From a virus: 33,804 nucleotides of DNA. The notes beneath the pieces are model-generated. The model had not been told where the DNA came from, searched no databases, and saw nothing but the letters and a program-made list of their open reading frames with translations. The translations under genes were made by a program, and so were the position numbers. The stretch covers positions 1-33,804 of IMG/VR virus record IMGVR_UViG_3300043602_000154; one strand, given 5' to 3'. Shown piece after piece: positions 1 through 33,804 of the stretch (position 1 is the stretch's first letter; every line of letters begins with the position of its first letter).

Positions 1-563
1 TGCAGCGTCTGCGTCATCGGCACCCACAGTTTCCGCTTGGTCTTCAGTTGCACCACGTTGATGCCGGGCCGGCCGCGAAACTCCTCGATGTCGCCCCACC
101 TCATCTTGACGAGGTCCGAGCCACGCTGGCCCGTGTTCGCGCCCATCTTAATCACCCGCGCCAGGTCGGGCCGCGCAAACTCCTCCGCGATCGCCACCTG
201 TTCGTCCGTCCACGGCACATGGCCACCGTCGCTGTGCTCGACCTCGACGCCGAGCGTGATGGCGTTGGGCAACAGGTCGCGGACCACCGCCCAGCGCTCG
301 AGCTGCTTGAGCGCGGTCAGCGCGGCCATCTGCTTGCCGGGGCGGCCCGAATAGCCATCGAGGAAGGCTTGAATGAGCGACGGCCGGATCTGCGCGGCCG
401 GCAGCGCACCCAGCGGCGGGATCTCGGCCAGCGACAATTCACGCAACCACATGATGCGGGTGTTTTTCGCATATGCCTGGAATTTGGGGCTCGTGATGTA
501 GGCCCGGATCACCGCGGCAAAACTATCGGGGTCGATCCTAGCGAGAACGGGACGCGAGGGCAT
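1..563 (-). CDS. int: Tyrosine site-specific integrase, partial (C-terminus beyond left edge)
   Basis: Reading leftward from the ATG at 563, 187 codons are visible and the frame stays open to the window edge. An N-terminal core-binding region (about residues 10-105) is followed by the start of the catalytic domain. TGQRGSDLVKMRWGDI (144-159) matches the box I region of tyrosine recombinases with catalytic Arg147, and the KTKRKLWVPM hairpin (174-183) would supply the catalytic Lys. The HxxR motif and the nucleophilic Tyr must lie to the left. A GGAGG site (573-577) sits 9 nt before the ATG. The gene overlaps the HTH gene upstream by 26 nt and is the last visible gene of the leftward operon. 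Expected role: integration and excision of the prophage by strand exchange at att sites; no att site is visible here. Confidence 0.9.
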   Translation of the reverse strand, partial: MPSRPVLARIDPDSFAAVIRAYITSPKFQAYAKNTRIMWLRELSLAEIPPLGALPAAQIRPSLIQAFLDGYSGRPGKQMAALTALKQLERWAVVRDLLPNAITLGVEVEHSDGGHVPWTDEQVAIAEEFARPDLARVIKMGANTGQRGSDLVKMRWGDIEEFRGRPGINVVQLKTKRKLWVPMTQTL

Positions 564-813
564 TGCGGGTCGCCTCCGTTATTCTGGCCGCTAATTTGTC
601 GGGGGACGATGATACCATGGTGGAGTCGCCATCAAGCCACTTCTCCACGTCCGTCCACTTCCAAATCCGCTTGCCATATTGCACCCGTGGGGGCGGAAGC
701 TTGCCGGTTTTCACCCACGTATCAACCGTGCGCCGTGAGACGCAGAGGTGATGTGAGAGAGTTTCAATGTCTTGATACGGTGGGAAAAACCACCGCTGTT
801 CACTGACTTTCAT
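538..813 (-). CDS. AlpA/excisionase-like helix-turn-helix protein
   Basis: 91 aa. Residues about 15-60 form an AlpA/HTH_17-type DNA-binding domain: an [20 protein letters not shown] core followed by the [12 protein letters not shown] wing typical of excisionases and small phage regulators. The ATG overlaps the stop of bet (ATGA at 813-810) and the gene runs 26 nt into int, so the three are probably translationally coupled. The position next to int suggests a directionality factor (Xis) or a regulator of integrase. This is inferred from domain type and location; a transcriptional role is equally compatible. Confidence 0.75.
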
Positions 814-1769
814 GGCGCAACCTCAGCCTTATCCGCTTCCGCCGCCGTCCGCTTGTGGCGCTTATCGAGGCCTGCCTTGAGGATGAGCCTGTCATCGGCA
901 CCAATCGCATCCCACGCATCCTTGAGCGCGGCCGTGCCCTTGGTGGCGGCGACACTCAACTGCTTATCGAGCCGCTCCATGCGGTCGGTAGTGGTCTCCT
1001 CCGCACCGTATTCCCTACCAGTCGGTGCGGAGGAGTCATCGGGAGCGACCAGGGGGGCTGCGTCGGCTTCCCGAACTACTGAATTGTCGTCTGTGATCTC
1101 GCCGCTTTCCTGATCGTGTGCGGGCGCGGCGAGATTTGCCATCTTGAGATCTGCGGGTTTCTTGGGGGTGCGTTTAGGTGCTTCAGTGGGCTCAATGGGC
1201 GTCGATTGCATTTCGTCGTTCGTGTAGAGGCCGGATAGATCCTGCGGAAATGCTTTTCGTAACGCCAACGATTCAGCGCATTTGGCAATCATCAGATCGG
1301 GCATGGTTGCCCAATTCTTCAGGAGCTTGCCGTCTTTGTTCTTCTGTACATAGGAGTTGAAGCGCGCCACGCCCCAACACGGTTCTTTAAATTCGGTATG
1401 GAGGGCTCCTACCTTGGCCGCCAATGGCGGTTCGTCATCCAGCCAAACATCAACCCACTCGCCATCCGCTCCACACCAGAATGGACCGACTTGCCCCACA
1501 TACTTTCCTGTACGCTCAGCAACAACACGAAAGCCATCAATCGAGGTCTGGATACCCATGACCTCGCGGCGCAGGTTGCTGTCCCAACGCTTAATGGCAT
1601 AAATCTGCCGCGCGAACGGGTCCAAGCCCGTGCGCTCGCATTGATAGATAAACAACTTTAGTTCGTCGTCGGTTGCGCCCCTGCAGACGGTGCGCTTGAT
1701 GAGTTCAACCTCATCCGACCCAAAGCGTGACGAGACTACGTTCTGTTTAACCGCAACCATGTTATTCAT
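810..1769 (-). CDS. bet: Phage recombination protein Bet (RecT-family single-strand annealing protein)
   Basis: 319 aa. The first ~190 residues match the lambda Bet/RecT family: [14 protein letters not shown] (near 48-61), [18 protein letters not shown] (near 73-90) and [23 protein letters not shown] split near 165-187. The last ~130 residues are acidic and Pro/Lys-rich, as is common in the family tail. Bet binds ssDNA and anneals complementary strands produced by its partner exonuclease, here the YqaJ protein encoded just upstream. The start overlaps the end of the exonuclease frame by 8 nt. A second in-frame ATG lies 3 codons downstream (1760). Function is well supported by motif order and by the exonuclease-annealing protein pairing. 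Confidence 0.92.
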
Positions 1770-2256
1770 CTGATATTTCCCTTAATGATAAACGCCCAAC
1801 CCTGTCGCGACTAATATAGATCCCGGCCCCGTGGCACTTCTTGGCATCAGGGGGAACGAGTGCCTTGAGCGACTTCTCGGCCATCTCGGCTAGTCGTTTG
1901 CCGGCGATGTTCTCGCGCCAGAGATACGCTTCCGACGACCATGAGTTTGACGACGACATGTCGTAGACCTTGCCGGGCACTGGTGCGGGCACAGGCTCTG
2001 CAATGTCGACGGGGATGGTCTTGGTGCGAACGCACTCCATGAACGCCGTCGCACGCTTCACCATTTCAGCAATGTAATCGTCATCACGCTCGATATATTC
2101 GACGATCGGCTGGTTGGCTCCCATGATCACAGACAGCGCGGCCTGCTTTGTGTTGGTCACGAACATGATCCACTGAAGCTGCGGCTGATATCGCTCGATG
2201 ATTGTCTCGATCGGTTCCCGGCCGCCGGTGTGCTTAACCTCGATGGCATAGCTCAT
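1762..2256 (-). CDS. YqaJ-type viral recombinase/exonuclease, C-terminal half (separate frame)
   Basis: 164 aa from the ATG at 2256. It begins [11 protein letters not shown], which carries the ExK pair of the PD-(D/E)XK exonuclease active site, then [15 protein letters not shown], the conserved YqaJ helix. The upstream frame (2253-2561) carries the matching N-terminal half with its catalytic Asp. The two frames meet at an ATGA overlap (2256-2253), and GGAGGAG lies immediately before the ATG. A -1 shift at the junction would give one ~266-aa enzyme of normal family size. It could be a natural two-subunit exonuclease, a frameshift mutation or a base-call error. Its expected role is 5'-3' resection that feeds Bet. 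The frame continues upstream to 2409, but that stretch is out of phase with the real coding sequence. Confidence 0.8.
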
Positions 2257-2561
2257 GGCTCCTCCACGAACCCGTCCAGAGTGCAGGCCGCCCAATCGAT
2301 CTCGGGATGCACGACTACTTCGCCGCGGCGCGTAACCGGCAGGCCGTTTTTTTCCTGAAACCAATCTAGCGAAAGCTGTTCCGTACACTCGCCGAGACGG
2401 ACTGGCCAAACAGAAGAGAGGTCGTCAGGGACGAACGAAGGGTCTTCCGTCATCTCCATGTAGAGTTGCATGATGCGAGAGGTGTCAGCCGTCATCAAGC
2501 AGGCCACCCTGCTCGCGGTCATCCGGCCACGCCTAGCCGCGATCTGTTCTGGACTGAGCAT
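2253..2561 (-). CDS. YqaJ-type viral recombinase/exonuclease, N-terminal half
   Basis: 102 aa, ending at TGA 2255-2253. It has the YqaJ N-terminal signature: RRGRMTASRVACLM near residue 10, GECTEQLSLDW (conserved Glu region, near 57-67) and WAACTLDGF near 90, where the Asp corresponds to the metal-binding Asp of lambda-exonuclease-like folds. The ExK pair needed for catalysis is missing and lies in the next frame (1762-2256), so this polypeptide alone should be inactive. Its ATG abuts the stop of the 51-aa gene upstream with no gap. The clean split exactly at a stop/start overlap with a strong ribosome site argues for coupled translation, but a single-base indel cannot be excluded from one sequence. 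Confidence 0.8.
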   Translation of the reverse strand: MLSPEQIAARRGRMTASRVACLMTADTSRIMQLYMEMTEDPSFVPDDLSSVWPVRLGECTEQLSLDWFQEKNGLPVTRRGEVVVHPEIDWAACTLDGFVEEP

Positions 2562-2717
2562 CTAGATCGTACCCAGCCACCAGCGCCGCACGCGCCGAAC
2601 ATGACTAAGACTGCAGTCGCAGGAATGTGGGTTGCCATATAGCTGCGCGAGCCGGTGCGGATCGGTATCGCCATGTCGGCGCAAGTGATCGAGAACTGCG
2701 ACGTTAATTTGTGTCAT
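2562..2717 (-). CDS. Small conserved-looking phage protein, 51 aa, unknown
   Basis: MTQINVAVLDHLRRHGDT is followed by a run with HRLAQLYGN and ends RRVRRWWLGTI. A strong AGGAGGA ribosome site lies 6-8 nt before the ATG, the gene overlaps the upstream gene by 14 nt, and its TAG directly abuts the ATG of the exonuclease gene. The helical N-terminus followed by a basic, Trp-rich C-terminus could be a small winged-helix or DNA-binding protein, but no family is recognised. Confidence in the gene rests on the ribosome site and the gap-free packing in the operon. Confidence 0.65.
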   Translation of the reverse strand: MTQINVAVLDHLRRHGDTDPHRLAQLYGNPHSCDCSLSHVRRVRRWWLGTI

Positions 2718-2880
2718 CGGGATTCCTCCTGCTCTCACTTGCAGCGGTCAACTGGCGCTCCATCGCGGCCAGTTTGCGCTGCGCGTACTGAAGGTTGGCC
2801 GCGATCCGCGCCATTGCGTCAGTGATCGCATCACAGGCGGCGATCGCTCGCTCTACTTCGTCATCGTTGAGCATCATCAT
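2704..2880 (-). CDS. Small coiled-coil protein, 58 aa, unknown
   Basis: It starts MMMLNDDEVERAIAACDA and is predicted by eye to be nearly all helix, with heptad-like spacing through ANLQYAQRKLAAMERQL, ending in a charged tail. The first ATG (2880) overlaps the TGA of the 88-aa gene upstream (ATGA), which fixes the likely start. No family is recognised. Short coiled-coil proteins beside Bet/exonuclease genes are frequent in phages and are sometimes recombination accessory factors; that is only a context-based possibility. Confidence 0.6.
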   Translation of the reverse strand: MMMLNDDEVERAIAACDAITDAMARIAANLQYAQRKLAAMERQLTAASESRRNPDDTN

Positions 2881-3143
2881 GACGCGCGCCCCGCGCCGTA
2901 GACCACAACGCAGCCCTGCGCCACGAACCCCTCGCCGCATCGGCGCGGCCCGTCGAACACCGCGTAGCCGCTGCTCTCATCCACTCGCAGCATGATGTCG
3001 GCGATCGCGCCCTGCACCGCATCGCGGCTGGCGGCGGTGATCTTGTAGAGCACGCGGTTGGGCTGCCTGGGGTCGGGGTCGACCTCGAACAGCACGGCGC
3101 GGTTCGCTAGGTGGTCGACGATGTCGCGGACGGGGTCGGACAT
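2877..3143 (-). CDS. Hypothetical protein, 88 aa
   Basis: It starts MSDPVRDIVDHLANRAVLFEV at 3143, where ATG shares one base with the TGA of the methyltransferase gene (TGATG). The frame is open further upstream, but that part overlaps the methyltransferase C-terminus and is not needed. The protein looks like a small alpha/beta domain (VLYKITAASRDAVQGAIADIMLRV), with SSGYAVFDGPRRCGEGFVA near the end. No recognised family. It is co-translated in the leftward operon. Confidence 0.6.
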   Translation of the reverse strand: MSDPVRDIVDHLANRAVLFEVDPDPRQPNRVLYKITAASRDAVQGAIADIMLRVDESSGYAVFDGPRRCGEGFVAQGCVVVYGAGRAS

Positions 3144-4378
3144 CACGCGGCCTCCAATTCGTTGCCCCAAGCGTCCCAGCCTGGTCGAGCAGGGCCGCGC
3201 CGATTCAGCTCGATCTTCGGGATGTTCGGGAAATACTGCTCGATCATTTCCAAGAAGCATTCTGGCTTAGCCGAATGCGCTCCCTTCGGAGCCATGATCA
3301 GCGACTCCCATTGCGTACCGGGAGCCGGACACGGCACATGGCCGCGGGTGCCGATCAGCAGCAGCTCATGTTTGCTGCGATTCCAAAAGCCGGTGCTGAC
3401 GCGGTCCTTACCCCAGCAGTAATTCGATTTGTAGGTGAAACCCCAAGCCTCCATCACACCGATCGCCGTGCGCAGATGCTGATTGGGCGTCCAGAGAAAC
3501 AAGACGCAATCCTTGGCGCTAATCGACGGTACATCCCGCGCGGCAATGACCGCCGCATCGCTGGTCGGATAGTGATTGCTGGGATGACGATTCATTCCAG
3601 TCTCTTCCGACCAAACGTCATCTTTCCATTCTGGATCAGCAACGATGACGCCGTAGAGACGGTTAGGTAGCGCCGTTATTTTGTCAGCAAGCTCGCTTTC
3701 CCGTTTGGCGCGGCTAGCCTTCTTGCCTTCAGTCTTGGCACTGACCTTCTCGCCGTCCTTGGCGCGAGCAATCACCGCATCGCGCTGATCGGAGGGCAGG
3801 TTGATTAGAGCGTCTATTTCGTCTCCCTTATCGAGGGATGTGCCAGCAACGTCCTTCAGCCATGTGCGGCCGGTCTTGCCGCGCTGTGCACTACGCGCGA
3901 CGGTGCTGCGCCCCTTACCGGTCTGCTTAGCGGTGTCCTTCACAAAACCGCTCTCATTTTGAGAGTGGTTTTTCTTCCCTCGTCCAGGCCCAGCCGGCCT
4001 CACGGTTTCCGGATGCAGTTTTTCATACAAGGTCTTGCGCGCATCGATGTGCAACGCCTGTTCGGCGGGCGACAGGTCGGCGCGGATCAGGTTCTCGTCG
4101 ATCTCGGCAAGTTCGGCCTGATCCAAGTCCATGCCGTCGTAGATCGCGGCGCGGATGGAATCCCATTTCAGTTTCTTGGCGGCCTCGAAGCGGTGCCGGC
4201 CGGCAACTAGCCAGTAGCCATTGCCGGTGCCAGCCTTTGGCCGCAGCACGATCGGCTGCAGCAACCCGCTGACCTTCATCGATTCAGCGAGTTGTTTCAC
4301 GGTCTCGGGTCGGAGCGCCCGAAGGCGCTCCGGATTCATCCCAATGCCGCCTAGGCCAACATCCTTGACGTTAGGCAA
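3143..4378 (-). CDS. ParB-like domain fused to MT-A70 family adenine methyltransferase
   Basis: 411 aa in three parts. Residues 1-110 are a ParB/sulfiredoxin-like domain with GLLQPIVLRP (38-47) and the AGRHRFEAAKKL box (59-70). Residues 110-230 are a basic linker with HTH-like QTGKGRSTVARSAQRGK. Residues 238-411 are an MT-A70 Rossmann methyltransferase: VIVADPEW (244-251, a DPPW variant), WGFTYKSNYCWGK (312-324), KHELLLIGTRG (336-346) and PGWDAWGNE (399-407). Expected reaction: SAM-dependent N6-methylation of adenine in DNA. It starts with TTG at 4378, 10 nt after AAGGAG; an ATG lies at codon 14. It overlaps the upstream gene by 8 nt. Family assignment is firm; DNA as substrate and the target motif are inferred. 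Confidence 0.9.
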   Translation of the reverse strand: MPNVKDVGLGGIGMNPERLRALRPETVKQLAESMKVSGLLQPIVLRPKAGTGNGYWLVAGRHRFEAAKKLKWDSIRAAIYDGMDLDQAELAEIDENLIRADLSPAEQALHIDARKTLYEKLHPETVRPAGPGRGKKNHSQNESGFVKDTAKQTGKGRSTVARSAQRGKTGRTWLKDVAGTSLDKGDEIDALINLPSDQRDAVIARAKDGEKVSAKTEGKKASRAKRESELADKITALPNRLYGVIVADPEWKDDVWSEETGMNRHPSNHYPTSDAAVIAARDVPSISAKDCVLFLWTPNQHLRTAIGVMEAWGFTYKSNYCWGKDRVSTGFWNRSKHELLLIGTRGHVPCPAPGTQWESLIMAPKGAHSAKPECFLEMIEQYFPNIPKIELNRRGPARPGWDAWGNELEAA

Positions 4379-5402
4379 TGGCAGGGTACTCCTTGGTCTC
4401 GTTCCACTTCAGATCTTTTGCGGTGACGAGCCTGCCAGCGCGGTAGGCGTTCCACACCTGAATCAGGAGCGCGTTGATCCAGAGGTCGTTCAACCGACCG
4501 AGGTTCTGCTTGCGGGCCTTTTCCAGGAACTGCATTAGCTTGCGTGCACCGCGCTGATTTTTGTCGAAGTCGGCGGCCAGCCTTTTCATCGTCGCGGGAT
4601 GCTTCTTTTCGAATAGGTAGAAGTGAGCGGCCAGCGCCCCGCGCGGCACCGCCTTCCCCGCTTTCTTCGCGCACGCGACGGCCTGCGAGAGGGATTCCTC
4701 GTCGACCTTCTCGCGATAGAACTCAAACATTTCCTGATTAGAAAAGCTGGCGCGCGACATCACGTTGCCGGCCCGGTACAGCATCAGCCAGCGCACCGCG
4801 GGCGCAACGATCTCATGATCGCTGATCGATGCGGTGTAGAAGGCGTCGCCGCTGGTGCGCGACTTGCCGCTGTTGATGGCGATGAAAGCCTCGTCGGAGA
4901 TTCCGAACCGAACGTCGGTAAGGAACGTCTTGCCGGATCGGACGGAGGAGGCGAGCCGGTTCTGGCCGTCGAGGCAATTGCAGGAGACGCCGAAGATCAG
5001 CGGCTCGCCGGTCAGGAGCCATTCGCCCCGATCCATGGCCTCCGCGTAGCGCCGGATGCGAGCGGGCTTGCGTTTGCGGTTGCCCTTGTTGTTGTACTTG
5101 TCGAGAATCCAGGCCGCCAACTGCGGCGAGATGGCGATGGTGCGGCTGTTCTCGGGCGGGTTTTTCAGCAGCGCCTCGAACATCTCTTGCTGCTTGTGCA
5201 GCGGCGCGTTGGGATCGACAAACCGGCCTTTGTTCAGCGGCGTCGGCAGATTCATTGCCGGCTTAACGTCGGCAAACTTTTCGCCCGTGCTGATCTCGGC
5301 AATGCGTCCGGCATTGACGCGGAAATGGGCGGCAACGTCGTGCTGGCGATCGCCACGCGCCAACATCCCTTTAGCTACGGCAGCGTCTTGTGCAGTTAAC
5401 AT
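4371..5402 (-). CDS. DGQHR/ParB-like domain protein with N-terminal HTH
   Basis: 343 aa. Residues 1-45 look like a small recombinase-type HTH (QHDVAAHFRVNAGRIAEIS). Residues 110-190 hold the pattern RIRRYAEAMDRGEWLLTGEP followed by CLDGQNRL (143-150), the hallmark of the DGQHR/ParB-superfamily proteins common in phages of actinobacteria and rhizobia, then GISDEAFIAINSGKSRTSGD. The remaining helical C-terminus has no recognised motif. The ATG at 5402 follows AAGGAG. It directly precedes the ParB-MT-A70 gene, so two ParB-superfamily folds stand side by side. The biochemical function is unknown; a DNA-binding or nucleotide-dependent regulatory role is plausible. Confidence 0.75.
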   Translation of the reverse strand: MLTAQDAAVAKGMLARGDRQHDVAAHFRVNAGRIAEISTGEKFADVKPAMNLPTPLNKGRFVDPNAPLHKQQEMFEALLKNPPENSRTIAISPQLAAWILDKYNNKGNRKRKPARIRRYAEAMDRGEWLLTGEPLIFGVSCNCLDGQNRLASSVRSGKTFLTDVRFGISDEAFIAINSGKSRTSGDAFYTASISDHEIVAPAVRWLMLYRAGNVMSRASFSNQEMFEFYREKVDEESLSQAVACAKKAGKAVPRGALAAHFYLFEKKHPATMKRLAADFDKNQRGARKLMQFLEKARKQNLGRLNDLWINALLIQVWNAYRAGRLVTAKDLKWNETKEYPAIA

Positions 5403-5488
5403 GGGGTTTCTCCTTGTGGTCCCGCCATCCGAACCCAGGCGGGCTTGGGCAAACTCTCGTCGCGATGGGGAGGGGCATCGAACAGCAT
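5396..5488 (-). CDS. Candidate 30-aa leader peptide gene, first in the leftward operon
   Basis: An ATG at 5488 opens a 30-codon frame (starts MLFDAPPHRDESL, ends GPQGETPC). GGGAGG at 5500-5495 lies 6 nt before the ATG, one of the best ribosome sites in the window. The stop overlaps the ATG of the next gene (5402) by 7 nt, and the AAGGAG of that gene lies inside this frame, so translation would be coupled. It begins about 18 nt after the predicted start of the leftward promoter transcript. Proline-rich, no family recognised. It may be a functional micropeptide or just a coupling device. Confidence 0.5.
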   Translation of the reverse strand: MLFDAPPHRDESLPKPAWVRMAGPQGETPC

Positions 5489-5512
5489 GAAGCGCCTCCC
5501 GATTGGTGGGAG

Positions 5513-5541
5513 ACCTTAGTTCACAGCGCGTGAAGATGCAA
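5513..5541 (-). promoter_or_regulatory. Leftward early promoter (PL-like) with an operator in its spacer
   Basis: On the minus strand TTGCAT (5541-5536) is separated by exactly 17 bp from TAAGGT (5518-5513). The 15-bp palindrome TTCACGCGCTGTGAA (5534-5520) fills the spacer, so a bound repressor would block polymerase. A start near 5506 would give an ~18-nt leader that contains the GGGAGG of the 30-aa peptide gene. This mirrors the rightward promoter at 5951-5979. Confidence 0.75.
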
Positions 5542-5565
5542 GTAGGTTATTTCACGTCGCGTGAG
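5520..5565. promoter_or_regulatory. Left operator pair (OL-like): TTCAC-N5-GTGAA palindromes
   Basis: TTCACAGCGCGTGAA at 5520-5534 has perfect half-sites with a 5-bp centre. TTCACGTCGCGTGAG at 5551-5565 has one end mismatch and lies inside the last codons of the repressor gene. Centres are 31 bp apart, about three helical turns, so the two sites face the same side of DNA. Likely bound by the repressor encoded at 5547-5897 and by the Cro-like protein. Confidence 0.8.
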
Positions 5566-5897
5566 TTTATCTTCAGCTTTTTGATTGTGGTTCTGCGCCC
5601 GCGGTGTCGACTCAGGTCGACAGTGCCAAGCCTCTCGGTGGCGCGGATCTTCTCATTGAGATCAGCCGGCAGGCGGCTGCGGTCGCCGTCGTAAATCCAT
5701 TCGAACGTAACGCCGTACTCGTCCTTGAGCCGATAGAGGGCATCAACGGTAATGCGGCGACCGTGCTCCGGATCGATATATTGTGACCACTGGTTGGGGC
5801 CCATCCCCACATTTTTGCAAAGCTCGGCGGCCGAGAGGCCGAGTGCTTCCCGGGTCAACTCTAGCCGATAGGCTATGTTGCGTTGGGTTCTGGGCAC
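5547..5897 (-). CDS. Xre/Cro-CI family transcriptional repressor (lysogeny regulator)
   Basis: 116 aa with an Xre HTH at residues about 10-65 (REALGLSAAELCKNVGMGP then NQWSQYIDPEHGRRITVDAL). There is no S24/LexA-like autocleavage domain, so release from lysogeny would not use RecA-driven self-cleavage; another mechanism or an antirepressor would be needed. It starts with GTG at 5897 and only a weak AGGTG lies upstream; no ATG fits. It is transcribed leftward from between the divergent promoters, and operator copies lie at both its ends, one overlapping its last codons. The context of two face-to-face regulators over shared palindromes supports the role of prophage repressor. Confidence 0.85.
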   Translation of the reverse strand: MPRTQRNIAYRLELTREALGLSAAELCKNVGMGPNQWSQYIDPEHGRRITVDALYRLKDEYGVTFEWIYDGDRSRLPADLNEKIRATERLGTVDLSRHRGRRTTIKKLKINSRDVK

Positions 5898-5916
5898 AAA
5901 CGCGGTTTAGCACCTC

Positions 5917-5973
5917 TTCACAGGCTGTGAAAGGCTCACTTTGTGAACTATTGACAATTTCACGCGACGTGAA
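5917..5973. promoter_or_regulatory. Right operator cluster (OR-like)
   Basis: Two perfect palindromes of the same class: TTCACAGGCTGTGAA (5917-5931) and TTCACGCGACGTGAA (5959-5973), centres 42 bp apart (four turns). Between them CTCACTTTGTGAA (5935-5947) has the same half-sites but a 3-bp centre and may be a degenerate third site. The 5959 site has the same core as the 5551 site read on the other strand. Confidence 0.8.
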
Positions 5974-5979
5974 TACCAA
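5951..5979 (+). promoter_or_regulatory. Rightward early promoter (PR-like)
   Basis: TTGACA (5951-5956) and TACCAA (5974-5979) are 17 bp apart, and the operator 5959-5973 fills the spacer. Transcription should start about 7 nt after the -10 element, near 5986, that is at the ATG (5985) of the Cro-like gene. No ribosome site precedes that ATG, so the first transcript may be leaderless. Confidence 0.7.
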
Positions 5980-5984
5980 GTGCT

Positions 5985-6251
5985 ATGCTTACCAGCGTAG
6001 ATGCCATCGTTAAAGCTCTCGGCGGCCCGGCTGCCACAGCGGCCATTCTGGATGTTGGTCCTTCTGCGATCAGCAACTGGAAGAGGCGCGGCGTTCCCCC
6101 TGGCAGTTTTCTCCTCCTGGAAAAAGCCCTCGTAGCGCGCGGCAAGAGCAAGCCGTCGCCCGGGCTCATTAAGTTTCCGGACCGCAAATCGAAAAAATCA
6201 ACGCCTAAAGCGCGGGGGCGAAATGGCTTGGCAGCACGCAACCTGGACTGA
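5985..6251 (+). CDS. Cro/YdaS-like small HTH regulator
   Basis: 88 aa. Residues 1-45 (VDAIVKALGGPAATAAILDV, PSAISNWKRRGVPPG) match the YdaS/Cro-type HTH in which the recognition helix reads SAISNWKRRG. The C-terminus is Lys-rich and likely disordered. It is the first gene of the rightward transcript, opposite the repressor, so it is the expected Cro counterpart that turns off the repressor promoter during lytic growth. No Shine-Dalgarno sequence is present and the predicted transcript begins at or next to the ATG. It overlaps the GcrA gene by 29 nt. Confidence 0.8.
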   Translation: MLTSVDAIVKALGGPAATAAILDVGPSAISNWKRRGVPPGSFLLLEKALVARGKSKPSPGLIKFPDRKSKKSTPKARGRNGLAARNLD

Positions 6252-6654
6252 CGCCGCCAAGGCCCGCGTGCGCGATCTGTGGGCGCAGGGCTACACGGCG
6301 AGCCAGATCGGCGCTGTGTTCGGCGTGAGCCGCAACTCCATCATCGGGCTCTGCCATCGCCAGGGCTACACCTGCCCGCCGCGCCGCACCAAGCCGACCA
6401 GCCCACCACCACCGCCACTACGCAAGCGTCGTCCACTGCCGAGGGAGGTCAGACCCATGGACACTCGCATTCCGCCCGCACCACCGCTGCCTGCACCCGA
6501 GCCACTGCCGATTGGCACCCTCACCATCATGGACCTGCTCGACCACCACTGCCGGTGGCCGACCGGCGAGCCGCCCTACCACTACTGCGGGGCCACGGCG
6601 CGGTCGGGCTCCTCCTACTGCCCGGACCATCACAAGCAGGCGCATCACTCGTGA
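6223..6654 (+). CDS. GcrA-family transcriptional regulator, phage-encoded
   Basis: 143 aa with the whole GcrA architecture. The N-terminal domain has WTDAAKARVRDLW (8-20) and YTASQIGAVFGVSRNSIIGL (24-43, the HTH). A Pro-rich linker spans about 52-100. The C-terminus holds the Cys/His segment CRWPTGEPPYHYCG (110-123) and YCPDHH (132-137), the part of GcrA that contacts the domain 2 region of sigma-70. In alphaproteobacteria GcrA activates sigma-70 promoters, many of them carrying CcrM-methylated GANTC. A phage copy next to the Cro-like gene, in a genome with its own adenine methyltransferase, could redirect host or phage transcription. Family call is firm, phage role is inferred. Confidence 0.88.
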   Translation: MAWQHATWTDAAKARVRDLWAQGYTASQIGAVFGVSRNSIIGLCHRQGYTCPPRRTKPTSPPPPPLRKRRPLPREVRPMDTRIPPAPPLPAPEPLPIGTLTIMDLLDHHCRWPTGEPPYHYCGATARSGSSYCPDHHKQAHHS

Positions 6655-6887
6655 GGGGCGGCATCCCGAGCGGGCGGCGGCACTTCAAGCCCCCGCCGGG
6701 CGATGCGGTTTCGGTCGACCCCGGCGAGCAAGCGGCGCTGGAGCGGTCGGGCGAGGCGATGTTGGAGGCCTTGGCCCGCGAGCATCCGGAGCGCGCCACG
6801 GAGAGCCATCCGGCCGGCACCAAACTACCGCGGCGAGTGTCGGCGCCGTCGATCGACAGCGGACTGAAATCCAACTTCGAACAATAG
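6651..6887 (+). CDS. Hypothetical protein, 78 aa (GTG start)
   Basis: A GTG at 6651 overlaps the TGA of the GcrA gene (GTGA) and opens 78 codons: Arg/Pro-rich start, a central helix DPGEQAALERSGEAMLEALA and a tail ending GLKSNFEQ. The ribosome site is weak. The frame is also open far upstream, but that part lies inside the GcrA gene in another phase and is not real. No family recognised. The next gene follows after 12 nt with a good AGGAG site located at the end of this frame. Confidence 0.45.
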   Translation: MRGGIPSGRRHFKPPPGDAVSVDPGEQAALERSGEAMLEALAREHPERATESHPAGTKLPRRVSAPSIDSGLKSNFEQ

Positions 6888-6899
6888 GAGACACCCCCA

Positions 6900-7289
6900 A
6901 TGAGCGACGACCAGACCAACGGCACATTACCGCCGGCACCGATGCTGCCGACGTTCCGCACCGAGGCCATGCGCGCCTTCATCGAGAGCCAGCAGACCCG
7001 CGAGCATGAGCTCGACACCACCTACCGCGAACTGGCCGATGCCAAGGTCATCATCCGCCAAGTCGAGGCCGAGAACGAAACGCTGCGCAGCCACATCGCC
7101 ACGCTGGAGAGCCGAACGGCGTCCTACGTGCTCGAGCGCGACCAGGCGGTGGCCGAGCGTGTTGCGCGGGAAACGAGCCTCGTCGCCATCGGCGGACACC
7201 TGGAGGCGATCTACGGCTTGCTGCGGCACATTGGGGTGTCTCCGCAGGCGGCCGACCCGCATCTAGGCGACGTGGTGGATGGGCCATGA
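6900..7289 (+). CDS. Coiled-coil hypothetical protein, 129 aa
   Basis: AGGAG lies about 9 nt before the ATG. After a ~20-residue disordered start, residues 25-100 form a long predicted coiled coil (ELADAKVIIRQVEAENETL, RSHIATLESRTASYVLERD). The C-terminus has a short helix (GGHLEAIYGLLRHIGVSP). Typical of small early phage proteins of unknown role; no catalytic motif is visible. The end overlaps the next small gene by 4 nt. Confidence 0.7.
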   Translation: MSDDQTNGTLPPAPMLPTFRTEAMRAFIESQQTREHELDTTYRELADAKVIIRQVEAENETLRSHIATLESRTASYVLERDQAVAERVARETSLVAIGGHLEAIYGLLRHIGVSPQAADPHLGDVVDGP

Positions 7290-7378
7290 AAACCTCGATC
7301 GCGGAACTCATCAGTGCGGCGCGCGGGCAGGCCATGGTGAAACTCCTGAGGAAGGCCGAGGCCGGGAGCAACGAATGA
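7286..7378 (+). CDS. Candidate 30-aa protein
   Basis: ATG at 7286, stop 7376-7378. The product starts MKTSIAELISAARGQAM and is helical and basic in the middle (KLLRKAEAG). Its ATG overlaps the stop of the previous gene (ATGA) and its own stop overlaps the ATG of the next gene in the same way, which is the best evidence that it is translated. The GGGAG site for the next gene is inside it. Unknown function. Confidence 0.45.
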   Translation: MKTSIAELISAARGQAMVKLLRKAEAGSNE

Positions 7379-7497
7379 GCGACGGCTTCAACAGCCTCGA
7401 CACCTACCGATCGGCCTTCCTGATCCTGGTCGTGGTCTTGGCACTCTCGATCGCCAGCATCACGGCGCTCGGCATGATGATCGCGAAGATGCTTTAG
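7375..7497 (+). CDS. Small single-pass membrane protein, 40 aa
   Basis: MSDGFNSLDTYRSAF is followed by one strongly hydrophobic helix (LILVVVLALSIASITALGMM, residues 16-35) and a short basic end (IAKML). GGGAG lies 7 nt before the ATG. The N-out or N-in topology cannot be decided from so short a sequence. Early position makes a lysis role unlikely; it could be a superinfection-exclusion or host-interaction peptide, but this is speculation. Confidence 0.6.
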   Translation: MSDGFNSLDTYRSAFLILVVVLALSIASITALGMMIAKML

Positions 7498-7499
7498 CC

Positions 7500-7865
7500 A
7501 TGCAGCGGGTGGAACAGCAGATTCATCAAGCCGTCGCCGCCCACCTCCGGCTGCGCGGCCGACCCGGCGTGGTCTGGTGGCATTCAAACAACAACATCGC
7601 TGGCCGTGGAAGAAAATTCTACATCCAAGGTGCCATTGCTAAGTCGCTGGGGGTTCGCGCGGGCGTTTCCGACATCGTGGCGCTGTATCAGGGCCGCTTC
7701 CATGCCCTTGAACTGAAAGCCCCCGGCGGCCGGCCGACCGCGGCCCAGTTGGAGTTCATCTCAGACATCGAGAAGGCGGGCGGATTTACCTGCGTTGCCG
7801 AAGGGATAGACGAGGCAATTAAAGCTTTGGAGCAATGGCAGCTTTTGCGAGGGAGGTCGGCATGA
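7500..7865 (+). CDS. VRR-NUC domain nuclease (PD-(D/E)XK fold)
   Basis: 121 aa, the whole length of a stand-alone phage VRR-NUC. The catalytic pattern is clear: GVSDIVAL with Asp58, then FHALELKAPGG with Glu71-x-Lys73, followed by TAAQLEF with the conserved Gln83. Proteins of this family act on branched or structured DNA; phage copies are usually thought to be Holliday-junction or flap nucleases used in replication and recombination. It is located just ahead of the replication gene, with ATGA overlap (7862-7865). Substrate specificity is inferred from family only. Confidence 0.85.
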   Translation: MQRVEQQIHQAVAAHLRLRGRPGVVWWHSNNNIAGRGRKFYIQGAIAKSLGVRAGVSDIVALYQGRFHALELKAPGGRPTAAQLEFISDIEKAGGFTCVAEGIDEAIKALEQWQLLRGRSA

Positions 7866-8521
7866 GTGTGACGGCCGACCAACTTCGCGAGTTAATGGCA
7901 CTCGGTTTTGAGGGCGAAAAGCTACTCGCGATTGTCGCCGTATTCGACCGTGACGCGTCACGGTCCGTCACGGTCGCGTCACGTGACGCGTCACGCTCTG
8001 TAAGTAAAGATGCTGAGCGATCAAGGCGTTATCGAGAACGCAAGCGTGACGATCGTCACGGTCGCGTCACGGTCGCGTCACGGTCGACGGAAATGCATAT
8101 AGGTACTTCTACTTCTAGAGAAGAAACTAAAGAAAGTAAGAAAGTAAGAAAGAAAACTATCTCTGCGCTTTTTGACGTTCCCGATGATGCATCCGAGGAA
8201 AATCGGACCTTCGCGGAAAGCAAGGGCTGGAACCGCCAACGCACGGACAGCGAGTGGCAACGGTTCCGCGATTACAGCATCAACAAGGGCAAGAAGCACC
8301 GCAACGTCGCCGCGGCTTGGCGAAATTGGGTGACCTCGCCCTATCAAGGGGCTCAAAATGGACAGGAAGACCGAAAATCCGCACTCGCCGTCACCGACAG
8401 AATACTCGACAGGTTCGAAGACTTGGACACCGCCTACGTCCCCGGTTCAGGCAAACCCGCGCCGCTCCGCTTGGATCTTGCTCCAGTGCCGACAAATCCT
8501 AAGCGCTTACCGGCGCGATGA
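7862..8521 (+). CDS. Replication initiator-like protein (lambda O/DnaT-like role) containing an internal origin
   Basis: 219 aa from the ATG at 7862, which overlaps the VRR-NUC stop. The N-terminus is a short helical domain (ADQLRELMALGFEGEKLLAI). Residues about 30-80 are repetitive (DASRSV and VTVASR repeats) because the DNA here is an iteron array. KDAERSRRYRERKRDDR is a basic segment common in rhizobial phage replication proteins. The C-terminal part (NRTFAESKGWNRQRTDSEW, then HRNVAAAWRNWV) resembles the small helical DnaT-like domain. Placement of iterons inside the gene is as in lambda O. The initiator role is inferred from these features and from the neighbour genes, not from a firm family match. 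Confidence 0.6.
   Translation: MSVTADQLRELMALGFEGEKLLAIVAVFDRDASRSVTVASRDASRSVSKDAERSRRYRERKRDDRHGRVTVASRSTEMHIGTSTSREETKESKKVRKKTISALFDVPDDASEENRTFAESKGWNRQRTDSEWQRFRDYSINKGKKHRNVAAAWRNWVTSPYQGAQNGQEDRKSALAVTDRILDRFEDLDTAYVPGSGKPAPLRLDLAPVPTNPKRLPAR
7950..8165. other. Candidate phage replication origin: GTCAC iterons plus A-rich tract
   Basis: Between 7950 and 8081 there are ten copies of GTCAC or its complement GTGAC. Direct GTCAC copies start at 7957, 7967, 7978 and 7990, and again at 8055, 8066 and 8077, a spacing of 10-12 bp and exactly 11 bp in the second cluster, where the unit reads GTCACGGTCGC. GTGAC copies start at 7950, 7983 and 8046. Immediately downstream, 8091-8160 is AT-rich with a purine-rich plus strand (repeats of AGTAAGAA), quite unlike the surrounding GC-rich DNA. 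Iterons followed by an easily melted region inside the initiator gene are the layout of lambda ori. Confidence 0.65.
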
Positions 8522-9008
8522 TTTTGCGGACCCGGAAGGGTTTATTTTGCAATTGCTGACGGTGTTGGAGCGCTATCCGGACGACATCATCATCGACGTG
8601 ACCAACCCGGCGACGGGCATCCAACGTCAATGCAAGTTTCCGCCGTCAATTGCCGAAATTGTCGAAGCCTGTGACAGCCACATCGCCCGCGCCGAGCGGT
8701 TGCGTAGGCTAGGGCCACCAATTCAACCGCAGCGTTACGAACGGTTGGTGAAACAGAACCGCGCCAACGTCTATGTGTCACCGGACAGCCCCCAATACGC
8801 TGCGATGGTTGAGCGGTCGCAGCAACCCGACGCCGATCCGCTTGATTGGCGGCGTGATGAAACGCGGCCCGGTATTTGGGTTGGGTATTTCTGGCTCAAC
8901 GGCGCGAAGTCGAAGGGCTTGCGGCCATTCTCGGCGGCTGACGCTAAGAAGGCGCTCGTTGCCTATCGCGCCACGGCTGAAAAACCCGCATCGGATAATT
9001 GGGAATAA
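8478..9008 (+). CDS. Conserved phage protein, possible helicase-loader-like
   Basis: From a TTG at 8478 the product has 176 aa: ILSAYRRDDFADPEGFILQL, LTVLERYPDDIIIDVT, then KFPPSIAEIVEACDSHIARA and a C-terminal part with DWRRDETRPGIWVGYFWLNG. Proteins of this pattern (YP-E/D-DII, FPPSIAEI) recur downstream of replication genes in rhizobial prophages; the FPPSIAEI stretch recalls helicase loader/inhibitor proteins. The frame also has an ATG at 8358, but that would overlap the previous gene by 164 nt with a low-complexity start, so the later start is preferred. No strong ribosome site for either. Function uncertain. Confidence 0.6.
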   Translation: MLQCRQILSAYRRDDFADPEGFILQLLTVLERYPDDIIIDVTNPATGIQRQCKFPPSIAEIVEACDSHIARAERLRRLGPPIQPQRYERLVKQNRANVYVSPDSPQYAAMVERSQQPDADPLDWRRDETRPGIWVGYFWLNGAKSKGLRPFSAADAKKALVAYRATAEKPASDNWE

Positions 9009-9023
9009 CCAGGTTTTCACGCT

Positions 9024-9033
9024 CTGATAGGAG
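9024..9033 (+). promoter_or_regulatory. CTGATAGGAG leader motif, plus-strand copy
   Basis: The only plus-strand copy of the nine-fold leader motif. It sits 15 nt before the ATG at 9049, further than the 6-8 nt seen elsewhere; a closer GGATGGG may serve as the ribosome site. No hairpin with the TTGGCR loop precedes it. Confidence 0.6.
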
Positions 9034-9048
9034 GAATGGGGATGGGAA

Positions 9049-9579
9049 ATGTTGTCAGAGCCGAGAATTGTGCGGAGCCTGGAGGATATCCAGGTCGAAT
9101 TGCGGGCGATCGCCGAAACGCGGGGCATGACGCGGCTCACGATCGACGAACTCGCTGGGCTAGCGAGCGGCCACGCCGCCAAGCTGCTCGGCCCGATTCC
9201 GGCCAAACGCTTAGGCCCCGAGACGCTACCGCGGCTGTTGCGGGCGCTGGCGCTGCGGCTGGTGCTCGAGGACGACCCGGAGCGGCTGGCCGAAATTGCC
9301 GAGCATTTGCACGGACGTTCGGAGGGCCATGCCAATGCTTACGCCGGAAGCCGGAAGCTCAAAACGCTGAGTTACGTGAACAAACTAGCCGCGCGCATGG
9401 TCAAGCGCGACCGCCGCAAATGGGCGCTGTTGGCGAACAAGCAGCGGATGGCGGCGTTATCGCCCGAGCACCGCACCCGGATAGCGAAAATTGCGTCGCG
9501 GGCCTTTTGGAAGAAATACCGGGCGCTGAGGAAAGCGGCGCGGGCTGCGGAGGTTCCGTCTCATGAGCCACCCGGTTGA
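9049..9579 (+). CDS. Conserved rhizobial-phage-type HTH protein, 176 aa
   Basis: Residues 10-75 (SLEDIQVELRAIAETRGMTR, LTIDELAGLASGHAAKLLGP, then KRLGPETLPRLLRALALRLV) form an Xre-like HTH with the family-specific AGLASGHAAKLLGP and RLGP boxes that recur in Hyphomicrobiales phages. The second half is very basic and helical (NKLAARMVKRDRRKWALLAN, ends PSHEPPG). A parallel frame from 9036 is a shadow. Likely DNA-binding; the target is unknown. Ends overlapping the next ATG by 17 nt. Confidence 0.65.
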   Translation: MLSEPRIVRSLEDIQVELRAIAETRGMTRLTIDELAGLASGHAAKLLGPIPAKRLGPETLPRLLRALALRLVLEDDPERLAEIAEHLHGRSEGHANAYAGSRKLKTLSYVNKLAARMVKRDRRKWALLANKQRMAALSPEHRTRIAKIASRAFWKKYRALRKAARAAEVPSHEPPG

Positions 9580-9910
9580 GATTCTGATTACGCCGAGCGG
9601 CCGCGGGCGCTATTGCGCGTGGCTTGGCGATCCGGCTTATGGCGGCCGGGTTTTGGCCGAGGCGCGCGAGCCGTTCTTTGCCGCCGCCCGCCGGCTGTTG
9701 GCCGAGGGCATGGCGCCCGAGACGGTGGTCAGCATGCGGCACCACGGCTCGACGGTGCGCTCGCTGACCATGACGCTGGGCAAGGCGGCCAAACTTGCAG
9801 TGAGGGAGAGAGAGGACGGTGGAGCACCCACCATCGTTCGATGGAAGCCGTCGCATTTCGGCGACGTGCGACCGCCCATTGAGCAAAAGGGGGAGGAGGC
9901 TGCCGAGTAG
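9563..9910 (+). CDS. Hypothetical protein, 115 aa
   Basis: Starts MSHPVEILITPSGRGRYCAW followed by LGDPAYGGRVLAEAREPFFA and AARRLLAEGMAPETVVSM. A beta-rich start and a helix give it the look of a small alpha/beta domain; the tail is charged (KPSHFGDVRPPIEQKGEEAAE region). Similar proteins follow the HTH gene in rhizobial prophages by my recollection, function unknown. It overlaps the previous gene by 17 nt, so the pair is co-transcribed. Confidence 0.6.
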   Translation: MSHPVEILITPSGRGRYCAWLGDPAYGGRVLAEAREPFFAAARRLLAEGMAPETVVSMRHHGSTVRSLTMTLGKAAKLAVREREDGGAPTIVRWKPSHFGDVRPPIEQKGEEAAE

Positions 9911-9977
9911 CCCTCAGGGCCTCGGACGCGCCCACGGATTCCCCGGCGCACCAGAAAACACCATGAGGGTTTTGCTT

Positions 9978-10343
9978 ATGGCCCATAAGAGGCTCCCTTT
10001 GGAATTATCGCCCACGGTGGAGGGGGCGGTTGATTTTCTGTTGAGTGAAAGCCGGGACCAGACCGTGGTCGTTGGTCCTCTGGTTTGGCAGCCGAGCGAT
10101 GGCACGGCGGCCAAGGAGTGGTATTTCATCACTGCCACGGGCGGCCGGCGCGGTTGGCTATGCCACCGGACCAACACCGACGACGCCGGTCGCACGGCGA
10201 TCATTCTGGAATTATGCCGGCGCCGGGGTGTGGTTATTAATGTTTGCGATGACGAATTGCAGGCGGCCCGACTGTGCGAGGCATTATGGCCCGGCCGCAG
10301 AATAACCCGCATCCGCAAACAGATAGAACGCGACCGCCGATAA
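9978..10343 (+). CDS. Hypothetical protein, 121 aa
   Basis: The ATG at 9978 is chosen because GAGGG (9965-9969) lies 8 nt before it; another ATG 5 codons earlier has no ribosome site. Features: MAHKRLPLELSPTVEGAVDF, a Trp-containing central beta region (PLVWQPSDGTAAKEWYFITA) and a C-terminal helix pair (AIILELCRRRGVVINVCDDE, LQAARLCEALWPG). Unknown family. It is the last gene of the rightward early block; the next gene is convergent on the minus strand after 138 bp of non-coding DNA. Confidence 0.55.
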   Translation: MAHKRLPLELSPTVEGAVDFLLSESRDQTVVVGPLVWQPSDGTAAKEWYFITATGGRRGWLCHRTNTDDAGRTAIILELCRRRGVVINVCDDELQAARLCEALWPGRRITRIRKQIERDRR

Positions 10344-10481
10344 ATGGCGGCCGACCGTGGGTCGAAGTCACGGCCGGCCTGTTGCCTTGGCCCTGGGGGC
10401 TGGGGGATGGTGCGGGCCGCGGCAACACGGAATACCAGAATATGGTACTGGGTTCCGGGGTTTGGTACGGTAGCGGTCCAA

Positions 10482-10676
10482 TTATGGCGATGGCCACTCT
10501 TTCTCCGCCCATTCCTTGAAGGGTTTTCCGTTGTTGAGGTGAGCCACTAACGCCTTGGCTTGGTGTGGCCATAGGGTGTTGCAAACGCTGACCCATTGAT
10601 CCGTTTTCCAATGCCCGACCTCGTACCAGCTAGTATGGCCTTCCGTGGTTTCGTGAATGATAAATTCGTACCTCAT
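10482..10676 (-). CDS. Accessory (moron) protein, 64 aa
   Basis: MRYEFIIHETTEGHTSWYEV, then GHWKTDQWVSVCNTLWPHQA and KALVAHLNNGKPFKEW. This is a compact alpha/beta protein rich in Trp, of unknown family. It is preceded by the CAACTGATAGGAG leader 6 nt before the ATG and, 60 nt further, by two exact 18-bp tandem repeats. It stands alone on the minus strand at the end of the accessory block, with its own leader, typical of an independently expressed phage cargo gene. Confidence 0.65.
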   Translation of the reverse strand: MRYEFIIHETTEGHTSWYEVGHWKTDQWVSVCNTLWPHQAKALVAHLNNGKPFKEWAEKEWPSP

Positions 10677-10682
10677 GTTGTG

Positions 10683-10692
10683 CTCCTATCAG
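10683..10692 (-). promoter_or_regulatory. CTGATAGGAG leader motif for the 64-aa gene
   Basis: In the transcript: ACAACTGATAGGAG, then 6 nt, then ATG. Contains the ribosome site (AGGAG). Confidence 0.75.
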
Positions 10693-10735
10693 TTGTCGGA
10701 TATTACATCATTTTGCAGTCGCCGCGCGGTGGTTT

Positions 10736-10771
10736 GCAAACGAGAATTTGGTCGCAAACGAGAATTTGGTC
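10736..10771. repeat. Two exact 18-bp tandem repeats
   Basis: GCAAACGAGAATTTGGTC occurs at 10736-10753 and again, directly adjoining, at 10754-10771. It lies between the 64-aa gene and the HTH gene, both leftward, so it could be a paired operator or a replication-slippage product. The 18-bp period puts the two copies on different faces of the helix. Confidence 0.85.
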
Positions 10772-10776
10772 GTCTT

Positions 10777-10992
10777 TCAGCCCTGCCGCTGCAGCGTCTT
10801 CTTCCACAATTTGGCCAGGTACTTGGCGCGCGTGGTGGTGGCTCTGATGCCGGCATAGAGCGCCCAATAGGCTATGAGCTGGCGGGAATTGCCGGTCAGG
10901 GCTGCTATGTCGGCAACGGTGGCTTGTCCGCTGGCCAGCAGTTTCAGCGCTGCGGCTTTGGTGCTATCGTCGTTTGGCATCGCGTGTTCCAT
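10777..10992 (-). CDS. Small HTH accessory protein, 71 aa (paralogue of 13297-13530)
   Basis: An HTH core of KAAALKLLASGQATVADIAA, LTGNSRQLIAYW, then RAKYLAKLWKKTLQRQ. The gene product at 13297-13530 has the same plan (RVALKLLAQGLARPREVADL, AGVSLQVVDYW, RAKRLLSAWRKG), so the two are clear paralogues in the same phage. The ATG at 10992 follows a CTGATAGGAC leader by 6 nt. Likely DNA-binding regulators of the accessory genes; no known family name can be given. Confidence 0.65.
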   Translation of the reverse strand: MEHAMPNDDSTKAAALKLLASGQATVADIAALTGNSRQLIAYWALYAGIRATTTRAKYLAKLWKKTLQRQG

Positions 10993-10998
10993 CGATGT

Positions 10999-11065
10999 GT
11001 CCTATCAGGCATTTGATGGCGGCATGCGGTGTAGGGCCCGGTGAGCCGCCAAGCTTGCCGGGCCC
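10999..11065 (-). promoter_or_regulatory. CTGATAGGAC leader with upstream TTGGCG-loop hairpin
   Basis: The leader motif (10999-11008) is 6 nt before the ATG at 10992. Upstream, GGGCCCGG (11034-11041) pairs with CCGGGCCC (11058-11065), and inside them AGC/GCT closes a CGCCAA loop (TTGGCG in the leftward transcript). The hairpin lies just after the stop of the 39-aa gene (11075), so it may also terminate that transcript. Confidence 0.65.
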
Positions 11066-11074
11066 GACCGATTG

Positions 11075-11194
11075 TCAGAACGAACCGCTGATGATTCCGC
11101 CCCAAACGAACAAGGCGAAAAAGGCGGCAGACAGCGCCACCAGGGACAGCGCCTCGAGGCTAACGAGAACGGCCAAGCCAAGTACATTTCGCAT
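11075..11194 (-). CDS. Small membrane protein, 39 aa
   Basis: MRNVLGLAVLVSLEALSL followed by ALSAAFFALFVWGGIISG: one or two closely spaced hydrophobic helices after a single Arg, with no other charged residue than one Glu. The ATG at 11194 follows an AACTGATAGGGG leader by 8 nt, the main evidence that this very short frame is a gene. A function in envelope modification or superinfection exclusion would fit a lysogeny-expressed cargo gene, but nothing in the sequence proves it. Confidence 0.6.
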   Translation of the reverse strand: MRNVLGLAVLVSLEALSLVALSAAFFALFVWGGIISGSF

Positions 11195-11202
11195 AACTAA
11201 AT

Positions 11203-11233
11203 CCCCTATCAGTTGCCCGGCCGCCAAGCCGGG
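11203..11233 (-). promoter_or_regulatory. CTGATAGGGG leader with TTGGCG-loop hairpin
   Basis: Leader at 11203-11212. CCCGGC (11216-11221) and GCCGGG (11228-11233) form a perfect 6-bp stem around CGCCAA (TTGGCG in the transcript), starting 3 nt upstream of the leader motif. Confidence 0.7.
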
Positions 11234-11257
11234 AGTTGGCACCTAATCGCGCCCCGT

Positions 11258-11281
11258 GGTGCATCGAGAATTTGATGCACC
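11258..11281 (-). terminator. Stem-loop after the 52-aa gene
   Basis: GGTGCATC and GATGCACC form a perfect 8-bp stem around an AT-rich 8-nt loop, 9 nt past the stop of the leftward gene at 11290. There is no U-run after it, so it may act as a processing or rho-related 3' end and not as a classic terminator. Confidence 0.5.
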
Positions 11282-11289
11282 CTAGGCCG

Positions 11290-11448
11290 CTATCGTCGCG
11301 GCGGCTTGAAGTACTGCCCGGTTTTCATGAGCCGGTCGTTCAGGTCTTGCAGCGCTTCGGCTTCCTCGCACAGTTCCTCAATGGTGGCGGGAGGAACTAC
11401 CTCCCGCCGGGACAGCATGCCACGAACGAACTCGACTAATTTGTTCAT
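11290..11448 (-). CDS. Small accessory protein, 52 aa
   Basis: MNKLVEFVRGMLSRREV, then PPATIEELCEEAEALQDLN and a basic end (YFKPPRR). A helical, acidic middle section. It begins 2 nt after the stop of the GP88-like gene (TAG-CC-ATG) and GAGGG in the end of that gene serves as ribosome site, so it is co-translated with it and has no leader motif of its own. Possibly a partner of the GP88-like protein. No family recognised. Confidence 0.6.
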   Translation of the reverse strand: MNKLVEFVRGMLSRREVVPPATIEELCEEAEALQDLNDRLMKTGQYFKPPRR

Positions 11449-11450
11449 GG

Positions 11451-12233
11451 CTAATCCCTCACAAAGCCGGACATATCGCGCTTGGCGTTACCCTTGGCAT
11501 AGAGGCCGACGACACAGCCGGCCGCATCCAGGAAGCGGAGGTCAGTATCATCCCCGCGCGCCACCGGCACCGCGGCGCCGCCGATCGTAATGCCGGATTC
11601 CATGTACCGCGCGACCGTTGCCTTATCCCGGAATACAGCGGCCACGTTCATCCCGTTGGCCAATGCGGCCCTTGCGAAAGTATCGTTGCCATCGGCCAAG
11701 CTGAACGTGAGGTGATAATTTGCCGGGATATGCTTCCTATTCGGCAATTTGGTATAATCGTAGAATTGCACCTCCGGAAACAACTCGAAGATATTGGCAG
11801 CATTGCCAACCGGGATCGTTTCCCAGCGGATATCACTGGTCCCGTTAAGCCGGAATACCGGCGTATAGCCTTCCCGCTTGGCGCGTAGGATTGCCTTAGT
11901 TATTTCCTTGGCCAATACCTGCATGAACTCGGCGCGATGCTGGAAATAGGCCCGCGTGCGCATGCGGCGTGCCGACTGGATGGCATTGCGGCGCCCTCCT
12001 TGCACTTGCTCGTAGGTGAGCAAACCGCCCGCCATGATGCCGCCACGCCCCGCCGTATTCAGGCAAGCCTCACGACATCCTGCCGTCGACATGGCGCAGA
12101 CGTTCCAGCCGCTCAAGTCGGCAGGCGCAAAGTGTAGGATGAACGTCCAATAGCCTAACCCCCGGCCCTTTTCGGTCTTTGGATTGCCCGGCGTTAACAG
12201 CCGGAAGCCCATTGAACCCCGATTTAATTCCAT
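11451..12233 (-). CDS. GP88-like phage protein with Cys-rich motif
   Basis: 260 aa. The N-terminal third has the arrangement GYWTFILHFAPADLSGWNVC, then CREACLNTAGRGG (about residues 53-65), the signature of the gene-product-88 domain found in diverse phages. Further conserved-looking blocks are RRNAIQSARRMRTRAYF, GTSDIRWE and ANYHLTFSLADGNDTFARAA, and the C-terminus has CVVGLYAKGNAKRD. The biochemical function of this family is unknown; the spaced Cys residues could bind metal. The ATG at 12233 follows the CTGATAGGAG leader by 6 nt. First gene of a two-gene unit with the 52-aa protein. Confidence 0.75.
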   Translation of the reverse strand: MELNRGSMGFRLLTPGNPKTEKGRGLGYWTFILHFAPADLSGWNVCAMSTAGCREACLNTAGRGGIMAGGLLTYEQVQGGRRNAIQSARRMRTRAYFQHRAEFMQVLAKEITKAILRAKREGYTPVFRLNGTSDIRWETIPVGNAANIFELFPEVQFYDYTKLPNRKHIPANYHLTFSLADGNDTFARAALANGMNVAAVFRDKATVARYMESGITIGGAAVPVARGDDTDLRFLDAAGCVVGLYAKGNAKRDMSGFVRD

Positions 12234-12239
12234 GATGTT

Positions 12240-12269
12240 CTCCTATCAGTTGACCCCGCGCCAACGGGG
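12240..12269 (-). promoter_or_regulatory. CTGATAGGAG leader with TTGGCG-loop hairpin (GP88-like gene)
   Basis: Leader 12240-12249, 6 nt before the ATG at 12233. CCCCG (12254-12258) pairs with CGGGG (12265-12269) around CGCCAA. Transcript order: hairpin, 4 nt (TCAA), CTGATAGGAG. Confidence 0.7.
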
Positions 12270-12288
12270 TTTGGCGGATTCCGCCCCA

Positions 12289-12308
12289 TAACCCTCCGGA
12301 GAGGGTTA
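12289..12308 (-). terminator. Perfect 8-bp hairpin after the 197-aa gene
   Basis: TAACCCTC-CGGA-GAGGGTTA, 17 nt past the leftward stop at 12326. A tetraloop and a perfect stem suggest a transcript 3' end, although no U-run follows. Confidence 0.55.
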
Positions 12309-12325
12309 CAGGCCGAAATCAGGCA

Positions 12326-12919
12326 TCAATAGCGTGCTGGCCTCGCATTGCGGCCCGCGGGGGTGACGGCGCCGGCCTTATTGAGCAGGCCTTTGCCGAT
12401 GAGCGAATCCTTTGCAACTTGCCAGTCCGCGCGCGTCGGGAACGTGCTGATATCGCCGTACTTTCGCTCATCATAGGCCATCATGTAACGGTCCTTACCG
12501 CCATACGATGCTTTGAACGAACAAGTAGCATTCAGCACGAGCTTTTCATGCTCGCTCAATTCCGCTGCCGGCGCCGGCAACAGTTTCGCTGCATTGTCCG
12601 GATGCACATAGAACGTCAACCCCATATCCTTGCCGCAAAAGAAGCTATGCCGCACGATGGCAAAACCGGGCTTTAATTCCATCACTACGTCGCGCCTTGC
12701 CTCGTTCCAAGGCGAGGACTGTTGACCAGGAATTGCAACTTGCTGGCCAGTGGTAAAATCAATTGCCGAATAATGGTCGCGCGTGCCACCGGACCACAAG
12801 CCGGCATCCGACGGGATTGTTGTTTCGGTGCAAACGACGGCCTTGAACATCTTGCCGCTATAGTCGCCGCGCAAGCTTGCCGGCACCATTGCGGCCTCGA
12901 GGTAAACTGGGTTTGTCAT
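12326..12919 (-). CDS. Accessory phage protein, 197 aa, unknown
   Basis: MTNPVYLEAAMVPASLRGDY begins a mostly beta N-terminal domain (residues to about 120, with KAVVCTETTIPSDAGLWSGG and GFAIVRHSFFCGKDMGLTFY). The C-terminal third (KYGDISTFPTRADWQVAKDS, LIGKGLLNKAGAVTPAGR) looks like a small winged helix. No family is recognised. The gene has the clearest moron-type control region: a minus-strand promoter (12968-12995), a TTGGCA-loop hairpin and the CTGATAGGAG leader 6 nt before the ATG. Confidence 0.7.
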   Translation of the reverse strand: MTNPVYLEAAMVPASLRGDYSGKMFKAVVCTETTIPSDAGLWSGGTRDHYSAIDFTTGQQVAIPGQQSSPWNEARRDVVMELKPGFAIVRHSFFCGKDMGLTFYVHPDNAAKLLPAPAAELSEHEKLVLNATCSFKASYGGKDRYMMAYDERKYGDISTFPTRADWQVAKDSLIGKGLLNKAGAVTPAGRNARPARY

Positions 12920-12925
12920 GACTTG

Positions 12926-12953
12926 CTCCTATCAGTGCTGGGGTGCCAACCCC
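12926..12953 (-). promoter_or_regulatory. CTGATAGGAG leader with TTGGCA-loop hairpin
   Basis: Leader 12926-12935. GGGG (12940-12943) and CCCC (12950-12953) enclose TGCCAA (TTGGCA in the transcript). The stem is only 4 bp, the weakest of the four such hairpins. Confidence 0.65.
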
Positions 12954-12967
12954 GTTTCGGTGTGACC

Positions 12968-12995
12968 ACCATACACTAGGCCACATGCTTGTCAA
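12968..12995 (-). promoter_or_regulatory. Sigma-70-type promoter for the 197-aa gene
   Basis: Minus strand TTGACA (12995-12990), 16-bp spacer, TATGGT (12973-12968). The transcript would start near 12961, carry the TTGGCA-loop hairpin and the leader motif, and reach the ATG at 12919 after about 40 nt. No immunity operator is present, so expression in the lysogen is likely. Confidence 0.7.
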
Positions 12996-13034
12996 CCGTC
13001 AAATGCGGATGACAAGAGAAATAATGAAAATAAT

Positions 13035-13334
13035 CTACAGCGAGGTCGCCCCGCATTTCGAGCATTTAAACCGCTTGGTCGTATTGCCATTAGGCATTAG
13101 GACGCGACCGCGATGATTGCAGCGATAGCATTTCACCTCAATCACCGTCGGCAATCTGTTGATGGCGCCGCGATAGTTAGCCAATGCCGCTTCCATCTCA
13201 GCACGCGCCGCTTCCTTCGAAAGCTTGGGCTCTGGCTTGTCGTCGGCCAATAATAGCCGCATGACAGCGGCTTCCTCGCGCAAGCTCGAGCGCGCATTAT
13301 CGCTTCTTCTGCGTTTCGACCAATCGCGGGCCAT
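13035..13334 (-). CDS. Zinc-ribbon accessory protein, 99 aa
   Basis: The N-terminal two thirds are helical and basic (MARDWSKRRRSDNARSSL, then KEAARAEMEAALANYRGAIN). The C-terminus carries CYRCNHRGRVLMP and FKCSKCGATSL, two CxxC pairs about 20 residues apart, the pattern of a zinc ribbon. GGAAGGG lies 9 nt before the ATG at 13334. It overlaps the HTH gene upstream by 38 nt in another frame, so both are expressed from one leftward message. Likely nucleic-acid binding; function unknown. Confidence 0.65.
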   Translation of the reverse strand: MARDWSKRRRSDNARSSLREEAAVMRLLLADDKPEPKLSKEAARAEMEAALANYRGAINRLPTVIEVKCYRCNHRGRVLMPNGNTTKRFKCSKCGATSL

Positions 13335-13530
13335 TGTGCATACCCTTCCGCCAAGCGCTCAATAATCGCTTAGCCCTTACCTGCCGCCAATTAATATCGG
13401 CGCATTTAATCCAATAGTCGACCACTTGCAGCGATACGCCAGCCAGGTCGGCGACCTCGCGCGGGCGCGCCAGCCCTTGCGCCAACAGCTTCAAAGCCAC
13501 GCGCCGTGCGTCCGGATCGATCGTCGCCAT
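13297..13530 (-). CDS. Small HTH accessory protein, 77 aa (paralogue of 10777-10992)
   Basis: MATIDPDARRVALKLLAQ, then REVADLAGVSLQVVDYWIK (HTH) and RAKRLLSAWRKG. It shares plan and many residues with the 71-aa HTH protein at 10777-10992. An upstream TTG at 13536 would add two residues; the ATG at 13530 is preferred. Neither has a clear ribosome site. It is the first gene of the leftward accessory block and stands back-to-back with the terminase unit, so it could control the region between them. Confidence 0.6.
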   Translation of the reverse strand: MATIDPDARRVALKLLAQGLARPREVADLAGVSLQVVDYWIKCADINWRQVRAKRLLSAWRKGMHNGPRLVETQKKR

Positions 13531-13552
13531 CGCCAAACCAAATTAGTTACAA

Positions 13553-13608
13553 TTGATAGTGATCAAAACGGCCAAACCGTCACTCGGCAACGCACTCGGA
13601 CGCGAGTG
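13553..13608. promoter_or_regulatory. Two palindromes in the divergent region before the terminase genes
   Basis: TTGAT-AGTG-ATCAA at 13553-13566 and CACTCG-GACG-CGAGTG at 13593-13608. They lie between the leftward HTH gene (start 13530) and the rightward small terminase (13767). They are candidate operator sites for the HTH protein; the spacing and sequence differ from the immunity operators. Confidence 0.35.
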
Positions 13609-13633
13609 TAATAAAACCGGCCCTTTGTCACTG

Positions 13634-13643
13634 GTGCGTTGCT
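13634..13643 (+). repeat. GTGCGTTGCT intergenic motif, copy 1
   Basis: Located 124 nt before the small terminase start. In copy 1 and copy 3 the match extends to CTGGTGCGTTGCT. All four copies (also 18321, 26367, 31299) lie in non-coding gaps ahead of rightward virion or packaging genes. Confidence 0.6.
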
Positions 13644-13766
13644 TCAGTCGCGAAAAAAACCGATTTTCCTCGCGCGTCCCGCATCGCGCCCGCAGGCTTA
13701 TCTTTCCACAGCGAAGCGCGACTAGCGCGAGCGAGGACCGCGAAGGAGCGAAAGCGCGACGACGCA

Positions 13767-14285
13767 ATGGTTCAACAAGCACAACGTAAAGAACCGTTCG
13801 GTCGGCCATCCATCATCTCTCAGCATCTGACAGATGATATCCTCGCAAAGATAGCCGCAGGCCAAAGCCTCAACTCAATCTGTAAAATGCAGGGCATGCC
13901 GCACATCTCAACCGTCTTTGACTGGTTGAAGAGAGACGGAGACTTTGCCGACAAATACGCGCGCGCGAGGTCCGCACAAGCCGACGCAAAGTTCGAGGCT
14001 ATCAGCGATGTCACGGAGCGTGTGTTGAGCGGTGAACTAGACCCGCATGCTGGCCGTGTAGCGATCGACGCCTACAAATGGCAGGCAGGCAAGCTGAGAC
14101 CGTCAGTCTACGGTGAGAAAGTGGAGCATATCGTGCGATCCGGCGCTCCTGAGACGCTGACAGACGAAGAGCTAGCACGGATCGCAGCATCTGCCAGCCC
14201 AGCGCTGCTCACGCTGTCGGCTAACCCCGAACCAGACAGCGATACTGGCTCAGTACAGAACAATCCTGAGAAATCAGATACTTAG
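13767..14285 (+). CDS. terS: Terminase small subunit
   Basis: 172 aa. An HTH (GQSLNSICKMQGMPHISTVF) is followed by DWLKRDGDFADKYARARSAQ and ADAKFEAISDVTERVL, the pattern of the Sf6 gp1/P22-type small terminases seen in many proteobacterial prophages; then WQAGKLRPSVYGEKV, a conserved box of this family. The tail is disordered. It recognises the packaging start and stimulates the large subunit. It is the first rightward packaging gene; three small genes separate it from terL. No clear ribosome site is visible before the ATG. Confidence 0.85.
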   Translation: MVQQAQRKEPFGRPSIISQHLTDDILAKIAAGQSLNSICKMQGMPHISTVFDWLKRDGDFADKYARARSAQADAKFEAISDVTERVLSGELDPHAGRVAIDAYKWQAGKLRPSVYGEKVEHIVRSGAPETLTDEELARIAASASPALLTLSANPEPDSDTGSVQNNPEKSDT

Positions 14286-14778
14286 CAACGGCCGTACCAC
14301 CCTATCCTGGCAGGAAGTGACCCGGGGGGATGTCCGGAAACAGCCGGGGGGCCAGAGTGTCTAGTAGGTGTACCTCACCTCCCCCCCGCCACCGTGTTTC
14401 TGCCGACACTTCCTGCCTCTACCACTTTACCTCCGCTGTTACGGTTCCTGCCGTTCTGCCTCTGCGGCCACTGACGGACGGCCGACCGCTTACGGTCTAG
14501 CCACCGTTAAGGTGGCGGCTCCGCTTCGCCTAGCGGTTATCTTTACCGGTGTTCTTGCGGGCTGTGGTGATACCTGTTGCTGGTGTGCTGGGTGGTTCGA
14601 CGTGGAAACGGTTACCACGTGGCGCTCAGTGCTGAGGCGAGCGGCCCGGGCTTTGTTCCCCTTGTTCCAGGGTGTTGATTGACGCATGACGCGTTGACGT
14701 GTTTTTGCGGTTGGTGCTCGTTGCTGCGAGTTGCGGCCGGTGTATTCTGCCGGGGTGGTGATGCACTGGGTGGGTGTG
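14286..14778. other. Non-coding stretch with several hairpins after terS
   Basis: No convincing gene on either strand: open frames here are Thr/Pro/Arg-rich in one reading and Cys-rich in another. Structures seen: AGGTG/CACCT near 14366; GCCACC-GTTAA-GGTGGC (14500-14516); CCGCT/AGCGG (14521-14536); ACGTGG/CCACGT (14600-14620). There are also long C and G runs near 14320-14390. It could hold packaging (pac/cos) signals or an RNA. Nothing stronger can be said. Confidence 0.4.
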
Positions 14779-15006
14779 ATGGCTGATGCGGATGATGATG
14801 GGCCGATAGCGGACGGTCAGTGTTGTGTGACCTGCCGGTTTCGGTTTCGGATTGGTCGTGCGGGCGAGGCGGTACACAACGAGTGTCGGCGTTATGCGCC
14901 GCGTGCTGCTGCGGTTGACGGTCGGGAGTGGCGATGGCCGGTTGTTTTGGCGGACGACTGGTGTGGCGAGTGGGAGCGGGGAGATGGCGGTCACGAACTG
15001 GCATGA
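14779..15006 (+). CDS. Small Cys-rich (zinc-binding type) protein, 75 aa
   Basis: MADADDDGPIADGQCCVTCR, then FRFRIGRAGEAVHNECRRYA and WPVVLADDWCGEWERG. The four-Cys layout (CxxC ... C ... C) with the ending WP-V-ADDWCGE is typical of small metal-binding proteins carried by rhizobial prophages. An in-frame ATG at 14761 would add six residues. Function unknown; four Cys in this order probably bind one Zn. Confidence 0.65.
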   Translation: MADADDDGPIADGQCCVTCRFRFRIGRAGEAVHNECRRYAPRAAAVDGREWRWPVVLADDWCGEWERGDGGHELA

Positions 15007-15036
15007 TCCTGTCGAGGTTATGCGGGTTGATGTGAG

Positions 15037-15210
15037 ATGACGCGCAAGCCGACGATTGATGATCTTGATCCGGCGATTTTGTGGAGTGCAATTGCGAAGC
15101 ACTACGACGAGCGGTTAGTGAAGGAGGCCATGAAGGAGGCCAAGAAGAAGAGCAAGAAGCCGAGCAAGAGTGTGAAGCGGGGTGCGGCCCGCAAGCGGGT
15201 GGTGGTGTGA
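15037..15210 (+). CDS. Small Lys-rich protein, 57 aa
   Basis: MTRKPTIDDLDPAILWSAIA, then KHYDERLVKEAMKEAKKKSK and a strongly basic end (KRGAARKRVVV). The stop shares a base with the ATG of the next gene (TGATG at 15208-15212). Alternating acidic start and Lys/Arg-rich tail suggests nucleic-acid binding. No family recognised. Confidence 0.55.
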   Translation: MTRKPTIDDLDPAILWSAIAKHYDERLVKEAMKEAKKKSKKPSKSVKRGAARKRVVV

Positions 15211-15500
15211 TGACGCAGGCTGAGTTTGACGAGTTGCTGGTTTGGTTGGCTGATGACTGGGCCGATCGGCGGGTTGCGGGGCTTGGGTTCCCGGTGAGAT
15301 GGGATGAGTTATCGTTGGATTTGCAGCGGGCCATTGGCGGCGCGGTTCGGTTTGGTCAGGCGCGCGGATTACAGACTGTGACGGTAGATGTTGGTGAGCG
15401 GATCAAGGCGGCGCGCAGGCGGGCGCAGGAGGACGAGACCTTGTATGCGCGGGCGGATGAGCCGAGCAAGGCGGAGCGGTTTGCGCGATATCGCCATTGA
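15210..15500 (+). CDS. Hypothetical protein, 96 aa, before terL
   Basis: MTQAEFDELLVWLADDWADR, then RVAGLGFPVRWDELSLDLQR and AIGGAVRFGQARGLQTVTVD; the C-terminus is basic and helical. It is translationally coupled with the 57-aa gene upstream (TGATG) and ends 9 nt before the terL ATG. No known family; placement between the terminase subunits suggests a packaging accessory protein, by position only. Confidence 0.55.
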   Translation: MTQAEFDELLVWLADDWADRRVAGLGFPVRWDELSLDLQRAIGGAVRFGQARGLQTVTVDVGERIKAARRRAQEDETLYARADEPSKAERFARYRH

Positions 15501-15509
15501 GTGGACACG

Positions 15510-17000
15510 ATGAGTGAGGTTGCGACCGAGCAATGCAGTCCGCCGCGGGCTGCGGTTGAGATCCAGAAGCGGCGTGCGGTGCGGCGCGGGTTCGAGGCGT
15601 GGTGCCGGTATCGCGGGTATGAGCCGGCGCAGCATCATCGGTTGATCATCGATGCGGTGGAAAGTTTTCTGCGGGCTGACGGGCGCGATCAGGTGCTGCT
15701 GATTTTTGCGCCGCCCGGCTCGGCCAAAAGCTCATTCATGTCGGTGTTGTTGCCGCCGTGGTATCTGGCCAATCATCACAAGGCGGGGATCCTGTTTGCG
15801 ACCCACAGTGTCGAGTTCGCCGAGCGCTGGGGGCGCAGGGTAAGGAATGACATCGCGGCCGAGAGCTTGATGCTGGGGATCGAGCTCAGCGATGACAACA
15901 AGGCGGCGGGGCGCTGGAGCTTGAAGAGCGGCGGCGAGTATTACGCGGTCGGGGCGGGCACCGGCATCTCGGGTTATAGGGCAGACTTAGGTATTATCGA
16001 CGATCCATTCGGATCGAGGGAGGACGCCTACAGCGAGACGGTGCGCAAGGGGCGGTGGAACTGGTACTTGGACGATTTCAGTGCGCGGTTGAAGCCGGAT
16101 GCCAAGCGAGTGATCATCGCCACGAGATGGCATGAGGACGACATCTCGGGGATGGTGCTGCAGCAGATCGGGCGCGGCGAGGTCCGCGGCAAGGTGATCT
16201 CGATCGCGGCCGTTGCGGAGGAGAACGACTGCCTGGGCCGCGCGGTCGGTGAGTATCTGTGGGACGATCCCAAGGGTTACAACTACGGTGAGTTTCTGCG
16301 CAGCCGCCAGCGCGAGACCTCGCCGATGATGTGGAGTGCGCTGTATCAGCAGCGGCCGGCGCCGGAAGAGGGCGATTACTTCAAGTCAGAGTGGCTGGTC
16401 GAGGTCGAGGAGAGTGAGATTCCGGAACGCGCGCGGCTGACGGTTTATGGCGCGAGCGACTACGCGGTGACGGCGGACGGCGGCGACTACACGGTGCACG
16501 GCGTGGTCGGGTTGGATCCGGAGGGCCGGATGTATCTGCTCGATGTTTGGAGGAAGCAGACCGGGGCGGACGAGTGGGTGGAGGCGTTCTGCGACCTGGT
16601 GGGCAAGTGGAAGCCGATGGCGTGGGCCGAGGAGCAGGGGCAGATCAGGGCCGGCGTGGGGCCTTTTCTCGATCGGCGGCAGCGCGAGCGCTCAGCTTAT
16701 GTGGCGCGCGAGGGCTTCCCGACCCGCGGCGACAAGTCGGTGCGGGCGCAGTCGATCAGGGGCCGGATGGCGCTCGACAAGCTGTATGTGCCGCGCAATG
16801 CGAAGTGGTGGCCGACGCTGCGCAGTGAGTTGTTGACGTTTCCGGCCGGCAAGTACGACGATCAGGTCGACATGCTGGGGCTCATTGGGCAGCTGCTCGA
16901 CGTGATGGTGGCGGGGCGGGCGGCGAAGGTGCAGAAGAACGTGGTCAATATCGGCTACCGGCGGCTCGAGCGCCAGGTCGAGGGCTTCAAGACTTATTAG
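15510..17000 (+). CDS. terL: Terminase large subunit (ATPase and nuclease)
   Basis: 496 aa from the ATG at 15510 (a GTG three codons earlier is also in frame). ATPase domain: Walker A APPGSAKS (67-74), Walker B LGIIDD (160-165) and the coupling motif IIATRWHEDD near 200-209. C-terminal RNase H-like nuclease: YGASDYAVTADGGDYT near 310 with the first catalytic Asp, and KYDDQVDMLG near 455 with the last acidic pair. It pumps DNA into the prohead and cuts the concatemer. The family normally measures 450-550 aa, so it is complete. It converges with the minus-strand gene 16987-17253, overlapping by 14 nt. Confidence 0.93.
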   Translation: MSEVATEQCSPPRAAVEIQKRRAVRRGFEAWCRYRGYEPAQHHRLIIDAVESFLRADGRDQVLLIFAPPGSAKSSFMSVLLPPWYLANHHKAGILFATHSVEFAERWGRRVRNDIAAESLMLGIELSDDNKAAGRWSLKSGGEYYAVGAGTGISGYRADLGIIDDPFGSREDAYSETVRKGRWNWYLDDFSARLKPDAKRVIIATRWHEDDISGMVLQQIGRGEVRGKVISIAAVAEENDCLGRAVGEYLWDDPKGYNYGEFLRSRQRETSPMMWSALYQQRPAPEEGDYFKSEWLVEVEESEIPERARLTVYGASDYAVTADGGDYTVHGVVGLDPEGRMYLLDVWRKQTGADEWVEAFCDLVGKWKPMAWAEEQGQIRAGVGPFLDRRQRERSAYVAREGFPTRGDKSVRAQSIRGRMALDKLYVPRNAKWWPTLRSELLTFPAGKYDDQVDMLGLIGQLLDVMVAGRAAKVQKNVVNIGYRRLERQVEGFKTY

Positions 17001-17253
17001 CCTCGCGGTCGATGATGGCGGTGACGCTGTTCAGGCCCGTATGCGGGCGGGTGGCCCTGAAGATCAGCTTGTGGGCCTCGTGATCGGCGTCCCATATCAT
17101 CCGCCATTCGGTTTCGTGGTAGACATCGCGCAGCACGCGGTCGTTGAGGATGTCATGCAGCGCCTCCGTGTCGGCGTTCCATTGCGCCTCTAACTGCTTT
17201 TCGATCTTGGCCAGGATCTTCTTGTTGCGCCGCTTGCGCCGGTCCGGGGTCAT
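16987..17253 (-). CDS. Accessory protein, 88 aa
   Basis: MTPDRRKRRNKKILAKIEKQ is followed by LEAQWNADTEALHDILNDRV and an alpha/beta C-terminal part (ETEWRMIWDADHEAHKLIFR). The ATG at 17253 lies 7 nt after a CTGATAGGAG leader. A TATAAT box (17292-17287) lies about 34 nt upstream of the ATG on the same strand. Unknown family. It is inserted against the direction of the packaging genes, typical of moron-type cargo. Confidence 0.65.
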   Translation of the reverse strand: MTPDRRKRRNKKILAKIEKQLEAQWNADTEALHDILNDRVLRDVYHETEWRMIWDADHEAHKLIFRATRPHTGLNSVTAIIDREANKS

Positions 17254-17260
17254 CGGCCGT

Positions 17261-17270
17261 CTCCTATCAG
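17261..17270 (-). promoter_or_regulatory. CTGATAGGAG leader motif (88-aa gene)
   Basis: 7 nt before the ATG at 17253. No TTGGCR hairpin precedes it; the AT-rich promoter-like repeat is 13 nt further upstream. Confidence 0.75.
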
Positions 17271-17313
17271 GGGGTGACGGACAGACATTATATATAGGTG
17301 TGTGTGGAGTGGT

Positions 17314-17347
17314 GTGGGGCGGCCCCGTTTAAGCGGAACCACCCCAC
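17314..17347 (-). terminator. Layered GC-rich stem-loop
   Basis: GTGGGG (17314-17319) pairs with CCCCAC (17342-17347). Inside, GG/CC and CCG/CGG continue the stem through small internal loops to the loop TTTAAG. It would form near the end of a leftward transcript started at the right repeat copy (17502-17497), so it may be its terminator or its structural core. Confidence 0.45.
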
Positions 17348-17370
17348 GCGAAGGTCAGAGAGGCAGGATG

Positions 17371-17418
17371 TCACAAGGACACCCGGAAGCTCCTGACGTA
17401 ACGGGGTCTGCATCGCAT
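17371..17418 (-). CDS. Possible 15-aa peptide (MRCRPRYVRSFRVSL)
   Basis: The ATG at 17418 lies 5 nt after AGGAG (minus strand), a very good ribosome site for such a short frame. The peptide is rich in Arg. It lies inside the 186-bp segment between the direct repeats and upstream of the layered hairpin. It may be a leader peptide or chance. Confidence 0.25.
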   Translation of the reverse strand: MRCRPRYVRSFRVSL

Positions 17419-17524
17419 TTTGGCTCCTAGGAAGGCCTCAGCAGCTTGTACGTTACACCCGCGCGACGGCCACACGCTTTAGGCCGCAAGCGAGACATTA
17501 TATATAGGTGTGTGTGAGAGGAAG

Positions 17525-17546
17525 CCGCCCCCGTTGCCGAGGGCGG
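17525..17546 (-). terminator. Hairpin after the 77-aa gene
   Basis: CCGCCC (17525-17530) pairs with GGGCGG (17541-17546) around a 10-nt loop, 6 nt past the leftward stop at 17553. In the leftward transcript it is followed by a pyrimidine stretch (CTTCCTCTC). Probable terminator. Confidence 0.6.
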
Positions 17547-17552
17547 TTGTTG

Positions 17553-17786
17553 TTAGCCGAAGCGGGCTACCCGCGGGTCGGTCACATCCATGTAGCCGAC
17601 CTTGTGGATGGAGTCGCAGCGGACAATCCGGTAGGCGATTTCGAGCCCATCGTCCCACTTCACCAGAATGCTGGCGTAGTCTTTCGCCATCACGGTGCCG
17701 AAGTCTCCGGGTTGGGGAACCTTGGCGTCGGATTGGAAGAAGACCCGCTGACCAGCCTGGAGGGTACGCGCCTGCTTGGTATCCAT
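17553..17786 (-). CDS. Small beta-barrel (SH3/KOW-like) accessory protein, 77 aa
   Basis: MDTKQARTLQAGQRVFFQSD, then KVPQPGDFGTVMAKDYASIL and VKWDDGLEIAYRIVRCDSIH: short beta-strands with the G-V-x-F and GTV...VKWDDG pattern seen in SH3-like barrels. The ATG is 6 nt after the CAACTGATAGGAG leader. An extended -10 box (17847-17855) and a long hairpin (17814-17843) precede the leader, and a hairpin follows the stop, so this is a complete single-gene unit. No specific function known. Confidence 0.7.
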   Translation of the reverse strand: MDTKQARTLQAGQRVFFQSDAKVPQPGDFGTVMAKDYASILVKWDDGLEIAYRIVRCDSIHKVGYMDVTDPRVARFG

Positions 17787-17792
17787 TTCATT

Positions 17793-17855
17793 CTCCTATC
17801 AGTTGTCAAACAGCCTGCGGCGTGACGGATCTCACGTCGCAGGAGCATCATAGCA
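17793..17855 (-). promoter_or_regulatory. Leader motif, long hairpin and extended -10 promoter of the 77-aa gene
   Basis: CTGATAGGAG at 17793-17802. CCTGCG (17814-17819) pairs with CGCAGG (17838-17843), and the stem continues with CGTGA/TCACG to the loop CGGATC. Upstream, TGCTATGAT (17855-17847, minus) fits an extended -10 element; no clear -35. A transcript from it would start at the hairpin. Confidence 0.6.
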
Positions 17856-18207
17856 AATCGACTTTTGAGAAAATGCGAGTTAGGCCCATTTCCGTAGGGC
17901 AACTCCGCATCAGCATTGAACAACTCGCACGAAAAAATAGTGCTTGGTGCGATGGATGCTGGGGAAGTTGAACGGCTCCCGCTAAGGCGGATGCGAGAAG
18001 TCCGCGCCGTTCCGAAGTAACATATTGTGATAGTGAGCATCCCGCGGCCGGTCCCGCCGCTCGCCCTGCGCTGCAGGTTTGCGGGCGTGACCGGAGGGGA
18101 ATGACCCCGTACCGCGAGACCAGACTGATCTAGGCCGTCCGGCCGCCGGGCGCAAGCACATAGTATAATGAACGCGCGCGCGTGCTCCTGAACGGCCGCG
18201 CTGTCAA

Positions 18208-18246
18208 CCCCCCGATTACCAAGAAATCTGGCTGGTAGTTGGGGGG
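18208..18246 (+). other. Stem-loop, 14 continuous RNA base pairs
   Basis: CCCCCCGATTACCA (18208-18221) against TGGTAGTTGGGGGG (18233-18246), 12 Watson-Crick plus 2 G-U pairs, loop 11 nt. In RNA it would be very stable. No U-run follows directly. Confidence 0.65.
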
Positions 18247-18249
18247 CTG

Positions 18250-18310
18250 ATAGCCAGACACCCCCCTACCCGACACCCCCCCGGTGTCAACCTATGGGGT
18301 GTCTGGCTAT
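18250..18310. repeat. 15-bp perfect inverted repeat with nested palindrome
   Basis: ATAGCCAGACACCCC (18250-18264) and GGGGTGTCTGGCTAT (18296-18310) are exact complements. Between them GACACC-CCCCC-GGTGTC (18272-18288) forms a second hairpin, and the GACACCCCC unit is repeated. It directly follows the 18208-18246 stem-loop and precedes the GTGCGTTGCT motif by 10 nt. Confidence 0.8.
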
Positions 18311-18320
18311 TGCCGCCACA

Positions 18321-18330
18321 GTGCGTTGCT
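18321..18330 (+). repeat. GTGCGTTGCT intergenic motif, copy 2
   Basis: 113 nt before the first virion gene. ATTGCCGCC precedes it by 3 nt (18309-18317), as it precedes copy 3 by 7 nt, and a C-run follows in both. Confidence 0.6.
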
Positions 18331-18442
18331 CGCAGGCCCCCCGCGGCCGACTTTGCCCCCGTTCGTTACTACTCGTACCTGCCTAACCTCGGGCGCTGGT
18401 CGCGATGCCCTCCTGGCCAGCGCCCACTTTGGAGCGCCCCCC

Positions 18443-18766
18443 ATGGCTGAAAAAAGCACCGACCAGAAGACCCACGACCAGAGACATACTGGCGCGGCCG
18501 AGGAAATGCGGGCGCAAGCCGATCAGCACGCCGAGCGCGCCGGCAAGCAGCAGACCGAGCGCGAGAAGGCCGAGAAGGCGGAAAAAGATCGGCAGGAAAA
18601 GGACGACAAGGATCCCCAGGCGCTGCTGGCGCGCATTACCGGCCTGATCGCCAACTTGCGCGAGACCAGCCCGTCCGGCGCCGAAACCATCCACGACAAG
18701 CTCAAGGTTGAACTACAGAGATTGGGCGATGTCGTCGGTCCCGCAAAGGCGCACTCCCATGGCTGA
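18443..18766 (+). CDS. Charged helical protein, 107 aa, first of a tandem paralogue pair
   Basis: GGAG lies 9 nt before the ATG at 18443. The first 65 residues are very charged and disordered or coiled coil (QHAERAGKQQTEREKAEKAE). The C-terminal part, ALLARITGLIANLRETSPSG then AETIHDKLKVELQRLGD, matches the same region of the next protein (IVTRIEQNVAAMHLATPSGT). Both begin MAE. A virion assembly or portal-associated role is possible because the portal gene follows, but no family is recognised. Confidence 0.6.
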   Translation: MAEKSTDQKTHDQRHTGAAEEMRAQADQHAERAGKQQTEREKAEKAEKDRQEKDDKDPQALLARITGLIANLRETSPSGAETIHDKLKVELQRLGDVVGPAKAHSHG

Positions 18767-19055
18767 ACAAAAAATGGCTGAACAAAAGGCCGCCGCGCCC
18801 AAAGAAGAAATCACCGAAACGCCGGACGAGATCGTCACCCGCATCGAGCAAAACGTCGCCGCCATGCACCTCGCCACGCCCTCGGGCACCGCGAGCCTGC
18901 AGGCCGCCATCACCAAGGATCTCGAAAGCCTGCGTTCCACCGCGCCGCCGCCGGAACCGCCGGTCGCCCGCAAGGCCAAGGCTGATGAGGACGAGGATGA
19001 TGACGAAGAAGACGACGGCAAAGGCAAAGGCAGGGGCAAGGCCAAAGGCCGCTGA
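18759..19055 (+). CDS. Charged helical protein, 98 aa, second of the pair
   Basis: The ATG at 18759 overlaps the end of the previous gene by 8 nt. It starts MAEQKMAEQKAAAPKEEITE (a small internal MAEQK duplication), has the domain TRIEQNVAAMHLATPSGTAS shared with the previous protein, and ends in a strongly acidic then basic tail (DEDEDDDEEDD, KGKGRGKAKGR). The tail overlaps the beginning of the next gene by 59 nt in another frame. Confidence 0.6.
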   Translation: MAEQKMAEQKAAAPKEEITETPDEIVTRIEQNVAAMHLATPSGTASLQAAITKDLESLRSTAPPPEPPVARKAKADEDEDDDEEDDGKGKGRGKAKGR

Positions 19056-19482
19056 GCCGAAGGTCGAGGCTGAGGAGCCCAAGGTAGAGCCCAAGGCCCC
19101 CGCGCCCAAGCCTGCAGCGCCAACCGCAGCGGAGGCACCACCCGAGCCGCCGACACCAGCACCGGAGCCAACGCCGGGACTGGGGCCGCAGCGGATCGAT
19201 CGGGCAGGCGTCTTCGTGGTCAAGGACCACGGGCCGGTGAAGAACCTCGCCCCCGTGCAGTTCGCCGACTGGAAGGCACCCGGCATCGCCATCACCGGCG
19301 ACAAGGCCAAACAGCATGCCGACAACCTGCGGCTGGTCGCCGACGTGATCCCAGCCGAGCACAAGAACTACGTCCTCTACCTGCGCGGCTTCGCTGATCA
19401 GTTGAGCCCGAAGTCCACGCCGCAGGAACTGTCCGCCGACAAGTTGCCCGGCGACTATAAGCCCGTGGACGGGGAGGCCTGA
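18997..19482 (+). CDS. Pro/Ala/Glu-rich protein, 161 aa, before portal
   Basis: The ATG at 18997 is 6 nt after a GAGG. A low-complexity region of Lys/Ala/Pro/Glu fills the first ~70 residues (KAKAGARPKAAEPKVEAEEP), then a compact C-terminal domain: DRAGVFVVKDHGPVKNLAPV, QFADWKAPGIAITGDKAKQH, LRLVADVIPAEHKNYVLYLR. The stop overlaps the portal ATG by one base (TGATG). Possibly a head-assembly accessory protein; no known family. The low-complexity part grows from the reading of an overlapping acidic tail, so its exact start is uncertain. Confidence 0.6.
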   Translation: MMTKKTTAKAKAGARPKAAEPKVEAEEPKVEPKAPAPKPAAPTAAEAPPEPPTPAPEPTPGLGPQRIDRAGVFVVKDHGPVKNLAPVQFADWKAPGIAITGDKAKQHADNLRLVADVIPAEHKNYVLYLRGFADQLSPKSTPQELSADKLPGDYKPVDGEA

Positions 19483-21560
19483 TGGTAGCCTTGGTCGCCT
19501 CCGCGCGCGACGGCGCTGCCGCTCCGCAACACGGCGGCGACGACACGTTTGAGGATGACGGTAAATACTACTCGATCAGCAAGCTGCGCCGGCAATATCT
19601 CGACTTCCTCGGCTCCAAATCGGCGGAAATCCAGGAGCAGAAGGAAGCCCGGCGCTATGACAGCGGTGACCAGTACACCAAGGACGAGATCGCCAAGCTG
19701 GGCAAGCGCGGCCAGCCGGTGGTCACCTTCAACGTCATTCATCCGAAATACAACGCCGTCGTCGGCATCGTCGAACGCTTGCGGCAAGACCCGAAATGCT
19801 ATCCGCGCACCCCGCAGCACCAGCAGGGCGCCGATCTGGCGACGGCAGTGCTGCGCTTTGCGCTCGACGCCAACGACTGGAACGGCAAGCACCCGCGCAT
19901 CGCCCGCTTCGGCGCCGTGGATGCCATCGGCGGCCTCGAATACGACCTCGAGCAGGGCGACCAGGGCGATCCCGACGTCCGCATCCACATCGTCTACCCG
20001 GACACCTTCTTCTACGACCCGCGCTCGTTCGATCCGGGCTTTACCGACGCCCGCTACATGGGCGTGTCGAAATGGGCCGATCCCGAGCAGGTCAAGGAGT
20101 TCTTCCCCGACAAGGCCGAGGAGATCGACAGCCTGATGGAGGGCGGCGGCCTCGGCGGCACCGATATGACGCAGGATAGCGATCGGGAGGTGATCTGGGC
20201 CAACTCGACCAGCAAGCGCGTGCGCCTGGTGGATCACTGGTACATCAGCAAAGGCGAGTGGCGCTGGTGCATCTATGTCGGCAACACCATCATGGACCAG
20301 GGCGTCTCGCCCTATGTCGACGAGCGCAACAAGACCTTCCCCAAATACCGGATGTTCTGCGCCTCGATTGATCACGACGGCGACCGCTACGGCTTTCACC
20401 GGCAGTGGAAAGACCCGCAGGACGAATACAACCTGCGCCGCTCCAAGGCCATGCACCAACTGAACTCGCGCCGCATCCGCGCCACCAAGGGCATGGTCGA
20501 CGATGTCGAGACGGCACGGCGCGAGGAAGCCAGAGCCGACGGCTGGATCGAACTCAACCCGGTGCCGAACGGCCAATACATCGCCGACGACCAGCGCCAG
20601 ATGGCCGACATGCGGGCGCATCTGGAGCTGATGAACGGCTCGCGCGAGATGATCGAGAACTTCGGCCCCAACCTCGCTTTGTTAGGGCAAGGATTGCAGG
20701 ACAGTTCCGGCCGCGCCATCGCGCTGTTGCAGCAGGCCGGCATGTCGCAGTTAGGCCCCTTCATGGGCGCGTTCAAGAACTGGAAAATCCGGGTCTATCG
20801 CGATCTCCTCAACATCATCCAGAAGTACTGGACGCAAGAGCGTTGGATCCGCGTCACCGACAGCGATGACCTGCCGCAGTTCTTTCGCATCAATCAATTG
20901 TCGGTCAACGAATGGGGCCAACCCACCATCATCAATGCGGTCGGCTCGCTCGACGTCGACATCGTGCTCGACGAAGGCCCCGATGTCATCAACATGCAGG
21001 CCGACGCGCTCGGCGTCTTGCAGTCGCTCGGCCCCAACTTCGCGCAGGAATTCCCCGAGGTCGTGCTCGAGCTCACGCCGCTACCCTCGCAACTGAAGAA
21101 GGGCATGCAAGCCAAGATCCAGGCCAAGCAGAACCAGCCGCCGCCGCCCGATCCCAAGGTCGCGGCCATGCAGCAGCAACTGATGCTGGAAGACCAGCGC
21201 GGCAAGATGCAGTTGCAGATGGAAAGCCAGCAGTTCGAGCAGAAGCTCGAGTTCCAGCGCCGCGAGGCAGCGCTCAACCGCGAGCTCAAGCTCGAAGAAA
21301 TGCGCATGAAGGACGAGATCGACCAGCGCGCCCACCTGGTCGATCTGCACAACACCCACCAGCAGCGCGAGGTCGACATCCGCGATGCCGAGGAGGACCG
21401 CCGCCTCGCCGCCGCCAATGCCGCCCGGCCACCGTCCGAAAGCATCTCCTACAAAGACTTGCCGCCCGACGGCCAGCAACAGATGGCCGCCCAGGCAGGG
21501 CTGCAGATCGCGCTGCCCGATCCACCGCCAGAACCAACGACAGGAGCCCCCAATGGGTGA
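19482..21560 (+). CDS. Portal protein (P22-like)
   Basis: 692 aa, close to the 725 aa of P22 gp1. N-terminal part: RRQYLDFLGSKSAEIQEQKE, TFNVIHPKYNAVVGIVERLR and DPDVRIHIVYPDTFFYDPRS, the pattern of P22-type portals (mixed-phosphate loop with YDPRS). Then GYRFHRQWKDPQDEYNLRRS-like wing and the crown region FGPNLALLGQGLQDSSGRAI, LLQQAGMSQLGPFMGAFKNW. The C-terminus (about 540-660) is a long Gln/Glu/Arg coiled coil, the barrel part. It forms the 12-fold DNA gate of the head. GGGGAGG precedes the ATG. Antisense frames as long as 388 codons across it are codon-bias shadows. Confidence 0.9.
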   Translation: MVALVASARDGAAAPQHGGDDTFEDDGKYYSISKLRRQYLDFLGSKSAEIQEQKEARRYDSGDQYTKDEIAKLGKRGQPVVTFNVIHPKYNAVVGIVERLRQDPKCYPRTPQHQQGADLATAVLRFALDANDWNGKHPRIARFGAVDAIGGLEYDLEQGDQGDPDVRIHIVYPDTFFYDPRSFDPGFTDARYMGVSKWADPEQVKEFFPDKAEEIDSLMEGGGLGGTDMTQDSDREVIWANSTSKRVRLVDHWYISKGEWRWCIYVGNTIMDQGVSPYVDERNKTFPKYRMFCASIDHDGDRYGFHRQWKDPQDEYNLRRSKAMHQLNSRRIRATKGMVDDVETARREEARADGWIELNPVPNGQYIADDQRQMADMRAHLELMNGSREMIENFGPNLALLGQGLQDSSGRAIALLQQAGMSQLGPFMGAFKNWKIRVYRDLLNIIQKYWTQERWIRVTDSDDLPQFFRINQLSVNEWGQPTIINAVGSLDVDIVLDEGPDVINMQADALGVLQSLGPNFAQEFPEVVLELTPLPSQLKKGMQAKIQAKQNQPPPPDPKVAAMQQQLMLEDQRGKMQLQMESQQFEQKLEFQRREAALNRELKLEEMRMKDEIDQRAHLVDLHNTHQQREVDIRDAEEDRRLAAANAARPPSESISYKDLPPDGQQQMAAQAGLQIALPDPPPEPTTGAPNG

Positions 21561-21810
21561 CCGCTTTCAAGGCGTAACCGGCAATCTCTCAGATCCCGGC
21601 TGGGACGCCGTCTCGATCTCGCCCTCTAGTTCCACCTTGGCCTATACGACGCGCGCCCTCTACATCGGCGGGGTCGGTGATGTCCAGGTGGTGACCGCCA
21701 ACGGCACCACCGTCACTTTCACGGCGGTGCCGACCGGCACCATCCTGCCGATTCGCTGCACCAAAGTGTTGGCGGGCTCCACCGCCACCGGCATCGTAGG
21801 CATCAGTTGA
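21553..21810 (+). CDS. Spike base protein, RCAP_rcc01079-like (GTA head-spike base family)
   Basis: 85 aa: MGDRFQGVTGNLSDPGWDAV, STLAYTTRALYIGGVGDVQV, TFTAVPTGTILPIRCTKVLA. The pattern -ATRALYIG-VQV-TFT-VP-GTILPIR-TKVLA- is that of the Rhodobacter capsulatus gene transfer agent head-spike base protein and of its homologues in alphaproteobacterial phages. CAGGAG is 7 nt before the ATG and the gene overlaps the portal stop by 8 nt. Function by homology: anchors receptor-binding spikes to the capsid. Its location directly before two spike or adhesin genes agrees. Confidence 0.78.
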   Translation: MGDRFQGVTGNLSDPGWDAVSISPSSSTLAYTTRALYIGGVGDVQVVTANGTTVTFTAVPTGTILPIRCTKVLAGSTATGIVGIS

Positions 21811-21811
21811 A

Positions 21812-23470
21812 ATGTTGGGTCTCGGCATCTCGCTGACCCAGGTCGCCACTCGCGGCGGTCGCGCACCCATTGGTCCGCAGATCCTGATCTCCAACCGCTT
21901 CCAGGACGAAAACACCGCCATCGGCACCACCATCGGCACCTTCACGGTGGTCGGCGGCACCGGCACCTACACCTTCAGCAAGACCGCCGATCCCTCGAGC
22001 GCGTTCACGCTCACCGGCGCGGCGCTGAAGAACGCCATCGTGTTCGACTACGAAACCGCCACCTCCTACAGCGTCACCATCAACGCCAACAACGGCGCCG
22101 GCTCCAGCATCAACCGCACGCTCACGGTCGGCGTCAACGACATCGACGAGGTGCCGCCGGTTATCTTGACGTCGTCCACGCAGACGGTGGCCGAGAACGC
22201 GGGCTTTGCCGTTGTGCTGACCGCCGACAAGACCGTGACTTGGACCAAGACCGGCGGGGCCGACGCCGCGTTGTTCACGCTCGCCTCCGACAACCTGTCG
22301 CTGCCCGCCAAGGATTTCGAGGCCCCCGACGACGCCGACGGCAACAACACCTACGTCGTACAGGTTACCGCGACCCCGAGCAGCGGTTCCACTTACGCCA
22401 CCAACAAGACCATCACCGTCACCATCACCGACGTGTCTGACACGCTGCCAGCGCCCGGCACGCCGACGATCGTGTGGACCTCCGACGTTGATGTCTCGCC
22501 GCCGATCTTCAGTTTCTCAGCGCCCACCGATGCCGATCTGGTGGTCGGCGACACTGTGCGGTTCCAACGCTCCACGGCTTCCGACTTCTCGCTCAGCGTC
22601 ACCGCCTATACCAACACGGTCGATAGTGGCGAGGACTTGGCCAACGCGCTGACGTTCTCGTCCGGCACCTGGGCGGACGGCACCTGGTACGTGCGCGCCC
22701 GCACTGAGCGCACCGGAGCCACCAATTCGGACTGGTCGAACACCGTGACCAAGACGATCGCTACCGTCAGTGCCTTCGATCCGACATCGCTGTTCTCCAG
22801 TAACACTGGCGGCTGGTGGGATCCGTCAGATCATTCGACGACATGGCAGGATGTTGCTGGTACGACGCCTGCAACTGCGGCTGGTGATCCGGTCGCGCGC
22901 ATCGACGACAAGTCCGGCAACGGCAATCACCTGTTGCAGGCCACCAGCGGCAATCGTCCGATCCTACGCACCAGCAGCGGGCTTTGGTACCTGGAGTTCG
23001 ATGGTGTCAATGACTCTCTCGCGCGGAACTTTACTCATGTAGAACCGATTACGCGCATGGGCACCTACCAGGATCGCTCGCCGGTCAATTCCTATTGTCG
23101 CATTTATTCGGGCGGCACCTCCGTTGTGTGTGACGTCTCGCATCTGGGCGGGTCCACGGGCATCTATCAGATAGACTCGACGGGAACCTTTAGCACCATC
23201 AATAACGACTGGAGTCAGGACACGGTGCTGGTGCTGACCGATGTTCGAAACACTTCTAGCACCTCACTGAAAGTCAATAACGGCACAGCCGTGGTTACCT
23301 CCATGGCTGCGTCGAATGCGGGCGGCTTTATAATTGCCGCCGACGGTGGTGGCGGCTCCAACGAGCACGTCTATTTCTACGGCGCTATCTCGATTGGCCG
23401 TCTCCTGACCGGCACCGAGCCGGCCGACTGCCGCACCTTCTTCGGTGCCAAGGGCGGCCTGACGCTATGA
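21812..23470 (+). CDS. Adhesin or spike protein with cadherin-like and LamG-like domains
   Basis: 552 aa. Residues ~20-230 contain two cadherin-like repeats (FTVVGGTGTYTFSKTADPSS, then PPVILTSSTQTVAENAGFAV, and the DFEAPDDADGNNTYVVQVTA calcium-type segment). Residues ~230-320 look like an Fn3-type domain (GTPTIVWTSDVDVSPPIFSF). The end, ~330-552, resembles a concanavalin/LamG domain (WWDPSDHSTTWQDVAG, YLEFDGVNDSLARN, HVYFYGAISIGRLLTGTEPA). It probably binds host surface glycans. It lies between the spike base and the beta-helix spike; stop overlaps the next ATG by 4 nt (ATGA). Confidence 0.75.
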   Translation: MLGLGISLTQVATRGGRAPIGPQILISNRFQDENTAIGTTIGTFTVVGGTGTYTFSKTADPSSAFTLTGAALKNAIVFDYETATSYSVTINANNGAGSSINRTLTVGVNDIDEVPPVILTSSTQTVAENAGFAVVLTADKTVTWTKTGGADAALFTLASDNLSLPAKDFEAPDDADGNNTYVVQVTATPSSGSTYATNKTITVTITDVSDTLPAPGTPTIVWTSDVDVSPPIFSFSAPTDADLVVGDTVRFQRSTASDFSLSVTAYTNTVDSGEDLANALTFSSGTWADGTWYVRARTERTGATNSDWSNTVTKTIATVSAFDPTSLFSSNTGGWWDPSDHSTTWQDVAGTTPATAAGDPVARIDDKSGNGNHLLQATSGNRPILRTSSGLWYLEFDGVNDSLARNFTHVEPITRMGTYQDRSPVNSYCRIYSGGTSVVCDVSHLGGSTGIYQIDSTGTFSTINNDWSQDTVLVLTDVRNTSSTSLKVNNGTAVVTSMAASNAGGFIIAADGGGGSNEHVYFYGAISIGRLLTGTEPADCRTFFGAKGGLTL

Positions 23471-25701
23471 CGACCAAGGTCTACAACATCAAGACAGACT
23501 TCAGCTCGAACAATGCTTATGGCGACGGCATCAAGGTGAACAACGCGGTGCTCACCATTCCGACCAGCAGCAACAACAAACTGCTGACGGCCTCGACCGC
23601 ACTCTGGAGCACGACGCCTAATGCCGAGGTCGGAAAGATCGTTGGGTTTGCGACTGCCGACTCCGGAGCGCCGTTCTTTGGCAGCACCATTACGGCGTCA
23701 ACGTCGACGACGATCACGCTGGCAGATTCGTTCACCGGAACGGCGCTGGTCGCGTCCACGAAGTCGGTCGAGTGGGGCCATATGGATGCGCCTGCTTTCG
23801 CGGCTTTCCAAACCGCTGCTTTGGCTTGGGAGGCGGCCCATCCCGGCGACCTCATACAACTGGATATTCCTGCCGGCCGATATCTTTACACGCTATCGAC
23901 CCCTCTCAGCAGCTGCAACTTTATTGGCATCAAGAAACTCAACGTCATCATGTACGGCGGCGCGATCTTCAGCAATTGCAACGGAAACCTAGTAAGCGCC
24001 ACGGGGTTTGGTACTAAAACGCTTACCCAGGACAACCTTCGCAGCACGCGGGTTGCCACGGTTGCCAGAGGCGCGACCTCAGTGTTTGTCGTGCCGAACG
24101 CTTCGCTTCCCAATGCGACGACCATAGCTAACGCTGTTAATATATTTGAAGTTGGCCGCTGGGCGTGTCTGGCTGGGATTGATCTAGAGATCTATGGTTG
24201 GCCAGTAAATTCTGGGTTCATTGATTATGTCTTGATCTCAGGCAAAAACACCACAACTGGCGAGATCTCGTTCGCCACCACGCCGTTGCAGCATTATTAT
24301 AAGTCAACGTGGCCGCTGTATAACACGAGTTCGGCGGGAGACAACGGTGGCCCAGCAACGCTCTACGCCATGGATGCAGAATGGGACGTAGAGCATACCT
24401 ACACTGACATCACTCTTGATACCCCAAACGCTTATAGCAACGCGCCAGGCCGATCGATTACATTCATTAATCCGACCTTTATCAATCCGTCATTGAGTTC
24501 GCCGTTTATGGGGTCGACGACTTGTGGGGTGTTTGCCTCCGGTAGTCAATCATGGACCCTCATCGGCGGCAATCTTGGCATCTTCAGCATGGAGGTGGAC
24601 AAGTGGACGCAACAGTTCACCATGCAAGACGTGAACAGTCCTACTGCGTCATTGAATTTGTTTACCGGAAGCAACATGGAAAACATGTTGATAGACAACT
24701 GCAACCTATACCAGATCGTCGGGTCTGCCAGGAACGTCGTCATAAGGGACAGCACCATCAACCACCTCTGGCAAACGCCTACGAGTTATGGGCGGTGCGA
24801 GTCGATTACGGTTACAAATAGCGTTATTGCTGATTTCGTTGACGGCAGCATGACTTTTTTTGGTCTCTCCAGCGAGGGAATTAATAACATCTCCGGGGCG
24901 TCCATGACCTCTGGTGTTATTGCTATTCCAAATTCCTACATCCACTCCTATGACGGCGGCGGCGCCTGGATATGCGAAGGCAACTGGATGGCGTGGTGTC
25001 GGAAAGACACCGTAACAGCATTTGCCCCATACTTTCGGATCACCGACCTGACCCAGGACGCGACCTATACCTATATTCACACGACGTGGCCGAGCGGGTT
25101 TCCAAGCAGCCTGCCGGGAACCGGGGTTCTTGGGCTTCGCCTTCATCCCTGCCCGGATTTCACATGCACAGATTGCGCAGGCGTGGCGCCAGTCACCTCG
25201 GACGACGGCTCCCTGATCTACGCACTGTCGCAGGCCCCGGACCATATTCCGCTCACGTCATATAACAGGGGCACGATCACCCAAGCTGGCGGGTTCGCGT
25301 TCCGGCATATCATTGGTTACATCAAGAAGATCAATATCACGGTGAACACCGCAGCCGTTGACGCGAGCTTCGTGACGACGCTCAATCTAAGGCCGTCTGT
25401 TCTTGGCTTTGTTAATGCCTCAAATGTCGCCACCTCCTATCCTTATCTCATCGATCTTGAGACGGCGAGCGGAACCGCAAGGTCGCTGATTGTCCCTAGT
25501 GGAGCCTCTTATCCGATCGTTTGGACCGGGGCACAATCCGGCGACACGCTACCCAACCTGACCGAGGCACTGTGGTGGTCGGGAGACTATGTGTTGAAAT
25601 CTATCGACTCTCATACCGGAACGCCCTGGTCAGTGACGGTGGAATTGCAGACCAATCAGGGCGTCGATATCGGCCGTCACTTCACCTGTACGTTTGCCTG
25701 A
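23467..25701 (+). CDS. Tail-spike protein with beta-helix (pectate-lyase-like) domain
   Basis: 744 aa. An N-terminal region (MTTKVYNIKTDFSSNNAYGD) is followed by FQTAALAWEAAHPGDLIQLD, IPAGRYLYTLSTPLSSCNFI, the standard entry of right-handed beta-helix phage spikes (a pile of INDAFQ-AI-AA-GG-V-IPAG-Y pattern). The helix continues to about residue 480 with N-rich rungs (ENMLIDNCNLYQIVGSARNV, VVIRDSTINHLW). The last 200 residues form a C-terminal domain. It is probably an enzymatic spike that cleaves or binds host polysaccharide. It overlaps the minus-strand gene by 25 nt. The codon use is less GC-biased than in portal or coat, a sign of recent exchange. Confidence 0.75.
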   Translation: MTTKVYNIKTDFSSNNAYGDGIKVNNAVLTIPTSSNNKLLTASTALWSTTPNAEVGKIVGFATADSGAPFFGSTITASTSTTITLADSFTGTALVASTKSVEWGHMDAPAFAAFQTAALAWEAAHPGDLIQLDIPAGRYLYTLSTPLSSCNFIGIKKLNVIMYGGAIFSNCNGNLVSATGFGTKTLTQDNLRSTRVATVARGATSVFVVPNASLPNATTIANAVNIFEVGRWACLAGIDLEIYGWPVNSGFIDYVLISGKNTTTGEISFATTPLQHYYKSTWPLYNTSSAGDNGGPATLYAMDAEWDVEHTYTDITLDTPNAYSNAPGRSITFINPTFINPSLSSPFMGSTTCGVFASGSQSWTLIGGNLGIFSMEVDKWTQQFTMQDVNSPTASLNLFTGSNMENMLIDNCNLYQIVGSARNVVIRDSTINHLWQTPTSYGRCESITVTNSVIADFVDGSMTFFGLSSEGINNISGASMTSGVIAIPNSYIHSYDGGGAWICEGNWMAWCRKDTVTAFAPYFRITDLTQDATYTYIHTTWPSGFPSSLPGTGVLGLRLHPCPDFTCTDCAGVAPVTSDDGSLIYALSQAPDHIPLTSYNRGTITQAGGFAFRHIIGYIKKINITVNTAAVDASFVTTLNLRPSVLGFVNASNVATSYPYLIDLETASGTARSLIVPSGASYPIVWTGAQSGDTLPNLTEALWWSGDYVLKSIDSHTGTPWSVTVELQTNQGVDIGRHFTCTFA

Positions 25702-26279
25702 CGCCGCCGCCTCCAGAACCACCAGCCGAGGCCCAACAGACCAGGCAGTCCTCCCCCGGCAGCGGGTAGCGGGACCGGGCTCGCCACCGGCAGATCGCCC
25801 GTGATCGTGGTGGTCAGGACGGTGAAAGACCCGCACGGCCCAAAGAAACTGGGACAGGCACCGACCTGAAATGGGCCGCCCCCCCCAATGACGAACATAC
25901 TGGATCCGACGCCACTGCCGGTACTTATCACGTCTACCGTCTCACCCTTGACGACAAGGGTGTTCGTAGGGATCACGCTGTAGGCAGCGTGCGGCGAAAT
26001 GCCGGGAACGTCGTACAAGTCTATGCGAGCGCTTAAAGCTGCGGTGAGCGTGAACCCGCCGTTGCCGTCAAACGTCACGGTGCCTACGTTGGTGTCGAAA
26101 ACGTAGGTCTCCGTGGTGCTTACGTCGGAGAAATGAACGAAATTCGGGCTGGTGGGTAGCGACAACACGAAAACACCCAAAGACGTCCCCGTATACATCA
26201 CCGTGATGATGCTGGCCGACGCCGGGCTGCTGCCGAGCGTCAGAGCGCAGGCGGCCACAGCCGCCATCCTGATGTTCAT
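25677..26279 (-). CDS. VPLPA-CTERM sorted envelope protein (moron)
   Basis: 200 aa. It has a signal peptide (MNIRMAAVAACALTLGSSPA, SAS), then a beta-rich body (TSPNFVHFSDVSTTETYVFD, TVTFDGNGGFTLTAALSARI). The C-terminus has the sorting signal: VPLPAAGGG (about 167-175), a hydrophobic helix with LPGLLGLGWWFW, and the basic stop RRRRQ. This is the PEP-CTERM variant found in alphaproteobacteria, cleaved by an exosortase. A host surface protein in a phage, inserted in antisense after the tail spike with its own CTGATAGGGA leader, is likely expressed in lysogens and may alter the surface or block superinfection; that is an inference. Confidence 0.78.
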   Translation of the reverse strand: MNIRMAAVAACALTLGSSPASASIITVMYTGTSLGVFVLSLPTSPNFVHFSDVSTTETYVFDTNVGTVTFDGNGGFTLTAALSARIDLYDVPGISPHAAYSVIPTNTLVVKGETVDVISTGSGVGSSMFVIGGGGPFQVGACPSFFGPCGSFTVLTTTITGDLPVASPVPLPAAGGGLPGLLGLGWWFWRRRRQANVQVK

Positions 26280-26286
26280 GATGGTC

Positions 26287-26296
26287 TCCCTATCAG
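26287..26296 (-). promoter_or_regulatory. CTGATAGGGA leader motif (VPLPA-CTERM gene)
   Basis: In the transcript AAACTGATAGGGAG, then 6-7 nt, then ATG at 26279. Confidence 0.7.
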
Positions 26297-26366
26297 TTTG
26301 CCGCCCCCACCCAACCGCGCCGGACTCCTGAAGTCAACGGCCGTCTAAAAATTGCCGCCCGCCCTG

Positions 26367-26376
26367 GTGCGTTGCT
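26367..26376 (+). repeat. GTGCGTTGCT intergenic motif, copy 3
   Basis: Located 126 nt before the scaffold gene start. ATTGCCGCC (26351-26359) precedes it and a C-run follows, as in copy 2. A GCCTCG/CGAGGC hairpin lies at 26414-26431 between it and the scaffold gene. Confidence 0.6.
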
Positions 26377-26501
26377 CAAAACCCCCCTGCCGCCAAATCT
26401 CCCCGCCGCGTGAGCCTCGACGAAACGAGGCACCGGCACGCCCGCCGTCAAGGGGTGGATTCCGCAGTCGCGAGCGAAACGCGAATTGGACGGGGAACTA
26501 G

Positions 26502-27416
26502 ATGGCAGACGAACCTACCGTTGTTGATGTCGATATTTCGGACGCGGACCTGTTCAACGAGGCCATGGCGGGCAAGGAGGCTCCTTCCGAGCCAGCCGCC
26601 GCGGAAACCCCCGAGAACGAGCCGCAACCTTCCCGTGAAGGATCGGCCGAAACCGGCAGCCAACCGCGCGACGAGCATGGACGGTTTGCGCCCAAGGCCG
26701 GGGATGCCCCCGCCGCCGACGCAGCGCCGCCCCCGCATGCTCCGCAACCGACCGATGGAGAAAAGGAGGGGTGGATCCCGTCCTGGCGCCATCGCGAGGA
26801 AGCCGAGAACCGCCGCGCGGCCGAAGCCAGAGCCCAGCAGTACGAGCGCGAGCTCGCCGAACTGCGGCGCAGCCAACCCAAGCCGGAGCCGCCCAAGGCT
26901 CCAGAACCGCCCGATCCACTGCTCGACCCGGCTGGCTATCAAGCCCACATGCGGAGCGAGTGGCAGAGCGAGATCAAGAATGTGCGGGGTGAACTCAGTT
27001 TCGAGTTTGCCCGCAGTTCTAATCCCGCCCGGTTCGATCAGGCTTTGGCCGCGGTGCAGCAGGCATCTCCCGCTGAAATCCTCCGGGTTAAGGACGCTCC
27101 TAACCCCGGTCGGGAACTGTTGGCTTGGTACGCCCAGCATGAGCGCACCACGATCGTCGGTAACGATCTGGATGCCTACAATAAGAAGGTTCGCGAGGAG
27201 GCTCTGAAAGACCCGGAGTTTCTTAAGCAAGCTCTTGCCTTCGCGCGCCTCTCGGTCGTGCCATCGACCAACGGCGCTCGTTCTCCTTCCCCAGTCCGCC
27301 TGCCCCCATCCCTCAACAGCATGTCGCCCTCCGGCGCCGCCCTTGGCGGTGATGACGACGGCGACCTGTCCGACGAGGCCCTGTTTCGGCACGCGACAAC
27401 CGGCATGCGGCGCTAG
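26502..27416 (+). CDS. Scaffold-like head assembly protein
   Basis: 304 aa located directly before the coat gene. The first ~90 residues are acidic and Pro/Ala-rich (disordered). Then a helical coiled coil (RHREEAENRRAAEARAQQYE, RELAELRRSQPKPEPPKAPE), then a helical domain (GYQAHMRSEWQSEIKNVRGE, LSFEFARSSNPARFDQALAA, AYNKKVREEALKDPEFLKQA) and a disordered end with DDDGDLSDEALF. The acidic, helical, low-complexity nature and the gene order (portal ... scaffold, coat) fit a scaffold. No sequence-level family match is claimed. Confidence 0.65.
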   Translation: MADEPTVVDVDISDADLFNEAMAGKEAPSEPAAAETPENEPQPSREGSAETGSQPRDEHGRFAPKAGDAPAADAAPPPHAPQPTDGEKEGWIPSWRHREEAENRRAAEARAQQYERELAELRRSQPKPEPPKAPEPPDPLLDPAGYQAHMRSEWQSEIKNVRGELSFEFARSSNPARFDQALAAVQQASPAEILRVKDAPNPGRELLAWYAQHERTTIVGNDLDAYNKKVREEALKDPEFLKQALAFARLSVVPSTNGARSPSPVRLPPSLNSMSPSGAALGGDDDGDLSDEALFRHATTGMRR

Positions 27417-27446
27417 CGCCCCGCCCGGTAGGAAAGGACGGCCACC

Positions 27447-28607
27447 ATGGCCATCAGCACTCCACAGATCAATAACGTCCTCACCAAGTTCACCAAGCAG
27501 ATCAACTTCGAATACGTCCGGCAAAACCTGTTCAGCCCCTACATGGGCGAAGACATGGGCGCCATCATCCGCATCCGTCGCGAGCTGACGGACGCGGGCA
27601 ACCAGATGAACATCCCGCTCGTCGCCGCCCTGACCGGCGCGGGCGTCGGCTCCGGCCCGCTGGTCGGCAACGAAGAGAAGATCGACGACTACGGCATGCG
27701 GCTGTGGATCGACTACGCCCGCAACGCCGTGGTTTCCAACAAGTCAGCCCGCCGCAAGGATTCAGCGGAGGTGTTCGACGAGGCCCGCTCGCTCTTGGGC
27801 GACTGGGGCAAGTCAAAGCAACGCGACGAAATCGTCGACGCGCTCTATGCGCTGCCTTCGGAGTCGGCCCCGGTCCTTCTCGACTCCAACGCCGGCCAGC
27901 GCGTCAACGGCATTCAGTTCGCGGCTGCCACCGCCGCCCAGCGCAATACCTGGCTGACGGACAACTCCGATCGCGTGCTGTTCGGCAAACTGGTGTCCAA
28001 TGGCGTCAGCAACGTGTTCGCGACCGCGACCGCCACCCTCGACACCACCGACGACCGCTGCAACCGCGCCGCCATGCGCCTGCTCAAGCGCATTGCCAAG
28101 AACGCCACGCCGAAACTGCGGCCCTACAAGACCACTGACGGTCGCGAATACTTCGTCGCCTTCCACGGCACCCGCACCTTCCGCGATCTCAAGCAGGATC
28201 TCGAAACCATCAATGCCACTGCCCGCCCGCGGGAGGGCAACGGCATGGACAAGAACCCGATCTTCCAGGACGGCGATCTGCTCGACGACGGGGTGATCCA
28301 CCGGGAGGTTCCAGAGATCGATACCCGCTGCCCGGCCTATTACGACCTGGCCGGTGCTACCGACGCCAGCCCTGACACAAAGACCGATGTGCGTCCGGTC
28401 TGGATGTGCGGGCAGGGTGCGCTCGCGTTCGGCTGGGGGCAGATGGCGCGTCCCACGCAGAGAGACGAAACCGATTACCAATTTCTCAAGGGCGTCGGTG
28501 TCGAAATGGCCTACGGCGTCGGCAAAATGTTTAAAAAAACCATCGCGGGCGCGCTCAAGGAATGGTCGATCGCCACCGGCTTCTTCGCTGCCGCGCCCGA
28601 CTCCTGA
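27447..28607 (+). CDS. Major capsid protein (N4-gp56/DUF4043 family)
   Basis: 386 aa. Characteristic features: KQINFEYVRQNLFSPYMGED, MGAIIRIRRELTDAGNQMNI (first strands), LTGAGVGSGPLVGNEEKIDD (E-loop region), LWIDYARNAVVSNKSARRKD and SLLGDWGKSKQRDEIVDALY. This matches the N4-gp56 family of HK97-fold coat proteins. The C-terminal half holds the peripheral domain (GREYFVAFHGTRTFRDLKQD) and ends VGKMFKKTIAGALKEWSIAT. A good AGGAAAGGA site precedes the ATG. It forms the icosahedral shell around the scaffold. Confidence 0.88.
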   Translation: MAISTPQINNVLTKFTKQINFEYVRQNLFSPYMGEDMGAIIRIRRELTDAGNQMNIPLVAALTGAGVGSGPLVGNEEKIDDYGMRLWIDYARNAVVSNKSARRKDSAEVFDEARSLLGDWGKSKQRDEIVDALYALPSESAPVLLDSNAGQRVNGIQFAAATAAQRNTWLTDNSDRVLFGKLVSNGVSNVFATATATLDTTDDRCNRAAMRLLKRIAKNATPKLRPYKTTDGREYFVAFHGTRTFRDLKQDLETINATARPREGNGMDKNPIFQDGDLLDDGVIHREVPEIDTRCPAYYDLAGATDASPDTKTDVRPVWMCGQGALAFGWGQMARPTQRDETDYQFLKGVGVEMAYGVGKMFKKTIAGALKEWSIATGFFAAAPDS

Positions 28608-28655
28608 TCTGTGGCACGCACAGCAACCGCAAACCCATAGACAAGGAGTTACATC

Positions 28656-29051
28656 ATGGCAGTCTTACCAGCAGCACCAGCCCGCTCCACCGGCTATCAG
28701 ATCGTCACCTACCTGCGGGCTCCTATCGTGTTTGGCGACGGCGTTGGCGGCATCGTGCAAGTCGGCACCTTGCCGGCCGGTTCGATCGTGCTGCGCACCT
28801 ACGTCATCATCACGACGGCGTTTAACGGCACCACCAACACGATCAAGATCGGCACTGTCGCATCCGATGCCAGTTACGGCACTGGCATCTCGACGGCAAC
28901 TGCCGGCGTTATCACCGGCGGCACCGCGTTGGCCACCGCCACCACCGCAACGCCGACGGTCGATACCCCGGTGATTGCCACGCATGCCACGACCGTTGCG
29001 GCTACTGCGGGCGCTGGCTTTGTGGTGGTCGAATATCTACCGATGCCGTGA
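28656..29051 (+). CDS. Probable head decoration or head-fibre protein, 131 aa
   Basis: Almost entirely beta and Thr/Ala/Gly-rich: YQIVTYLRAPIVFGDGVGGI, VQVGTLPAGSIVLRTYVIIT, AFNGTTNTIKIGTVASDASY, then repeated TAT-like strands and ending GAGFVVVEYLPMP. No charged region. AAGGAG precedes the ATG. Small all-beta proteins right after the coat gene are usually capsid decoration proteins; the ATT-rich strands resemble head-fibre/tape-like beta proteins. The gene order and composition support it, not a specific family. Confidence 0.6.
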   Translation: MAVLPAAPARSTGYQIVTYLRAPIVFGDGVGGIVQVGTLPAGSIVLRTYVIITTAFNGTTNTIKIGTVASDASYGTGISTATAGVITGGTALATATTATPTVDTPVIATHATTVAATAGAGFVVVEYLPMP

Positions 29052-29102
29052 ACAACTTGGGGGGCGGGCAACACCCGCCTCCCTTTCAGGAAGGGACAGT
29101 CA

Positions 29103-29417
29103 GTGGCTAAAATTACATGGACGGGAGAGGACGAACTACACCAACGCGAAGACGGCAGCGGCATGGGCCCGAGCTACTGCAAAATATTCGGACTCCGTTT
29201 TGATAAGGGCAAGGCGGTTGCCGTCAAAGACCCTTCCATTATTCAGCGGGCGATCCGCAACCGCTTCTTCGCGGTTGAACTGACCGCTGCGGAACAGCGC
29301 GAGCACGACGCGCAGCGCCCGCCGGAGCCTGCCGACGAAACGCCGGATGTCCCCAAGCGCGGCCCCGGACGGCCACCGAGAGTGAAACCAAATGCCGTCG
29401 ACCAAGACGCGGCCTGA
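29103..29417 (+). CDS. Hypothetical virion-region protein, 104 aa (GTG start)
   Basis: GTG at 29103 after GGAAGGGA. Sequence: MAKITWTGEDELHQREDGSG, YCKIFGLRFDKGKAVAVKDP, SIIQRAIRNRFFAVELTAAE, then a disordered tail with the AT-hook-like GPGRPPR (KRGPGRPPRVKP). The middle GLRFDKGKAV-V-DP-I-KA---FEV pattern recurs in small proteins next to connectors in rhizobial phages. Possibly a head completion protein. It overlaps the gp4-like gene by 26 nt. Confidence 0.6.
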   Translation: MAKITWTGEDELHQREDGSGMGPSYCKIFGLRFDKGKAVAVKDPSIIQRAIRNRFFAVELTAAEQREHDAQRPPEPADETPDVPKRGPGRPPRVKPNAVDQDAA

Positions 29418-29736
29418 ACTGATCGACGCGGTTCTGAAAGAGCTCGGCGTGCTCGGCGTCGGGCATGCGGCGTCCGCCGAGGATGTCGATGCCGTCGATG
29501 GATTGATCGATGCCGCGCTTGCCGATCTGGAGGGCCAGGAGGTCATCCGGCTCGCCGACAGCGACGAGTTTCCGCTCACGATCTTTAACCAACTCGTGCA
29601 CTACATCACGGAGCTTGCGGCGCCGGGTTACGGGCGCGCTGGCAACATCGGCGTGATGGAAATCGCCAAGCAGCAGATGCGGGTGGCGGCGCGCGGCGGC
29701 CCGACCTACGAGGTTATGCGCTCGGAATATTTCTGA
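29392..29736 (+). CDS. Head-tail connector, P22 gp4-like tail accessory factor
   Basis: 114 aa: MPSTKTRPELIDAVLKELGV, LGVGHAASAEDVDAVDGLID, AALADLEGQEVIRLADSDEF, HYITELAAPGYGRAGNIGVM. This helical layout (TR-EL-xAVL-ELGVL, then a helix bundle with ADSDEFP and ELAAPGYGR) corresponds to the P22 tail accessory factor gp4 family, which binds below the portal and starts the tail. It follows coat and precedes a gp10-like gene, as in P22. The ending is a conserved MRSEYF. Confidence 0.75.
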   Translation: MPSTKTRPELIDAVLKELGVLGVGHAASAEDVDAVDGLIDAALADLEGQEVIRLADSDEFPLTIFNQLVHYITELAAPGYGRAGNIGVMEIAKQQMRVAARGGPTYEVMRSEYF

Positions 29737-29737
29737 C

Positions 29738-31150
29738 ATGGTGGCAATCCCCTTCCCCCTCTCGTCGGCCCCCGGCCGCGTGCCGCAGGAAGGCGCCGGC
29801 CGCCTGCTCAACTGTTTCGCCGAGCCGCTCGGCGACGGCCGTGCCGTGTGGGCGCGCTGTCCCGGCCTGACCCGGTTCGCCACCTCGACCCAGGAGACAT
29901 TCTGCGGCGGCCTGCAGGTCGCGGGCACGCTCTACAGCGCATGGAACGGCAAGGTGGCCACGTTCAACTCCACCGGCACCGAGACGGTACTGAGCGGCAC
30001 GCTGTTGACCACCACCAACAAGGGCTTCTGGGCGCGCAACAACAACACCACGCCCGATGTCGTGTTCGTCGATCCGCAGAACGGTGCCTATACGGTGACC
30101 TCGAGCGCGGTCAGTGCCTTCGCCGACATCGATGCCGCCGGGGTGAACTCGGTGTGCTTCCAGCACGGATACTTTTTTTTCACCCGCGGCGACGGTCGCG
30201 TCATCAACTCCGACCTCAACGCCGTCACTGTGAACGGGCTCGGCTTCACCGTGGCAGACGCCAAGCCCGATGGCGCACTGCGGGCCATTCCCTGGAACGA
30301 TCAGCTCTACATCTTCGGCCAGTCCTCTATCCAAATCTATCAGGACACCGCCAACACGCCGCCGGCCTTTCCCTACTCGCTGGTGACTACTGTTTCACGT
30401 GGAATAGCGGGCCGCTACGCCGTCGCCGGGCACGAGGATGGTTTCGGGCAGGAACTGCTCTGGGTGGCCGATGACAACACGGTCTGCCGCCTGAAGGGCT
30501 ACCAGCCCGACAAGGTGTCGCCGCCGCATCTCGATCGCCTGATCGCGGCCGTGGCCGACAAGAACACGCTCGAGGCCTCCTGCTACATCTCAGGCGGTCA
30601 TCCGAAATGGGTGCTGTCGTGCGCCGACTGGACCTGGGAGTTCGACCTCAACACCCAGAAATGGAACGAGCGCGCCTCCTACCTGATCCCGCGCTGGCGC
30701 GGCACCCAGGCGGTGTTCGCCTTCGACAGGTGGATCGTCGGCGACACCATGTCGGGCAAACTGTTGTCGGTCGACGAGACCGCGCACGAAGAGGACGGCG
30801 ACCCGCTGCTCTACCGCATCGAGAGCGGCCCGGTGGCTAAGTTTCCCAACCGCACCGTCGTGCCGCGCGCCGACTTCAACTTCGCCTCCGGTGTCGGCAT
30901 TGCCACCGGCCCTGATCCGATCGCCACCCAGCCCCGCGTGCGGGTGTCGTGGTCGGACGATGGAGGGGTGTCGTGGGGGAATCCGCTGCACCGTCAACTG
31001 GGACCGCAGGGCCGCGGCGAGGTGCGCGTCACCGTCACCCGCACCGGCATGGCGGGGCCGATGGGACGGCGCTGGCGGCTCGACGTCACCGACCCCGTGC
31101 ATGTCGGCCTGATGGGCGGCGACCAGGCCACCATACTGGGATCGAACTGA
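29738..31150 (+). CDS. P22 gp10-like packaged DNA stabilization / tail hub protein
   Basis: 470 aa. It begins VAIPFPLSSAPGRVPQEGAG, RLLNCFAEPLGDGRAVWARC, PGLTRF, the opening of the gp10 family. A beta-propeller-type body follows with repeated GYFFFTRGDGRVINSDLNAV, DQLYIFGQSSIQIYQDTANT and ELLWVADDNTVCRLKGYQPD blades, and it ends GMAGPMGRRWRLDVTDPVHV. P22 gp10 forms the hexameric hub that plugs the portal after packaging and carries the tail machine. The placement after gp4 agrees. A T8 run (30173-30180) codes FFF without breaking the frame. Confidence 0.75.
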   Translation: MVAIPFPLSSAPGRVPQEGAGRLLNCFAEPLGDGRAVWARCPGLTRFATSTQETFCGGLQVAGTLYSAWNGKVATFNSTGTETVLSGTLLTTTNKGFWARNNNTTPDVVFVDPQNGAYTVTSSAVSAFADIDAAGVNSVCFQHGYFFFTRGDGRVINSDLNAVTVNGLGFTVADAKPDGALRAIPWNDQLYIFGQSSIQIYQDTANTPPAFPYSLVTTVSRGIAGRYAVAGHEDGFGQELLWVADDNTVCRLKGYQPDKVSPPHLDRLIAAVADKNTLEASCYISGGHPKWVLSCADWTWEFDLNTQKWNERASYLIPRWRGTQAVFAFDRWIVGDTMSGKLLSVDETAHEEDGDPLLYRIESGPVAKFPNRTVVPRADFNFASGVGIATGPDPIATQPRVRVSWSDDGGVSWGNPLHRQLGPQGRGEVRVTVTRTGMAGPMGRRWRLDVTDPVHVGLMGGDQATILGSN

Positions 31151-31296
31151 TGGTCACGCTGTCACCCAAGCTGCCGCCGTTGCCGAATGTCACCGTGCCG
31201 GTGATCGACCCCAAGACCGGTCTCATCAGCATCGAATGGTATTCGTGGCTGAAGTTGGTCGACACCATCGTGCGGACGCTGCGCACCGAGGTCTAG
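31150..31296 (+). CDS. Small virion-region protein, 48 aa
   Basis: MVTLSPKLPPLPNVTVPV, IDPKTGLISIEWYSWLKLVD, TIVRTLRTEV. The stop of the gp10-like gene shares a base with this ATG (TGATG at 31148-31152). Short proteins of the type P-LP-V-DPKTG-I--EWYRWF-xLV are common in phage tail regions, often as an N-terminal part of a fibre or as a separate connector; here it ends as a separate protein. No functional claim. Confidence 0.6.
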   Translation: MVTLSPKLPPLPNVTVPVIDPKTGLISIEWYSWLKLVDTIVRTLRTEV

Positions 31297-31298
31297 GG

Positions 31299-31308
31299 GT
31301 GCGTTGCT
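31299..31308 (+). repeat. GTGCGTTGCT intergenic motif, copy 4
   Basis: Just after the 48-aa gene and 45 nt before the start of the frameshifted virion gene. The flanks differ from copies 2 and 3. Confidence 0.55.
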
Positions 31309-31352
31309 TGAACTGTGGCTGGCGGCATGCTGGCCCCACCTCTAACAGAGGA

Positions 31353-32047
31353 GTGCGTGTCATCTCGTTATTCGATTTTTTTCATCTAAGCCCGCCAAAG
31401 ACGCCGCCGCGGCGCGCGTAGCCGGGCTCAACCAGGGCTACAGCCAACTGTCGGACCTGTACGACAGGGGCACGAGCGCGCTGACCTCGAACGTCAATCA
31501 GGGCATCAGCCTCTACGATCCGCTCATCGCGAGCACCTCGGGTGGGGCTGGAGCCTTTGGCGATGCGACGGGTGCCAACGGGCCGGAAGGCCTGGCGCGG
31601 GCACGGGCGCTGTTCACGCAGAACCCCGGCTATCAGGAGGGGCTCACGCAGTCGCTCGACCAGAACGACCGGCGTGCGGCCTCGCGCGGCATGCTCAACT
31701 CAGGCAACACCATTGCCGACACCACCAAGCTCGCGACCGACTACACCAACCGGCTCTATGGCGACTACGTTTCCAGGCTGCAACCCTATCTCGGCGCCAA
31801 CCAGGGCGCGGTGGGCGGGGCGGCAGGCATGTATGCCAACCTCGGCCAAGGCCTTGCGGGCCTCTACGGGCAGCAGGGACAGGCGGCGCAGGCGACCCAG
31901 ACGGGCATCGGCAATGCCAATGCGGATGCCAAGCTGGCCGACTACAACGCCTCCAAGAACATCTGGACGACCGGGATGGGTGTTCTGCAAGCGGCGGCCT
32001 CTGCCGCTGCCGGGGTGCCGGTTCCGCCGAAACCCCCGACGGCCTAA
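31353..32047 (+). CDS. Virion/DNA-ejection-type protein read through a -1 frameshift, ~231 aa
   Basis: The beginning (VRVISLFDFF, from the GTG at 31353 after AGAGGA) and the rest (SSKPAKDAAAARVAGLNQGY..., to 32047) are in different frames. They join smoothly if reading slips back one base on T7 (31376-31382). Without the slip the product stops at 31421 after 22 aa. The long frame has no start codon before an ATG at 31691, which would lose the first half. Fused protein: an Ala/Gly/Gln-rich helical protein (GYQEGLTQSLDQNDRRAASR, GMLNSGNTIADTTKLATDYT) like the internal or ejection proteins of podoviruses. The start codon choice is uncertain. It could instead be a homopolymer indel. Confidence 0.6.
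31376..31428 (+). promoter_or_regulatory. Putative -1 ribosomal frameshift signal
   Basis: The zero frame reads T TTT TTT (31376-31382), a canonical X XXY YYZ heptamer. After a 6-nt spacer (31383-31388) the stem AGCCCG (31389-31394) / CGGGCT (31423-31428) can form, enclosing the self-complementary CGCCGCGGCG. Slippery heptamer, spacer of 5-9 nt and stem-loop are the standard parts of programmed -1 frameshifting. Confidence 0.6.
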
Positions 32048-32050
32048 CCC

Positions 32051-33604
32051 ATGCCCATCACCCCTGCCGACAGCCTCGACCTCCTGATCGCCCACGGCCC
32101 GCCGGACGCCACCGACTTTGCCAAGCAGATCGCAGGGTTGCCGGGGGCCTACTACGCCGGCCTCGACGAGGCCTACAAGCGGCGCAATCAGGATGCGTTC
32201 CAGAACGGGGTGCCAACGGATCTGCCGTCGCTCTACAAGTCCCTCCTGACCCTGGGCGGCACGCCAGCAGGCATCGAGGTGGCCAAGGGCCTGCAACACC
32301 AGCAAGCGATCCAGGCTGTACAAGATGCTGGTAAGGACGCTTTCGGGGGTGGCATCCCCGGCGCACCACCACCCACCGGCACCACGACCCCGCCCGGCAA
32401 CATGTTTTCGGCTCCTGCCGCCCCGCGCGTTCCCAGCGACGGCACCGGACAGTCCGTAACCGGGATTATATCGTCGTCGCCCTTTACCGGAAAGAACGCG
32501 GATTACGTTGCTGCCGCCGTAAAAAGGCAACTTGGGTTTGACGCGACCCAGCAACTCTCGCCCCAGCAGGTTGCCCAGGTCCAACAATTCGTCGACCAAG
32601 TGCCGCGACCGCAACAACCGCAACAGCCGCAACAAGCGCCACAGCCAACACCCAACCAGGTCGTCAGCGACCGCTTTCCCGGCCCCAACGGAGCTCCCGC
32701 GCCGGCGCCGAGCACGACAGCAAGCGACGTGGGCATGGCGAGCGTCACCAACGACCCAACGCTCGGTGGCCTCATTCCTCCCGGCCGGACCTACCGGCAG
32801 CAATTGTCCTTCCTGCAGCAGAAAGCTGCTGCGGCCGAGGTGTTGCAGAAGGGGTCCGGCAAGGTCTTTCAAGACGCCGCCGCCAAGATCGAGGAGCGGT
32901 TGCTACCGACGCCCGAATACAAAAACTATCTGGCCGGCAAAAGACCGGGCGAGACATTTCCGGACTGGCTCGACCGGGACGCCCGCGACAAGCGTGAATT
33001 CGCGGTCCTCAAGGATTCCATTATTCCAATGATCGACAAGTCGCGGGAAGGCGCAAGCGCGGCCGTCAAAGACATAGAAGCGATCAGCCGGGTTAATGAG
33101 CAACTTAACGCTGACAAAGGCATCATCAGCGGGATCCGAGCGGGTGACCGGCTTGCCCTGCAAAAGGTAGGATCGTTTTTAGGCTTCGATGGCCGACAGG
33201 TTGCCAACACGGAAGCCTTTAGGGCCGCCATGGGCGAGCGCGTTGCCAGCATCATCAGGGCGTTTGGTTCTGGCACCGCCATTTCAGAGGGCGACCGCCG
33301 TTATACGCAACAGATGGTCGGTGGTCAGATCGAGTTGGACGAAGCGTCCATCCGCAAAATTCTCGACATTGGCCAGCGCGCGGCTCAAGCCACGATTAGC
33401 AAGCACAACGATCTGTTCGACCGCACGGCGAAAACGTCCCCCGAACTGAAGCGTTATAGCGACAGCTATCGCGTCGAGGGGCCGACGGCAAAGAACGCTG
33501 CCGCGGCGACCATCAGCGAGGGCGCTACCGCGACCAACCCTCAGACCAAGCAACGCATGATCTATCGTAGTGGAAACTGGCAACCGCTGGGGCCGCAACT
33601 ATGA
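32051..33604 (+). CDS. Large internal virion / DNA-ejection protein, 517 aa
   Basis: N-terminal helical domain (PPDATDFAKQIAGLPGAYYA, GLDEAYKRRNQDAFQNG). A Pro/Gln-rich middle (PRPQQPQQPQQAPQPTP, about 193-215). A long helical C-terminal part (RTYRQQLSFLQQKAAAAEVL, MIDKSREGASAAVKDIEAIS) with GSFLGFDGRQVANTEAFRAA and MGERVASIIRAFGSGTAISE, which are typical of podovirus internal proteins, and ending SDSYRVEGP...GNWQPLG. It starts 3 nt after the frameshifted gene. The function (escorting DNA into the cell) is inferred from position and composition. The antisense 390-codon frame across this region is a shadow. Confidence 0.65.
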   Translation: MPITPADSLDLLIAHGPPDATDFAKQIAGLPGAYYAGLDEAYKRRNQDAFQNGVPTDLPSLYKSLLTLGGTPAGIEVAKGLQHQQAIQAVQDAGKDAFGGGIPGAPPPTGTTTPPGNMFSAPAAPRVPSDGTGQSVTGIISSSPFTGKNADYVAAAVKRQLGFDATQQLSPQQVAQVQQFVDQVPRPQQPQQPQQAPQPTPNQVVSDRFPGPNGAPAPAPSTTASDVGMASVTNDPTLGGLIPPGRTYRQQLSFLQQKAAAAEVLQKGSGKVFQDAAAKIEERLLPTPEYKNYLAGKRPGETFPDWLDRDARDKREFAVLKDSIIPMIDKSREGASAAVKDIEAISRVNEQLNADKGIISGIRAGDRLALQKVGSFLGFDGRQVANTEAFRAAMGERVASIIRAFGSGTAISEGDRRYTQQMVGGQIELDEASIRKILDIGQRAAQATISKHNDLFDRTAKTSPELKRYSDSYRVEGPTAKNAAAATISEGATATNPQTKQRMIYRSGNWQPLGPQL

Positions 33605-33804
33605 GCGACCTTCCGGAGGGGTTTGTTCTGGACACACCCGCTCCGTCTGCAGGCGGGCTACCAGAGGGGTTTGTGCTCGATAGCTCTGAGCCTCCTCCCA
33701 AGAAGCCCTTTAGCCTTACCTCAGCCCTCGCCGAGACCTGGCCCGCTCGCGTGGCCAAGTCCATCTATAGCGGGGTCACGCTGCCGGGCGATGTCGCTGC
33801 CGGG
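33601..33804 (+). CDS. LPEGFVLD-repeat virion protein, partial (runs off the right edge)
   Basis: The ATG at 33601 overlaps the previous stop (ATGA). It begins MSDLPEGFVLDTPAPSAGG, LPEGFVLDSSEPPPKKPF: two copies of the LPEGFVLD box. This box opens the large internal virion proteins of many proteobacterial podoviruses, which often carry a lytic transglycosylase domain further on. Then FSLTSALAETWPARVAKSIY and SGVTLPGDVAAG. 68 codons are visible. The enzymatic part, if present, is outside the window. Confidence 0.7.
   Translation, partial: MSDLPEGFVLDTPAPSAGGLPEGFVLDSSEPPPKKPFSLTSALAETWPARVAKSIYSGVTLPGDVAAG

Follow-up and report, generated by a model that had tools for sequence, protein, structure and literature searches.

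In bacteria, IF3 rejects weak third-base pairs at the start codon (PMC10158994) and represses non-canonical starts (PMC5472188). The gene for IF3 itself, infC, starts with AUU in E. coli and with ATC in Streptomyces, and sigR starts with GTC (PMC5472188). A different kind of early control is found in the RF2 genes (prfB), which are read through a +1 shift at CUU-U, or at UUU-U in a minority of species (PMC5009743, PMC12421855); the prfB motif includes an internal Shine-Dalgarno (SD) sequence, AGGGGG, 3 nt before the quartet and a C after the UGA (PMC12421855). For phage ejection proteins there is a reason to keep synthesis low, as the P22 virion holds about 12 molecules of gp7 against 415 of coat, and DNA and ejection proteins compete for the room inside (PMC8402733). 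Here we analyze the start of a gp7-like gene in a stretch of viral DNA of 33,804 nt (IMG/VR record IMGVR_UViG_3300043602_000154, positions 1–33,804), referred to below as the window.

The window corresponds to the late region of a podovirus resembling P22, containing genes for the large terminase (15501–17000), a P22-type portal (19482–21560), the coat protein (27447–28607) and an Hc3-like protein (29738–31150), with the portal and coat genes in P22 order. A small ORF of 48 residues on the plus strand (31150–31296, ending RTLRTEV*), 83–96% identical in loci L038 and L039, lies between the Hc3-like gene and the gene studied here. The main frame of the latter (31382–32047, plus strand, 221 aa) matches phrog_598, ‘DNA ejection’, in a profile search with an E value of 8.9e-7, as do 11 of the 15 members of family set A1, in agreement with the earlier note on this DNA, which had called the product an ejection-type protein. 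By sequence it belongs with the P22 gp7-like ejection genes; presence of its product in the virion and a role in ejection are putative. Elsewhere in the window, an MT-A70 type DNA methyltransferase is fused to a ParB N-terminal domain (3143–4378, minus strand), and two large ORFs between the portal and coat genes (21812–23470, 552 aa, and 23467–25701, 744 aa) have no PHROG match and no Pfam match above its cut-off. No Rfam family reached its gathering threshold, and no phage-borne tRNA gene was found in the window or in 30 loci.

The start of the gene is divided between two frames. Frame 0, read from 31353, is GTG CGT GTC ATC TCG TTA TTC GAT TTT TTT CAT; it encodes ISLFDFF before the break and ends at a stop codon at 31419–31421, giving a short plus-strand ORF (31353–31421) of 22 aa from GTG or 19 aa from ATC. 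The main frame is open from 31382 to 32047, with no ATG, GTG or TTG before 31691. The two are joined by a run of seven Ts (31376–31382, plus strand), at which a -1 shift is needed and which forms an X XXY YYZ heptamer, T TTT TTT, in phase with frame 0. The earlier note had described all of these elements (the T7 run, its phasing as U UUU UUU, the change of frame there, the 22-residue frame-0 peptide, the 221-codon continuation, and a 6-nt spacer at 31383–31388 followed by an AGCCCG/CGGGCT complement), and each is present in the sequence. Over the 27 codons after the break, pN/pS is 0.26, in the main frame only. The window holds three other T7 or T8 runs and two A7 runs, compared with about 0.6 expected, so a T7 run by itself is unremarkable here. 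The feature that exceeds chance, judging from the sequences of relatives, is the siting of the frame break exactly in the first codons of the gene.

Upstream of the break, a Shine-Dalgarno sequence, GAGGAG (31348–31353, plus strand; -6.8 kcal/mol with the anti-SD), precedes by 8 nt the proposed start codon, ATC (31362–31364, plus strand), which aligns with the ATC and ATA starts of the close clade and with the ATG of distant relatives. The alternative in-frame GTG (31353–31355) overlaps the SD and is not conserved. A short hairpin, CCUCU-AAC-AGAGG (31339–31351, plus strand), pairs part of the SD and is kept in the centroid fold; the stability of the whole window leader is not above that of shuffled sequences.

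The earlier note had proposed that the T7 run is a programmed -1 site stimulated by a downstream stem-loop. The stem (AGCCCG at 31389–31394 with CGGGCT at 31423–31428, plus strand) can be drawn, and the 60 nt after T7 fold at -22.3 kcal/mol. Dinucleotide shuffles give -20.7 ± 2.6 (z -0.61), and 52 of the 200 were as stable as the real sequence, so the fold is not above chance. The corresponding region of L001 folds differently. We therefore rejected the stem-loop as a -1 stimulator. The close clade, assembled from ten IMG/VR records and one more found via a shared motif, was aligned, the check that the note had suggested. T7 is absent from every relative, and most have no break: L003, L004, L010 and L028 have a single frame in which ATC follows the SD by 8 nt and a GTG overlaps the SD, and L002 (ATC) and L006–L009 (ATA), likewise in one continuous frame, lack any in-frame ATG, GTG or TTG. 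With T7 missing from all relatives and a stem-loop of the stability expected by chance, the evidence gives no support to a conserved -1 signal. The more general claim of an unusual translation start fared better, as relatives have either AUC or AUA starts or +1 breaks.

Two close relatives are broken in other ways. L001 reads ATG GGC CTG TTT TGA and needs a +1 shift; L005 reads ATG GGC TTA TTT TCG and needs -1 or +2. At 2976–3010 of L005, and also in L059 and L035, the sequence ATG GGC TTA TTT TCG ATT offers no suitable place for a slip; L005 might reach the body frame through two +1 shifts in succession, or start at a main-frame AUU. The body of L001 differs from that of the window by 23 silent base differences and encodes an identical protein, so that, as far as sequence can tell, the two bodies are intact proteins behind breaks of different kinds. 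Their leaders and first codons (window 31307–31375) are unrelated between nearly identical flanks. The unrelated stretch runs from the 10-mer GGGTGCGTTG to about codon 6, and the combination of unrelated leaders and identical body proteins suggests that the start region is a swapped cassette. The 10-mer (31297–31306, plus strand) directly follows the upstream stop and is invariant in the close-clade alignment. It is found again at other sites in L027, L028, L031, L035 and L036, and near-copies (TGGTGCGTTG) occur in the window at 13632–13641 and 26365–26374; it is probably a promoter element of this phage group. Searches of phage and plasmid collections for cultured relatives gave no close match, and in four distant cultured relatives the annotated gene junctions are ordinary.

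We extended the comparison to the whole family, gathered by body-sequence searches and leader-pattern searches. After removal of near-copies and very distant rows, 87 distinct members remained, nearly all metagenomic with few isolates. AUG or GTG starts (one GTG) account for 54; these usually have a weak SD and overlap the stop codon of the upstream frame. A further 26 begin with AUC, AUA or AUU (AUH: 20 ATC, 4 ATA and 2 ATT, the last in L056 and L126), usually behind a near-perfect AGGAGG that in most lies 5 nt before the start. The remaining seven, including the window, are broken, always within the first 8 codons; the T7 break was observed only once, in the window. Parts of the AUH and broken sets were collected via the leader pattern, with 19 of the 26 AUH members coming from body-based searches. 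The body was free of breaks in all 174 loci (about 90 distinct), every one of which contains one matching ORF, although breaks near the 3' end could escape this count. Upstream of many AUH and broken members, the preceding gene ends in H-G-E-F-A-R-x-x or a similar sequence (L170, L096, L056, L126, L134, L168 and L169, for example); ahead of most AUG members the ending is KLWTPGAN.

In the AUH class no ATG, GTG or TTG is available and a rare codon occupies the SD spacing. An in-frame stop lies at most 4 codons upstream in 18 of the 26 genes and tandem stops in 14, as in TAA TAG GAG GCT CCC ATC GGA, so that translation must start at the rare codon itself or immediately next to it. A hidden upstream start or a fusion is thus impossible in those 18 genes. 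On the strength of the tandem stops and the well-placed SD we rejected, for the class, a readthrough or bypassing product that includes the upstream ORF. After the AUH start, G-[L/I]-F-D is conserved in the protein although its synonymous codons vary, and AUG members show the same. Within this family, the leader TAGGAGGCTNNCATNGG is followed in IMG/VR by ATC 18 times, by ATA once and by ATG never; three matches followed by ATG belong to other proteins. We also considered whether AUC starts are used phage-wide and rejected this, as the AUH-plus-SD arrangement is essentially confined to this gene (22 loci). Literature searches found no AUC start in a phage structural gene.

Five of the seven broken members share a +1 site. 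UUU UGA occurs at codons 4–5 after AUG in L001, L170, L172 and L177, where a shifty pyrimidine quartet precedes UGA and the body is in the +1 frame; L096 has UUU CGA at the same place. A +1 slip of tRNA-Phe at these sites would produce M-G-[L/I]-F-D, the N-terminus of ordinary members, and in L170 would give the peptide MGLFDLFSNDSAEQ. The break in L170 is not an artefact of metagenome assembly, as this locus comes from an isolate, Bradyrhizobium tropiciagri SZCCT0294. L172 and L177 have the leader and the UUU-UGA break in common, and their bodies differ by about 78 silent changes (pS 0.376, pN 0.077, pN/pS 0.21). The site would work like that of prfB and fails two of its defining features: the internal SD is absent, with only AUGGGC at that spacing, and the UGA is followed by U instead of C. 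An alternative to the +1 slip is AUG initiation after which the peptidyl-tRNA drops off early and the ribosome re-initiates in the new frame. Drop-off and re-initiation at N-termini is documented and IF3-dependent (PMC10158994); such events, however, shorten the peptide in the same frame, and UUU-Y slippage is simpler and has the precedent of prfB (PMC5009743, PMC12421855). We consider drop-off very unlikely.

SD strength differs with the type of start. Median SD energies are -5.8 kcal/mol for AUG, -9.9 for AUH and -10.0 for broken members (p=7e-11 for AUH and 1e-4 for broken). Among loci found by body sequence, without leader patterns, weak or broken starts outnumber others 17:2 behind a strong SD and are outnumbered 7:52 behind a weak one (Fisher p=7.5e-10). 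All of these p values overstate significance, because related members are not independent. Most AUG members overlap the upstream stop or come very close to it; in AUH and broken members the distance is at least 9 nt. On the body tree the start states are scattered, with 22 changes, at least 14 of them forced for AUH by well-supported branches; L088 (ATC) and L090 (ATG) have bodies identical over the tree columns. Leader recombination can produce such switches.

The start types, the breaks, the SD strengths, purifying selection on the body and the repeated switching are direct observations, and the pattern of starts suggests a deliberate limit on the amount of protein made. Our preferred reading, which we hold to be probable, is that the gene is kept hard to start by interchangeable devices, with synthesis throttled at the first codons. 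In one arrangement, an AUG that would be acceptable as such is paired with a weak SD and usually overlaps the upstream stop. In a second, a strong SD precedes an AUC, AUA or AUU start that IF3 would be expected mostly to reject. In a third, a strong SD and AUG are followed by the +1 site at codons 4–5 (UUU-UGA, or UUU-CGA in one member), and protein would come only from ribosomes whose Phe-tRNA slips +1. Expression of the gene would accordingly be low, and low expression would be what selection keeps; for the AUG class, low expression that is tolerated and not selected would also fit. In the window, an AUC start would be followed by the break at U UUU UUU, which requires a -1 slip. Ribosomal slippage across its T7 run is plausible, and AUC initiation followed by a -1 slip there is the reading we favour for the window, at about even odds. 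Together the two would be a double block, which would count against throttling by interchangeable devices, and the window SD (-6.8 kcal/mol) is weaker than those of the other broken members.

For the window alone, the strongest competing explanation is that T7 is an assembly or sequencing error or a fresh inactivating deletion, the real frame running from AUC or GTG. Homopolymers are prone to error, relatives lack the T7 run, and L028, the nearest leader type, is in one frame; against this, six other members are broken in the same 8 codons with no body break seen, and a random break would land in these codons with a chance of about 4%. Illumina sequencing, moreover, seldom miscounts a run of seven Ts. 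We regard a defect or error as a tentative possibility, to be taken seriously. Less plausibly, the broken members may start at a main-frame non-AUG codon past the break, such as the AUU at 31370 in the window or the AUU in L005. AUU does serve as a start in L056 and L126, and the main frame of the window and of L005 contains one. Its distance from the SD is, however, about 16 nt, no main-frame AUH is located close to the SD of L001, and the conserved GLFD would be lost, making such a start unlikely. Transcriptional slippage on a T run, as opposed to slippage of the ribosome, could cross the break at T7, and poly-T motifs are avoided in E. coli genes, possibly for this reason (PMC4066793). The broken members L096, L001, L170, L172 and L005, however, have only T3–T4 runs. 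These are too short for known polymerase slippage, and we find this explanation quite unlikely. Finally, the gene might be dispensable and in decay, with the breaks and non-AUG starts as signs of it, but this is most improbable: the breaks are of several kinds and P22 gp7 has little need of its first 20 residues (PMC8402733), but pN/pS is low both directly after the window break and between L172 and L177, the body is free of breaks, and the AUC leader is conserved as such.

A further reading, drawn by analogy with infC and prfB and in our view doubtful, is that the start may act as a translation-factor sensor, phages alternating between an IF3-sensitive start and an RF2-sensitive +1 shift. Synthesis of the ejection protein would then not just be low but would follow the state of the host translation machinery late in infection. 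AUC, AUA and AUU are among the rarest bacterial starts, and gene callers limited to ATG, GTG and TTG will truncate or miss this gene. The interchange of non-AUG starts and early frameshifts across lineages is a natural experiment on the tuning of start strength. With it one can test directly why an ejection protein has to be kept at low levels, and whether phage genomes with early frame breaks carry errors or control devices.

Compared with the described systems, the locus resembles each in part. It shares with known frameshifts in virion genes the use of frameshifting itself; those, however, yield a second, extended product near the 3' end, whereas here the shift would fall at codons 3–8 and give the main product. 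As in prfB, an early in-frame UGA in L001, L170, L172 and L177 follows a pyrimidine-rich Phe/Leu codon and the body lies in the +1 frame; the differences are that the shift would occur at codon 5 and not 26, that L096 has CGA in place of UGA, and that the gene is a phage ejection gene. With P22 gp7 and its relatives (phrog_598) it shares the profile match and gene order, but P22 gp7 has an ordinary ATG start, in contrast to the proposed AUC start and the break of the window gene. The likeness to infC is a rare non-AUG start expected to be repressed by IF3; here, in contrast, it is a phage structural gene, with a near-perfect SD in most members and spread over many phage lineages, in which AUC, AUA and AUU starts alternate with other devices and control by IF3 is putative.
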